Origin: Ustilago trichophora
Taxonomy: Eukaryota > Basidiomycota > Ustilaginomycetes > Ustilaginales > Ustilaginaceae
Direction of reading: 5' to 3'
Length of the DNA stretch: 64,000 bases
NCBI GenBank assembly: GCA_900323505.1
Contig: OOIN01000024.1
Location: 680,151-744,150, forward strand
The notes beneath the pieces were generated by a model. The model was not told where the DNA came from. It did not search any database and saw nothing but the letters and a program-made list of their open reading frames with translations. Below are positions 1 to 64,000 of the stretch, piece by piece (the stretch's first letter is position 1; the number at the start of each line of letters is the position of its first letter). Both the position numbers and the translations under genes were made by a program.

Positions 1-1390
1 AAAAAGCGGTCCTGGATCTCGGAGATGCTCTGCAAAGTTTCGTCCTGAGCAGGACATCGTACGACGTGCCAGCCATGCTTAAGGTAATGATCACCCTTCG
101 ATCCCGTACCGTCGTCAAAGTGCTGAGGGCAAGACTGATTGATGAGTTTTGCCCACTGACGCTCTGATCCTACGGGGAGACGATCGGGCATGGTCAAGAC
201 CCCGACGGTACGAGTGCCTTTTGGATCGAAGCGTTTGACAAGTGTAAGGGCGTTCTGATGGCGAATGTCCATAGCGAAGGAGGCAACGAGGACGATGATG
301 ACGTTCTCTTGAGAAATGTCATGCACTATCATGTTTTTTATGGCATTAATCTCGGTGGAAGTGCCTTGAGAGATGAGACCGGGGAGATCGGTAAAGCGCA
401 AAGGCTCAGCGCCGGGTGCACGGATGGAGAGTGAGAGTCGCGCACCGGTAGGGAAGAATGTAGGAAGAGGGGAGTTGGGGTCGTCTTCGGCGTCGTCGAG
501 CTCGTCTGTCGACATGGTCTGGTAGAAAGAGCCTTTGATGATGGGCAGGATCGAGGAGGAAGTGTCGGAGGGTTTGGAGATAGCTGGAAGATTGGCCAAG
601 TCGCGAACGGCGAGGGTGGCTCTCCGAAGACGGTCAGCAACAAGGGCAGGATCATTGATGGTGTCACCAAATTGAATAACGCCGCCTCTGATCATGACAC
701 CCTTAGAAGAAGAAGGTGAAGTCGTCTTGAGCGGAGGTAGGACGAGCGAGATGGTAGCAGACCAGACGTCATCGCCGGCTGCCATCTCATCAGTCGAGGT
801 GATGACAATGTCGAGCGGGCCCCTCGTACAGGTACCTTGCGATCGAGGCAGCGAGACGCCCGCAAGACACTCGACGAGCGAGCTCTTACCAGTACTCTGA
901 CCACCGACCAACACCAATCTCGGAATAGTGATATCCCCTACTCTTTCGACACGATCTCCTCCTCCAACTCCATCTTCTCTTCGCCCTCCTGCTGCTGCAG
1001 CAGTTGCTGAGGTCGTGACGGTCGAACAATGATTCTGGCCCTCATCAGTCGCGGGGCGGAGGTGACAATGGCCATGAGTCGAAGGCGTCGGAAGCGGAGT
1101 CGTGAAATCGTCGACTTGTTGACACAGTACTCCAAGCCGGCGGACAACGGCACCGTAATCGGCACCTGACGGGCCGATACCAGCTCGTTGGATGGGTTTA
1201 ACCGAGTCCATCGTGTCATTGAACGACGAGGTGATGCCGGAATTGGTGTCCTGGAAAACAAAGACAATGTTCGATGTGTGAGTGTCAGTAAAGATGATAT
1301 CCAAGCACGACAGCTAAGATGATAAGGTGGCTTACAATGCGAAGCGATGGTCTGAGGCCTGCTGTGCAGTCGCTGTATTGCTGTTCGTAT
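1..1390 (-). CDS. Dynamin-like large GTPase, GTPase domain (partial, runs off the left edge)
   Basis: The reverse strand reads a dynamin-family G domain from 1250 down to base 1. It has a P-loop GGQSTGKSS, the dynamin-type segment PRSQGTCTRGPL that follows it, a DLPG switch-II motif, the stalk-facing stretch QENVIIVLVASFAMDIR and TMPD in the place of the G4 (T/N)KxD motif. Dynamins are membrane-remodelling GTPases; the diagnostic middle domain and GED lie outside the window, so the subtype cannot be named. An intron at 1251-1335 (GTAAG donor, TTTTCCAG acceptor) joins a small upstream exon at 1336-1390 in frame, itself preceded by a good CTTCTCAG acceptor. The first coding exon(s) must lie between about 1391 and 1971, but I could not fix the start codon. 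The next gene upstream is on the same strand. Confidence 0.85.
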
Positions 1391-1971
1391 CTGAGAAGCT
1401 TTGTAGAAACCAAAACTAGCCTTCTTGATGGTGAAGAAAACGAGGTGAATTTGCTGAACGTAGAAGGGATAGAAAGTCGGTGATGATGGAGGAAGGCGAA
1501 GCGTAGTCGAGTGATCGTGATGGAGAAAGGCAGAGAAGAGCGATAAGGGGGAGGAAGAAGCCCAAGTCAAAAGGTCGTTGAGCGTCGTTGGAGGGCTCGG
1601 CCTTGGTTCTGGCACAGCAGCGTGAAAGCATTCGAAGATCGCATTTATCCTCCGTCCTCCGCACAAAGCTAGCAGTCCCATCGCAAAGCATTCGGCGCCC
1701 AGAAAGCATACTGTTTCACAATGCTTGATCAGTATGATGACATGTTCCGCGCACAAGCGGACATGCGACAGGTTTCCTCCGTTCAATCGATGAAAATACA
1801 ACAAGACTCGTTCCGCAATTGCAATGTGCTCCGTCGGTTCAAGGAGACAGTGTTCAAAAAGCCTTTGGGCTTGATTGGGGTCCTGGCACAGACTTGAGTG
1901 GAACAGAGGTGAGTAAAAATACATTCAAGCAATGGATTGAGCTTGTGAGAGTAGCAACTTCACGGTGCGGG

Positions 1972-3450
1972 TTAGTGAGTGGATGTGTCAAGATCCTGGT
2001 CTACCGCCGAAGGAGAGAATGTTGGAGGCTGTCGTGGTGTCTGCTGACTTTGCTCGGGCTGAGATGGAATGGATGGCGACCGTGCAACGCTCTCACGCTG
2101 ATCCAGTTGCTGGTTGACTTGTTCGACGTTGTGCCACCAGGAACGCGTCACCCTCCGAATGCCCTCTTGCGCTTGAGCGATTGCTTGACTCGCCGCTTCC
2201 CCTCCTTGCACTCTGGCAGCTTGGATGATCCTTTCAGCTTTCTCTGGTCCTATCTCCGGGCCCGTGCTGCTATTACTGCCCCTCCACTGTCTTGACACGT
2301 GCAGCAGCTCATCATCTTCGAGCACCACTGTCCGTGTGACATCGGTTAGCTCCGAGACATGCAAGAGGTTCTGTAGGCTGTGCTGTGTCGCTTCTAGATG
2401 GAGCATGCTCTGTTCGAAGCCGCCGAGTGCTTGCGGTGCGGGAGAGACGTAGATAATGAGGACCAGTGAGAGGTACACGATTTGACGGAGGATGTGGAGG
2501 TTGGAGTGCCAGTGGTTGAGTCGGGAGGAGTCGGCGGTGACTTGGCCAAACTCAAACATGACGAGCAGCTCGACGACTAGCAAGCCGAGCAGCACTGTGA
2601 GTGATGGCACACGCCAGGCGCTTCGATCTGCTTCATATGCCTTTCTTGCCGGCAGACTTTGGGCCGGTGGTGATGGAGAGGAGGAGGAGGATGAAAATCC
2701 AAAGAGGGAGCCGGCTTGGCGAATGGCAACAGCCACCGAGTCGTCTGGGTGAGTGGTGAGGAGGCCTAAAGCCAAGATACGCCAAGCATAGGCGCCGAGC
2801 AGGAAGGGAATTGCATACCAAAAGTAGTCGCCGGCGGTCTTGCAAAACGTGCAGTCCAACAATGGTGCCGGACCCAGCAGCAGATACATGCGTCTTCCTT
2901 CGTAGCTCGACAGCCTAGCGATGAGGGCTTGCAGTTCAGCCTGCTTGGCCTGAGTCAGGAGTCCAAAGGGCAAGAGTGAAGGAGCATCGTTGATCAAGTT
3001 GCGCAGAGTGGTCGTCGGTATTGTGATGGGAGCCTTGTAAGCTAGAAAGAGGTCAGGCTTGTATCCTCCACGAAAAGCTTCGATGTGGATGGGTGCATTC
3101 TCGGCATCGTCAGTCGAGCCAAATGCACTTGGTGCATTGTAGAGAGTGTATATTGACTTGCGCAAGCCTTCGATGGCAGAGGCTGGGATGAAGATGTCGA
3201 AGCCGTACTGGGCCGGTATAAGGTTGCGAAGACTGATGAGGAACAGAAGCAGCGTCGCAATCGAGACAGTCGTGGAGAAGGGCGTTGCAAATGGAGTTAG
3301 CCGTGCGCTAGATAGGAATTTAGGTGGTGGTGGCTGCGAAGGATCGGCTTGACGAGGAGCGCGAACGCTGGAAACGAGTCGTTGTGCTTGACGAAGGATG
3401 GGCGGCACGATGACCATGCCGAGCACCAGATACGTGGTGAGATCCGCCAT
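1972..3450 (-). CDS. Multi-pass membrane protein of unknown function
   Basis: A single-exon 492-aa protein. Hydrophobic segments stand near residues 5-22, 58-78, 205-232, 280-300 and 320-340, so about five membrane passes are likely. A CTFC motif followed by GDYFWYAIP precedes the third segment and looks like a conserved core. The C-terminal ~150 residues are soluble, Gln/Ser/Pro-rich and end in low-complexity sequence. I do not recognise the family and assign no function. The ATG at 3450 is the first in frame and puts a hydrophobic stretch at the very N-terminus, which could act as a signal anchor. It is divergent from the large gene at 4462, sharing a ~1-kb upstream region. Confidence 0.7.
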   Translation of the reverse strand: MADLTTYLVLGMVIVPPILRQAQRLVSSVRAPRQADPSQPPPPKFLSSARLTPFATPFSTTVSIATLLLFLISLRNLIPAQYGFDIFIPASAIEGLRKSIYTLYNAPSAFGSTDDAENAPIHIEAFRGGYKPDLFLAYKAPITIPTTTLRNLINDAPSLLPFGLLTQAKQAELQALIARLSSYEGRRMYLLLGPAPLLDCTFCKTAGDYFWYAIPFLLGAYAWRILALGLLTTHPDDSVAVAIRQAGSLFGFSSSSSSPSPPAQSLPARKAYEADRSAWRVPSLTVLLGLLVVELLVMFEFGQVTADSSRLNHWHSNLHILRQIVYLSLVLIIYVSPAPQALGGFEQSMLHLEATQHSLQNLLHVSELTDVTRTVVLEDDELLHVSRQWRGSNSSTGPEIGPEKAERIIQAARVQGGEAASQAIAQAQEGIRRVTRSWWHNVEQVNQQLDQRESVARSPSIPSQPEQSQQTPRQPPTFSPSAVDQDLDTSTH

Positions 3451-4461
3451 GGTCCACGTGGGAGCTGTGTTATGTAGGAGAGAAGAAGAGTTCGTCGACT
3501 GGACGCAAAGCTAAGCAGCTAACATGGTCCGTGTCTTGAAGGTGTTGGTTGGTGTTGGTCAAGAAAGTGTTGGTTTCTGTGCGCATTCCAATTCGGCCAA
3601 CCCGAGCGAATATTTTCAGCATGTGCGATTTGATAGCTTAACAGGAATTATTTTTTCGGAAATCTTGCTGCATGAAACCGCGAAGATGCGGAGAGCGAAA
3701 TAGAGAGCTGTCAAAAAGCGACATGTCTCATTCAACGAGATCAAGTCACCGTCCTTCTGCCCTCTGGGCGCTGGTCATTCTTCTCCTACTGCCTTTTGCT
3801 CGCCAGTGTTTCAACTCTACGAGACACATCACGAAACAAGGCTTTATCGCCTCCCTTCGAGATGCAAGCTTCGAGATGCAAGCCACTCTCTTCACCTCTC
3901 TTGGAAATGTGCTTCGCTTTTGAGTAGATTCTACTCGCTGGTTGGACAAGCTGTCGACCGCACCTTGCTTCCCTGCACAAGCCTCAAATGGCTCGACACT
4001 CGACTCTATGCTTCCCGAGTTACATTGAGGTGCTGTCATGTAGGAGAAGCAGAGTAAGGAAGAGCAATTGTGTTTCTGCGACTGTACAGCAAAAGTCTAT
4101 TCTCATTGTCTGACCGATGATGAAGCCCTACCCGAGCCCAAACAGGCCCGACCGACTACAGATGGCTCAGGCGACTCAAAGTGCGAAAGCGTGCTCATCA
4201 TCAAAGTCGGCTTTTGATCCATCCATCCTTCCTTCTCTTCCTTTTCCATCCAAGGCCCGGCGCCTTTCTTCACCATTCCGTTTCTTTGATTTGCATCCTC
4301 TTGACTTTATTTCTCAGCCCTAGGGCCCTAGCAAGGACAGCGTTCTTGCTTTTATCATCACCTTCGTTTCCCAATCATTCCACATTAAATATTGATACGA
4401 CTTCAGGAAAGTCGTTTATTTTACAACAAGATTCAGAAGTGACCAGAATCAAGTCGACAAA
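3451..4461. promoter_or_regulatory. Divergent intergenic region, ~1 kb
   Basis: This lies between the starts of two divergently transcribed genes (3450 on -, 4462 on +) and must hold both promoters. Pyrimidine-rich stretches at 4200-4440 resemble fungal promoter/5'UTR sequence. I see no convincing coding sequence or RNA gene. Confidence 0.5.
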
Positions 4462-7400
4462 ATGCCACGTTTCAGGTCAAAGCCAACGGCAAAGACACGG
4501 TCCTCCTCGCCAGACCCCGAGAAGAAGACGAAGACCAAGAAGTCGACCAGGTCCGAAACATCAAAGAATCAGGACAGGCACAGCTCGAAGATGGCTACAA
4601 ATGCCGACAGTGGCAAGGGAAAGCAAAGAGAACTCGAGCCTTACGAGCTCAAGTATCGAAGAGAACAAGTCGACAGCTCAACACGACCTTTCTCGGATGC
4701 GACCGCCTCAAATGCTGGTGCAACTTGGCTGGTCGATGGACAGGCTCCCTCACCGCTGCAGCAAGTCTATGCCAGGGCTGAGGAGGACCTGATGGCGCGC
4801 GGTAATGACCTCGATGCTCCGTTCATCCCTGGGTTGATGGTTCCGAGCTCTGCAACCTCCTCTTCGAGCACCTCGGCCTCAAGCAGCACCACTTCCCCAA
4901 CCTCGGCAAGAGTCACAAACCCGATCGCTAGCATCCATCACAATGTTCCGCTTATCCTGTGCATCGTTGTCGGTGCCGTGGTGGTTACAGCTACGCTCTC
5001 GGTGGGACTTGCCTGGATCTTGCGTCTTGCCTGCTGTGCGGGTGAGCGTAGAGCCAGGCGCAAGCGTAGACTCGATCGATCCACATGGAGTCCATCACGG
5101 CTTGATCCAACCAGTGGGGGTGAAGAGAAGGTGGACGGCCGTAGCTCTCTCGACAGTGTCACTGTCAAAGGCGACGATGATCTGGAGGGCAAGGATGCCA
5201 AGATCGATGCTCTCTATGGAGACTCTGCCAGCGATGGCCATCTCGGCGGTACAATCCCGGTGCTGTCGTATGCTGATGGTGGAAAAGTCCAAGAAGATCC
5301 AAAGAGCACTTGGAATGGCAAAGGATGGACTCTTTTTGACCCTCCTGTTGCTTCACTTCAGCCACCAGAGCCGGCAGCTACCAATCCTCCAGCTAATGGC
5401 ACAGGAGGCGGCAACTACGGTGCTGCCAGAGAGGAGCTTGCCGATCGCGATGTTCGAGGCTTCACCTGGCCAGCTTCCGTGGAGCGACAGCCGAGCTTCA
5501 TCGAGCGTCTGGTTCAGAGGCACCACCAAGCATCGGAGCTTCCCACCACTGCCCCTCTACCCTATCCTTTCCAGGCCAAATCACCTCAACCCGCCTCTCG
5601 CATGGCAAGTTTGGGAGGTGCAGCCAACAGAGCTGTCATGAACATGCTCCCGGTCACGCTTCGAAATGCTGCCACGACCGCATCCAGACAGCGTGCCACC
5701 CGCAAACGATATCACGACATGCAACCTTACCTCGACAGCGACTTTGAGGGCACCATCGGTGGCAAGGATCGAGAGCTACCCATGGCTCGACGTCTTCGAC
5801 GAACCGAAGAGCGAATGGCTGTCGACTGGACAACTGAAGAGGAATCCTCGTCCCCGCTGGACAATGGCGCGAGACAGCTGGGACATCTTGACAACAGCCA
5901 TGCGCAACTGCCCAGAGTTCTTCCGGTAATGATTCCTCAGCCCATCATCAATGTTGATGACAAAGCTCTCGTTGAATGTACTCCTGGTCTGGCTGGTGTT
6001 GGTGCTGCTTGGTCGAGGAGAGGCTCGCAGCAGTCTTCGCTTGTAGGACCTCACATGCCGATAGTGGTCAAGTCATCGGTGGCAACAGTACAGCTTCCAA
6101 AGGTGATCGAGCCGAACCGTGCTTCGATGCTTCCCTTCCCCGCTATGGAAGGCGACCGACGCACTCGACTCCTGGGAAGCGTCGGACGCTGGCTCGGTAA
6201 GGTGACCGAGGCTGGCGAGGTCGCTGACCCCTACACTGCGCTGTCGCCTCGCCCTGACCGCAAGCTCACCAAGAACGGAAGTCTTCGCAGCGATTACACC
6301 TCGACAACCCTCGCCGATTCAGCATCCAACTCTGAAACCCACGTGGATGCGCAGACCAGTAGCAGCACACCGGGCAGAAGCGAGCGTCTCCTTCAACGAG
6401 TTGATGCCGATCAAGCCGAGCACGACCGTCAGCAGCGCCGCCTTCTTCGAAAAGCTCGCATGTTCGCTCCTGCTGCTACCGCCGACCACATTGCCCAGCA
6501 AGGCGGGCAGCAGAAGACTGTAGATGCGAACGATGATGCTGCTGCTGCCAATGTCAGTCGCGCTCCCAGCATCCGACCTCAGTTCTTCGCCACGACAGAT
6601 CTCAAGAGCTGGCTCGAGCCCAACAAGGTGTCGACCACACATGGCTTCAAGGTCCTGGGTGAGCAGGATGCAGCCAGTAGTGTAGCTGCTGATCCGTTTG
6701 CATCGGATGTCGAGGCTATGCCCAAGCTGAGAAAGTGCGATTCCTACGAATCGTTTGTTTCCGAGGCTCGCTCCAACAAGCCCAAGCTGCGATCTTCCAG
6801 CTCAAAACAGCAGCTCCGTTCGGCTGTCGTTGCCAGTCCTCGAGGTAGCGTCAAGGCCGCCAGTCGACAGAAGCGCGAGGCACTTGGCTCGCTCAACACG
6901 GCCGTCACTAAGAAGACCACTTATGGTCAGCCTCCGTCTGCTTGCCAGAGTTCAGCTGCTATCACGGTGGTCTCGTCGGTCTTTGATGAGGCGTTTGCTG
7001 CTCAACTGAACAAGGTTGCCAATAGCAAGACCGGTGGGGCCACAAAACGACGCCGAACCACGCAGTCGGGTGACGATGCCAAGGCAAAAGCCAAAGCGGA
7101 AGCCGATGCTGCTGTGCGAGACGCTTGGAGGCGACGCAAGATGCTCTCGATCAGCTCTCGTGGCAGTCAGCGAAGCCCAACCAGCCGCACTACGGTCTCA
7201 AAAGCCGAGGAGACAGGCGCGCTACTGAGTCGTGAAGAGAGCATGCGTTCTCAACCCAGTGTCTACTCTGAGCTGACTGCGCCATCGGACTACCAGTTCC
7301 AAGCTCCTCTGCTATCTGAATCGGCGCATGTTGCTATGCTGACCAGCTGTGGGGCGAGTACCATTGATCCTGTATCGGAGGAGATCGAGGTTCCTGAGGA

Positions 7401-8076
7401 GATGGCAAATGAGCAGGAGGATATGATGAAGAGGGAGAAGGAAGAAGCGCAGCTGAAGAAGCAGCAAAAGAAGGAAGCCAAGAAAGAGGCAAAGCGTCAA
7501 CAGAGGCGTGCTGAGCGCCAACGAGCAAAGGACCTTGTCGCTGTCGCCGCTTCCGCTGATGCCGAGTCGGAGCCAACTGTGCCTTCGGCTGATCAAGTCA
7601 AAGCTGCTTTGCCTGCTCTCTCCCAAGCCAAAGAAGTCAAGGGATGCACTGTCAGTACAGCATCAGCTCTTCGAAGCCAACAGCGACGCCAGCCCATCCA
7701 CCTGTCTGCCGATGGCGCCGACACTGTTGCTCAACAGCTAGCAATCAGGCGAACCATCAAGAAGCAGCGTTCCATCTCACTCGGTGTAGCGAGGAACCAG
7801 CTCGCCATGGCACACGCTGAGGTTGACAATCTCAACATCCCAGACTCGCCTTGGACCTCGAGCGACTCGGACATTAGCATTCGTCGTTGGGGCGAACCTC
7901 GTCGAGACGACTCTCTGCGCTATCAGACCCGAGGCTCTCGTCACCACCATCACTCTAGTTCCATCCCATCGATGGTCGAAGTTACTGTCAACAAGCGATC
8001 CGCTTCGAAGCACGCTCGAGCCAACAGCTACTATTACGGCATGGGAGCCGGAGGAGATCTCCGAGACTTTTGCTAG
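4462..8076 (+). CDS. Large orphan single-pass membrane protein, Ser/basic-rich
   Basis: A single-exon 1204-aa protein. The first 160 residues are polar with a KKTKTKK-type basic start and a Ser/Thr run (about 133-150). One strong transmembrane segment (about 162-187, LILCIVVGAVVV...) is followed at once by LACC and a cluster of Arg/Lys (RRARRKRR). That predicts a short N-terminal side outside or in the lumen and a ~1000-residue cytoplasmic tail; the Cys pair could be palmitoylated. The tail is low-complexity, Ser- and Ala-rich, with a strongly charged Lys/Glu/Arg/Gln stretch near 979-1030 likely to be helical or coiled. No enzymatic motif is visible and I do not recognise a family. The layout resembles a membrane-tethered scaffold, but that is a guess. 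Confidence 0.75.
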   Translation: MPRFRSKPTAKTRSSSPDPEKKTKTKKSTRSETSKNQDRHSSKMATNADSGKGKQRELEPYELKYRREQVDSSTRPFSDATASNAGATWLVDGQAPSPLQQVYARAEEDLMARGNDLDAPFIPGLMVPSSATSSSSTSASSSTTSPTSARVTNPIASIHHNVPLILCIVVGAVVVTATLSVGLAWILRLACCAGERRARRKRRLDRSTWSPSRLDPTSGGEEKVDGRSSLDSVTVKGDDDLEGKDAKIDALYGDSASDGHLGGTIPVLSYADGGKVQEDPKSTWNGKGWTLFDPPVASLQPPEPAATNPPANGTGGGNYGAAREELADRDVRGFTWPASVERQPSFIERLVQRHHQASELPTTAPLPYPFQAKSPQPASRMASLGGAANRAVMNMLPVTLRNAATTASRQRATRKRYHDMQPYLDSDFEGTIGGKDRELPMARRLRRTEERMAVDWTTEEESSSPLDNGARQLGHLDNSHAQLPRVLPVMIPQPIINVDDKALVECTPGLAGVGAAWSRRGSQQSSLVGPHMPIVVKSSVATVQLPKVIEPNRASMLPFPAMEGDRRTRLLGSVGRWLGKVTEAGEVADPYTALSPRPDRKLTKNGSLRSDYTSTTLADSASNSETHVDAQTSSSTPGRSERLLQRVDADQAEHDRQQRRLLRKARMFAPAATADHIAQQGGQQKTVDANDDAAAANVSRAPSIRPQFFATTDLKSWLEPNKVSTTHGFKVLGEQDAASSVAADPFASDVEAMPKLRKCDSYESFVSEARSNKPKLRSSSSKQQLRSAVVASPRGSVKAASRQKREALGSLNTAVTKKTTYGQPPSACQSSAAITVVSSVFDEAFAAQLNKVANSKTGGATKRRRTTQSGDDAKAKAKAEADAAVRDAWRRRKMLSISSRGSQRSPTSRTTVSKAEETGALLSREESMRSQPSVYSELTAPSDYQFQAPLLSESAHVAMLTSCGASTIDPVSEEIEVPEEMANEQEDMMKREKEEAQLKKQQKKEAKKEAKRQQRRAERQRAKDLVAVAASADAESEPTVPSADQVKAALPALSQAKEVKGCTVSTASALRSQQRRQPIHLSADGADTVAQQLAIRRTIKKQRSISLGVARNQLAMAHAEVDNLNIPDSPWTSSDSDISIRRWGEPRRDDSLRYQTRGSRHHHHSSSIPSMVEVTVNKRSASKHARANSYYYGMGAGGDLRDFC

Positions 8077-8202
8077 AGCATCTTTCCACATCTTCTGTTC
8101 ACATTCTCGTTTCTTCTCTTTCACTTTTATAATTCATTCAAATCAACTTATAAGACAACGAGTGAGAATGATGCCCTTTCGGCGCATCGAAAGTGTGAAA
8201 GC

Positions 8203-8837
8203 CTAACCGTGCGGAATCATGGCTCCAGTCGCTGCCAGGTCGCGAATGGCTTTGTAGCGATTCAGACGAACCTCGGTCGTGTCCTTGTCTTCGAGGTTGG
8301 CAATCTCAGCAAAGTGTTCGTGCAACCAGTCGGTAAACTTTTGCATGGTGCTGAGATGTTGTTTTCGCACCGCCTTGGGCTGGCTAGCGATCAGATTCGG
8401 ATGCATGGAATTGACAAGCATAGCTTTCGTTGCTGTCTCTAACCTGCGTATCATGGCGATAGCGTCGTCGTCTGACATGAGTTGAAGAGGGAGGCAAATG
8501 AGCGACCGTACTTGAGTTGGCAACAGGCGACGGAAGCTGTTTCATAGTACTCACTAGGATCCCACTTGCGAGTGCCAAAGTCAGTGAGCTTGTCAACGAT
8601 GGTGGTGACAATAGGCGAGTACTCTGTGAGTAGCTTGGGTCGAAGCGGCTTTGGATAGTTTTCTTTCAACGTGTACTGCTCCCTGTACTGGTCTTGAAAC
8701 CAGGAGATAGTGGACTTACCACGCCGGTCTGCTTCCGCAGGATCTTCGCCGGCATCGACACTGCCCATCAGCCACAGAAGGAGCGAAAGCGCCAGCAAGA
8801 CAGTAAGCGCCAACGGCTGCAACAATCTGATTCTCAT
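8203..8837 (-). CDS. Small secreted protein, copy 1 of a tandem pair (two exons)
   Basis: Exon 1 is 8555-8837, the intron 8472-8554 (GTGAGT donor, TGTCAG acceptor) and exon 2 8203-8471, giving 183 aa. The N-terminus is a clear signal peptide (MRIRLLQPLALTVLLALSLL..., cleavage likely after VDA). The mature protein is helical-looking and has no Cys pattern. It is a paralogue of the gene at 9732-10394: both have DPAE just after the signal peptide, a first exon of exactly 283 nt, the intron at the same codon after W(D/N), and a C-terminal half with a W(L/I)(H/N)(E/K)HF motif and an RYKAIRDLA / RFTKIRDLA end. I recognise no enzyme family. In a smut, a small secreted orphan in tandem copies is a candidate effector or surface protein. 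Confidence 0.75.
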
Positions 8838-9731
8838 GATGAACTGGATGTGAAGGGATGAGCCAAGTTGGTACAGTACGATGACAAATTGGAGGTAAGA
8901 CGAGACAAGTCATGAAGCAAGAGCTGGCGAAACTCTTATGTGGGCACAGCTGCTCGAGGCCAAACAGAGGAATGAGCTCGTCTCGCTCAATGAAGCCTCG
9001 AATCTCATGTGAATAAATCCTGGATCGCAGGCGACAATCGATCCGATCAAGAGCATGCCCGGCGGGGGAGAAACATCTCGATATGAAGTCTAGCTGTTGC
9101 AAATCACGGCTGTTACTTAGCCACCAAGCCTTGTTTTGCGCGCCTGAAAGGATGTGATGTGAGCAAGATATTGCTGGGAAATGAAAGAGAATAAGGGGGC
9201 GTAGGTGGACAGCCGCTGCTGCGGCAAGAGTGGTGAGAGAGGGTAGGTATGGAACTCGATGTAGGAGATGCCAAAGTGCAAGCTGCTGCATTCGAATGGT
9301 CAGTATAGATATGCATTCTTTTCCAGAACAGAACCTAGCTACTCAAGTGGCTGAGACTCTGATCACATCGACAGCTGTACGAAGCCGGACACATCGGCGG
9401 AAGTCGCTGATTGGGTGGAAGGCAGTCATGAACTGATCTTATGCAGGTCATGCTTTGCCTTTGCAGATATCGAAGCACGAGCGTGAGGATCTATCAAGCG
9501 AGATGGGACTCTCATACAGCCCAAAAAAATGACAAGATACGTGGACAAGGCCCCCTCTCGGCAGGTCTGGGCAGAACAGATTCTTTCAGCGTTGCGCTCG
9601 TTCTGACTCAAATTCTGTCCACACCCTATTATGCAAAAAGACAAATAAGGAGGAGAAGGAACTTGAATACGGAAAGGTTTTGAGTGCCTGTTGAGGGGTC
9701 GATGAAAGCTATGAGGCCAAAGGGATGCTTG
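8838..9731. other. Intergenic region between the two secreted paralogues
   Basis: Upstream region of copy 1 and downstream region of copy 2. A GTACAGTAC palindrome occurs at 8872-8880. Several overlapping open frames exist but none has a signal peptide, a homology clue or plausible introns. I see nothing else. Confidence 0.4.
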
Positions 9732-10394
9732 CTAAAGGCGAAGATAGGTGGAAATCAATGCTAAATCTCGAATCTTTGTGAATCTCTCGCGGAGAACATT
9801 GGCCCTCTCGATGCCCTCCAGGCTTTTGACTGCCTCGAAGTGTTTGTTGATCCAATCGACGACTCCTTTGAACGTCTCGTAATGCCGATTGCGAATGTTC
9901 ATGAGCTGATATTCGGCAAAGTTAGGATGGAAAGGGGCCTCAAGCAGCCCAGTAGCCTCACGATTCAGGTCGTCTAGCGTGACGATGAGGTTATCATCTG
10001 TGCGCAACGTACCACAGCAGACAATTGAAAGGAGAGCGGAAGAGAGAGACGAAAGTCAGTTCAGTTACTTAGCCATTGAGTGTGCTCGAGATCGAGTACT
10101 GAGATACGCACCGGAATTCCACCTTGGAGTGCCAAAGCGGTGCAGCTTGTTCAAATTATCCGTGATGGACGAAGGGTAGTGCTTAAGGTACTCGAATCCA
10201 GCTGCCTGAGTGATCTCTCTGCCCTCAAAGTAACTATCTAGGTAGTGATTACGAAGCCAGTGCAGATCCCCTTTGTGTCGCTCAACAATCTCGGCAGGGT
10301 CCTCATAGGCATCGACGCTGTCAATGAATGACACAAGGCTTAGAAAAGCGAGCGAGCAGAAGAGGACCAAGGACTGAATCAAGGGGATCCTCAT
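9732..10394 (-). CDS. Small secreted protein, copy 2 of a tandem pair (two exons)
   Basis: Exon 1 is 10112-10394, the intron 9998-10111 (GTGCGT donor, GCACAG acceptor) and exon 2 9732-9997, giving 182 aa. I chose the ATG at 10394 (MRIPLIQSLVLF...) because it aligns with the paralogue's start; an in-frame ATG five codons upstream (10409) would also work. The signal peptide ends near SVDA, followed by YEDPAE. Splicing joins NS to DDNLIVTL, matching the paralogue's DPNDDAIAM. Sequence divergence from copy 1 is high while gene structure is identical, so the duplication is old or the pair evolves fast, as secreted host-interaction genes often do. Function unknown. Confidence 0.75.
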
Positions 10395-11385
10395 GGCTCT
10401 CTCTGGCAACCTTGTTGGACAGATCTTGCGGTGAAGGGGTTGTTGCTTGATAAGGTGTAAAGTTGAAAGGTGAGGATGACGGATGAGCTACTCGACCCTT
10501 TTAACACATGGTGACTCGGCTTCGGAATCGACTGAAACGGCAGCAGGTGCAAGAGGATCCGATCGAAGAAGAACAGCAAGGTTGCCGGAGAAGCCTGGTG
10601 TATATGAGATTATCTTGCAGTAGGTCGTGTGGGAGTTGCTGCAGTGTTTGCTCACAGTAGCAGCGTGGACTTGTCAGAGTGAGGGGCGGGATCGTGACCC
10701 ACTGTGGAAGTAGACGGGATAGCGTGGGAACATTTCAATCAGGATGTAACCCGGATCCCATCCGATCCTCTGCGCTGCCTTGTCATGGTACAGAGACAAG
10801 GCCCAGGCAGGACCCACCCCACAAATTGTAACAGATGTTGACAGCGTTGTTCTAGATCTGACAAAACCCACACTAGACTGTCCTATTCGTCACAGGCAAG
10901 CAGAATGGTGTCATCTACTGTGGACATGTATTGCAGAAGCAGCGCATGACAAAAAAAACCCGACTGCTTGAAAGCAGGTGGAGAGGATTGATGGAGGGTA
11001 AGGTAAAAGAGTACTACAAGGGCTATCAGTGGATGACCTCAGCACTTGTTGGCTACATGCTCAGCTTAGCTTTGAGGCGATGGGCTCTAGTTAAGATGAA
11101 TTGGACCGAAATAGAGACAAAAGGGGCACATGACAGGTCAACAGAGAGAGGACAAGCGTGAAACTAAAATGAAGGTGATACCGGAAATCGTTTTTGTTGG
11201 ACAGTGGGACGTACGAGAACCACTGCTTATGAGAGAGACACAATTAGATGGTGGAGCTGCGTCCAGTACAATGAAGAATGCAGCCTTTGGAATTGAGGTG
11301 CAACGGCCCACATTGCATACATAGGTGCTGCTTGTGTGGTGGTACAGATGCCAGAGAATGACACAAGCGTGAAAATGTTGGAGGT
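10395..11385. other. Intergenic region, ~1 kb
   Basis: Upstream region of secreted copy 2 and downstream region of the next - strand gene. Only short unsupported open frames occur. I see no RNA gene or repeat. Confidence 0.4.
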
Positions 11386-12156
11386 TTAATCGTAGAGTTC
11401 CGCGTCAGACATCTCGGGAAGAGGGGTAAAGTAGCGGCATGAAGGAGGCTTGATGCGCTGGGCGTGGAAGATTTTGAGTAGAATGCAGTGAAGGTCTCTG
11501 GAGAAACGGATGATCTCGGGATCGTAGAGCGAGCAGACTTTGCAACAACGGAAGAAGAAGGCATCGTCACTCGGAGCGAGCATGATAGAGTGTTCTGCGT
11601 AAAGGTTTTGGACGGCACGAATGATCCTGAAGCGCTGCTTGAGTGAGTCTGCAGATTGATCGAGGATGTTGTCAGGGTGAAGGAGGGTGCAAAGGTCTCG
11701 ACGCAGCATTTCGGAAAGTGCGCTGATATCGTAACGCAGTGAAGGAATCAAGATCTGGAGAGGCGGTCGTGGCAGTTTCTCTTTGCCGTATGAGGAGACC
11801 AGCTTGAACTGCGAGAGCGAATCTGATGAGACGGGCATGATTTGATAATCGAGTAGGCAGAAAATGTCGAGGATGTCTTGATGCTCGCGTTGGTACTCGA
11901 CAAAGTTGCGGCAGCGTTTGGACTTCTTGGACGACTTTGGCAAACTGCGTAGAATGCGTAACTTGGCCTCCGAGTTTTTGACAAAGATACGACGTTGCAG
12001 CACTCTGGCAAAGATGCTACCATCGCAGAAACGGTGGTCCACCTCATCGGGGGTTACAATGGAAGGATCGAGACGCTCGCCGCACCGAAACACGGCTTTG
12101 CTTTGAAGACCATTGCGGATTGGGATGGCGGAGTGCTGACTGCAAGACATGGCCAA
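11386..12156 (-). CDS. Orphan hypothetical protein, 256 aa
   Basis: A single open frame of 256 aa with even amino-acid composition, regular hydrophobic spacing and many predicted helices (for example the RYDISALSEMLRRDL region and the FFFRCCKVC segment), so it looks like a real folded protein. No signal peptide or membrane segment is visible from the ATG at 12156; an upstream exon is possible and was not resolved. It shares orientation with the two secreted paralogues but no clear similarity. I recognise no family. Divergent from tRNase Z. Confidence 0.5.
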   Translation of the reverse strand: MAMSCSQHSAIPIRNGLQSKAVFRCGERLDPSIVTPDEVDHRFCDGSIFARVLQRRIFVKNSEAKLRILRSLPKSSKKSKRCRNFVEYQREHQDILDIFCLLDYQIMPVSSDSLSQFKLVSSYGKEKLPRPPLQILIPSLRYDISALSEMLRRDLCTLLHPDNILDQSADSLKQRFRIIRAVQNLYAEHSIMLAPSDDAFFFRCCKVCSLYDPEIIRFSRDLHCILLKIFHAQRIKPPSCRYFTPLPEMSDAELYD

Positions 12157-13020
12157 GTGATCAGATCAGCGGAACAATCCTGCCCGAGCCGATGAGATGG
12201 AGGTTGAAGGTGAGAGAAAGGAGCGAGTATGATGAGCAGATTTGACAGAGCACAGTCGTTCTTGAGTGAGCATCTGCCCTTTGTTCTCTGCGCACGGTCA
12301 CACTTTCCTGCATTGCTCCGCACTGGTCGCTTCTCCCCCTTTTCTTGGCTGAGCAGCAGTAGAAAAGCGGTTCATCCGATAATGATACTGAAGGCTGATC
12401 AGATGAAGTGAAGCGGATCTTCCGCCCACATAGCCAACGACGCGAGACGATTCTTGGAACAAGACTGCTCTAACGCCTTGACTGAGTTCAATGTAACGCA
12501 AAAGCCCTCCACAGTTAGGCTTCGGTCTCGAACCGATATCTGATTTGCACTTGTCCGTCATTGTCGGATTCAACCCGAGTTAGTATGCCTAAATCAAGTG
12601 AATTAGCCAAAATGATGGAACCGATATTGTACAGGTACAGTGCTCAGTACTACAGTATTCCCGATTTCCGCGTTTCTTTTCTTTCCTGAAATGTGATTTT
12701 GGCAATTCTTCCTTTTTGGTCCTCCTCATGTCACAAAAGACGCTCGTATATTTTCGTGGAACATCACATCTCTGCTGGTTGCCATCGATCAAAGTCAGCT
12801 TCTTTGGCCTTGAACTTTGTAACCAACACAGCTGGGTAGCTTTGATTCTCCAAGTCGCCCTTTCTTCACCTCTGCTTCACCAGCTGGCCATGCCGTCTCT
12901 CGCACAAGTCTTCAACCTCTCATAGACAATTCACACTCACCCACAACGGCTTACAAGCTTGGGCTCACACGCAAGCCTGGTTGTACGGCATTCAGCTCAT
13001 CAGAGCATCGCTAGAAACGC
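12157..13020. promoter_or_regulatory. Divergent intergenic region between the orphan gene and tRNase Z
   Basis: Holds the promoters of the - strand orphan gene and of tRNase Z. A tRNA-B-box-like string (reverse strand GGTTCGAGACC near 12522-12532) was checked and rejected as a tRNA. Degenerate TACAG/GTAC repeats occur at 12628-12658. No coding sequence is supported. Confidence 0.4.
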
Positions 13021-16000
13021 ATGTGGTGGTCACGCCTACCAATCCTGACACCAACCACTCGCACACTATCTGCTCTCCCATCCCTTCGCTCCAGTACTCT
13101 GCCACTTTTTTCGCGCAGATTCAGCTCCTCTACTCCCGTTTGCGTATCAAGAGAACAGAGGAACATGCTTGCCGATCTTCGCGTGCTCCATGTCCCCTCA
13201 TCCGACACCAACGTCCTCCCTCCAGTCATCCTCCAGCTCGGCGCCGATCGATACCTTTTCAATGTTGGCGAGGGCACCTCACGCTCCTCCACCCAGCGCA
13301 AAGCCAACCTTAGCCGTGTTTCCAACATCTTCGTCTCCAGAGTAGGATGGGAGGCTATCGGTGGCTTGCCTGGTGTCCTCATGTCCATGGCCGATGGTCA
13401 GCGTCCCAGCGAAGCCGTCTACGGTCCTGATGGTCTTCGCTATGCTCTAGCAACCATGCGAACCTATGCAAAGCGAGACATCATGAAGCTTCACATCAAC
13501 GAGATCCCAGTACAGTCTGTCTCTTCGACTTCCGCCAACATCCAAAGCACCTCGTCGGAGCCAGCAGCCACTCCTACCTTCAGCGATGACAACCTCTCCA
13601 TCTACGCTGTGCCTCTTTTGCCCACCAACGCCTCTCAAAGAGCTTCCAAAAAGCAGAAGCTCGACACTCATCGCTCGATCACGCCCTCAGCAGCCACAAT
13701 CGAAAAGGTCGACAAGCTGTGGCGAAAGCCCTACTTTAACCCTTCCAGTCTCCAAGCTCAAGAGGCGCAGGCTTGGATTCAGCTCGTGTCCGACAGCATC
13801 TTCAACGATTCTCTTCTTCAAAAGCGCCAGCAACAACAGTCAACAACCAGTACCGATGCAGTTTCAGATGCGAACGCATTGGGAAAGTTCGTCTCTTCAG
13901 CTGATGATGTCGAGATGGACGATGCCGACGTGCCGCAAGCTCCACCATCACCTCATTCCAAAGCTCTCTCGCCGTGGCGCCCTCCTCTCTCTCCCGCTTT
14001 CGTCACACGTCTCTTGCCACATCCACACATCCACACACGCAACCTTTCAGCAGATGAAACCGACCTTGCCGAGGGAGGTCAAGCACCCGTTCTCGCCTTC
14101 ATCTGCGAGGCCCACCCGCAACGAGGCAAGTTTGATCCACTCAAAGCCACCGAGGCTGGTGTTCCTCCAGGTCCGTCGTTTGCAGCCTTGACAAAGGGCG
14201 AGGATATCACTTTCAAGCGCCCAGTCTCTTGGCCAAGTATGCAGCCTGACGAGAGGAAAAAGTGGATTCAGTCTCAGAGAGGCGCTCAGCGTGCTGGATC
14301 AGGAGCTTCCGCTAACCAGCCCAAGCCAAATGCCAAACAGAACGCCAAGACAAACGCCAAGCATGTGCAGGACCCTACACCTGCTGCTTGGAACGAGCTC
14401 GAGGAAGTTCTCGTCAAATCGAGCGATGTAATGGGGCCTTCCCGTGCTGGCGCTGTCGTTTTCCACATCTACCTTCCCTCAATCGCTTACATCGACGACT
14501 TGCTGGCCGAGAGTGTTTCAGCCCCCTTCTCGCCATACACGGCCGACGCAAACAAGCATCTCCCAAGGGAGCAGTCACGAACGCCCCACGCCATTGTGCA
14601 CGCTGTGCCGCTCGATGTTCTTCAGGATGCACGCTATCGAAATTGGATGCGTTTGTTTGGACCCGAATGCCATCATATCATTGCCAACTATGACATCTGC
14701 GCCAACAGGCTCATGTTCCCTTCCAGCGCCACCATTCCACTTCGTCTTTCCAAGCTCGACGATGTCATGTTCAAGGTGCCACAATACCAGCTTTCACCTC
14801 GTGTCTCCCTCGATGATCTATCGAGCGATGCAGCAGCCGAGTTCCCACTGAAGCTCGTGGCGGCCGAGGCGGACCAGATCGTACCGCTGCATCCTCGTGG
14901 CGAGCCCAAACGCTACAGCTCGGGAGCACCAGATTTCGACTGGCCTGCTCAGTCTGAGCAAGCAGACAAGTTTGCCGCCTTCCAATTCGATGTGGCGGAG
15001 GAGACAGAGCAGCAAGCGCAGCAACTTGCCAAAGCCAAGGCCAAGAACAACGCTAACTCGAAGGCCAAGGCGCAAAAACCTTGGACAGGCGCCACTACCA
15101 CCGAAGAGGTGTCGTCAGACGAACTCGGAGGGGTGCGCAACATGCGTCTGACAGAAGCGCGCAAGCGAGCATGGGAAGAGTACCTAGACGTGGTCAAGAA
15201 GATCAAGGCCACTTCTTCAACTCAGTCTGCCGGTGTGGCCCCGGAGAAGGACATCCTGGTGACCACATTGGGCACAGGCTCAGCAGCACCTAGCAAGTAC
15301 CGCAACGTCATCTCGACTCTCATCCAGACGCCTTCTTCCGGCAACATTCTGCTCGACGCCGGTGAGTCTACATACGGTCTGCTTCGTCGCAAGTTTGGAT
15401 GCCGTCGAGATGGCACCGCTGCCGAGAGCGGGTCGCTGGTCGGCCAAGATGTGGACGACATTCTCCGCGAGATGAGAGTTCTCTTCATTAGCCACATTCA
15501 CGCAGATCACCACATTGGACTCATCCGATTGCTTCTCGAGCGACGCAAGCTCCAGCCCAAGTCTGAAAAGCCGCTCTATCTTGTCGGCACAGGCTTCGTC
15601 CACAACTATTTGGAAGAGTACGAACAGATCGAAAAGCTTGGGCTGGACGAAGACGTCATCCTTGTTCTCAATGATCACCTTGATCACCGAACGGGTGTCG
15701 ATTCCAATCCCGCTGCCAACGGAACCGCAAGCTCAGACTCTGCAAACGGCAATGCGCGTGAACAGCGGGCACGCCACGAGCACGTTTCGTACGTCAAAAG
15801 TATCAAGGCTCTCACTGGTCTCTCGGCCATCCATACAGCACGCGTTGTTCACCGCGGCTCCCACTGCTACGGCCTAGTCATTCGACATGCTACCGAGGGT
15901 TGGTCCGTTACGTACTCTGGTGACACTCGTCCTGCACCCGAGCTCATCGCCGCCGGCCGGGACTGCACGCTGCTGATCCACGAAGCGACGCTCGAAGATG

Positions 16001-16518
16001 GTGAGCTTGAGATGGCCATCGGCAAAGGCCACTCTACCTTTGGCGAGGCTATTCGGGTTGGGCATGAGATGGGTGCGCAAAATATCCTGCTGACGCACTT
16101 CTCGCAGCGCTATCCAAAGATGGCAAGGTCCTCGCTGTTTGCGTTGAGCGATCAGGGTGGGAAAGGTGGAAAGAATGTGCCGATCGCACTTGCTTTTGAT
16201 ATGGTGACTTATCCGTTGAGCCAATTCAGCAAGATTCAGGGGTATACGCCTGCGATGGAGGCGCTGTTTGCGGCGGATACCGAGGGCGATGATGAAAGCC
16301 AGTCTGTTGTTGGCATTGGTGAGGCTGGGGCGAACGGAGCTGCTGGTGTAGGTAGAAGAGCGGAGGAGAAAGGGCAGCAAGGAAAGCAGCAGCAGTCGAA
16401 AGGCAAGGGCGGTAAGGGTTCTGCTGTCGCAGCAGCTACTTCGCTTGGCGCCGTTATCACGTCGAATGGCGAGGCTGAACAAGAGGCAATCGCAAATGCG
16501 ACCAAGGAAGATCGTTAG
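13021..16518 (+). CDS. trz1: Long-form tRNase Z (ELAC2/Trz1 type), tRNA 3'-end endonuclease
   Basis: A 1165-aa single-exon protein that cleaves the 3' trailer from precursor tRNAs. The N-terminal half is the degenerate metallo-beta-lactamase domain of long tRNase Z, with ILQLGADRYLFNVGEGTSR at about residues 75-95. The C-terminal half holds the catalytic site: the PSKYRN loop (PxKxRN class, ~residue 760), the HIHADHH zinc motif (~823-830), SGDTRPA and the GHSTFGEA motif, then LTHFSQRYPK. It is longer than usual for the family (about 830 aa) through low-complexity insertions and a Gln/Lys-rich tail. Residues 1-48 are basic and Ser-rich like a mitochondrial presequence; a second in-frame ATG at 13165 (residue 49) directly precedes the conserved core and could give a nuclear form. 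The RNase P/MRP-like gene follows 75 nt downstream on the same strand. Confidence 0.95.
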   Translation: MWWSRLPILTPTTRTLSALPSLRSSTLPLFSRRFSSSTPVCVSREQRNMLADLRVLHVPSSDTNVLPPVILQLGADRYLFNVGEGTSRSSTQRKANLSRVSNIFVSRVGWEAIGGLPGVLMSMADGQRPSEAVYGPDGLRYALATMRTYAKRDIMKLHINEIPVQSVSSTSANIQSTSSEPAATPTFSDDNLSIYAVPLLPTNASQRASKKQKLDTHRSITPSAATIEKVDKLWRKPYFNPSSLQAQEAQAWIQLVSDSIFNDSLLQKRQQQQSTTSTDAVSDANALGKFVSSADDVEMDDADVPQAPPSPHSKALSPWRPPLSPAFVTRLLPHPHIHTRNLSADETDLAEGGQAPVLAFICEAHPQRGKFDPLKATEAGVPPGPSFAALTKGEDITFKRPVSWPSMQPDERKKWIQSQRGAQRAGSGASANQPKPNAKQNAKTNAKHVQDPTPAAWNELEEVLVKSSDVMGPSRAGAVVFHIYLPSIAYIDDLLAESVSAPFSPYTADANKHLPREQSRTPHAIVHAVPLDVLQDARYRNWMRLFGPECHHIIANYDICANRLMFPSSATIPLRLSKLDDVMFKVPQYQLSPRVSLDDLSSDAAAEFPLKLVAAEADQIVPLHPRGEPKRYSSGAPDFDWPAQSEQADKFAAFQFDVAEETEQQAQQLAKAKAKNNANSKAKAQKPWTGATTTEEVSSDELGGVRNMRLTEARKRAWEEYLDVVKKIKATSSTQSAGVAPEKDILVTTLGTGSAAPSKYRNVISTLIQTPSSGNILLDAGESTYGLLRRKFGCRRDGTAAESGSLVGQDVDDILREMRVLFISHIHADHHIGLIRLLLERRKLQPKSEKPLYLVGTGFVHNYLEEYEQIEKLGLDEDVILVLNDHLDHRTGVDSNPAANGTASSDSANGNAREQRARHEHVSYVKSIKALTGLSAIHTARVVHRGSHCYGLVIRHATEGWSVTYSGDTRPAPELIAAGRDCTLLIHEATLEDGELEMAIGKGHSTFGEAIRVGHEMGAQNILLTHFSQRYPKMARSSLFALSDQGGKGGKNVPIALAFDMVTYPLSQFSKIQGYTPAMEALFAADTEGDDESQSVVGIGEAGANGAAGVGRRAEEKGQQGKQQQSKGKGGKGSAVAAATSLGAVITSNGEAEQEAIANATKEDR

Positions 16519-16593
16519 TATCTACACGTTGCTCATTTTTGTCCACAGACATCGTGGTATAATGCTAACCATTCTATCTTCAATTCTCTCTCC

Positions 16594-17019
16594 ATGTGTG
16601 TAGTGCAGCCGTCAAGCTCTGACACGGCCCATTCGACGGAGCGATACGTGCGAAAAGGAATGAAATCCTCAGAATGGCGATACATCGGCCTTCGCTTTTC
16701 TCCCTCTCCTTCCTCTTCCGCCTCTCGCCTCCCCACCATCCTACCAAGCTTTGTATTGGAAGTAGTACACACGGCCCAAACGGCAGCAACGGGCAACGTT
16801 GGGGGAGCATACAACGTCGACATTCTCTCCACACATCCTGCCACCTTTGACGAAGGAAGGAGTTGGGATGCTGTACTTCGCGTACAAGCAAGACACGGTC
16901 AGGATCTAGTGACTTCATTAAGCATGCTCCCGGCTCCAACGATACAGGTTCAAAAGGCGAGGTTGCGAGTCGTAGGCCCAACAACGGCCATTCAGACTTT
17001 GCAGAATTTGTTCTTCTAG
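16594..17019 (+). CDS. Probable RNase P/MRP small subunit, Pop8-like (Rpp14/Pop5 fold)
   Basis: A 141-aa open frame. It starts with a polar segment, then SSEWRYIGLRF, a helix-like LPSFVLEVVHTAQ, a GNVGGAYNVDIL strand, and WDAVLRVQARHGQDLVTSLSML. That order (W-Y-x-x-L-R strand, helix, GGAxxVD strand, AVLRV strand, helix) is what I know of fungal Pop8-type subunits of RNase P and RNase MRP, which form a small RNA-binding alpha/beta fold. Assignment rests on pattern memory only. It lies 75 nt after tRNase Z on the same strand, so 5'- and 3'-end tRNA processing genes would be neighbours. A downstream exon of tRNase Z or a spurious frame are the alternatives; the regular fold pattern argues against both. 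Confidence 0.5.
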   Translation: MCVVQPSSSDTAHSTERYVRKGMKSSEWRYIGLRFSPSPSSSASRLPTILPSFVLEVVHTAQTAATGNVGGAYNVDILSTHPATFDEGRSWDAVLRVQARHGQDLVTSLSMLPAPTIQVQKARLRVVGPTTAIQTLQNLFF

Positions 17020-17200
17020 ACACTGCAACTTTTCCATGCTTATCACACAAACTTTTCGGACAGTGAGGTTGAAGAGATTGTTCTTGTGCAAAGTTGGGAA
17101 GGTATGTACATTAATCGAAGACTAAGACTATATTAGTGAAAAGAGTGGAGTGTTTGGGTGTATATTTGTACAAGATGAATCGAGTGGTGGAGATGCGATT

Positions 17201-18379
17201 TTAGAGCTGGGTACCGAAGACGTAATCCCAAACCTTGGAAGTGACACCAAAGCCGAGTTCAAAGTTCTTGTAGTGGTGTTCGAGATGGTACTGCTTCATG
17301 TTTTTCATGTACTGAGGTAGTTTTGTGTGATGCAGGGCATAGTGCATGCAGTCGTAAACGACGTACATGGAGAAGGAACCCGAGATGATGCCATTTGCTA
17401 CTGGGTTAGGGAAGAGGACGTGTGCGAGTTGGGTGAAAGGGTAGCTGAGGACGAAGAATAGGAGAGGAGGCATGACGAGGCGGAGGCGGTCCATGGGGAG
17501 ATAGTGGTGGACGCCGTGGAGGAGGAAGTGGAGGGTGAGAAAGGCGGGTTTGTCGGGGAGAACATCGTCAATGTGAAAGAGGAAGCGGTGGATGGTGTAT
17601 TCGAGCAACGTCCAGATGACGACGCCGATGGCCCAACAGATGGCGGTTTGGGTCAAGGCGATGGACCAGATGGAGGCGTCGAATTGGGTGGGTTTAGAGG
17701 CGGCTTCGTACCAGTTGGAGGCGTTGAGTGGGGTTTTGGAGAGGTTGGAGGCGAATTGGGTGGTGGAGCGGAAGAAGATGATGGACGCGATGGGAAGCCA
17801 GACCATGGGGACAACGTACCAAGGAGTACGGGTGAAAATTTCGAGGTAGTCCTGGTCAAAGAAGCGAGCAGGGTTCTTGAGATGTCGTGGCGAGTGAACC
17901 TGCTGGAGGTAAAACTCTTTGGAGAAGTTGGCACGAAGCATCTGAGGCATGAGTGGCTTGTTGAGGTCGAGGAACTTGTTGGTCTTGTAGTCAGAGGAAA
18001 AGTCGGTCTCCTCGGGGTGGAAGTCGTCGGTGATGACGATGGAATCGTCCTTGCCAGAGTAACCTCCCTTGGCAGCACGCTCCTTGAGGGCTTGCTTTTC
18101 GGCATCGGTGGTGGGGAGGCGACCGATGATGTGCTCGTCGAGGAGCTCGTAGGCAGAGTCAGAGTGAGAATGCTCCTGAGGGTCGTCCATGATGTCGCCC
18201 ATGTCCTTGCCGGCGTATTGGAGGATGAGGTCGTCTCCACCAGGGTGATCTTGGACGAAATCGGTGACATCGTAGACCTTGCCGCGGTGAATGACCCAGC
18301 AGTCGGTGGAGGAGTTGTGCTTGGCAACGTCGTCAGCAGAGAAGAGCTGCATCTTGGAGGAAGAAGCTGTTGCCGCCAT
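17201..18379 (-). CDS. SCS7: Fatty acid 2-hydroxylase with N-terminal cytochrome b5 (Scs7/FA2H type)
   Basis: A 392-aa ER membrane enzyme that 2-hydroxylates the fatty acyl chain of sphingolipids. Residues ~8-85 are a cytochrome b5 domain with the heme motif HPGG and a second heme-ligand His around HSHSDS. The C-terminal fatty acid hydroxylase domain carries the His boxes HRFLFH, HGVHHYLPMD, HYALHH and HLEHH, set among four hydrophobic segments. I chose the ATG at 18379 (MAATASSSKM) over one 27 codons upstream because the b5 domain begins right after it and the upstream stretch is low-complexity. Size and domain order match the yeast enzyme. Confidence 0.95.
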   Translation of the reverse strand: MAATASSSKMQLFSADDVAKHNSSTDCWVIHRGKVYDVTDFVQDHPGGDDLILQYAGKDMGDIMDDPQEHSHSDSAYELLDEHIIGRLPTTDAEKQALKERAAKGGYSGKDDSIVITDDFHPEETDFSSDYKTNKFLDLNKPLMPQMLRANFSKEFYLQQVHSPRHLKNPARFFDQDYLEIFTRTPWYVVPMVWLPIASIIFFRSTTQFASNLSKTPLNASNWYEAASKPTQFDASIWSIALTQTAICWAIGVVIWTLLEYTIHRFLFHIDDVLPDKPAFLTLHFLLHGVHHYLPMDRLRLVMPPLLFFVLSYPFTQLAHVLFPNPVANGIISGSFSMYVVYDCMHYALHHTKLPQYMKNMKQYHLEHHYKNFELGFGVTSKVWDYVFGTQL

Positions 18380-19320
18380 TGTGGTGTGATGTGGCGAGGA
18401 GGGGTATCTTGGTAATGGTGGTGTCAAGAAAGCAAGGAGGATATACGACTCGGTTGACAAGCAGATTGCAAAGAGTCAGGGTTCGGACCACGCCATTTTG
18501 GTTTTCTCAGTGACTGCGCGCGTGCGTGTGGCAAAATTTCGAAACGCGCTGCTCTTCTCAACCACTGTTTTCTAGTGTACTGTACTGTACCTCTCTGTTT
18601 TCAACCTCTAAAATGTTGCTCCTCCTCGGCCTTCTCCTTCCGACCCTGAATCTGTAACACAGAGAGTCATCATCGATTGTTCTTGTACCAAGTTATACCA
18701 AACCCACATGAAACTCGAATGCTTGATCATCCCGACGTCGAGCTGTGTGTTGCGATACAAGATGAACCGTAAAAGCACAGATGATGCACCTGCTTACACC
18801 CTTACCGTAAGGCACGGTTGGCATGTTTGTAGCTCCGACTGTGTGTCGTACTGTACAGATGTTGGATGGCATGTCGTTGGCAGCTAACGTTACCTCGAAA
18901 TTTGCATCGGGCCGACTGTTCCGTCCTTTACAAACGATTCGATTCGATTCCGTTTCCATTTTTGGTTTACGAACACAGCGATACGCCGATACGCCGATTT
19001 AGGATTCTGCCTTCATTCGCACGAAAGACGCAAGGTGAGATCTCAGATCGCTGCATTTAAATGCAGATCGCCGATCAAGGGTCCGCCTCTGGAGAGAAAT
19101 CTCATTGCTTCGTCCTTCCACTGCATAGTTGATAGTGTTGCTTTGACCACTCACTCATTCTGTTTTGACATTATCCATACTGTATTACCAACTCACGCAC
19201 ATCAGCTCCTGTGCAGCTCCACCACACATCATCATGAGCAGCGCCAGAATTCCGACCAATCTGCTCCTGTAGGAAGCTAGCACCGCACACACAAGCTTAC
19301 TCCCCTCGCACACCTTCACC
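18380..19320. promoter_or_regulatory. Divergent intergenic region between SCS7 and MMM1
   Basis: Carries the promoters of two divergent genes. Contains GTACTGTACTGTAC at 18577-18590 and GTACTGTACAG at 18848-18858, members of a palindromic motif that recurs through this window. The region before MMM1 (19100-19320) is CA-rich and pyrimidine-rich like a fungal 5'UTR. No gene seen. Confidence 0.45.
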
Positions 19321-21150
19321 ATGCAGCAGCCAGAACAACACGCCGGGCTGGCATACCCTATGAGTCAACATCCTATGGCCTCGGCCCCAGCTTACTTTGC
19401 CTACCTGCCATCTCCATCACGATGGACCTTCACACAAGGCCTTATTGTCGGCCAGATCTCCATGGTCGTTATCGCCCTTCTCCTCATCCGCTATGTTATC
19501 TTTGAAGACTCAGCCACCGCTTTGGAGAAGGAACGCCTCATGCGTCTCAAGGTCTCTGAACGCCGCTCTAAACGTCATGCCAAACAACTCCTTCAAGGCG
19601 CCCGAAGATCTACCACCGCATCTGCACCTCCAGGAACCTCGAATCCGATTCGCAAGTCCGATCGCATTTCTTCCGATACTAGAGCCTCGACTTTCGCCAA
19701 CATCCTTGACAAGACTGCTTATGACATCTCTTCCCATCTCGCAGAAAGCACAGACTGGCTCAATGTCATGTTTGCTCAAGCCATAGCCGGCTATCGCGAA
19801 GATGTGCTGGCAGGAGGCGTGTCGCCTCATCCACCTTCCCATCACCCTACTCCAGGTGCTCGCCATGGCTCACCTGGCATTCACTTTGGCACCGATGCAA
19901 TCGATCCACCCGAGCATCTCGAACCCGAAAAAGAGAGAACAGCAAGAGATCTCATGGAAGAGATTCTCAACCGCGCTTCTTCCTCCTTCCTCGATCCCAT
20001 TCGTGTAACCGAGGCCGACTTTGGTGATGCCTACCCTATCTTTACCAACGCACGTGTTCGTCCTGCCGACGATACCGGTCGCACCCGCATCGAGATTGAC
20101 GTCGACTACTCGGACCAGATCACGCTCGCCATCGATACAAAGCTACTTATCAACTTTCCCAAGCCTCGATTCGCTGTTTTGCCCGTTTCCCTCAGTCTCA
20201 CAATCGTGCGCTTTTCCGGTACGCTCGCAGTCGAGCTCTTTTCTTCGGATCCCAACGCCACTGTCCTCCCCACTGCTGCTCCACCGGCTCAATCTTCCAG
20301 CGCCAAAGCATCGCAACCACCTCCTCTGCCTCGGTCCCGCCACCAGCTTCACTTTTCGCTCCATCCAGACTTTGCCCTCGAGGCGTCCGCAACAAGCTTG
20401 TTGGGATCCAGAGCCAAACTCCAGGATATCCCCAAGATCGAGCAGCTGCTCATTTCGAGATTGCGAGGGTGGATCTTGGATCGTTTTGTTTGGCCCAGAT
20501 ATTGGAGTCTGACGTTGCCCAATCTGGTACCTTCGCCATCTGCTGCGAGGAACGCTGAGTATAGTTCTGGTCATGTCGCATCAGGAGCAGCAGCAGTGGC
20601 AGTCAATGACGGAGCTTCGATCGACTCTGCAGCCGGTGCCGGTCAGATGAAGGTCGGGACAGGTATCGAGAGGACCGATGATTCGATCGTTCAGCCTGGC
20701 CATCTCGAATCAGCACGGCAAGAGATGCTTCACGCTAACTCTGACCGACAAGTCAACACGCCTTCTCGTCCGCCGCACTCCCGCTCTTCTTCCTCTGCAC
20801 TCGGTCCCCACTCGCACAATCCAATACGGAGCAGCGGCCTGAGCATGCCAGCTGGCATAGGGAGCGTCGAAGCCTGGAGAGCACACACAGCAGGCGTCTA
20901 CAGCCAGCCATCTCACCATCCTGCCACCAGCCTCACTCAAGCCGCTCTACTGCGCGCCAATGGCGGTGGTGGCGGAGCGGCAACAGATAGCGCACCAGGC
21001 TCAGATGTCCATATTGAGGTGCCAGGTAGCTTCCGTGGCTCAGTTGCCGGCGCAGGGATCGGGCTGGCTTCATCAGCCGCGTCTTCTTCGTTGCCACACG
21101 GTGGACACACGCCATCGGGGCTACGGAATCGGCCTGGATTTGCTCAATAG
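19321..21150 (+). CDS. MMM1: Mmm1, ERMES complex ER subunit (SMP lipid-transfer domain)
   Basis: A 609-aa single-exon protein. A short lumenal N-terminus is followed by one transmembrane segment (about 37-60, FTQGLIVGQISMVV...). The SMP domain spans about residues 200-403, including ILNRASSSFLDPI, the YPIFTNARVRP region, an IDTKLLINFPKPRFAVLPVSL strand pair and the closing WPRYWSLTLPNL. Mmm1 is the ER-anchored subunit of the ER-mitochondria encounter structure, which with Mdm12, Mdm34 and Mdm10 moves phospholipids between the membranes. The SMP domain is interrupted by an Ala/Pro/Ser-rich insertion (about 312-338), and about 200 residues of Ser/His/Gly-rich sequence follow it, both common in basidiomycete versions. 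Convergent with KRE6 downstream. Confidence 0.95.
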   Translation: MQQPEQHAGLAYPMSQHPMASAPAYFAYLPSPSRWTFTQGLIVGQISMVVIALLLIRYVIFEDSATALEKERLMRLKVSERRSKRHAKQLLQGARRSTTASAPPGTSNPIRKSDRISSDTRASTFANILDKTAYDISSHLAESTDWLNVMFAQAIAGYREDVLAGGVSPHPPSHHPTPGARHGSPGIHFGTDAIDPPEHLEPEKERTARDLMEEILNRASSSFLDPIRVTEADFGDAYPIFTNARVRPADDTGRTRIEIDVDYSDQITLAIDTKLLINFPKPRFAVLPVSLSLTIVRFSGTLAVELFSSDPNATVLPTAAPPAQSSSAKASQPPPLPRSRHQLHFSLHPDFALEASATSLLGSRAKLQDIPKIEQLLISRLRGWILDRFVWPRYWSLTLPNLVPSPSAARNAEYSSGHVASGAAAVAVNDGASIDSAAGAGQMKVGTGIERTDDSIVQPGHLESARQEMLHANSDRQVNTPSRPPHSRSSSSALGPHSHNPIRSSGLSMPAGIGSVEAWRAHTAGVYSQPSHHPATSLTQAALLRANGGGGGAATDSAPGSDVHIEVPGSFRGSVAGAGIGLASSAASSSLPHGGHTPSGLRNRPGFAQ

Positions 21151-21405
21151 TCACCAAACTACACTTTTGCAATCGGCATTGGCACATCCATTTGATTCAA
21201 ACATATCAATTTAGGATCAACGGAGACTAATGAGTGTGGTACGCGTGCAGATACGGAAGCGGAACCCGAAAATTGAAAGCAAAGAAAAGAAGGTGGGACA
21301 GGAAAGAACTGATGAGGCGTGACATTGTGATTGATGAAGAAGCAGCGAATGCAATGCAGTGCGAACACGAAAGGCGCTCAGAGGAGGGATCAGGATGCAG
21401 AAAGC

Positions 21406-23160
21406 TTAGCACTTTTGCCACATCTTGACATATTCGATCTCCATTCCGCGCTGTTTCGGGTCGGTGGGCCAAGTGGGGAGCCACCTGTCCCTCGACTCCC
21501 AGAACTGGGCCCTTGCATTCTTGGCATCGTTGGACCAAGGCTTGTCGTCGCCAAGACCGTCCTGGAAATAGCCGTTGGTACCGCCCACAGCAACATTGAG
21601 AATCAGGTAAAACTCCTGGTCAAATGGTGCAGCGTTGGCATGTGGGCCTTGTACAGAAGCCCAAGGGTTTGAAAGCAGTGTACCGTTGGCCATCTGGTTG
21701 GGGAACTTGCCACGCTTCCAGAAGCCATCTCCGTATGTCACTTGCAGGTTCTTGAAGACGGGCGAGTGCTCCCAAGTCCACAGCTTCTCTTCGGTCCATT
21801 CGAGGCCAAATGTGTGTGAACCTTGGTTAAACCAGTTGCGCCAAAGGTTGCGAGCCTTGGTTGCGAATCCGTAGCCGTCAAAGAGGTAGTTGGGGCCAAA
21901 GTGAAGTGCGGACTGCATCTTATTGGTGCCGTCGCTATCGCGGTTCTTGGGGAGGTTACCGCGACCTTCAAAGATGTCGATCTCTCCCGATCGTGGCCAA
22001 GGGCCGTAAACGGAGTCCTTGGGCATCATCCATACAGCAGGCCAGATCCAGTCACCTGTGGGCATACGCGCCTTGACTTCGACGCGGCCGTACTTGATGG
22101 TACGCGAGAAGTTGGTCATCAACCGCGCAGACTGGATCGGTGGCAGCACTACACCGGTGGTAGAATTCGAGACGACAGCGCAGTTGGCATCGGTCTTGTT
22201 GGATGCAGTGCAAGTGCCAGACTGGGTGAGGTTGAGAGTGTAGCCGTCTGAAATAGCTGCCTCTCCAACGTTGTCGGCAGTGAGGGTGGGGACAATGTAG
22301 AGCTTTCCATCCTGGACGAATGAGTTGTTGGTCGAATCGGTGGTCCAGTCAAACTGGCCATTACCGAATCCACCGGTCTCGAGCTCGTGGAACCAGATGT
22401 CCTTGTTGATGGTATCTCCGTCGAACTGCTCATCCAGAACGAGACAGTACTTGCCCTTGGGCACTCCGGCGTAGGCAAAGTACATCAGCAGGATCGCACC
22501 GACTATGCCGAACGACAGACCAAAGATAAAGATCCAGTAGGCCTTGCGGTTTGACGATTTGCGCTTCTTGTCCTCCAGCCAAGGCTTCTCCACCTTTTCG
22601 CCCTCCTTGAGCACACGCTGTGCAAAGGGCTTACGGTACTTGAGCGCTACGTTGGCAAAGGATGTGTTGGCTGAGACGTCGTACAGCCCCGCTGCAGGTG
22701 TCATGGTGCCGGAATGACTCTGCACAGAAGGACTCGCGTAACCCGACAAGCTGCCCGAGTTGAAGTTTTCAAACTCGCGACTGAGACTGCTCGACAAATA
22801 ACCACCATGGTTATCACCGCCACCGATCGATCCGTGAGGAGACTGGTAGCCAGTTGCAGAGAATCGGCCTTGTGAGTTGGTGCCCCCAACGCTGTTACTT
22901 CCGAACGAGCTGCTAGGACTCAACGTCGACGGCATCGAGTTGGACGCCGACAACGAGCTGTTGGAAGGCAAGCCAAAGCTTGGGTTCCGACCGCGCGGAG
23001 ACGAAACTCCGGAATTTTGATTGTGGGCAGTTGCGCCAAAGTAGCTTCCAGTGGCGCTTGCGCTTGCAGAAACGTTGCTATTGGGTGTCGGAAGATCACG
23101 GAGCTGCTCGATCTCTTCGTCGCCCGAAGGTCGGGGTGGAAGCTCGATTGTTCGACTCAT
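21406..23160 (-). CDS. KRE6: Kre6/Skn1-type beta-glucan synthesis protein (GH16-like, type II membrane)
   Basis: A 584-aa protein needed for cell-wall beta-1,6-glucan. A Ser/Gly/Asn-rich cytoplasmic N-terminus of about 200 residues is followed by a single transmembrane anchor (about 207-230, WIFIFGLSFGIVG...). The lumenal GH16-like domain starts at LDEQFDGDTINKDIW and has the catalytic-type signature GEIDIFEGRG (about 390-399). It ends in the Cys-containing tail YVKMWQKC typical of Kre6/Skn1. I chose the ATG at 23160 (MSRTIELPPRPS) rather than one 15 codons upstream, because a basidiomycete Kre6 usually starts with such a short acidic segment; this choice is not certain. KRE6 versus SKN1 cannot be settled here. 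Confidence 0.9.
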   Translation of the reverse strand: MSRTIELPPRPSGDEEIEQLRDLPTPNSNVSASASATGSYFGATAHNQNSGVSSPRGRNPSFGLPSNSSLSASNSMPSTLSPSSSFGSNSVGGTNSQGRFSATGYQSPHGSIGGGDNHGGYLSSSLSREFENFNSGSLSGYASPSVQSHSGTMTPAAGLYDVSANTSFANVALKYRKPFAQRVLKEGEKVEKPWLEDKKRKSSNRKAYWIFIFGLSFGIVGAILLMYFAYAGVPKGKYCLVLDEQFDGDTINKDIWFHELETGGFGNGQFDWTTDSTNNSFVQDGKLYIVPTLTADNVGEAAISDGYTLNLTQSGTCTASNKTDANCAVVSNSTTGVVLPPIQSARLMTNFSRTIKYGRVEVKARMPTGDWIWPAVWMMPKDSVYGPWPRSGEIDIFEGRGNLPKNRDSDGTNKMQSALHFGPNYLFDGYGFATKARNLWRNWFNQGSHTFGLEWTEEKLWTWEHSPVFKNLQVTYGDGFWKRGKFPNQMANGTLLSNPWASVQGPHANAAPFDQEFYLILNVAVGGTNGYFQDGLGDDKPWSNDAKNARAQFWESRDRWLPTWPTDPKQRGMEIEYVKMWQKC

Positions 23161-23925
23161 CTTGCGCGAAAAGTCTGCTCTTGAGGTGCAAAGCGTATTT
23201 GACAAGCTCGAGAGGGGGGACGCTTACAATTCGAAAAGATGGGGCTATGGCTTGCTCGACTTATGAGAAAGTGGAAGAACTGAAGGAAGAAGATGAAGAC
23301 AAGAGAGGCTCCAAGATGATATGGCGAGGCGGCGGAAGAAGTGCAAAGGGGAGGACTCAGGGGGATGTGAACTTTGAGAAGTTCGCAGAGGCTTGACGGT
23401 CACCTTGTCCAGGCTTGCGACTTTGTGTTACTCGGTCAAATCTTATTAAGCGCGGTGAGGTCTCTGTGAGGCTGCTCGCTAATCAGACGGCAAGATCGTG
23501 GTGAAGCACGTCGAGGAGCGCGCATCGATAAGTCTTGGCCTACTATACTGCAGCCATGGCAGAGGACAGACACATAATTCATAGAACCACAGGACATCAA
23601 CAAAAGAGCGGATCCAGACGAGGCTCAAGCGAAAGACAGTGTCAACGGCAGAATTAGTGCGAGCAAGCTGAAACAAGCGCAGAGCTGTCACGGCGGCGGA
23701 GATCAAGATGCCATGCCGAAAATTAGAGGAGAAAGGAGCGAATACGTTGAATCGCAAGCGCAAGTCGGTTCAGTCAGCCTTTCCGATCTGCGACACCGGT
23801 TGCTCGACAAAATCCAAGACATGTTTGCATGAGACCCTTGACCTACCAGAATTTTGTCCAAAGTTAGAGACCAATAAACAAAACGGTGAGATTCTTTATT
23901 TTCCACAAACATAATTTCCAAAAAC

Positions 23926-23926
<1 letters not shown>

Positions 23927-23961
<35 letters not shown>
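23927..23961 (+). repeat. Poly(A) tract, 35 uninterrupted A
   Basis: Thirty-five consecutive A residues, followed by a purine-rich GGGAAAGAGAAAGAG stretch. It could be the scar of a retroposed 3' end or simple slippage expansion. No target-site duplication was found by eye. Confidence 0.9.
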
Positions 23962-23964
<3 letters not shown>

Positions 23965-24079
23965 AAAGAGAAAGAGAAAAAAAATGTTTTCTTTTGAGCT
24001 CATTCTTTGAGCATTTTTTAATGTATGTGCAATTTCAAACATCCTTGAGGCAAGCCAAGCAACACCTTTGATCTTGCGA

Positions 24080-24889
24080 TCAGGTTTCTTGTCCCAGGTA
24101 CACGATGAAATCCACGATGACCGAAGCGGTGACTCTTTCGAATTGTGCAGAAATGAAATGGGGACCATGCGAGAAGCCAACAAAGAAAATTTGTGTCTCA
24201 GTGCGGTCAGGCTGCCGCAATAGGTGGCGAAGATGCACAGAGAGACGATTTGAGCTGGGCCTCAGGGCTTCTAACAAGCCATCAGGAGCTATATCGATGC
24301 GAGTCAGTCGTTTGTGCGTGATTGAACTTGATGAAGCATCTGGTGGAGGAAAGACTTTACTCTTGGACGCGGCAATCTGTTGGCCAAGAGATCCGAAAAT
24401 TCCAATTTGTCCATATTGGACTGATGCGTGTACGTTGTGCCAAGCTGTGCCGTGTAACATATATGCTTTGGTCTGGTCATCGAACAAGGACGGACAGCTT
24501 GGTCTGAGCGTAGTGGAGTGCCTCGAAATAACGGTGCACTGCCTAGTCGGACAGATTGACCGCCTTTTCGGATGTACAGATTGTCCGCGGTTCTTCCAAT
24601 CCAACGAGACAAGAAAATACAGGTCTGTCAAATTTCTGGGTATATGCGGTGAAAAGCTAAGCCGTACGCACCAATCTACCCCCGCTGCAAAGTTGCCAAG
24701 CGAGGGAACCGGTCGAGCTACCAGAATGAGCTCGGCAAGCCCTCGACTGCTCCTTTCGGTCCGGATTGTCCAGGATATGCAGTGATTCTGCACATCCGCT
24801 GACATTTTCCACAGAACAGTATTCAATGAGAGCTTTGTTGTTGAGGAAGAAGCAATCTGTACCTGCAGGAGGCGACGGAAAATACACAT
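24080..24889 (-). CDS. Doubtful open frame, 269 aa
   Basis: The longest ATG-initiated frame in the gene-poor region. It has no signal peptide, membrane segment or recognisable motif, and a 226-codon frame is open on the other strand over the same bases, so the openness itself is weak evidence. The C-terminal part (DIAPDGLLEALR..., FFVGFSHGPHF...) is more protein-like than the rest. Listed only as a candidate. Confidence 0.15.
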   Translation of the reverse strand: MCIFRRLLQVQIASSSTTKLSLNTVLWKMSADVQNHCISWTIRTERSSRGLAELILVARPVPSLGNFAAGVDWCVRLSFSPHIPRNLTDLYFLVSLDWKNRGQSVHPKRRSICPTRQCTVISRHSTTLRPSCPSLFDDQTKAYMLHGTAWHNVHASVQYGQIGIFGSLGQQIAASKSKVFPPPDASSSSITHKRLTRIDIAPDGLLEALRPSSNRLSVHLRHLLRQPDRTETQIFFVGFSHGPHFISAQFERVTASVIVDFIVYLGQET

Positions 24890-27800
24890 GATTAATATTT
24901 CCACTCTGTAGCAAAGACGATCAAGGGTCTCTAGAACCTGACATGATCGAGACCAGGCCAGAGTGGCATGCACACTCGATGCACGGACTACATTGCAGGA
25001 CAAAGGACAGACGACCAGAAGAATCAGCGGCGGCGGCCAATGCGTTGGCCGTGCATGCACTTGTGACTGTTTCGAGAGCACGTACGCTGCTGCACGAGGA
25101 GTGGAATCGGAATCGGGCTCAGGAACCTGAGATGAGGACTGCTAGTGCAAAACACATGAAGTAGAGTGACCCTTGGGATCCACAAACAAATGTCAGGGCA
25201 GCGCTTGTCGGCGGCAGATCCAGAGTGCGGAAGAGCGGTCGCAAAGGAGAACGAGAGAACGTCATTTAGCGTGCGAAAGTGGCTGAGAGAATGCAGGACG
25301 CGCATCCGCAGATCCATCCTCCGAAACATTTCGACGCGAAAAAAAAAAATTAAATTAAAAGCAGAAAAGGACGAAAATTCCCATGGTATGTACTGTACAG
25401 TACTGTGCATGTACAGTAAAATCGGCCTGAAATTATTTTCTAGGGTGCTTGACGGGCGAAGACCGGATTGTTTGTGGAGCGCCAAGGTGCATAGGGTCTA
25501 ATTTGGGGGAAGCGAGCGGGCGCTGGGTGGACGACGTCGCGTGTTCTTTCGCTCACTCGTTGATTGCGACAAAGTGCACGGCACTGCAGCCAAGAAAGAG
25601 TAGTGATTCTGCGGAAGAACTTTTCTTCCAATCAGCATCAAATGCAGGCGCTCCTTACTGTACAATGGCGTACCGCGAACATTCTAGGACACTACCGGAC
25701 AGAACAATGCCATTCACCACGGCGAATCGGTGATCCGGTCATCCACTCATCATGCAGCAACTGAGACATGACCTGAGTCCAACAAACCTTTGCCCGACTC
25801 ACTTTGACACGTAGCTGGCTGCTTTCGCGAGACGGGGCTTCGAGGGTGGCGTGTTTGAAGGTAGAGATTCCTTCGGGCTCCAAGTAGCCCTGTCTCTCCT
25901 TCCATCCTGATTGTCTGCAGCTCACCGACGCAGCCGATGCTCGGCATGGAGCAGAGTTGAGCGGCTTCGCAGGAACATAACATATCGACTCGTGCTTCTG
26001 TCACCTTTAGATGCAAGCTGTCGCACGGCATTATCATCTCTCAGTTGCCCGATGCACTACTTTCATCCACCTACAGATTCGCCGGGAAGTCTCGACTCGG
26101 GTAGACAAGTCTGAAAGGAATATGACAAGACATGCCAATGTAGAGGGGCATCAGCACAAGCGAAGTGAAGTGAATCCAGCCGTCGCGTTCGAGCTTGCTT
26201 GCTTACGATCTTGCTGTCTAGCGATGATTCGTAACCGTCTTCTAAGTGAAAAGCGATGGCTTCAGGCCGTATTACCCGACTTTGCCGAGGCGCCACTTTT
26301 CATCGTCAAGACGAATCGCTTTGCGTTTCAGCGAACCTCTGCGCTCTTGGTGCTCGCTTAGCGTCTTTCTTCTGGCCACAATTGTCGGAGTTTCGAAAAG
26401 GGTCCCTCTCCTTTTGCATTTCGGAAAATCGTTTTTCTTTTCATTTGTTTGGTAGAACGCGTCGCCCTTCGCAAAGCTGGGTACAGAAGCGAAGCGTCGC
26501 GTCAACTTACGCTACTTTCCTACTATTTCTGGGTTTCGGAAAAAGAAAACACCGTCTGAGTAGCGCGACGCCCAAGAATACAGGACTGTACTGTACCGTG
26601 ATAGTTGGCGTCAAAAAGCATTCTTCTTTTTCTTCAACTTGTCATCCCGTGCCTTTTTGACGCCCAACGCCCTTGATGCACGGTCCAAACGCCCCGGCCC
26701 AGTCGAATAGCGCACACCCTGCTCGCTTTCTCCTCTATACATTTCCGCAAATTTGTTGCCCATCCAAACTCGCTTTCTTTCCTTTCGTTGTTCAATTTCC
26801 ATCGATTGATTATGCCTCCGCCTCGAGTTGCACAGATGTGCTACTTCTTCTTCACCACGCTCGCCCAACTGCTGCAAACCTGTACCTTCTCCATGACTGT
26901 ATCGTGATCATGTTATGTGCACATTGTGTCCAGCTACTCGCTGATGGTAGGCAGAGACTTTCTCAAGCTAATCACCAAGATTTGGGGCGGCTACGAGCTT
27001 AAGTCAGATCTTCGTTCTGCAGTGTTTATCTGCTGTCGATCAGTGCAAGGCTTGTGGAAGCAGAATGGCATAATTCTGGTTTCAAGACCAAATTTCGTTA
27101 CCTGGCATTCACCCACGCGAACTGTCTTGCTCTGGACGTTTGTGATTCACGGTACACCTTGCTCCCATTTCGTCAGTACTGTAAACCAGAGATCGTGAGA
27201 ATCGGTCAAGGTACACCAAGTGAGCCGCCCACCTAGCAACTCCTTTGGGTTGTGCTTTCCCACACAGCGAATTTTCATCCTTCCGTCGACACTGCAGAAA
27301 CATGGTGCGCAATTTCTTCCGTGCTTCTTCTTCCCTAGATACGTGGACAATGCCCATCTCGCACTAGTCAAAACCCGATGAATGAGCTGAACCCTCTCGT
27401 CGAACCAATGCCCGCAGAGTCTTGTCGGTGGCATTCCCTTGCAAGTGTTTCGCATCGATCTTGACCCATAGTCTCACACCATTCTGGCTCGCTTATCACA
27501 ATATCGGCAATCCTTTCAAGACCCGCAGCCTCGGCCAGCATCTCAGTATGTCATGCTCAAGATGAATGGTCATCAGCCTCATCGTGGTGTGCTTACTGCT
27601 TTTGGAGATCAGGAGGAATATGTGAGCTCACGCGCGATGACAAGCCTAAGCAGAGTCTCACAGCTCAAACCACGACCGTGCGTGCCAACCTCGATCGAAC
27701 GTGCCAGTCTATGTTATCGATCTGCTCTCAGTAGCACGATAGTGACTTCGATGAGACCTGAGACCCACCACTTGTCAAATTGAACCTCGCGCCAAATCTT

Positions 27801-28051
27801 TCGCTTCTCGAGGCCACACGAGAGCAGGACCGAAACCCAAGGTCGCTAAAGTTTCTGCTTAAAGCAAAGGGACTTCTGTTGTTAGGCAGAGTATCACTGT
27901 GGTGCCCACCTGCCCCAATGGTGCATTTTGCTTCAGCGCTGAAGAGTCGCGCTGTTCTGGCTGTAAGTTTCTGCTAGTCTGGCTTCTTCCACACTGTTGG
28001 CGTTGCCTCTAAAAACGTCAGACGGGCATCTGCAAAGAGAAACGAGTGTTC

Positions 28052-28092
28052 AAAAAAAAAAAAAAAAAAAAACAAAAAAAAAACAAAAAAAA
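28052..28092 (+). repeat. A-rich tract with interspersed C
   Basis: A run of about 20 A followed by A-runs broken by single C residues. Simple-sequence DNA in the upstream region of the GT2 gene. Confidence 0.85.
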
Positions 28093-28962
28093 GGAAGAAG
28101 AGACGCGGAAACCGTTTTTTGGATACACGCACATATAAACAAAAAAAGCAATTTCAGAGTGCGAAAAGGAACAAATCGATTTTGACAGGTTTACACCAGG
28201 GTTCAAGGGTAGCGAGGAAATCGAGGCCCACATGAGGTGCATCTTGCGAGATTGGAGCAGCCGAGACCATCTCGAATGGTCTTGTCTTGTCTCTGCAGGT
28301 AGTTTGTGACAGGGCCCTTGCCCAACGCATTGTCTTCTCTTCCTCGTACTGGTTCCGACCCGATGGCAGTGGGTTCTGGTCGTTTCTGATCGTACAAGCC
28401 TTGGTCACGGTCAATCGAATTCGCAACATGATTCGCTTGCTGTTGACAGCGCAGCTCTTTTGCGGTGAATCAGATGCGCACATCAGACAGTGGTTTCTCG
28501 CCTTACTTTCTTCGCTTTCTGCAGATCGGCTTATCCTCGAGTTTGACCTGCAGAACGTGAGGACAGGCGGCTATTTCTCATTCTCACCCACATTCAAGGT
28601 CGTTGAAGAGAAAGTTCTGATGACCCAATGTACTCTCTGTGCAGCACATTTGTGCGCCGCCCGCAGTGCAGAGAACGCGTTCTTCCTCAGTCTGAATCGG
28701 CATATCTCTACTTCGACCGTCTTGCGTTGGATCTCACCGACGCCGTCCTCCTTTAAAGCAAAGACACTTCCGTCCATCACCATCAACCTTTTCCCCAAGC
28801 CATTACTCGTCCTTGTCGCTGGCCCTCTTTCCCTTTGACCCATTCGCCCTCATCTCGACTCAGAAAGGGCATTGCTTTTCAAGATCAAGAAGCATCTGTC
28901 ACCTGGCACTTGTTTTGACATCTAGCAAGGTCGAGACGCTGTGCTAGCGTCACATCGCTAAG

Positions 28963-31818
28963 ATGCTTGGATTTTTGCGCAAGACAGAACACCTCTCAGC
29001 AACGGAGTCCTCCAGCTCGCCGGAGTCACCTCCTCCGATGATGGAGCAGCGACCAGGTCAGTTGACCGAATACGCGCAGTCTCTCAACTCGGAGTACAAC
29101 GAGAAGGACTACTCCGGTGCTGCTGCAACGGCAGAACAAAACTGGATTGATGCCCGCGATGGTTACCAAATCATGGCGGCTCACCTTTGGAAATCGTGCA
29201 GCCGACGCAACTTCTTCTCAGAGAATCCCGATGTTCCGAGCGGTGTGGCCATTCGGTACGCCAAGGGCCAGTATGTGGTCTGCCCGTCTGAAGACGAGAG
29301 ACTCACCAACTTCTGCCGAGCCGTAGCAATTCTCAATTGCGAGGCTGCCATGACCATCACTTCCCCTGTAGTTTCGGCCATCAACACACGATTGGCTCCT
29401 GGTACCGAGCAGATCCCCATTACTCCTTCACAGCACATCCAGGTGGTAGAAACCATGGAGCAGCTCGCTGGTGCACGAAAGGCACAGAACGCATGTTTCA
29501 TTCGCCGAGAAAACACTGTGGCGATCTGGTGCGATCATGTCGAACAACTCGAGGAGCGGGCGCAAGATCTCGAAGAAAAGATGATTAAATTTGTCTGGAA
29601 AAGCTCCTATGCCAACAACACAAGCAACCTGGTGGCTTCTGCCTCGAGCTCGAGTATCATTGACTCCGCCATGAGCGAGTTCAACCAGAACCAGGCCAGG
29701 TTCCGCTCCCTGTCCAGCGCAGGTCCCGGCACCCCTGTGTACGGAGCAGGTGCGCCATCCGACGCTTATTCCATTGCCCCATCGAACCCTTTCTCGGAAT
29801 CTCACGCTGTGAACGGCTCACCAGGAAGCTCTGGCTCTCCAAATGGTGGTCCATGGAACAGCAGCAGCGCAAGCGACCCCGAAAAGCAGGACAAGCCTGC
29901 GACCGAAGAGAGGCCGCTTAACTACCAAGCGCCTCTCCAGCATGGTTTGGCGGTCGGCCTCGACGTTGTTCTGTGCTTCCTCTTCATCTCTAAGCTTTTC
30001 GAGTTCTCGCTCATTGACGGTCAATGGGCACGAATGGGCCTCGCTGCAGTAACGCTGTTGATGTTCCCAGTCATCATGTTCTTCTGCGATAATGTCATCG
30101 GCGTCATCTTCCAGATCATCGGCCCTGTTCGTCAGCTCCATCAGAACTCGCGATACTACTCTGGCAAGCCTCCTACCAGGATTTCTGGACAGCTACCGCA
30201 CATCACGATCCAGATGCCCGTCTACAAGGAATCGATGGAAGGTGTCCTCATTCCCACTATTGAGTCCGTCAAGAAAGCCATCAGCACCTACGAGCTTCAG
30301 GGGGGTACCGCATCGATCATCGTTTCCGAGGATGGTATGCAGCTCGTCTCTCCAGAGGAGCAGGCCATCCGACACGAGTTCTACGAGAAGAACAACATCG
30401 GATGGGTGGCTCGACCTGCCCATGGCAAGGACGGCTACCTTCGAAAAGGTCGCTTCAAGAAGGCTTCCAATCTCAACTTCACTTGCCACCTCTCTCTCGC
30501 AGTGGAAAGCACTATGTCTGAGCACCGCCCTCAGGCAGCGGAGGCCCTTGCGATGTGGACAGAAGCCGACGAAACTGATCTCTACCACCGATGCTTGGAA
30601 AAATGCCTACCCGAGCTTCATCCCCTTGCTCAGGCGAGAGGCAACGTCCGAATCGGAGACCTTGTCCTGCTCATCGACTCGGATACTCGAGTGCCAGAGG
30701 ACTGTTTGCTTGATGCGGCCTCGGAAATGGTTCAGTGCCCTGATGTTGGTGTGCTGCAACATTGTTCCGGTGTCATGATCGTCACGGATAGCTACTTCGA
30801 ACTCGGTATCTCTTTTTTTACGCGCCTGGTCAACTTTGCCATCTCGTTCATGGTTGCTGCCGGAGACATGGCTCCCTTTATGGGTCACAATGCTATTTTG
30901 CGCTGGTCAGCCATGCAAGAGGCTTCCTTCATTGACGAGGAAGATGGAATCCGCAAGATCTGGTCAGAATCGCACGTATCCGAGGATTTCGACATGGCCC
31001 TTCGCCTGCTCATGAGCGGCTACATCACCCGTTGGGCCACCTACTCGAACAACGGCTTCGAAGAGGGTGTCTCGCTCACTTGTGATGACGAGCTTAATCG
31101 ATGGCAAAAGTATGCCTTCGGCTGCTCCGAGCTCATCTTCAATCGCATCTGGCAATGGCCTTACCGTGGTCCATTCACCAAGCTCTTCCGTACCTTTTTG
31201 ACAAGCAATGCGCCGATTCACTACAAGTTCTCGGCTTGCTCGTACATCTTTTCGTACTACGCCATCGCTTGTGCATTGCCTCTCTCGGCTGCCCTCTACT
31301 TGATCCAAGGATGGTTCTACCCGGAGTTGCTGCCCTGCTTCCTGCCTCCTTTCAACATCTGGGTCGCCGTCATCGTCGTCTTCACCTGTGGTGGTAACGT
31401 CTCTCAGATCCTCGCAAGATATCGTGCAAAGGTTGATGGCCTCTTCAACCTGATCAAAGAACACGTCATCTGGATTCCTTACATGTTCATATTTTTCGGC
31501 GGTTTGTCGTACCATGTCATGACCGCGCTCCTGGCCCACCCGGTCGGCATCAACATGAGCTGGGGTGCCACAATCAAGGACTTGGAAGACAGCAACTTCT
31601 TCATTGAGGTCCCCATCATCTTCAAGAGGTTCTGGAAAGTGCTGCTCTTGTCGATTGCGTCCATTGCTGCAGTGATCATCTTCCAGCTGCCCAACGTTCT
31701 GCCGCTGCAATGGCAGATTCAGGGCTTCTTCATCTACTGGCCGCTCTTACTCACAGCTATCTTGCACATTCTCTATCCAATCGCACTCAACCCAGCCCTC
31801 TTGCGATTCTCGTTCTGA
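28963..31818 (+). CDS. GT2-family membrane glycosyltransferase (polysaccharide-synthase-like)
   Basis: A 951-aa single-exon protein. Residues ~40-220 form a soluble N-terminal domain. Two hydrophobic segments (about 329-350 and 355-385) precede a GT-A catalytic domain with HITIQMPVYKES (~412), the nucleotide-sugar/metal site LIDSDTRVPEDC (~569), the acceptor-site GHNAILRW (~641), the catalytic-base motif SEDFDMAL (~672) and RWQKYAFGCSE (~713). About six C-terminal transmembrane segments (750-950) follow. This is the layout of processive GT2 synthases. It has no QRRRW, so it is not a classical chitin synthase; RWQKYAFGCSE occupies the equivalent place. The product is unknown; a wall or capsule polysaccharide is likely. 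It stands alone between two >5-kb gene-poor stretches. Confidence 0.85.
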   Translation: MLGFLRKTEHLSATESSSSPESPPPMMEQRPGQLTEYAQSLNSEYNEKDYSGAAATAEQNWIDARDGYQIMAAHLWKSCSRRNFFSENPDVPSGVAIRYAKGQYVVCPSEDERLTNFCRAVAILNCEAAMTITSPVVSAINTRLAPGTEQIPITPSQHIQVVETMEQLAGARKAQNACFIRRENTVAIWCDHVEQLEERAQDLEEKMIKFVWKSSYANNTSNLVASASSSSIIDSAMSEFNQNQARFRSLSSAGPGTPVYGAGAPSDAYSIAPSNPFSESHAVNGSPGSSGSPNGGPWNSSSASDPEKQDKPATEERPLNYQAPLQHGLAVGLDVVLCFLFISKLFEFSLIDGQWARMGLAAVTLLMFPVIMFFCDNVIGVIFQIIGPVRQLHQNSRYYSGKPPTRISGQLPHITIQMPVYKESMEGVLIPTIESVKKAISTYELQGGTASIIVSEDGMQLVSPEEQAIRHEFYEKNNIGWVARPAHGKDGYLRKGRFKKASNLNFTCHLSLAVESTMSEHRPQAAEALAMWTEADETDLYHRCLEKCLPELHPLAQARGNVRIGDLVLLIDSDTRVPEDCLLDAASEMVQCPDVGVLQHCSGVMIVTDSYFELGISFFTRLVNFAISFMVAAGDMAPFMGHNAILRWSAMQEASFIDEEDGIRKIWSESHVSEDFDMALRLLMSGYITRWATYSNNGFEEGVSLTCDDELNRWQKYAFGCSELIFNRIWQWPYRGPFTKLFRTFLTSNAPIHYKFSACSYIFSYYAIACALPLSAALYLIQGWFYPELLPCFLPPFNIWVAVIVVFTCGGNVSQILARYRAKVDGLFNLIKEHVIWIPYMFIFFGGLSYHVMTALLAHPVGINMSWGATIKDLEDSNFFIEVPIIFKRFWKVLLLSIASIAAVIIFQLPNVLPLQWQIQGFFIYWPLLLTAILHILYPIALNPALLRFSF

Positions 31819-34800
31819 GTCGGACAAATCGGACAAATGCTTGCAGAAAGCCGATCTCATTCACTCTACAGTCACTTTCTTTTCCCAGATTTGTACATAC
31901 ACACATTCTTCTCCATCTCACCTGTCCTGATGTCCACTTACCCCATCCCGCCTCCGAAAGCTTTGCTTCTCGACGCTCTGGCAAGGACGGGGTGCATTCG
32001 TGGGTTTTCACAGTCACCATAGAATCTCTCCCTAAGTTTTGACATGCTTCTTTTGGCCTCCTTGCACTTTCATTTACTCTCCTGCTTCGCGCAACAGCAT
32101 ACGCTCCTTTGTTTCCACCGGCATATCTCGAATTCAATCGATAAGTTATCCCCAGCACGTGCCTCTTGTCTCTCAGCTCTGCCGCAAACAGTGAGACAGA
32201 AGTGTAGCCGACTGATAGAGTCTCTTAATCTCTAAACTGTGAGATTGGGCACATCGGAAGATACGACTGCGGTTTGAAGAGTAAGATCGCTACTGTACAT
32301 GTGATCCATCTTGATGAAATTTCTCGTTCAATTTCATGGCGTATTATTTTTTGCTTGATTTTGACAAGTGAATATTTACAATATTTTGTTTTGATTGGAT
32401 CAACTGCCGTGTCATGGTATGTCAACAGTGAAGCTGAACTGTTCCAGCCGTCACACGATTGAGCAAATCCTCATAGAGAACCTATACCTCAGAACAGCAG
32501 AAGTCCGCTCTCTAGCTTTCGAGAGATAGCCATCATGAAGGTCAAGGACGAATTCAAGAAGACGTCCTGATTCAATAACCAACATGTCTGAGCTTCGATA
32601 AAGTGAACTGCACTGCTTCCGGTCAGAAATGCGGCGCCTACCATACACACCAGAAACGAGGCCAAGATTGCATCTCTCACTCGTGAGTGATCATAATGAG
32701 CCGAAGAGCATTATACAATGGCTGCCCGGATCATTTTGCTACACATTTACGAACCTGTTTCTTTCTAACAGCAAACCATTGCCAAAGTGAGAACCGTAAG
32801 CTTTCATGACACAGCCGTTGACAGTGCGAGCAAGGGCTTGAGCCAATGGCGGTCAACAAAAAAAACTTTGGCAGCGCCATGTTGCAGGCTGAGTTGTTTC
32901 TTGTCTCAGTGGTCTTCGAGGAAGGAAGATTCGTGGGAAAGAATGGTCGACCATTCGAATCATCAAGGGAATACGGGGCTGGCGCGAGTGAGGTCATGCT
33001 GCGCGTCCATAAAGGGCCTCAGCACAGCCTTCAATTGTATTCCATCATCGGCACCGCATGCCAACCGCTGTGAAAAGGTGTCTAACTGCTGACTCTTCCG
33101 AGATAGTTTTCGGTGTACCGACAATCATGGACCAAATTAGTAGCCGTCTTCAAAGAGCCTGACAACACAGGAGAACTAATTCAGCCCGTTCGGCTCTTCT
33201 TGGAAAGATGGGGGATTTGCGACGAGGTAACACGGCCATCCGTCAAGATCGTGCTTGTTATGACAAGCGATTGTTGTGTGGGCGCTGACATCAATTTCAT
33301 GGCATTTACCACGGGCGTCGACGATCTGCAGCGCAATTCCGTACATCACTCTTCATTGCCTGGAGGATGCATGCGCACATCTTCCGAGCTCGCCTAGCCG
33401 GTGCGAGATGAGGAACGCGAAGCCCAACTTCTGATCTTCTAGAATTTCTGGGTTTTGCCAACTTTCGAAACTTGCTCTAAAACTTACTTTTCGGCTTCCG
33501 TGACGGGTCATGTGCCTACAAACAAATGCAAATGTCGACGCACTTTTCTTCGAAAAGAATATTGATGCGGAACGTCAGAGTGTCTCAGATAGCGCGAGGA
33601 GGTGCAAGATTTGCTGGTATCGCTCGCGCCGGCAAATCTATGACGGTCACTTGGCTCTTGCTGACCCTGTTGATCATTGGGGTTCCTTCATCGGAATCTC
33701 GGCGATCATAGCGTTGCAAATGACTGCTCATTAAGCTATCGGGCATCCACACCTGCTCAGCTGCATTTGCAGACTGTCTGCTGAACATCACCGCTTTGCC
33801 AAGAGCGATTCAAGGTTTTTAAAAAGATCTCGATGCCCGTCCGACAGGGTTCCCCGTTACTGCAGCACGTCGACATGCGCTTGGATGAATACAGCTTGAT
33901 GCACCTATAGCAGCTGAGGATGTCAAATTGCCAGTGCTGATGTCCTGCAAGCCTGTCAAGCTTCTATCACGGCACCTGTGACTTTCGAGAACGCAGCATG
34001 TACGTAGTGTAAAACTCGCAGTCTGCTGTGGTCTCCTTTGCCTCTCTTAACACTTCTTGTTCGGCAGTGTAAAGTACTGCGCTTGTCACCAACTGTCCTG
34101 TACAGCAGCTGTCAGACTGCGTTGGAGCTTAGGCTTCCACCGAAACTCTTTCCATACAGAGCTGCATTCCTATCTTTGATGTGACTTCGAACAGTAGGAG
34201 TCACCCACGAGAGGTTCTTTGCGAGCTATCCTAAGGGCGCCAGAGTTCGGGAACCCGCAGTGCATGTAAAAGGATGAATCTGAATGTCATGGAAAGGGGG
34301 CATTGCGTCTCTGATTGTGCATTTCGTCACTGGCCGAAACTCCACTTTCCTCCGGACCTTTTTCTTTGAAGTTTCATTTTTTATTTTCCCCTTCTTTCGT
34401 GAGCCATTTGTTTGCAGACTCAGAGTGCTGCAGACATCGCCGTGAACATGTGCATTTCTGTTTCAGCTTGATCAACATAGGCTGGTTTCAGCTACACCCA
34501 CTGCGCCACTTCGTGCTCCAACGCAGCGCTTTTGATGACCTAGTTCAGCCTCTGTTTCGCGGTATCCTCACGCTGTTACATGCTCTACACTCGAGAGCTT
34601 TTACCAGATCACGGACTTTTACCGCGACTCTCGAAGGGTGACCATGCGGTCAAAGCTTTGGACTTGCCACGCACACAGCTGAGACATCGATAAGAGCCAG
34701 ACCAAGTGATAATTCAACCTGAAAGCCGAAAGCCGATGTACGGGACCGTAAGCCCAAAACTAGCCGAAGACTTCATAAATTCGTCGTAGTTGTAGTCTTT

Positions 34801-37221
34801 AGAAAGAGAGATTCAAGCTGTCTGTTGTTCTGCTTGAACCGTACCCAGTTGACCTGTGCAAGCGCATTTTGAGGCGATGGGGCCAATTCAGTGACGTCTC
34901 TCTTGAAAGATTGCTTGCTCCAAGCACTGCACCAGCCACACAGCTAAAGTGATGAGAGGAGCGCGTTGAACGTCTAGGGAGCGTCTACACTTCGATCACG
35001 CTTGCCTAACGCCTAGACTAAAGAGTCAACGGACAATGCCTCTCCGACAATCCAGACTTTACGACTGGATGCCACACGTCGGGTCCGGAACTGGGACAGA
35101 ACGGCGATGCAAGAGCTTAATTGTGCATAGTGAATTTCCAGCCCGCGGTACGCTAATGGATCGAGACCAAGGTGATCAGCTCCGGGAGTGCTGGCATTTC
35201 GGGCAACTTGGCCGCAATCTTCGCCGGGGCGCAATACAGTGGTCACGATAGCTCGGAAAAAATAGCGGAAAGCGTCAGTGCCTGTGCTTCTTCTGGAAAC
35301 ATGGAACAAATAGAACAGCATTGTCGATCCCATGAATCTGAAACTGTCAATCTTCAGAGATTGATAGCACCCTTTTGTCATCTTGTGCTATCGTCAAGCG
35401 ATGTATTCGTAAAGAGCCACGGGACATTTTGGCGCTTTAGTGTGTCTTGGCGCTGAAGAAACAAACCCATCATCGCCATGACTCCTCAGACGAGTTCCCA
35501 GAAACCTGGCTTGGTTTATCGAAGCCATTTGGGAGTGACGAGGCGGCGGTTTCAAAGCACGAGAGACGCAGCTCGATGAAATGCCATTGATGACCGCTCT
35601 TTGTTTCTTAGCAGCATTGAGCGGGCAATTTGGATTGTGAGACCCTCTCTGAAGGCCGAGCGAGGCGTCTGCATTGTAGCAGACAAGCCACCCAATACTC
35701 GGACACCTCTTTCTTCTTTGAAAGACCGGAGAGGCAGGGGAGAAAGTCGACTGGGCGTCGAGGAGTTGATGCGAGAAGCATGGAGATTGACAGCCGGAAA
35801 AGCTTGAAGGAAAATCTTCTCTTAAAAAACAATACTGTATATGGAATTTATTTTGAAATATAAATTCTGGACTGCTCCATCATCCATCGACCACACCTCC
35901 TGGGAAAGGCACAAGGTTCAGTCGCGATAATCGCACAGGAGATATGCCACTTCCTGTGAATGTGTTGTAACTAGGAGCAGACGAGAGACGATGCAGAGAG
36001 CAGAGTGACACCAAACGACCGAGACTGGAGTGCGCACCAACAATTGCATAGGACTGGCTTTTCATTTCGCTTTTTTATTTTTATTTTATTTTTATTTTTA
36101 TTTTCCCAATTTTCATCGTGCTGCTCGGAAAAGAAAAAGCAGGTAAGAAAGAATTCCCTCCACGTAATTGATGAGCTGCGTTTCTTCGCCCAGGAGGTCT
36201 CGACTGCTTCATGGGATCTGTGGGAAAAAAGTCTGCTCTTCGCGAAAAACTGAAGATGACAGGGGTTCGACAAGCGAGAACCCGTGCTGCTGTACTGCAC
36301 TCTCAGTCCTGCCGTTGTAGCTTCAGACGAATGGGGTTGCCTCAGCTCTTTGCTTAACTGAGAAACTGCATCTCGATGCGAGGATCAGCGGGAGATGTCG
36401 CAGGGAGAAAGAAAAGGGAAGTGATTTCATCGATGAGCATGCTTTCGGTCGCACAGACGCTCTGTCTGTCGCTCTTGGACAGCACTTCTTCCTCCCAATT
36501 GTGGCCAGCGCCTCATACAGTAGGATCGGATTTCCGTCGGGTCTCACTAGTCGGCTCCCGTATCCCGCCCAACAGGACCCACGATGTGATACTTCAGGCT
36601 GTGCTGATGATTCCCATCGTTTTCCCGTGTACTGACTTGCCGAGCTTGATCGCCTGCTGTCGCGGCAAATTCAGGAACCAGATTGAAACGCAGAGTACGC
36701 GTACCGCTGCATCCTCAGAGCTTGAAGATCAGAAAGAAAACTAGACTAGGACGAGCGACAGTCATCCGGTCAGGACAGAGTTCCGGTCGGCGGAGAAAGC
36801 CGACGAGTAGAGAAAGAAATTGGCTCTTACTGAACCATAGAGTCGAGCCGGTGAGAAGAGGTACCAGACAACCACGAATCTCGTCAAGAGTTGCACAAGA
36901 ACTGGAGAAACTATCTCCTGGTCCGGACCAGTCATCACATTCCATGCTTGACAGATGCTTTTCGTATCCGCCAGACTCTCCTATGAGCGAAAGGGGTTAG
37001 GTTAGCAGTAGGCCTTGCCTTTGCACGTCCTCCGTCGAGGCGACAGAGATCTACGTCTCAACTTGTCTATAAAACCCCAGGTCCCATCGTCGTCTTCATT
37101 ACCCCTCTTCTCATCCAACTACCCATCTTCCCTCCCCCTCTTTCTCCTCCCTACCATCAAACGGCGCCACAGCCTTCCACATTCCACATTCCCATTACCC
37201 CTTCTCACTTGTATCTTCAAA
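31819..37221. other. Gene-poor region, 5.4 kb
   Basis: No supported gene. It contains the GT2 3' region, a TACTGTACA motif at 32291-32299, an A/T-rich patch around 32320-32400, a T-rich low-complexity tract (TTTTA repeats, 36071-36107) and the pyrimidine-rich leader (37080-37210) of the secreted-protein gene. Open frames are all under 125 codons and overlap on both strands. Confidence 0.4.
36071..36107 (+). repeat. T-rich low-complexity tract (TTTTA)n
   Basis: Imperfect tandem TTTTTA/TTTTA units over about 37 bp in a gene-poor region. Confidence 0.8.
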
Positions 37222-37962
37222 ATGGTTCAGATCCAGAACATCGCTGCCGCTGCCGTTATTGGCGCTGCCTCCTACGCCGTCGCCTCGCCCGTCGAGACGC
37301 CCGAAGTCCTTGAGGCCCGCACCTTCGGCCTCCTCCAGCGCATCTTCGAGAAGAAGGCATGGCTCTGGAACTGCATCGCTCCCTGGCACCACGCCTCGCT
37401 TCCCTCTTGGTCGTGGGGTTGCGACGTCCCCGGCATTCCCGGCTGGAATGGTGGAGACAAGGGCAAGTGCTGGCTCATTTGGAACAAGTTCACTCCTTAC
37501 TGCAAGCATGGCAACCAGCCCAAGCCTATCCCCGAAGGATGCAACCCCCCCAACAACGGCGGCGGAGAGCCCATCTGCAAGGACGGCTACCAGCAGGTTT
37601 TCAAGAACTACCAGACCGTCGCTACTTCGGGTGTCTACCAGGGCAAGACCGTCGGTGCTGCCACCATTGACAACGCCAACTATCTCACCTACATCCTCGT
37701 AGATGGTGTTGACAAGTGCCTTAAGGCCTGCGACCAGACCAAGGACTGTGTCTTCGTCAACCTGTACCAGGACAACGCCGACAAGCCCGAGGATGTCAAC
37801 GAGCTCCCCGAGTCGGCTCAGGCCAAGTACAAGAAGGGCAACCTCACCTGTGCTCTCTACAAGGCTTGCTCCGGTCCCTCGCAGGCCACCAACTACGGCG
37901 GTCAGCAGGACCCCACTTACATCACCGACTCCAACGGTTACTGCAAGGGTGGCAAGTGCTAA
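37222..37962 (+). CDS. Secreted Cys-rich protein with a PAN/apple-like module
   Basis: A 246-aa protein starting at ATG 37222, preceded by a long CT-rich leader typical of highly expressed fungal genes. Signal peptide MVQIQNIAAAAVIGAASYAVA, then SPVETPEVLEAR, possibly a propeptide. The mature part has a Trp-rich segment (LWNCIAPWHHASLPSWSWGC) and a C-terminal module with CKDGYQQVF, a VDKCLKACDQTKDCVFVNLY signature and closing Cys pairs; the CLxxCxxxxxC spacing resembles PAN/apple folds. About eleven Cys suggest disulphides. Codon choice is strongly biased to C-ending codons, supporting high expression. I know related secreted basidiomycete proteins but no assigned function; wall-associated or carbohydrate/protein-binding is the likely role. 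Confidence 0.8.
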   Translation: MVQIQNIAAAAVIGAASYAVASPVETPEVLEARTFGLLQRIFEKKAWLWNCIAPWHHASLPSWSWGCDVPGIPGWNGGDKGKCWLIWNKFTPYCKHGNQPKPIPEGCNPPNNGGGEPICKDGYQQVFKNYQTVATSGVYQGKTVGAATIDNANYLTYILVDGVDKCLKACDQTKDCVFVNLYQDNADKPEDVNELPESAQAKYKKGNLTCALYKACSGPSQATNYGGQQDPTYITDSNGYCKGGKC

Positions 37963-38708
37963 ATTCACTTGGGTTCCTCTTTCTCAGCGCTCCTTTGAGG
38001 CCCTAGCGCCAACTTTCACCGTTCCTCATCACATTCTTTTATATTCTCGTTCATTCCTCGGTCTAATAGTGTCATAGTGATAGACTCAAGCCTCCTCTGT
38101 CCTTTCGACGGAGACTGGTGGCTTGTTTTGTTAGCAGACCTTTATATCCACAAGCAGCATTTGGTTACTTTCTTTCAATTTGATATTTCATTTCCGTATA
38201 ATCATGAGATTGACGTTGCTGTAAGAGTGCTTTGCCTTAAAGCGAAGCGACGTCTCGCTGGGGTAGCGATCGGGTTTCAGTCTCTCTCACTCCTTCCCCT
38301 CTGCACAAGTGCTTGACCTTTCTAGAAAAGAGCTACCGGTGTGCAACGAGTCTCAAAGCCATACCGCCTCCTTTATGATGGAATTTCAGCAGCTTGCTAA
38401 GCTGCAGAACCTACAGTCAGGTGCCGGTGACAGGCCACAGTAGTGAAGTGTTGTTACGGCTGAACACGGTGCACACAGTTGCTGTTTCGCAGAGAATGAT
38501 AGGTTCTCTCAAAAAATGATGGAGCTGTCACGGAACGCACTGCCTGTCGCGATCTAACAAAAATGGAATTGTCGGCCTTGGCGTATCCGTATTCCGTGTG
38601 CCGATTCCCACTCGAGGGCCAAGAAAAAGTCAAGACCCTGAACCGAGTGGTTCTGAAATGTGCTCTTTCTGCTCCCCAACCATCTCTCCACTCCATGTAC
38701 GATCAACA
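37963..38708. other. Intergenic region
   Basis: The 3' region of the secreted-protein gene and the promoter of the ataxin-10 homologue. An upstream in-frame ATG at 38598 would add 37 low-complexity residues to the next gene and was not used. Nothing else seen. Confidence 0.4.
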
Positions 38709-40912
38709 ATGCCAATCTCGGATGTGCACATCAAGCTTGATGATGCAAGTGGTCTTATCAGACTCCTTGAGGACTATCAGGAGCTAGCTGCCGCTCTGTC
38801 GCCGCCCGCCAATCACGTCGTCCGCGAGGTTGATGTGTACAAGAACGTCAAATCACACCTTACTCTTTTGAGCCAGCAATTGGCACAGCACGACCAGCAA
38901 CGTCAGGTTTTCTTCGGCTCCGGATTCTTTTCTGCCATCATACGTTATATCTGCTCTTTCTCCGCGATCTTCGAGAAGGTCCAAGCTGCTCGGCCACCGC
39001 TGAAGGAAGAGGAGCATGACGAGCTCAATGGTTATGCATCTTCGGTCGATGTCAAGGAGGCTCAAAACGATCCCTACTACCGCGTGTCTTTCATAATAAC
39101 GCTCTGTATGCGTATATTGCGGAATGGAATGGCCGGATGTGCTGAAGCACAGTCTCTTCTCTGCCAGCGATTCGACTCCGTGGCACCCCTCTTGGCCAAC
39201 GTCACTCGCTTTCACACCTTGAACGATCCCGACATGCTCTTACTGTCTCGCTCAGCTGTGCAGATGCTATCGAACCTCATCACATCAAATACGGATGTGC
39301 AACGTCGCATGTGGACGCGCATTGTCATCACCGACCGAGATGAGGACAAGCTTATCCTCAAATTCCTTTCGTCGCCCGACACCGCTACCCAAAGTGCAGC
39401 ACAGATTCTTCTGATCAATTTTATCAGGACGCCAAATCCAGCTGAGGATGCTCAGATGCGCTGCTGTCAGCTTTGTTCCACCCCTGCAGGACTGCAACTC
39501 ATCCAGTCGCTTCTCAGCTCTTCGGACAGTATCATGCTTCGCACCGCATCGGTCGCAAATAACAGTTCGACTCAAGAATACGAACCCGAGTCAGAGATTG
39601 AAGGTCTTGAAGAATCGCTCGGCTTCATATATACGATCTTTGCTATCTTGTTTGAAGGGGGCTACAGCTCACTTCTTGTCTCTTCCCTGGCTCCGATCGA
39701 AGAGATCTCTTCATTGTCGTCTATCTCGATGCGATCGGACTTACCCATCATTTCAAGCTCACAACTCACGCTGCTCAAGTTGCTCGACAGCTGGCTGCAT
39801 CTTCATCAGAAGAAGGTCGCAGAGTCTTCGTCTGCTTCGAGCGACATCGACGGAAACGCTGCTCTAATGAGACTTGGCCCAGTGCAGATTGCGGGATCAT
39901 CAGAGGATGTAGTCAATGGGGATGTTGGACTTTTAGGGCTAATCGACACTTTCATGCAGCTGTCTGCGTTTGCACGCACTGCAATGTCGAGTGGAATCGC
40001 CAAAGACGGCGCATCGCCAGATCAGCAACCACAAGATCGACGGCTCATTGGGGTCCATCACGGCTTACTCTTGCTACTGCAAAGCCTTTTGTCGATCAGC
40101 TTGGCCGCAGATGGGTGGAGCGACGCGCTGTCGAATGACGAAACGCTTCGTAGAACAGATGAAGCGAGCTTTGTGACTCTATCGCGCGCTTTGCTGTCAG
40201 GGATGCGACGAAATGAGGCGCTCGTCGACGAGCTTGTGGCACTTCTCGATCAGACCCACCAGTACGCTCCGGCGCTCTCCCCTTTCCGACCCACGGAAGC
40301 CAAGGCTTCTTCAGGCGATCCTACAACCGGGTCCAACGAGGACGCTGGAAACCGGCCACTGCCGCAGGGACACTCGCTCTCATCCACGGGAAAAGCTGCA
40401 CAAGAAACCAAGGGTGCGCAACCGATGTATGGCTTTGACCATTTGAAACGTGACATTGTACGCGTACTTGGCTCACTTGTTTACGTGCCAGCCAACGCCA
40501 GCTTCACGGAAGCTTTTGATCAAGCTACTGGAGAGACATCAGCTCCACCAGCACAGGCAGATGTTACTGATCACGCACGTCGGCTGGCTAACACCAAGGC
40601 TCAGATCCGACAGGTGCAAGGCCGAGTCCGCGACAAGGGTGGTCTCTTCCACGTTCTCAACATGACGGTCCTCGACGAACGGAATCCTTGTAAGTCTTCT
40701 CTTGGCCATGTTCGCTCCTTGTCTGGTCGATCTGATTATACTGATTCTGCTTTCTACAATTTCCTGAACTCTGCAAAGACATGCGCGAACACGCCATTTT
40801 TGCGCTAAGGTATCTGCTGGCAGGCAACGCAGAGTCGCAAAGTCTGGTCAGCTCGTTGCAACCAACACAGCCAAACGACAGTCAGGGCGGAATGCAGTTG
40901 CCAATGGTGTAA
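38709..40912 (+). CDS. Ataxin-10 homologue (two exons)
   Basis: Exon 1 is 38709-40689 and exon 2 40779-40912, with an 89-nt intron (GTAAGT donor, TGCAAAG acceptor), giving 704 aa. Most of the protein is helical and ARM-like. The end carries the ataxin-10 signature: GLFHVLNMTVLDERNPY spliced to MREHAIFALRYLLAGNAESQ, matching the family's NPxIREWAIxAxRNLLExNxENQ core. The intron lies inside this motif, which confirms the splice. Fungal relatives include Ctr86/Cdc-linked proteins; the molecular role is poorly defined (scaffold, cytokinesis and survival functions are reported for ataxin-10). It is convergent with EMC7, with only 75 nt between the two stops. Confidence 0.85.
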
Positions 40913-40987
40913 GATGTATTGCAGTATATATAATAACGACACAATCACACCGGCTGGTTGCGTACGCGAATTGATCTTACCGATCCG

Positions 40988-41932
40988 TCACTTGGACGGA
41001 CCGGCATTGCGCTGAGCCCGGACCTGATTTGCGGCTTTCTCGCGGTCCTGGCCCTTCTTGACGTAGTCGTCCTTGTACAGCAAGCTCGACACATCGCCAG
41101 ATTGAACCGCCGCGAGGCGTTTCTGCATGCGCGCTTGTGAGTCGGCGAGCTCCTTTTGCGCCTCTGGATCGAGCGTGGCCGTGATCTTGGGCAAGACGAA
41201 GACCATAGCCATGGCCACGAATGCTAGAATCATCATGGGACCACCCATGCCAATGAGCGAGCCGAGCGTCAAGGGAGCTGCCTCGGTGTAGTAGTCGACT
41301 CGTTTGAGAGCGTGAAGGATGAGAGGGTGAAAGACCAGGTTGGACGAGAGAATCGAGACCAGTGATGTGCCACTGTGGGGTGAGAGAGAATACAGGTGCA
41401 AACAATGGGTCAATATTCATGTTTTCAGAAAAGCGATCTTGTTCTTGCACTATAGCACCGGTAACGGGTCAACTTACGGTGTGAAAATGCGAATCTGAGG
41501 TGGCTTGCCAAGTTGAGGATCAAGGATATCGATCCGGTACTTGTCAAAAGTATGCGTGCGAGATACGATGTCAAGAGTGTATGCGCCTTGGTCGAGATCT
41601 CTAAAGATGAAGCTTCCATCGACGGCTACGAGGGTGGATCGGTCTCGCTGCTGACCGAATGCCGCCAAGTCGATCGAGTGATTTGAGCCAGCTGTTGGGG
41701 TACCGATGACAGGTCGACTCTCTTCGGGAGAGACCTCATCAGCAGTGATTGGCGCTGGTTGCGGAGGAATGGCCTGGAGAAGGACCCGAGTGTTTGGGCC
41801 AAGGTTGAGCAGATGGCCTAGCTCTGCATTTGGTTGGATCTGGCCTCGAAAGTCCTGCCCGGCGCATGCCGAGGAGACCAAGGTGGCCAGCGCCACCGAG
41901 ATGATCAGTTTGATACGATCTTGCCCATTCAT
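40988..41932 (-). CDS. EMC7: EMC7, ER membrane protein complex subunit 7 (two exons)
   Basis: Exon 1 is 41478-41932 and exon 2 40988-41372, with a 105-nt intron (GTAAGTT donor, CCCACAG acceptor), giving 279 aa. An N-terminal signal peptide (LIISVALATLVSSACA) is followed by a lumenal beta-sandwich (GQIQPNAEL..., GSFIFRDLDQGAYTLDIVSRTHTFDKYRIDI, the EMC7/carboxypeptidase-regulatory-like fold). The second exon gives a transmembrane segment (GGPMMILAFVAMAMVFVLP) and a basic cytosolic tail. EMC7 is a lumenal-facing subunit of the EMC insertase, which inserts and folds ER membrane proteins. The start at 41932 is the ATG just before the signal peptide; upstream in-frame sequence is an (ATG)n microsatellite. 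Confidence 0.9.
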
Positions 41933-42149
41933 CTTGCTGACGAGACAGGGACCTGACCAAGTAGCAACAGAGTGGTGTGCTAAGAAAAAGCGTTCCCACC
42001 TTGGACTCAGCCTTGTTTGCGTGTACTGTATTGTACAGCATGCCGAGCAGCAGACTCTTCTCCGGATTTCACGCCCACAAACCCAGTTGGGCCGACTTCC
42101 GAGTTCCTGCATTCTGCACTCAGCATGCAGGGGCCAACTGAGCGTTTTT

Positions 42150-42212
42150 ATCATCATCATCATCATCATCATCATCATTATCCTCATAGTCGTGATCATC
42201 ATCATCATCATC
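42150..42212 (+). repeat. (ATC)n trinucleotide microsatellite
   Basis: Two runs of CAT/ATC units separated by TTATCCTCATAGTCGTG, ending 4 bp before the ATG of the broken NTPase-nuclease gene, so the repeat is in its leader. Confidence 0.9.
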
Positions 42213-42215
42213 AGC

Positions 42216-45200
42216 ATGGAATCTCAGCATCCGTCGCGCCCCATCAAAGGCACTGACTTCGAGTCTCTCTGGCAGCATCTTACACATCTCATCAACAAGA
42301 CAGATCCTAGTGCCAGCCTCATTCAGCCCGGCTGCAAAGATGTGGTAGACCAAGATTTGGCACATCAGATCTCGTCTATATTCAGCGTGGCTGGTTGGGC
42401 GGTGCAATGCTTCTATCCGTTGCGTGAGGTGCACAAGCGAGCGATTCGAACCTACATTGAGGATGTTTTCACCACGCTTGATTCGCTCCAATCGCACAAA
42501 TCGTCCATACTCCACCAGTCTCGCCCCACAACGCTGCCCGCAGCTGGAGAATCCAGTTACAACATGACCCCTATGCGTCGATAAGCCATTCAAGTTGCGA
42601 GCAGCGCAAGCCTTGTCAATCCAGCTGTCTGGTCCCACTTGTCCAAATCCTTGCAAATAATCAACGATATCCGCATAAGCCTACTGCAGCCGGAGGAGGT
42701 CGATGCCGAGACCAATGAATGCGAGCGCGAAGCGCTCGCATCTCAAATCAACGCATTTCTCTTGGGAGTCAAACGCGTGCATCGACGCCTCGTCCATCTC
42801 TTTCCAAACCTTTCCACCGTCTCATTCATACCAGAAGACTGCGGTCATGCCGTCGTTGACGCGCTCGCCCGTCTCGAGCAATCGAATGATGTCACCCAAG
42901 ATGAGGCGCTTGCCCATATCCTCCTTCGGCTCCCAGCCTCCAACTCAAGTCCTGATCGATCCAAGGACAATCCAGAACTTGAGCGCCACTTTGCTCAACA
43001 GCTTCAGAGAACCTATCGAGGCGATGCACCGGCCCGTTTCCTTCGATTCGTCGACAATGTGCACAGACATTTTACCAAGTCGGTCAAGGGTGTGCCTTTC
43101 TTTGACTCGTACTTGAAGGGCACCTCGATTGTACAGTCAAGCGGCACTGGCAAGACACGCTTGGTTTTCAAGCTTGCCAAAAGAGCTCCTCTTCTCTACG
43201 TTTGTGTGCGTCGCAAAGCGCCTCATCAGCGTTCCAGCGTCAAGAACGGATTCCCTCTCGCAGAGCAAAACCTGTTTGAATTCTTTCGCAATGCCACTTC
43301 AGCCACTAGGGCTTCTTGTGATCTTCAGGTGGCTGCCTTTATTGGTGCCTGGTTTGAGACTCTTAGCTCAAAACTCAATGAATACACCACAGCTCAGGAC
43401 AAGTACCTCTTCCTCGTCCAACTCAATGACTTTGGTGGTCCGGGCTACAGTCAACGCAACCCTTTTTCGACGCAGTGCTTGTCGCTGCCCGCCTCAAATT
43501 AGTCCAGACTACAACGACATCTTCCTCTATTGGCCAAAGGTGCGTCTTCAGCGCTTGCCTCGATACCACCGTGTCTGACCTAAGCCAATAGCTCGGCCCG
43601 GTTCGAGACTGGCTATGGGATCAGCACAAAGTCGAATCTCAATCTCTTGGTATCGAACGCCCCCCCCGTCTTCGTTGCATTTGATGAATGCGTCGACCTC
43701 ATTGTGCCCAAGTCTGGCCGCAGTGCAGACGATCATCAACTCAACAGCCTTCGTCGAGCCTGGCACCACATGCTGCAACTCGAGAAGAAGCAGGACAACG
43801 TCACCTTCTGGCTGCTCCTTCTCAGTACCAACACAGGCGCAGCTCAACTTATCGAACCCCAGGATCTTCAAGCCTCAGCGCGGGCACCAGAAAAGCAGCC
43901 CTTGCCCGTTTTCATCGGACTGGGATTTGACGTTCTGCGAAGCGATCGGCCTAGGCTGGATAGCCCCAATGACGTTTCCAATGTACGGCACTTGCGAAGC
44001 TACGGTCGTCCTCTGTGGGGTTCGCTGCCGCTGGAAACATTCTGGGAGGTGGCCGAGTTCAAGCTGCTTGGCGCAAAAGAATTTAACGCCAATGATGCCG
44101 TGCTGTGCTACAATCTTTTGGCCTCGCGACTGGCGCTGCGGCTTGTCCCAACCCATCATGGCGACTCGGCCCTCTTTGGCGAGCAAAAGTCGCTGATTAC
44201 CCGATCCATTGATCGACATATGCGCATTCTCCACCAAGTCATTCAACATACTAGTTTGGCCATCGTCACGCCGTCAGAACCTGTGCTGGCCGTCGGCGCT
44301 GCAAACATCATGCTCGCCGCTCCGAGCAGAGACGGCAAATCCGACCCCATGCCGGCTTACGCCAAGATCATCGACACTTTCACCACGCAGTGCCTTCCCA
44401 CGCTGGCACAGACCTTCTTAGAGGGACGCATGGCGAATGCGAATTTATGGCACGTTTCGCCCTCATGGCTGCCTGGGATGCAGTCAAACTTCCTCTGTTG
44501 CAAGGCAAGAAATCTGGTCCCGCTTCCGTTGTTGCTTGGCCAGTACTATTGCAATCTTTCTTGAAACAACTTGCAACACTTGACCAACAAGGCAGCTCTG
44601 TAATTAACGATGCCATCCATGCCGTTTGCCAACAGGTCCGCAATCGGCTTTTCCGTTCCAGCCAACCAAATATTAGCGCTTGTAACCGTAACACCGATGG
44701 CAACAGCAATAGCGACGAGGATGTGGGCGCATGGCTCAACTTCACCCACTTTGACACACTCCCCCATGGGATCAGCTGCATCTCGCCCGACTATCTGTGG
44801 TACTGTTGGAAGCGCGGCGTTGCTATTCAGATGGCTCACGGCCAACCGGGTGTCGACGGTATCATTCCGATCTTTGTAGGTCGACTCTCGCAAAAGTTCC
44901 GAGCGCCTGATCAGAGCCACTTGCAGGCTGATGAGGTTGACGCAATCGACGAGCGCCAGGTCGCTCGACAAATGACCTACATTGCATGGGAGGCTAAATA
45001 CAGAGACCAGGCTATGAGCCGCGCAGAGGCTTCTGACCAAGCCAGGAGTGGACCGACCTTGCTGCTCGCAGCATGCGATGCCGATTTGCATGCCCAGATG
45101 GATGCCGCTGATAGCAGCACGCCTTTGAGACAGCCGCTTACGCGTGCCAGTCTTGTTACCGTGATTGCTGATCTGGGCACAGAACAGGCTTTCTCCGATG

Positions 45201-45604
45201 GCAGAAATCTTCCGCCACGAGCTGACTTGGTAACGCACAGGGATGGCAGTCATACATTCCTACATCTTTGGATTCGGGGCATCAAAGATCCGCAGGTGTA
45301 CCCATGCTTTGATGTCCTGGGCATTCGGGCTAAGTTGATGGCACTCTTCAAGACCGTGACAGACACACCTTCGTACGAAGAGGACAACAAGATTCCCTCG
45401 ATCATGTGGAATTCGGAAGCGCATCCCGAGTCTCAATCACACGTCAGCGATGGGCCTCCGCCATCTCGTTGCCCTGGTCATCTTGGTCCAGACCTCCAGC
45501 CGACGGCAAAAGCGATTACGATGGGGAGCCAATGGATCTCTGACAGAAACCTCAAAGCAAGCATAGTATCTGCACCTTTCAATGGCTGTCGGCACGGCGG
45601 ATAA
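42216..45604 (+). pseudogene. Broken P-loop NTPase plus PD-(D/E)xK-like nuclease gene (Crinkler-type NTPase family)
   Basis: One gene spread over three frames. It starts at ATG 42216 and meets an in-frame TAA at 42582-42584, after which the same frame is open again. The Walker A motif SSGTGKTRLVFKLAK lies near 43134-43178. The frame shifts by one base near the T5 tract at 43463-43467. A normal 52-nt intron (43540-43591, GTGCGT...AATAG) joins in frame to the Walker B motif VFVAFDEC near 43671. A second one-base shift falls near 44444-44446. The last part carries GVDGIIPIF (~44850) and YIAWEAKYR (~44977), which fit the D...ExK residues of a restriction-endonuclease-like fold. This NTPase-REase pairing is known for large basidiomycete families related to Crinkler effectors. 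Intact splice sites and long open stretches mean recent decay or base-calling errors. Confidence 0.65.
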
Positions 45605-45659
45605 TTTGAGGATTGAGCGCATATGTTTTTGTGGAGCGGCCATGTACTGTACGCGCGGA

Positions 45660-47216
45660 TCAAAAACGAGACCGTTTACGGCTGGGCGCGGCTGTTCTAG
45701 CACTGGCAGAGGTTGCCACGGAGGATGTCGAGCTAGCTGGAGGTGCGTTGGCGCCACGCTTGATCCTCGCAATCTCTTGGCGTCGCCGCAGCTGTTCGTC
45801 ACGCGCGGCGTTTGCACGCGACGGACTGATTTGTGATGCTGTGGGGTTGAAGGACGGGGGCGGTGGAGTCAGAGTAGGACTCGTCTGCCGCAATGATGGT
45901 AGCAATTTGTTGCCTTTGCTCTCCGGCGATATGTCGGTCTCTGAGGCTCTCTCGGGTCGATCGACATCTTTGGAGAGATGAGACTGTGCAGCCACAAAAG
46001 ATGAGGGATGCATACTTGCGATGCTTGAGCCGAGAACCGGGAGGCTCTCTTCTTCACTCGTGTCAGAATCGTGTTGCTGATCGCCTATAGTAGAAGGCGC
46101 TTGTCCGTTGTTGTTGTCATCAACAAGTGTCGCAGATGCGTGGTATGCAGGTCGAACGGAACTGTCGAGACGTGCTGTGAGCGTGGTGTCGCCGTCATCA
46201 GAGCTTTGTTCGGGGACAGGCGATGTGGACTTTGTTCTCTTGTTGGAGTTTGGGTCGACATAGACAGCCTTGTGCTTAGTCTGGGGCAAAAAGCATCCAG
46301 GTGGGCCGAAAAAGAGCAGGTCGGAATGGTCGTCGAGGCTGTCGAGACGGAAAGCTTCATCAGACGAAGCGGATCCGATCTCGAAATCCAGTGGAAAGGG
46401 TTTCGGGTTTTTTGTATGGGTTGGGCTGGCAATGGGCCTGGCGCGCTCGTATTTAGAACGAGGAGAGTCAAGATCGGTCGTTTGGGATGGGTTGTCGGCG
46501 TCAAATTGAGTAGATATTGGCAGACCAGCTTGGGTCAGAGCAGAGCGACGTAGAAGCTCGAGTAAGTCGCTAGTGATGAGGTTATGTGATGTCGTATTAC
46601 CGAGGAAGGAAGAGGTAGCGTTGGTCGCAAAAGCTGCGGCGAGGCTGAGCAAGGGTCGAACAAAATGTAAAGAGAGCAGGTCGGACAAGGACGCATGGTC
46701 GAGAGGATCGAGATCAAAGGTTGTTTTGAAGATGCGCTCGTCTTGATCGTTGGTGGACTTGACGCTGATGGAGAGGGAAGAGGAAAAGCGAGTCGTCTCG
46801 AGATCTATTTTGGTTTTGAGTGATGGATTTCGCGCCGTGTGCGGATCAAGGGCATGATGAATGGCAGCCACGATCGCCTTTAGACGCGGCGAGTTCTCGT
46901 CCGAGTCTAGATGGGCTGTAGTCGAAGATGCTGCTGCTGTTGTTGTTGTTGCTACTGCTGCTGCTGCTGCTAGCTGAGTGCGGCGATTGGCAGTTCGCAG
47001 AGAGATACCCTCGTAGAAAGCGGTACATGCGTCGCAGTCGAGCAACAAGAAGCCGAGCTGGTTGCGTGCTGACGAGTGCGCGAGCTTGTAAAGGAAAGTA
47101 GAGGCTGGATCGGATGTGGAGGACCGGAGAGGACGAAAGGGAAGCTTAAGAAAGCCTCGGTCGAGCTCATACGACCATTCGAGCAGATTTACGTCTTCGA
47201 CATCCGTGTTGGTCAT
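45660..47216 (-). CDS. XLF/Nej1-like non-homologous end-joining factor
   Basis: A 518-aa single-exon protein. The first ~75 residues (LLEWSYELDRGFLKLPFRPL..., FLYKLAHSS..., LGFLLLDCDACTAFYEGISL..., RRTQ) follow the XRCC4-like-factor head domain: W near the start, then a strand carrying LLxxD and an aromatic-Tyr-Glu. A helical stretch follows (about 170-230, LSDLLSLHFVRPLLSLAAAF). The rest is long, disordered and Ser/Asp-rich, and ends in SRKRSRF, a terminal basic cluster plus aromatic residue resembling the Ku-binding motif that ends vertebrate XLF and yeast Nej1. XLF bridges DNA ends with XRCC4-ligase IV. It is longer than known XLF proteins (200-340 aa) because of the linker. A CTG repeat at 46930-46975 encodes Ala/Thr runs. 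It is convergent with the broken nuclease gene 55 nt away. Confidence 0.65.
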   Translation of the reverse strand: MTNTDVEDVNLLEWSYELDRGFLKLPFRPLRSSTSDPASTFLYKLAHSSARNQLGFLLLDCDACTAFYEGISLRTANRRTQLAAAAAVATTTTAAASSTTAHLDSDENSPRLKAIVAAIHHALDPHTARNPSLKTKIDLETTRFSSSLSISVKSTNDQDERIFKTTFDLDPLDHASLSDLLSLHFVRPLLSLAAAFATNATSSFLGNTTSHNLITSDLLELLRRSALTQAGLPISTQFDADNPSQTTDLDSPRSKYERARPIASPTHTKNPKPFPLDFEIGSASSDEAFRLDSLDDHSDLLFFGPPGCFLPQTKHKAVYVDPNSNKRTKSTSPVPEQSSDDGDTTLTARLDSSVRPAYHASATLVDDNNNGQAPSTIGDQQHDSDTSEEESLPVLGSSIASMHPSSFVAAQSHLSKDVDRPERASETDISPESKGNKLLPSLRQTSPTLTPPPPSFNPTASQISPSRANAARDEQLRRRQEIARIKRGANAPPASSTSSVATSASARTAAPSRKRSRF

Positions 47217-47595
47217 GTTTGTCGAGAAAGAGTCGAGAGGATGAGCTTGGAACCGATCGCATTAAAGTGAATGGAATTGAATCGAACCGAACCGAATCGA
47301 TTTGATACAGCTATCATGGCCATAGCATGTCGAGAGGCTTTGGCAGACGCAAAAGCATGGCGAAACTTGTCGAGACCGTTGGTTGGATGCGATTGCAAAT
47401 GTGTGGTTGCAGCGGTTGGGAAATGTAAGAGCAAACAAAGTGGAACAAGGGAGCGACAAGCACCAAGAAGCTCAAAGACCCTCAAAAGTGGTATAACACA
47501 ATCTTACCGATTTGAGCCAGTGAGAGCAAGCTGCATCGACCGATTCGTGCATCGACCGATTCGATTCGATTCGATTGCACACCTCTTTGACGTTT

Positions 47596-47598
<3 letters not shown>

Positions 47599-47632
<34 letters not shown>
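47599..47632 (+). repeat. (GA)n dinucleotide microsatellite
   Basis: Seventeen uninterrupted AG units in the divergent intergenic region. Confidence 0.95.
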
Positions 47633-47697
47633 CGCAAAAAAAACACGCTCGAAACGCGGCGCGTCGACTTGAGCAGTCTGTTCGGCTGGTGTGCCAT

Positions 47698-47742
47698 GCT
47701 GATCGCTGATCGCTGATCGCTGATCCATCCATCCATCCATCC
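47698..47742 (+). repeat. (GATCGCT)n and (ATCC)n tandem repeats
   Basis: About four 7-bp units followed directly by five 4-bp units; simple-sequence DNA. Confidence 0.85.
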
Positions 47743-48156
47743 AGCCGTCCGCTCTTGTTTTAGCCGCTACTCTAATGAGATTCGGCATCTTGGCTTGATA
47801 CCACCATCACCAGCTAACCCATCAGCATTAGCACCATCAACGACAGCTACACCACTATTCACTTTAACGCTCTGTACACTCTCCCAGTCAGTCAAAGGCA
47901 GTGTTGTCATTGTTGCCTTGGCCGAATCAAGAGCATCGGGCCGAAAAGGTTGGATGGTTGTTGTTAAAATTGGCACCGCGGAATTCGGAAAAGCGACTGT
48001 ACTGTACAGTACAGAACTGCACGTTAGTGTACATCTTGTCAAAAGTCAGCCCATTCGGTCAACAAGTGTGCTTTGCTAAGAGCAAACCAACACATCATCA
48101 CCCCACTCGTCCTTACCCCTCACCTGCAATCACCCGCATCAGCTCAGCTCAACAAT

Positions 48157-49818
48157 ATGGTCACCACAAGGTATGTCGATTCTACCACTTTCCACCCTCG
48201 CTAGCCAGCTCCTCCCTTGATAACTATAACGCTTCTGTCTTGGCCCGACCTGATCGTTCACCCTTTCCTTTTTCTCCACCACCTTGCCCCCAGAGCTCAA
48301 TCGCGAACGCCGCGAAAACCCAAAAGTCGAGTCTCGTTCCCTGCTGACTCGGTCGATAACTCGCCTGCACCCGCTACACCCACGCCTGCACCCGCATCTG
48401 CACCGCGCTCCAACTCGTCTCGCAACTCTCCTACAAAGAGGTCTTCTTCTTCCACTTCTCTCTCTCTGTCCACATCTGCTTCTCCTGCCATCCGCCGACG
48501 CAAGTCTTCCACCATGAGCCAAAAGTCGCTCTCCAAGGAGCAGCTCGGTCCCAAGACCACCCACTACGAGTTTGCCGGTCCTCTCGGCGCTGCTTTTGTC
48601 TCGCTCACCGTTCCCTTCTTCTCGTACTACCTCTACTTTGGATGCTCCGACAAGCTCGGCTGTGCTCTCACTCTGCCCATCCACAACCCCGATGCACTCC
48701 GCATCTTGTTTGTCAATGGCGTCAAGGACAGTCTCTTTGACACTACCGCTTGGGCCATCTACGCTGCATGGTATACATTCACCGTCCTCGCCTGGATCGT
48801 CCTGCCCGGTCGCGACTTTGAAGGTACCGAACTCCGAACAGGCCAGCGTCTGCATTACAAGCTCAACGCCTTTGCCACCTTTACCGTCACCATGGTCGCT
48901 TGCGTCGCTTGGATCTTCTACAAAGGTCCCGAGGGCTTCACCATCTTCTACCACCACTGGCCCGGTCTTCTTTCCGCCGCCCTCTTCAACTCGTTCGCCC
49001 AGGCCGTCTACTGCTATCTCAGCTCGTTTGGCGATGCCAAGTTGCTTGCTCTTGGAGGCAACTCGGGCAATGTCCTCTACGATTGGTTCATCGGCCGTGA
49101 GCTCAACCCCCGCATCGGTAGCTTTGACATCAAGTCATTCAACGAGCTTCGCCCCGGTCTCATTCTGTGGGCCATTCTCGACATCAGCTGTGCCTGCCAT
49201 CAATACGTTCAGCTGCACGGTCGCGTGACCGACAGCATGGTTCTCGTTTGCGCCTTCCACCTCTGGTATGTCGCCGATGCGCTCTTCATGGAATCGGCCA
49301 TCTTCTCCACCATGGACATCACCACCGACGGCTTTGGTTTCATGTTGTCCGTGGGCGATCTCGTCTGGGTTCCCTTCGTCTACAGTCTGCAGGCACGCTA
49401 CCTCGCTTTCCGACCCGTCCACCTTGGCATCGCCGGAACTGCCGCCATCATTGGCGTCAATCTCATCGGATACTACATCTTCCGCGAGGCCAATTCGGAG
49501 AAGAACCAGTTCCGCAACGGCAGCAACCCCAAGAACCTCAAGTACATGACTACAGCTACAGGCCGCAAGCTCTTGACCTCGGGCTGGTGGGGACGTTCGC
49601 GACATCCCAACTACCTGGGTGACTGGATCATGGCTTGGGCTTGGTCGCTCCCCTGTGGCTTTGCTACCCCCTTGCCTTACTTCTACGTTGCTTACTTTGC
49701 TGTCCTCCTCGTGCACCGTCAACTCAGGGACGACGAGGCATGCCAGAAAAAGTACGGCAAGGACTGGGACAAGTACTGCAAGCTTGTTCGCAGCCGTATC
49801 ATTCCTGGTATCTACTAG
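48157..49818 (+). CDS. ERG24: Delta(14)-sterol reductase (two exons)
   Basis: A tiny first exon (48157-48170: ATG GTC ACC ACA AG) splices over a 123-nt intron (GTATGT donor, CCCCAG acceptor) to exon 2 at 48294-49818, giving 512 aa. The enzyme reduces the C14=C15 double bond of the sterol intermediate made by lanosterol 14-demethylase, in the ER, on the ergosterol pathway. The N-terminal ~75 residues are Ser/Pro/Arg-rich. About eight to ten membrane segments follow. Family signatures are LLALGGNSGNVLYDWFIGRELNP, SWWGRSRHPNYLGDW-like GWWGRSRHPNYLGDW, and the C-terminal HRQLRDDEACQKKYGKDW...IIPGIY. The signatures also occur in ERG4-type reductases, but the N-terminal half fits ERG24. It is the last ordinary gene before the subtelomere. 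Confidence 0.92.
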
Positions 49819-50082
49819 ACGGATGACATCATTCTTGCAAGGTCAAACCCTAGAACCCGCCCCTTTGCTTGACAGTCCCACTTGCTTTCAAGCGAGTGGG
49901 TCAGGTGTGGCTGTGATGCTGGCCCGGTTCCACCTCAGAACAGATCGTTTCTTATCTATCCTTCCATCGTAGCAATCACACCATGCCTTGATCCTACATC
50001 CGCTTGTTTGAGATTTGCTTCTCGATAGATTTTTGGCCTTTTCGTCTCCTTTCCATGTACTTTACACACACACAGAATAACG

Positions 50083-50100
50083 CCTAGCCCTAGCCCTAGG
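50083..50100 (+). repeat. Interstitial CCCTAG tract (degenerate telomere-like)
   Basis: CCTAGCCCTAGCCCTAGG: about three CCCTAG units, one base different from CCCTAA, the complement of TTAGGG. They are opposite in orientation to the terminal array. Confidence 0.6.
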
Positions 50101-51144
50101 CCGCGGTGCGCCAGCCGCGGGAGAAGCACCAGTCCGTCCCGCCAAAATGGCCAACCTGACCACGCTCCGTCAGCCTGAGGGACGCATCAAAAAACACTGG
50201 TGCAGTGCCGCAACGGAAAATTCTTTTTCCTTGGCTGGGCAGCGGACAGGTGGGTGACGGACGCGTCAAAATTCAGGGAAATTGCTAGCGTGACAGACAC
50301 GCTCACCCACACTTCTCTAGTGCCTGACAGACCAATCCAACTTTTTGGCTGAGCGGCCCACTCACCCAGCAGACTCACTGAGCTGTCCGTCACTTCACTG
50401 ACTGGCAGACAGCATGAGTGACAGACATGACTGACTGACTGACTTGGTGAAGTGACAGACGTGACTGACTGGCAGACATGATTGAGGAAGTGATTCCTGC
50501 TGCAGACATATGCAGTGATCAGGTGTGTGACGGTGACCAATGTGTACCCATGGACTGCAGCAGACGGACAAAACTCAAATACAAACATTGACAGACAATG
50601 TCAAAAAATATGTCTGCCAAAAAAATCTGATCAGAATGCTGGCCTCAAAATTGAGAGCGCAATGTGTCCTTGGAGCAAGGAGCGTGACGCGTCTGGGTAT
50701 GAGTAGACGGACTTTCATTGCACCGCACACAATTTGACTCTGCGCTGACTGACTGACAGACGCGTCAAATTTCAGTGAATTCATCTTGGCAGCGTGTACA
50801 TCCTTCAACAGCACTCTGAACAGCGGCTGGTCCGTCAAGTCATGGCTCCTTTGTCTGGAAGCGTGTGAAGGACAATGTTGAGACAACAGTCAATGACTCT
50901 CACGGCTGGAACCAACAAAGCTAACTCAGATGCTCCCAAGTGCAGACCGTTGCTTTGAGTTTGCTTTGTGTTTGACGGACAGACTTTCTCACAGCTTGAC
51001 TTTGACGTACTTGTCCTTTGTCCGCCATGCACCCACACCCTTGTCTGTCCTTCACACGCTGTACACCTTTGTCTGTTGTCCATTGTCCGTCACACACCAC
51101 AGATCTTTGTCTGCTTGTTGCTCACCGCACAGCTTTGTCTGTCC

Positions 51145-51284
51145 GTCACTGAAACAAAATTTTCCACACCGCTCACAGATCTGCGCTATCCTTTCTTGAC
51201 TTGATGGCTTTACGGTCACTGAAACAAAATTTTCCACACCGCTCACAGCTCTGCACTATCCTTTCTTGACTTGTTTGCTTTGCA
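51145..51284 (+). repeat. 70-bp direct duplication upstream of the helicase gene
   Basis: Two adjacent near-identical copies (51145-51214 and 51215-51284) that share GTCACTGAAACAAAATTTTC and the following CACACCGCTCACAG...CTATCCTTTCTTGACTTG. They differ at only a few positions in the first 60 bp. Confidence 0.85.
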
Positions 51285-51580
51285 GTGTGTGTCTGCATGA
51301 GCGTGAGTGCAAGTGAAACCATCTTACCTTTGTACGTTTCCCTCTTGGACACATTGAGTGCTTCAAGTGGCTGTTGCTGTAACCCGTTACGCTTGCTGGA
51401 ATCCTTGACCGTGTACGTCTGACTGTGCTTGCTATGTGCGCTGCTTGTCTCCTCTGAAGCATATATACTGTGCCTTTCTGACCGTTGCTGACCATCATTG
51501 CTCATCAATCCAACAATCCATTCCAGCTTCTCTCTACCGTACTCTACCACTTTTATCCACCGCCAGCAAATTCTTCAACC

Positions 51581-54500
51581 ATGTCTCAGCAATCTTTCCA
51601 TCCTGATGACAGCGTACTTGCTGCTGAACTTGTTGATGCAGGCATCGACACAATTGACGCAGTCAGTGATACGGACAGGTATGTTTGGGCAATCATCACC
51701 ACGCATCATCAATGATCAGCAGCTGACATCACTATTTGCATTTTTTGAATTCAGTCACGCTCTCCCTGCTGCCAACCAAGCCGCAAATCAAGAAACCGCC
51801 ATTTCCACTCCAGTGGATCCTCAGCACACCGCTCAGCTGGCACGCTTCAACTTACGCTTGGTGGACCATCCCCGCATCCTGCTCTGCACCCTGGACAGCT
51901 GTTGTCCTCAATTGCCGCTCATCCCAGACTTCAAGCACGTCACGGCTCACATCAAGAAGGTCCACAAGAAGCCGCTGGTTGGGTCTGCCAAGGAGATGCT
52001 GCGTAGCCTCCTTGATGAACTGGATGTACCGTCTCCTGGCACGGTCTGCATCAACAAGGATCTTCTGCCAGAGCGCATGATTCCTGAGCTGGGTGAGCTC
52101 TTCCAAGGCTACCGCTGCAACTTGTGCTCCTATGCCGTCCAAGCCAAGTCTGCTTTCTACGAGCATCTGCGTGGGCATCCTGATGCTAAAGGCAGAGCAT
52201 CGTACACCCATCCTGTTCCCATGCAGAAGTTGCACGAGTGCGGCAAGAAGATCCGCTACCTTCACGTCCGCAATCAAGATCTGGATCCCACACCGCCTCC
52301 TGCCATTCTCACCACCGCTCTGGATGCAAGCACCATCAGCGCCAATATCAAGACAAAGGTGGATGCCTTCCTCAAGCAGAATGAAGATTGCCTCCGTGAA
52401 GCAGACCTGCTCAAGCCAGGCATTCAGCCTGAATCTGCCAGCGGCAACATTGGTCCTTGGGCCAAGCAGCTGGGTTGGCATGCGTACTGGGCTGGCAAGC
52501 CTATTGTGGCCATTGGCGCACTCAGCAAGTCAAAAAAGGTGTGGCCTGGTGCTCATATAGACTTTGTCCATTGGGTATTGGTCATGACACAGCAAGCAGC
52601 CGCAACATGGATGACGGCTTTCCTCAAGACTGGCAGGCAGGTGCAACAGACTTTCCGTGCCTACAGTCCTGAACCAAGCCAGCCGTACAACCTCAGCCTA
52701 CCAACAGTCAAGAAACGTGCGGACATGTGGGCCTTTTTACTTGCTCTGCTTATCCATGCGGTCTTTGACGGTGTCTCTTTTGGCTATTACGGTGACAGTG
52801 ACCAGACTGAGCATCTTGGTCTCAGCGCACACCTGGACTCTGTACTGCAAGATCTGCATGATCTTTACTACGGTGCAGATGCAGACATTGATCCGCTCAC
52901 TGATGAAGATCTGGCAAGCAAGGCAGTGCCGCTCCTCCTCCAACTCTCTCACCTCTTGGTCACGCAACAGCCAGAGGTGTATGGTGAGAATGACAAGCTT
53001 GCTTTGGTACGGCTGTTCCTCCACCTCTGCGTCAGCGCAGATGGCACTCCCATTCCAGTCAATGCCGCTACGTCCATCATTGCCAGCTTGGAGTTCTGCT
53101 GCCGTGCAGTGCTCTGGCAGTGGCTGTTGGATCCAGAAGATGGTGTGCTCATTGAGCGCTCTGCTGAGGAGATTGCTGCCGAGGTTGATCTACAGATGAA
53201 GCGCTATCTGTACAGCACCAGCAGCTCCGCCAGCTCATACCTACAATCCCTTCACCGGTATGGCACAGTACTTGCGCAAGATGATGGCACCAACTTCCAC
53301 TTTTCCTGGCAGCAAGATCTCAAGAGCGTCAAGTTTGGAACAGAGACCATCCAAGTGGACCGTCTCCAAGCTCTGATGCATGGTGCGCAAAAGCGGGCAG
53401 AAGCTTTGCTACGTCAGCTCTGCCTTTTGCCAGAGGATGCATCACTTGCGCTCAACCTGAAGCACATTCTGGATGATCACCGCAACATGCAACCAGACTT
53501 CAGCTTTGTGGCCGCTTCTCCGGAGCTGCAGAGCATCAGCAGTGTTCTCTGCCGTGCTGCTGCTGGTAACGTACCTGCTGCGCAACCCCTCATGGATCCA
53601 TACTCTGATGAGTTGGAGTTCGATGCAGATGCTGCCAATGCGTACTTCAGCATGCACAATGAATTCACCAAGCTGCTTGCGGTGCTCATTGAGCTTGGTA
53701 GCGGTCTGCCTGCAAGAGGTACAGAGCTGCTCCAATTGCAGCACACCAACACGCTTGTTGGTCCACGCAACCTCTTTGTGCATGATGGCAGTGTCTTCAC
53801 CGCTCTGCCCAGCAAGAAAGGCACTGGACGTCAAAAGGTGATTCCACGCTTCCTGCCATACCCAGTGGGATGCATGGTGGTCTTTTACGTAGCTCAGGTG
53901 GTGCCGTTTGTCCATCTCCTACATAATGCAGTGCTGCAGCCCCGTGCGGCCAGCTCTATGCTCTTGGTGGACCATCACGGCAATGCATGGGAGACAAATG
54001 CCGTCACCAAGATGCTGCAAGCACTCTGCCAGGAGCACATCAGCTCTATCACGGCTGGCCTCAACATGCGCACTTGGCGGCAACTGGCAGTGAGCATTGA
54101 CCGCAAGCTCATCCGTCCGAGGTCCATGACTGCAGAAGAGGTGTTGGACAGCGCTCACGATCTTCAAGCTGGACATTCAACACGGACTGCAGAGCAGCAC
54201 TATGGCCTGGATGCAAGCATGCTGCATCAGCTCACGCAAGAGAGCATGGATGTCATGTTGGAAGTGTCAGAGCGGTGGCATGCATTCTGGGGTATGCCAT
54301 CCCGCTTTGAAGAGGACGTCAAGCCATATGACCACCTCATGGCAGGAAAGGCAGCAGGAGATGACTGCAAGGCAGTATCTTCACTGAAGCGGCAGCTGGA
54401 TGCTTTGCAGGAGGACATGCGGTGTGTCAAGCAAAGGCTGGAGCATCCAATTGAAGTTGCTCCACCAAGCGCTACAAGTGCGGTGCCTGCTGCCCCCATT

Positions 54501-56570
54501 TCACGCTCTGCTGTGCTAGCAGAACCAGTCAGCAATGCACTCTTCAAGGTGACCGGCAGCCACCGCACCAAGACACTGGAGCAGGCCTATGCGCTCAATG
54601 CCATCTATGCCAAGGAGACACCACTGATCATTGTCATGGCCACTGGGTCCGGCAAGTCTGCACTTTTCATGGCACCGCTGCATTGGCTGCCGCCAGCCTC
54701 TGTCATTATTGTGGTGGTGCCATTCATTGCACTCACAGATGATCTGATGGAGCAGTGTCAGTGGGTTGGAATTGTGGCAAGCAAGTGGACAGGCTACCGG
54801 AGTGCAGACAGAGTAGAGGGCAGTCAGCTGGTCTTTGTTGCAGCAGAGAACTGCTACAGTCAAGCATTTGCCAACTGGGCGCAAGAGTTGGATCAGCAGA
54901 AGCGGTTGGCAGCCATCTTCTTTGATGAGTGCCATGTCTGCGTAACTCAAAACACCTTCCGTCCGGCAATGGAGAAGATCAAGGCACTCATCTCTGCTGT
55001 GCGGGTGCAGCAGTACTTCCTTACGGCTACGCTGCCACCAACTCTGGTTCCCACCTTCAAGACCACACTCTGTCTCCCGCAAGATGGTACTGGCATGATC
55101 AGGGCGGCCACCAACCGCAAAAACATCTCCTACAAGGTCCAGCAACTTACATCAAGTGTGGAAATGCCATTCCAAATCAAGCGTCTCCTTGAAGCTCACC
55201 CTGCCGGTGCAGTGATGATCTTCTGCAAGTCCACCACTGCAGCACAAACCACAGCGGAGGATCTCAATTGCACTTGCGTGATCGCAGACATGCCAGAGGA
55301 GCAGAAGCAGAGAACGGTTTCAACATGGTTGCGGTGTTCTGCCACAGAGACCAACACTGGCAAACGCGTCATTGTTGGAACAACAGCTATCGGCACAGGC
55401 ATCAATCCGCAACATGTCAGTCTGGTGGTCCATTGCGGTGATACATGGGACATGGTCAGTTACGTGCAAGAGTCAGGACGCGCTGGACGTAGTGGCAGTG
55501 GAGCATCAGCGGTGCTGTTGGCCACCAGAGTCCAAACACGTGAAGCACAGGTGCAGCTCTACATAGAGGAGCGTACTTGCCGGCGTCTGGCCATCTCACG
55601 CTATCTGGACGGAATGCCGGTGACTTGCCTCAGCCAGCCAGACTTTGCGCTGTGCGACCTCTGCCAGCAGCGTGTGGAAGGACCAGTCACACCGCCAAAG
55701 AAGATCATTGGCTTGGAGTCACCGCCAGAGTCTGACAAGCGTGAGCGGCAGCAGAATGGCAAGACCCAGACTGCTGGTCAACTCCAAGCTGCAAACAGCA
55801 GCAGTAGGCGGTTGCAAGTCAGCACCACGGCCTTGGATTCACCTACACCACGTCAGCGGCGGCATCAAGGTTTTACGGCAGCTCTAGACCTGAACCATCA
55901 GCACTCAGCAAGCAGAGGAGCGCCAAACCAGATATTATCCTCCACTGCTCAAAACCAGCTTCAGCCAGCATTGCCGGTTCTCAGTTTTACGCCTCCGCCA
56001 TTTGCATTCAGCCTAAGTCCATCACCGGCACATCCACCTGTGCACATTGACATTGACACATCAAGCAGCAGATCGCTACTGCAGAGCCTTGCCGGTGTGT
56101 GCTCTTTGTGTTACCTCTTCCGCAACCAGCACACATGCTCTGGACAACATGGAATCCGACACTCTTTCAGCAACTGCAACTGCTGGCCGCAAATCAAGGA
56201 CAAGTTGCCACAATCAGAGCCACGCATCAATGCAACCTACATTGGCGGCCTCAAGCGCCGCATGCAGAAAGCAAAGCACATTGCTTGTTACGCATGTCTG
56301 GTTCCCATCAACATTTGCGCCAACACCAGCTCAACCAATTCTACAGCATGCTCATGCAGGTATGCTGACATTGTGCTGCCCGTAGTTGCGGCAGTGCTCA
56401 GATGCAGAGAGCACACTGCCAATGTGCTGCGGTTGATTGGCTTGGATCAGATGGACCCACATGCGGTAGTGGTACAAGGTGAGCTAGGTACAGCCGTGAC
56501 CTACAAAGGTGAGAGTATGCTTCTGGCATTTGCCATGTTTGCAGCGGCTGTAGAAGCAGCGGCTATGTAG
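51581..56570 (+). CDS. Telomere-linked protein: C2H2-like finger, tyrosine-recombinase-like domain and RecQ-type helicase
   Basis: Exon 1 is 51581-51678 (MSQQSFHPDD...) and exon 2 51755-56570, with a 76-nt intron (GTATGT, internal CTGAC, TTCAG), giving 1637 aa. Near residue 150 is a C2H2-like finger (YRCNLCSYAV...FYEHLRGH). Residues ~560-880 read as a tyrosine recombinase: ARGTELLQL (Arg 687), SKKGTGRQKVIPRFLP (Lys 720/721), MRTWRQLAVSI (Arg 805/808) and AGHSTRTAEQHYG (His 840, Tyr 849). The helicase follows: ATGSGKSAL (~995), DECH (~1088), FLTATLPPT, GTTAIGTGINPQHV and QESGRAGRSG (~1272), then CDLC and a Cys/His-rich tail (VCSLCYLF...CSGQHG...CNCW, CYACL). Subtelomeric RecQ-like helicases are known from Ustilago (UTASa) and other fungi. 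The recombinase reading is mine, from motifs. The gene is intact and points to the telomere. Confidence 0.85.
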
Positions 56571-56940
56571 ATAGAAGACTTTGCATGTTTCTCAAAATAA
56601 ATCAATAATTGCATTTCCAGAGTCTGTGAAAATGCAGACAAAGTGGAGGCCTGACGCGTCAATGAGGTTGAATGAGTCCATCTCAAAGAGACGCGCAAAT
56701 TTCAGAAATTGGTCCATCTCAAAGAGACGCGCAAATTCCAAGAATCAGTCAGTCTCAAAGAGATGGATGAAAATTCAAAATCAGTCCGTCTCAAAGAGAC
56801 GGATCAAAATCCAAACTGGACACGTCTCAAAGAGATGGATCAAAATCCAAACTGGACATGTCTCAAAGAGATGGATCAAAATCCAAACTGGACACGTCTC
56901 TTTGAGTTGGATCACACTTCCCATGGTACATCACACCACA
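56571..56940. other. Spacer between the helicase and the first oxygenase gene
   Basis: Mostly filled by the 36-bp minisatellite listed separately. It also has one ACGCGT at 56654-56659 and AATAAATCAATAA near 56597, a possible polyadenylation signal for the helicase transcript. Confidence 0.6.
56679..56914 (+). repeat. 36-bp minisatellite of GTCTC-AAA-GAGAC hairpins
   Basis: Seven units with spacing near 36 bp, most containing (A/G)TCTCAAAGAGA(C/T)G; complete palindromic copies read GTCTCAAAGAGAC. Later units share GGATCAAAATCCAAACTGGA. The last unit carries the loop in the opposite sense (GTCTCTTTGAG). The array is open in the frame of the downstream gene and would encode a 12-residue SKRxxKIQTGHV repeat, but the gene most likely starts after it at 56941. 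Confidence 0.85.
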
Positions 56941-58074
56941 ATGACATACATACCTGTACCTGGCGGCACTTCTCAAGCAGATCAGAAGCGCATCAAGAGG
57001 CTGCAGTACAGCCTTGCGTCCATCAATGCCAAGACGTACACCCTTGACAAACAGTACAAGGTAATGGAGAAGGATCGGCAGGCAAAGTGCTCTTGGACCT
57101 TGCCCATCATCACCGGCCAGGCCATCACCTCTTTTGATGACTGCAAGAACACAGTCTACACCCACAACATCAGCCTCCAGGACAGCAAGACCGGGAATGT
57201 CTTCCTCCAGCGCTTCTGTCCGGCCACTGAGTCTGCTGCCTCCAGCATGACCAAGAGCTATAGCAAAGGTGCCACCTTGTTCCGCAAGGTCATGGAGACA
57301 GCCAAGTGCAAGAAACACAAGGCAGACACTCGGCAGACAGTGGATCAGCAGCAGCACTTTCCACACTACCACTTTGGCATCTGGTACGACAAGATGATGG
57401 TCAGCTTGACTCTATTGGAAGAGACTCAGCAGCCAGGCAGGGAGGAAGGCAGGCAAGCTGTGGCGGAGTTCTGCATCTGGTTCAAAGAGTTCACCCGCAA
57501 GTTTGTTCTCCCCATCATCAAGAATGGCCACTCTGGTCTCTGTGATACCTTCAGGTCAGAGCTTCAAGAGCGCATGGATGTCCACTTCCCTTGGGCAGAG
57601 AAGCAAGTGGATGACCTGGACCGGTACTGCCACCCGCTGTACTCCACCATCTCACCATTCCTTGGCTTCTCCAGCAATGTGCACAAAGACGTGAAGGATG
57701 CAGACGTGTCTATCCTGGTCAACCTCGGACAACATGCTCTCTTGCAGCTGCCAGAGTATGGCATAGCAGTGGAGCTGCAACCACAAGACATCGTCATGTT
57801 CCTTTCCAACAGCGTGGAACACCTCACCGTCCAACACCCAGCTCATGTAAAGGCAAGATCAGACCCTGGAGAGCACATGGCCATCAGCTGCTTCTTCCGC
57901 AAAGGGCTTCAGCAACAGAGAGAGCCAAAGAAGCACAACCATACATACTACGCAAGGAAGGCAGAGGAGGAGCAAGAGGCAGAGCGGCAAGCAGCATCAA
58001 AGAAGCGCAGGGTGGAGCAGTGCGGTGAGGCTGGGGGACTTGCCTCTGGAGCTGTAAAAAAGAGTCCAGAATGA
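56941..58074 (+). CDS. Tet-like 2-oxoglutarate/Fe(II) oxygenase, copy 1
   Basis: A 377-aa protein from ATG 56941. The C-terminal half is a double-stranded beta-helix: NVHKDVKDADV gives the iron ligands His 248 and Asp 250, NLGQHALLQLPEYGIAVELQPQDIV the central strands, and VEH the distal His 294, 46 residues on. CFFRKG supplies an Arg in the position that binds 2-oxoglutarate. The HxDxxD core and overall layout match the Tet/JBP-like oxygenases that are expanded in basidiomycetes and oxidise 5-methylpyrimidines in DNA. The tail is Lys/Glu/Gln-rich with an SKKRRVE nuclear-localisation-type string. Substrate is inferred from family only. The frame stays open upstream through a 36-bp repeat, so an N-terminal repeat extension is possible. 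Its stop codon lies inside a hairpin. Confidence 0.6.
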   Translation: MTYIPVPGGTSQADQKRIKRLQYSLASINAKTYTLDKQYKVMEKDRQAKCSWTLPIITGQAITSFDDCKNTVYTHNISLQDSKTGNVFLQRFCPATESAASSMTKSYSKGATLFRKVMETAKCKKHKADTRQTVDQQQHFPHYHFGIWYDKMMVSLTLLEETQQPGREEGRQAVAEFCIWFKEFTRKFVLPIIKNGHSGLCDTFRSELQERMDVHFPWAEKQVDDLDRYCHPLYSTISPFLGFSSNVHKDVKDADVSILVNLGQHALLQLPEYGIAVELQPQDIVMFLSNSVEHLTVQHPAHVKARSDPGEHMAISCFFRKGLQQQREPKKHNHTYYARKAEEEQEAERQAASKKRRVEQCGEAGGLASGAVKKSPE

Positions 58075-58190
58075 CAAGTCCCCCAGCCAAAATTGCTTTC
58101 GAGAATCAGGCAATGAATTTTGGCTGGTGAGCACAGAGGGGGACTTGCCTGTTTGTCGAAGCAAAAATGGCTGAAAGAGACAAGTCCCCC
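58031..58190. repeat. Cluster of three inverted repeats between oxygenase copies 1 and 2
   Basis: CTGGGGGACTTG (58031-58042) pairs with CAAGTCCCCCAG (58075-58086). GCCAAAATT (58086-58094) pairs with AATTTTGGC (58116-58124). GGGGGACTTG (58138-58147) pairs with CAAGTCCCCC (58181-58190). The same GGGGGACTTG stem is thus used twice. The first hairpin covers the stop codon of copy 1. Confidence 0.9.
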
Positions 58191-58301
58191 TCCAGGCTGG
58201 GCTCTCGAGAAAGATTCAACCAGTAGACACCAGCTCCACCATAGAATCATCCATCATCGTTCCATATCCACTTGCCAGCAATCCAATCATCCATTCCAGC
58301 C

Positions 58302-59327
58302 ATGCCAGCCAAGGGTGAAGCAGCTTTGGATCGAAAGAGGAAGAGGAATGCAGAGAGAGATGCCTGCAGGAGGCAGAGCTATCGAGACTCCCAGGAAGAA
58401 TCTACCCACATTGATCTGTCTCGACAACATCATATCAAAAGGCACACAGACCTCAGCCAGTTTGATCTTATCGAGTGCAAAGCACTAGCAGAAGGCAGCA
58501 GCAGCCATTCAACTCGACCCAACCTTACTCTAGCAGACAGAGACACCAAAGAGATCGTGCTCCAGAGGATTGCACCCACCAGCTATGCCAAGTTTCTCGA
58601 AGCCAAGAAGAGTTCCCTCATAGGCAAGCACCTTTATGATCAATATCTGGCAAAGAAACCCATCCCCATCTCGACAATCAGCACACAGAAGCTCAAGATC
58701 AAGCTCACCAAGAGAAAAGTCATCGAGCATCACCTAGGAATCTGGCACTCTCGAGGCAAACAGACTCTGGACTTCACCAAGGAGACCACTGACCCTCGAT
58801 ACAAACCTGAAGCACTCGATCTTCTCTTCTGGGCAAGGATGCACACAGACCTGGTGATGAGAACTGCACAACCTTTGATCCATCCCAGCTTCAGGAGCAA
58901 CATTTCATCTCGATCCAAAGGCAGAAAGTGGCTAGCATCCATCTTTGGTTCCAAAAGCATCGAGCTTCTCCATCCCTGGTGGACTACTGTAGCCTTCTTC
59001 TCGAACTTTGCAGGTGGCATCCATCTCGACAATGATGACTGCATTCCATCCTTCTTATTCAACTTTGGAAAAGCTGCTTGGATCGAGTTACCAGAGTTCT
59101 CAGTCAAGATCCTTGTCGAACCTATGGACTTGGTCATCCTCAACTCTCGATCTTTTTACCACAGGACCAGACCCTTCGTTCCTCCTGGACACTCTGCTGC
59201 TGCAAACAGGTGGGCATTCAGTGGATTCTTTCGAGATGCCATCTATCATAGAGAAACAGTGTGCAAGGTAGCAGAATGGAGGCTCGATAGCATCTTTGGG
59301 TATCAGTCAAAAGGAGGATCATCGTGA
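58302..59327 (+). CDS. Tet-like 2-oxoglutarate/Fe(II) oxygenase, copy 2
   Basis: A 341-aa protein from ATG 58302; the frame upstream has no better ATG. A basic start (DRKRKRNAERDACRR) may be a nuclear signal. The core reads GIHLDNDDCIPSFLFNFG (His 241, Asp 243), then IELPEFSVKILVEPMDLVIL and FYHRTRP with distal His 287, again 46 residues after the first. RWAFSGFFR gives the conserved Arg. It shares with copy 3 the blocks LNLTLxD / VNLTLLD, LQRIAPTS / FQRISPTS, HLGIWHS / HLGFWSE, PSFLFNFG and RWAFSxFxR, so these two are closer to each other than to copy 1. The likely activity is oxidation of a methylated base; that is family inference. Confidence 0.6.
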   Translation: MPAKGEAALDRKRKRNAERDACRRQSYRDSQEESTHIDLSRQHHIKRHTDLSQFDLIECKALAEGSSSHSTRPNLTLADRDTKEIVLQRIAPTSYAKFLEAKKSSLIGKHLYDQYLAKKPIPISTISTQKLKIKLTKRKVIEHHLGIWHSRGKQTLDFTKETTDPRYKPEALDLLFWARMHTDLVMRTAQPLIHPSFRSNISSRSKGRKWLASIFGSKSIELLHPWWTTVAFFSNFAGGIHLDNDDCIPSFLFNFGKAAWIELPEFSVKILVEPMDLVILNSRSFYHRTRPFVPPGHSAAANRWAFSGFFRDAIYHRETVCKVAEWRLDSIFGYQSKGGSS

Positions 59328-59690
59328 CTTCCAGCCATTTGGCAGGAGGTCTCGTTCCATCCAGTTGGGGGGGATTTTGGCCTCCACTCTGAAATTCAGC
59401 TTTGACCCCCAGATTTCCTTTCGACTTGAAAAAATTTGCTCTCCACCAAAAAGATTCTCGTGTTTCCTGGCTGGGAGCTTCGGGCCTGCTTGGCTGCTCT
59501 GTGCAAATTGGAAATAATTTGTAATCAATTCCCATCTCCTGTTAAGCTGGGTCCCCCAAAATCATCAATTAATTCAATCATGTTTGCGTTCCTCAGGTCT
59601 CTGCACTCAAAAGATGCCACAACTTGAGTTTTTCACTCCAAGCACCCAAAGGGTTTATATACATTGCTTTACAGCCATGTCCCTGTATCT

Positions 59691-60296
59691 CAGCAACCAG
59701 ACATGCTGGCTCTACAATCAATTGCTCATGACCTTCCTGAGCTCCAGGAGAGTGTCACCATATCAATAGCTCTTCACAATTGCCAGTCACCGTAGAGCTA
59801 TGCTCACATGGCTGTAAGGTCACCTATATACTTCCTTACAGCCATGTGACCATGGAAGCATCATATCAAGAGCATCAAGTGTGATATTTGGCTCTTGACC
59901 ATCTCTTGGATGTCAGGAGTGTCATGAGCATCAGAGATGTGGGTTTGGACAAGCCATGATGCTGCAATGGTCACATGGCTGTAAGGTCACCTATATACTT
60001 CCTTACAGCCATGTGACCATTGCAGCATCATATCAACAGCACATTGTGTGATATTTGGCTCTTGACCATCTCTTGGATGTCAGGATTGTCATGAGCATCA
60101 GAGCTGTGTGCTTGCAAAAGCCATTGCCGAGATTTGGTCACATGGCTCTAAGAGAGTATACAGGTGACCTTATAGCCATGTGAACCTAGCTCTGCACTGA
60201 CTGGCAATTGTGAAGAGCTATTGATATGGTGACACTCTCCTGGAGCTCAGGAAGGTCAAGAGCAGAATATTGTAGAGCCAGCATGTCTGGCTGCTG
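59691..60296. repeat. 606-bp palindrome with three phased hairpins
   Basis: Arms of about 161 bp (59691-59851 and 60136-60296) are inverted copies of each other. Inside, the hairpin CACATGGCTGTAAGG...CCTTACAGCCATGTG occurs near 59805 and again near 59972, and a variant (CACATGGCTCTAAG...TATAGCCATGTG) near 60139. Start-to-start spacing is exactly 167 bp twice. The centre of the whole palindrome (about 59993.5) is the centre of the middle hairpin. Sequence between hairpins is a direct repeat (TGTGATATTTGGCTCTTGAC...). Confidence 0.85.
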
Positions 60297-60450
60297 TCAG
60301 ACATCAAAGCACTCTTCTATATACATCAGCCTGGCAGAGGCCAAGCCAGAGATGTGCTCTGACAGGCCTGAAATAGGTATAGGAAGCTGGGTCTGGTCCA
60401 GAGAATCATAGAACACCCCTCAGCATAGAAGATATCATCCATTTTGAGGT

Positions 60451-61144
60451 ACTTCACTATAGCATTGGTATGACTTGCATATATGGACACTTATACCAAT
60501 GCTATAGTAAAGTTGCTGGTTTCTTGACCGTTTTGAGTGCTCCAGTTTGCAGCATACTCCTGATGAGCTGGTGCTACTTCCTGTAAGCCCAGATCCTGGA
60601 TCCAAGGTGATGATGGTCCAGGCGTCATCTCAAGCTCCTCCACCTCAGCCACCGGTAGTAGTATATAAAGGTGGATTGAGACCTGAAGCATGTAGGAAGT
60701 TGCACTGGGATGAGAGGATGCCAAAACACTCCTTAGCGTGGGAGATACCACCTGTTTCTAGGCACTTTACTATAGCATTGGTATAACTCATGTATATGGA
60801 CACTTATACCAATGCTATAGTAAAGTACCTCAGTATGTGCTTGTTTTGGTTGCTCCAAGCTGTGCTGTACTTGTGAGAGGGTGGAGCAGATTCCTACATC
60901 CTTGAATCAATCAATCAAAGCTTTTCACCTACACTGCATGTCTAGGGTGTCCCAGTATATAAAGCCAGTCAGCACTGGCAAACTCAGATGAAGTCTGATC
61001 CTAGATCTGAGCATGAAGGAAGTTGCACTGGGACGCCAGGATGTCAGAACACTCCTTAGCATGGAGGATATCTTCCGTTTTGAGGTGTTGTACTATAGCA
61101 TTGGTATAACTTGCATATACTGGCACTTATACCAATGCTATAGT
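60451..61144. repeat. Three ~60-bp hairpin units in larger ~320-bp repeats
   Basis: ACTATAGCATTGGTAT and ATACCAATGCTATAGT form near-perfect stems around a ~20-nt loop at 60451-60513, 60764-60826 and 61092-61144. Stems recur about 313 and 323 bp apart, and flanking sequence is also repeated (GGAAGTTGCACTGGGA and ACTCCTTAGC occur before copies 2 and 3), so the unit is part of a diverged tandem repeat. TATATAAAG strings precede copies 2 and 3. Confidence 0.85.
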
Positions 61145-61555
61145 GAAGTTGGTCAACTCTTCACCGTTTTGAGGTCTGTAAAGAGTATGATGCTTGGCAC
61201 TAGTCTCTCCAGCCTCCTTGTACATCAGAATGATGATAGCATGTTGGTATTGGCATCCCACATGCTGGATTGATCATGTATATACCAGGTCAGACCACTA
61301 AGTCTTCAGGAGATGAATTGCAAGGGTACAGGGAGATGTACCAGCTGCTGTGGACCTACATGTATCCATCTGCTGTGGTAAAACGTAACCTGCAGCTTAA
61401 GGTCCTTCACCAAACCAGCAAGTTTCTTCATGATTACCTGTTGAACTCAGCATCTCAATATCTCTATCCAAAATGAAGGCTGCAAAATTGCTGCATGCTG
61501 TCACCTGTCTGTATCAGAGAAGCTGATTGCTACATACACTAGATCTTTCCATTGA

Positions 61556-62476
61556 CTACACATTAGCACCCCTGATCCTCCATGTGGGTTCTTCTACCTC
61601 ACTGTCAATCCTAGCCTGGGAAAGGTTGTGGGGAGGCTGCTTCTCATAGAACACCTTCCTCATGAAGGCAGAGAAGGCCCACCTGCCTTGCAGATCCTGG
61701 TCAGGAGAGTAGGTGGAGTGGAAGTTGCTGGTGTTGAAGATCACCACATCCAAATGGTCCAGCTGAATGTCCACTCCATAGTCTCTGAGCCTGACAATGG
61801 TGGGAGCACCAAAGTTGAAGAGGAAAGAAGGGATCTGATCCTTTTGATCCTGGTGGACACCTGGAGTGGTGGTGTTGAAGAAGGTGCAGGTAGACCACCA
61901 GTCAGGCAGGACCGCCACCTGATCCTGCATAAAGTCCCTGAGCCAGGCCATGGAATCCTTCCTTGTGTCAAGGTGTGCTTGCCAGTCTTCATGAATGAGA
62001 GGGTAGAGGGTACTGAGGTAGAGATCAGAGTGTTTCCGAGCCCAGTTGAGGAGTGGCAGAGCATGCTGGTTGTGGGTGGGGTGACGACTCATGTTGTATT
62101 TGGGATTGCCCATCTCACTCCAGAAGCCAAGATGCATGTGGCCTCTAGATTGGTCCTCCCTATGGTGGGTCTGAGCACGCTCATAGAGCTCCAACCCCTC
62201 CTTTGCCGATTTGTTGGCTGCCAGCTGCTTGTCAAGTGATGTTGGACTGATACGTTGAAAGATGGGCTCCTCTGTCTCTGCATCCAGAAGGGTCAGGTTG
62301 ACCTTGACTGGCTCAGCCATTCCCTCCACCGCATGTGGCTGTCCCACTAGATGGTACTCCTCCTGCTCCCCCACCTTCTCCAAGTACAGTGTGTCCGGGT
62401 ACTCCTTTGCTGCATTGATCCTAGCCCGCTGATCCTTGAGCCTCTTGTTGTGCGCCTTCTGCTTGTTGGTTGGCAT
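61556..62476 (-). CDS. Tet-like 2-oxoglutarate/Fe(II) oxygenase, copy 3
   Basis: A 306-aa protein from ATG 62476 (MPTNKQKAHNKRL...), transcribed away from the telomere. After a basic N-terminus it has VNLTLLDAETEEPIFQRISP and HLGFWSEMGNPKYN. The catalytic core GVHQDQKDQIPSFLFNFG gives His 208 and Asp 210; VDIQLDHLDVVIFN and NFHSTYS give the distal His 253, 45 residues on. GRWAFSAFMRK carries the conserved Arg. All iron ligands are intact, so it should be active. It is clearly homologous to copy 2 but quite diverged, which argues against a recent duplication. It is the last gene before the telomere, about 1.3 kb from the TTAGGG array. Confidence 0.6.
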   Translation of the reverse strand: MPTNKQKAHNKRLKDQRARINAAKEYPDTLYLEKVGEQEEYHLVGQPHAVEGMAEPVKVNLTLLDAETEEPIFQRISPTSLDKQLAANKSAKEGLELYERAQTHHREDQSRGHMHLGFWSEMGNPKYNMSRHPTHNQHALPLLNWARKHSDLYLSTLYPLIHEDWQAHLDTRKDSMAWLRDFMQDQVAVLPDWWSTCTFFNTTTPGVHQDQKDQIPSFLFNFGAPTIVRLRDYGVDIQLDHLDVVIFNTSNFHSTYSPDQDLQGRWAFSAFMRKVFYEKQPPHNLSQARIDSEVEEPTWRIRGANV

Positions 62477-63322
62477 CGTGATGGTTGTTGGTTCTTGCAA
62501 TTCCTGTCCTGTCTTGGTGGTTGTTGGTTCTTCCGCTTACTTGGGTTGTTCTTGATGTTGGTTGTCTCTTGAAGTCCTTTCTTTGCTTGCTTTCTTGGAA
62601 TATTTGTTGAGGCTGTTGTCAACTTCTTGAGTGTTACACCAGAAGGTGATCTCCAAGTTCCACTGTCAATTGTAGTTGGCCAAGCCACAACTAACAGGGA
62701 ACTATGCAGGAGACAAGGGTCTGGGCAGGAGCTCTGTATAGGGACTAGTCACCTAAGTCAAGAGACAGCACCAGTACACCTTATAACACGTTGACTTACC
62801 TGGAAACTTCTTGAGGCACACTCTCAGGCACACAGTCACACACAAATGCTGAAAAAGCAACAAGGGAAAGGCTAGGAAGTCAGGGTGGAAGGGTCATATA
62901 TATACCTTCAAGGGGCTGGACATTTGCCACCTAATTTCACTTTGCTGGCCATGTTGGAACCATGCAGAAGCTTGTAGAAGGTTCCAGCATCTGCATCCAG
63001 AAGATTCCAGCTGTTTCCATTGCACAGCCACAAGCACAGCCACAAGCACAGCCACATTTCCACAAGATTCTAGCAGATTCCATGAGCTTCCGGCAGATTC
63101 CACAAGCTTCTATCAGCTTCCAGCAACTTCCATTGTGCACAGCCACATACACAGTCATGCTCCCACAGCTTTCTGGTACATTCCACAACATTCCACCAGG
63201 TTCTGTAGGCTTCTACCAGCTTCCAGCAAGTTCATACTGCTGAGCCACATGCACAGCCACACTTCCTCAAAGTTCCAACAGGCTGTGCAAGTTCTCAGCA
63301 AATTCTGTTAGATTCTACAAGC

Positions 63323-63381
63323 TTCTAGAATGTTCTCTTGTGCACAGCCCCACTTCTCCAAGATTCCAGAAGGTTCCGGAA
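63323..63381. promoter_or_regulatory. Heat-shock-element-like sites next to the telomere
   Basis: TTCTAGAATGTTC (63323-63335) has three correctly spaced TTC/GAA units; TTCCAGAAGGTTCCGGAA (63364-63381) has four. Further imperfect arrays occur near 62967-63007. These fit the nTTCnnGAAnnTTCn consensus of heat-shock factor, but the whole region is TTC-rich, so chance is possible. Confidence 0.4.
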
Positions 63382-63483
63382 CAATCCCAAAGACTCTAAC
63401 AGATTCCAGCACATCTACATCCATAGTTCCACAAGCCTCCAGTACATTCCACAGGCTTCCAGCATCTTCTGCAAACACGCAAG

Positions 63484-63745
63484 CATGGCAACCATCTCGA
63501 CACATTCCCATCAACTCGATCATCGACACAGCCAACACGCAAGGGCCAGTACACAACATGGACATCTCGGAAGATCCAACACGCAAACACGCAAACAACA
63601 AGGCATAGGAGACCATCGGTGCTGGAAACGGGTGTCGACAGCTCATGGACAGTGTCTGCCAGCATTGTCAGTGATCATCAGAGGGCATGGCAACCATCTC
63701 GACACATTCCCATCGACTTGATCATCGACACAGCCAACACGCAAA
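63484..63745 (+). repeat. 202-bp-spaced direct repeat just inside the telomere
   Basis: About 60 bp starting CATGGCAACCATCTCGACAC (63484) recurs at 63686 with only a few changes and ends in CAGCCAACACGCAA. ACGCAA/ACACGCAAACA short repeats lie between and after. Confidence 0.85.
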
Positions 63746-63778
63746 CACGCAAGCTCACCGTAATCATCCCAGGCATGG

Positions 63779-64000
63779 TTAGGGTTAGGGTTAGGGTTAG
63801 GGTTAGGGTTAGGGTTAGGGTTAGGGTTAGGGTTAGGGTTAGGGTTAGGGTTAGGGTTAGGGTTAGGGTTAGGGTTAGGGTTAGGGTTAGGGTTAGGGTT
63901 AGGGTTAGGGTTAGGGTTAGGGTTAGGGTTAGGGTTAGGGTTAGGGTTAGGGGTTAGGGTTAGGGTTAGGGTTAGGGTTAGGGTTAGGGTTAGGGTTAGG
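63779..64000 (+). repeat. Telomere, (TTAGGG)n
   Basis: About 37 TTAGGG units run to the end of the window, with the G-rich strand reading 5' to 3' toward the end as expected for a right chromosome end. One variant TTAGGGG unit occurs at 63947-63953. Confidence 0.98.

What the first reader, a model, noticed from the sequence alone, without database searches (positions are those of the whole stretch)
51581..62476. Possible telomere-linked system: recombinase-helicase plus three Tet-like DNA oxygenases
Seen: three intact genes with HxDxxD, a distal His at 45-46 residues and a late Arg are the only genes between the helicase gene and the telomere. Known: Tet/JBP-family enzymes oxidise thymine or 5-methylcytosine; JBP enzymes make base J, which is enriched at kinetoplastid telomeres; fungal Tet/JBP genes are often carried by transposons. 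Inference: the oxygenases and the recombinase-helicase may be one selfish or domesticated chromosome-end module, with base oxidation controlling silencing or recombination of the ends. This is the best candidate here for an undescribed system.
Basis: partly seen in the sequence, partly recalled or inferred. Interest (0 to 1): 0.85.

Follow-up and report, generated by a model that had tools for sequence, protein, structure and literature searches.

The report
Telomere-capturing recombinase element with TET oxygenases
Many chromosome ends of this smut fungus carry a mobile DNA element that appears to replace the chromosome tip, using a fused recombinase-helicase and carrying enzymes that probably oxidise methyl marks on its own DNA.

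Summary
Between the helicase gene and the TTAGGG array lie three TET/JBP-type oxygenase genes. A named match points to Ustilago trichophora. The genes sit in a 13.7 kb element (window 50083-63776) whose inner terminus, (CCCTAG)2-3 plus an inverted repeat, has 38 matches at 34 of 90 contig ends, all pointing outward within 14.5 kb of the end. Unoccupied versions exist for 15 independent junctions; 13 have CCT exactly at the joint. The outer side is telomere, truncated at many points. The "telomere-linked helicase" is a tyrosine recombinase fused to a RecQ-like helicase: its fold matches Xer/Cre, and R, K, R, H and Y are nearly invariant in 31 fungal sequences. TET2 folds like CcTET and NgTet1. 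A divergent second element (about 50-62% protein identity) keeps terminus, gene order and purifying selection. CpG is depleted inside the element, and the genome has DNA methyltransferase genes. Best reading: a chromosome-end mobile element whose recombinase joins its CCT terminus to CCT targets near ends, replacing the tip, with TETs opposing CpG methylation. Base J is not supported. In the window's TET1 the 2OG-arginine column is His. No activity or methylation was measured.

The parts
50083..63776 (.). Whole element from inner terminus to telomere (13.7 kb)
   Evidence: Sharp inner boundary shared with 39 other copies; 38 matches of the terminus pattern; the part beyond TET2 is shared by 17 contig ends and cut at differing points in 11 of them
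50083..50100 (+). Inner terminus CCTAGCCCTAGCCCTAGG, 3 units here; CCT is the junction trinucleotide
50101..50120 (.). Inverted repeat CCGCGG-8 bp-CCGCGG beside the terminus (possible recombinase arms; inferred)
   Evidence: Arms exactly complementary in 19 of the 40 termini that the script could parse (41 given), partly by paired changes CTGCGG/CCGCAG; 21 of 40, the C12 element among them, do not pair exactly
51581..51678 (+). HEL exon 1
   Evidence: agrees with P0021
51755..56570 (+). HEL exon 2: zinc-finger-like region (sub-threshold), tyrosine recombinase, RecQ-like helicase
52503..54380 (+). Tyrosine recombinase region (residues 300-925 of the ORF that starts at 51606); catalytic R704, K744, R825, H857, Y866
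   Evidence: AF2 model, PDB comparison, column counts
54579..55496 (+). Helicase core, DEAD plus Helicase_C
   Evidence: Pfam 3.4e-14 and 1.2e-14; profile matches to RecQ-family helicases in the PDB
56941..58074 (+). TET1 oxygenase; 2OG-arginine column is His in this copy
   Evidence: Pfam Tet_JBP E 7e-4, below curated cut-off
58302..59327 (+). TET2 oxygenase; H241, D243, H287, and R303 as likely 2OG arginine
   Evidence: AF2 pLDDT 81.7; CcTET and NgTet1 closest folds
61556..62476 (-). TET3 oxygenase
   Evidence: Homologous to TET2; complete at 7 ends
63777..64000 (+). Telomere, TTAGGG repeats

Best explanation
This is a mobile element of chromosome ends. Its core protein joins a tyrosine recombinase to a RecQ-like helicase. 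The element has one defined terminus, (CCCTAG)2-3 followed by an inverted repeat, and a telomere as its other end. Shown by sequence: precise terminus, CCT shared by target and terminus at most joints, outward orientation, absence of the sequence that follows the target in the unoccupied version, truncation capped by TTAGGG at the outer side, new copies placed on truncated ones. Inferred: the recombinase cuts or exchanges strands at CCT in a target near an end and joins it to the CCT of the element terminus. The whole tip is then replaced, either by crossover or by helicase-assisted copying to the telomere. Inferred: the TET proteins oxidise 5-methylcytosine at CpG in the element and so counter its silencing by the host's DNA methyltransferases.
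Against: No activity, intermediate or methylation was measured. Foldseek alone gave the recombinase only a weak match (E 0.05), and Pfam none. Two of 15 targets do not read CCT: C7R reads TCT and C11R reads CCC in a 97% relative. Only one terminus is known, so a normal product with two core repeats was never seen. Three-base identity could also come from microhomology joining. The inverted repeat is imperfect in 21 of 40 termini and not kept at C12. The window's TET1 lacks the expected 2OG arginine. No oxygenase in this genome passes Pfam's curated cut-off. Relatives such as U. hordei have the helicase, but my TET1 and TET2 searches returned no protein labelled U. hordei (most proteins there bear no label).
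Confidence: 0.6

Rival explanations
1. A passive subtelomeric repeat like yeast Y' or U. maydis UTASa, spread by break-induced replication and ectopic recombination; the recombinase domain is a relic and the TETs hitch-hike.
For: Telomere-linked RecQ genes occur in many fungi (passages). Full-length copies are 99-100% identical. Host recombination could copy ends once the element is there; the 5' region falls into classes of about 90-92% and 96-100%.
Against: Homologous copying does not create some 30 different junctions at one terminus next to different flanks, nor CCT in 13 of 15 targets. Catalytic residues are kept in relatives of 19-60% identity.
Confidence: 0.2
2. End capture by microhomology-mediated joining: broken ends anneal to the telomere-like CCCTAG terminus without help from the recombinase.
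For: Terminus resembles telomere repeats; junction identity is often only 3-4 bases; repeat number varies.
Against: Random microhomology should use other phases of the repeat and other lengths; 13 of 15 sites use CCT.
Confidence: 0.15
3. A retroelement-like mechanism as in MoTeR, FoTeR or Penelope-like telomeric elements: on the other strand the element ends 3' in CTAGGG repeats and is cut on its 5' side.
For: Similar geometry in the M. graminicola and Fusarium telomeric retroelements (passages).
Against: No reverse transcriptase among the Pfam matches of the four proteins. All 22 full-length HEL copies match through the intron region, against a spliced sense RNA intermediate; an antisense template is not excluded.
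Confidence: 0.1
4. The TETs serve the host: a domesticated telomere modification.
For: TET/JBP family; chromosome-end location.
Against: Missing through truncation at many ends. CpG carries the mutational mark. A divergent copy has its own TETs.
Confidence: 0.08

Closest known systems
Telomere-linked helicase elements (U. maydis UTASa, fungal TLH regions; yeast Y')
   Same: RecQ-like gene next to telomeres at many ends, often truncated (passages)
   Different: Here the protein also has a tyrosine recombinase, the element has a precise inner terminus and a CCT target, and it carries TET genes
TET+ DNA transposons of fungi (Kojima 2025, PMC12730594; abstract, sections 3.2.3 and 4.2 and a term search seen)
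   Same: TET/JBP genes carried by mobile DNA, proposed to counter methylation
   Different: Those are DDE or Helitron elements of rusts, mushrooms, morels and truffles; the terms Ustilag, smut and Crypton do not occur in its text
Crypton YR transposons (Kojima and Jurka 2011, PMC3212892, passages)
   Same: Tyrosine recombinase; short repeats thought to be the recombination substrate
   Different: [quoted passage not shown] here one terminus, the other end is telomere, and a helicase is fused
Telomeric retroelements (FoTeR and the M. graminicola element by passages; MoTeR and Penelope-like elements named there)
   Same: Inner end with telomere-like repeats, truncation, tandem copies
   Different: They encode reverse transcriptase; none found here
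CcTET of Coprinopsis, NgTet1 of Naegleria
   Same: Nearest solved folds; HxD and distal His
   Different: 12-16% identity; substrate untested

Membership tests
TET/JBP DNA oxygenases | Double-stranded beta-helix fold closest to TET enzymes | tested here: met
   [not shown]
TET/JBP DNA oxygenases | HxD plus distal His metal triad | tested here: met
   H241, D243, H287 invariant in 22 sequences; aligned with NgTet1
TET/JBP DNA oxygenases | 2-oxoglutarate arginine | tested here: inconclusive
   Arg in TET2 and TET3; TET1 copies: 13 Arg, 4 Cys, 1 His (the window) of 18. The column is assigned from recalled TET2 anatomy
TET/JBP DNA oxygenases | Score over Pfam Tet_JBP curated cut-off (34.9 bits) | tested here: not met
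   Best 24.6 bits in the genome; 6 of 22 aligned sequences match at E up to 0.1
TET/JBP DNA oxygenases | Oxidation of 5mC or T in DNA | not testable with these tools
   Biochemistry needed
Telomere-linked RecQ-like helicase | RecQ-like helicase core at many telomeres | tested here: met
Tyrosine recombinase | Catalytic R, K, R, H, Y | tested here: met
   the first box II position is mostly R, Q or H rather than always H
Tyrosine recombinase | Recombinase fold | tested here: met
   [not shown]
[quoted passage not shown]
   One terminus only; outer side is telomere in the 29 ends read
TET+ DDE or Helitron transposon | DDE transposase or HUH nuclease in the element | tested here: not met
   No such Pfam match in the 4 proteins at E up to 1
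Base J system | Thymine hydroxylation and glucosyl transfer | not tested
   No search for a glucosyltransferase was made

The most novel reading that the evidence does not exclude
Fungal telomere-linked helicases as a whole are tyrosine recombinase-helicases, the engines of an undescribed class of DNA transposon that captures chromosome tips: one site-specific terminus, one telomere. In smuts this class took up TET enzymes to demethylate its own copies.
Probability: 0.45. Interest if true: 0.92.

Novelty: new variant of a known kind. Interest (0 to 1): 0.8.

Why it matters
Telomere-linked helicases are known from several fungi, with guesses about a role in telomere maintenance (passages). A recombinase domain, a terminus and a CCT target would make them mobile elements with a testable reaction. 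It would explain how ends become alike and how tips are lost. The TET cargo would extend transposon-borne demethylation to an element without DDE transposase and to the smuts, where U. maydis is listed without DNA methyltransferase genes (PMC7862722, passages).

Tried and rejected
Pfam gave no match at all to HEL residues 300-925, so structure and conserved columns were used. A PDB sequence profile of the HEL alignment returned helicases in the 60 rows shown of 262. IMG/VR scans with the TET and HEL alignments confirmed no relatives. C20 looked like an empty allele of the window flank, but homology stops about 21 bases before the joint and C20 runs 11 kb further, so it was not counted. The C9R flank has a relative at C30 whose homology stops before the joint; not counted. 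Base J: unsupported. Domesticated host gene: disfavoured. Retroelement: disfavoured. The codon-boundary CpG figure printed for HEL exon 2 used a wrong frame and is not used. In one search the window HEL was taken as the ORF from 51606, whose first 50 codons or so precede exon 2. Literature: four-, three- and one-term searches listed no fungal paper that joins RecQ telomere genes with a tyrosine recombinase; two searches listed none on TET genes at smut telomeres. I saw listings only, plus the passages named; most subscription papers are not in that library. Sanchez-Alonso and Guzman 1998, Salimi 2024 and Iyer 2014 were not read.

Full report
What is there. The window is C23:680151-744150 of a 38.8 Mb, 45-contig genome. 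A protein 99% identical to TET1 is named Ustilago trichophora UTRI_00930.

The element and its terminus. HEL matches 28 places, 22 full length at 99-100% (one, C30R, with a stop), and a divergent one at C12, 51%. DNA before HEL matches other ends from window 50076-50090 onward; C20 alone shares the flank inside that point. I read 39 boundaries besides the window's: 38 begin with CCTAGCCCTAG or, at C19R, TCTAGCCCTAG, in one and a half to three units; the old copy inside C43 has CCTAGCCATTGG; flanks differ except for a few related pairs (C5R and C30R, C41R and C30L, C2L and C30L inner). The terminus pattern has 38 matches with up to 3 mismatches and none for the reversed control. They lie at 34 of 90 contig ends, within 14.5 kb of the end, and all point outward. 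C38R, C43 and C12 carry divergent termini outside that count, and C7L has a further C12-like terminus at 13.8 kb. Four ends (C2L, C7R, C16L, C30L) carry a new terminus directly on a truncated older copy.

Target sites. I searched the genome with 34 flanks of 100 bases (24, 10) and fetched unoccupied relatives. With targets inside truncated elements this gives 15 independent unoccupied sites. In 13 the target reads CCT exactly at the joint, shared with the CCT of the terminus: C31L; C5R and C30R; C32R; C16L outer; C4R; C2R; C2L and C30L inner; C16L inner; C33L; C25L; C2L outer; C18L; and the C7L inner terminus, whose unoccupied version is the C28L flank. Two differ: C7R, where the window and the next C7 copy read TCT, and C11R, where a 97% relative reads CCC. 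The expectation at one fixed place is about 1 in 64. The base before is C in 25 of 41. Several unoccupied relatives are repeats, so they are not all alleles.

The outer side. All 29 contig ends that I read end in TTAGGG, 120-219 bases. Six ends keep the full outer part and 11 more are cut within it; others are cut earlier. Gene presence falls in order: 22 ends with full HEL, 18 with TET1, 17 with complete TET2 and 1 cut (C4L), 7 with complete TET3 and 2 cut. The four full-HEL ends without complete TET1 (C11L, C19R, C23L, C44R) are cut inside or before TET1 (C11L also has a short tandem piece).

A second element. C12 carries HEL', TET1', TET2' and telomere in the same order, with the terminus CCTAGCCCTAGG at about C12:896545; its inverted repeat is not kept. 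Between the two, pS and pN are 0.70 and 0.34 for HEL (dN/dS 0.23), 0.83 and 0.35 for TET1 (synonymous sites saturated, no ratio), 0.60 and 0.22 for TET2 (0.22): purifying selection. No such test was possible for TET3. Other smut HEL relatives have no TET partner among my hits, so the cargo is not shown to be universal.

Methylation. In 1-kb steps, CpG observed/expected averages 0.94 in the 50 kb before the element and 0.40 inside, falling to 0.1 beside TET3; the lowest step outside equals the highest inside, 0.67. TET3 has 0 CpG across codon boundaries where 30 are expected, against ratios of 0.76-0.98 in six window genes outside the element. Of 16 minor variants among the copies read, 9 are C-to-T type, 7 of them at CpG. 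Whether other repeats of this genome are equally CpG-poor was not tested beyond the flanks (0.68). DNA methylase matches lie at four places, C32, C38, C24 and C19. The C32 gene keeps the PPCQGFS and ENV motifs (motif names recalled) and PF00145 at 1.3e-29 with a sub-threshold BAH match. The C24 and C19 matches lie in open frames of 2527 and 2545 residues, which suggests DNMT5; not tested further. U. maydis is listed without DNMTs, though old HPLC data in the same paper report methylcytosine (PMC7862722, passages).

How it likely works. Shown: terminus, targets, orientation, truncation, stacking, predicted folds, selection, CpG loss. Inferred: recombinase action at CCT; replacement of the tip by crossover or by copying to the telomere; TETs acting on 5mC of the element. 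Kojima proposes the same TET role for other transposons and says it is not validated (section 4.2).

Limits. One genome; the assembly seems to hold two haplotypes (paired methyltransferase loci), so some ends may be alleles. The genome tool gives lower bounds. No other smut DNA could be read here. No chemistry was tested.

Noticed in passing
C32:430549-435089 (L030, L125): An internal pair of divergent TET genes, one TET2-like and one TET1-like (43-52%), about 118 kb from a contig end; no HEL match in the two stretches read.
   Followed up: partly
C43:109917-110503 (L101): An old, 73% copy of the element's first 565 bases or so inside a contig, with a degenerate terminus.
   Followed up: partly
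C38R, L120 and L124: A divergent subfamily: HEL piece 54% identical, cut by the telomere, stacked on a TET3-like gene whose match is split between frames.
   Followed up: partly
C7:13740-13901 (L144): A C12-like terminus inward of the main element at C7L, also at a CCT target: the divergent subfamily seems to use the same target.
   Followed up: partly
C12, L103:896-1411: A 171-aa basic ORF between terminus and HEL' in the C12 element; the window element has no such ORF of 120 aa or more on that strand between 50083 and HEL.
   Followed up: no
window 59800-60183 and 60440-61160: Repeated palindromes (CACATGGCTGTAAGG... and TATAGCATTGGTATAA...) in the CpG-poor stretch before TET3; possibly small inverted-repeat insertions.
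   Followed up: no
window 50083-51605 against other ends: The 5' region falls into 90-92% and 96-100% classes while full HEL copies are 99-100% identical: a mosaic not explained here.
   Followed up: no
C18L and C7R: C18L is telomere-capped at the same nucleotide (AATTTGAC) at which C7R gained a new element; this may explain the C7R site without CCT.
   Followed up: no
window 56675-56914: A 36-base tandem repeat between HEL and TET1.
   Followed up: no
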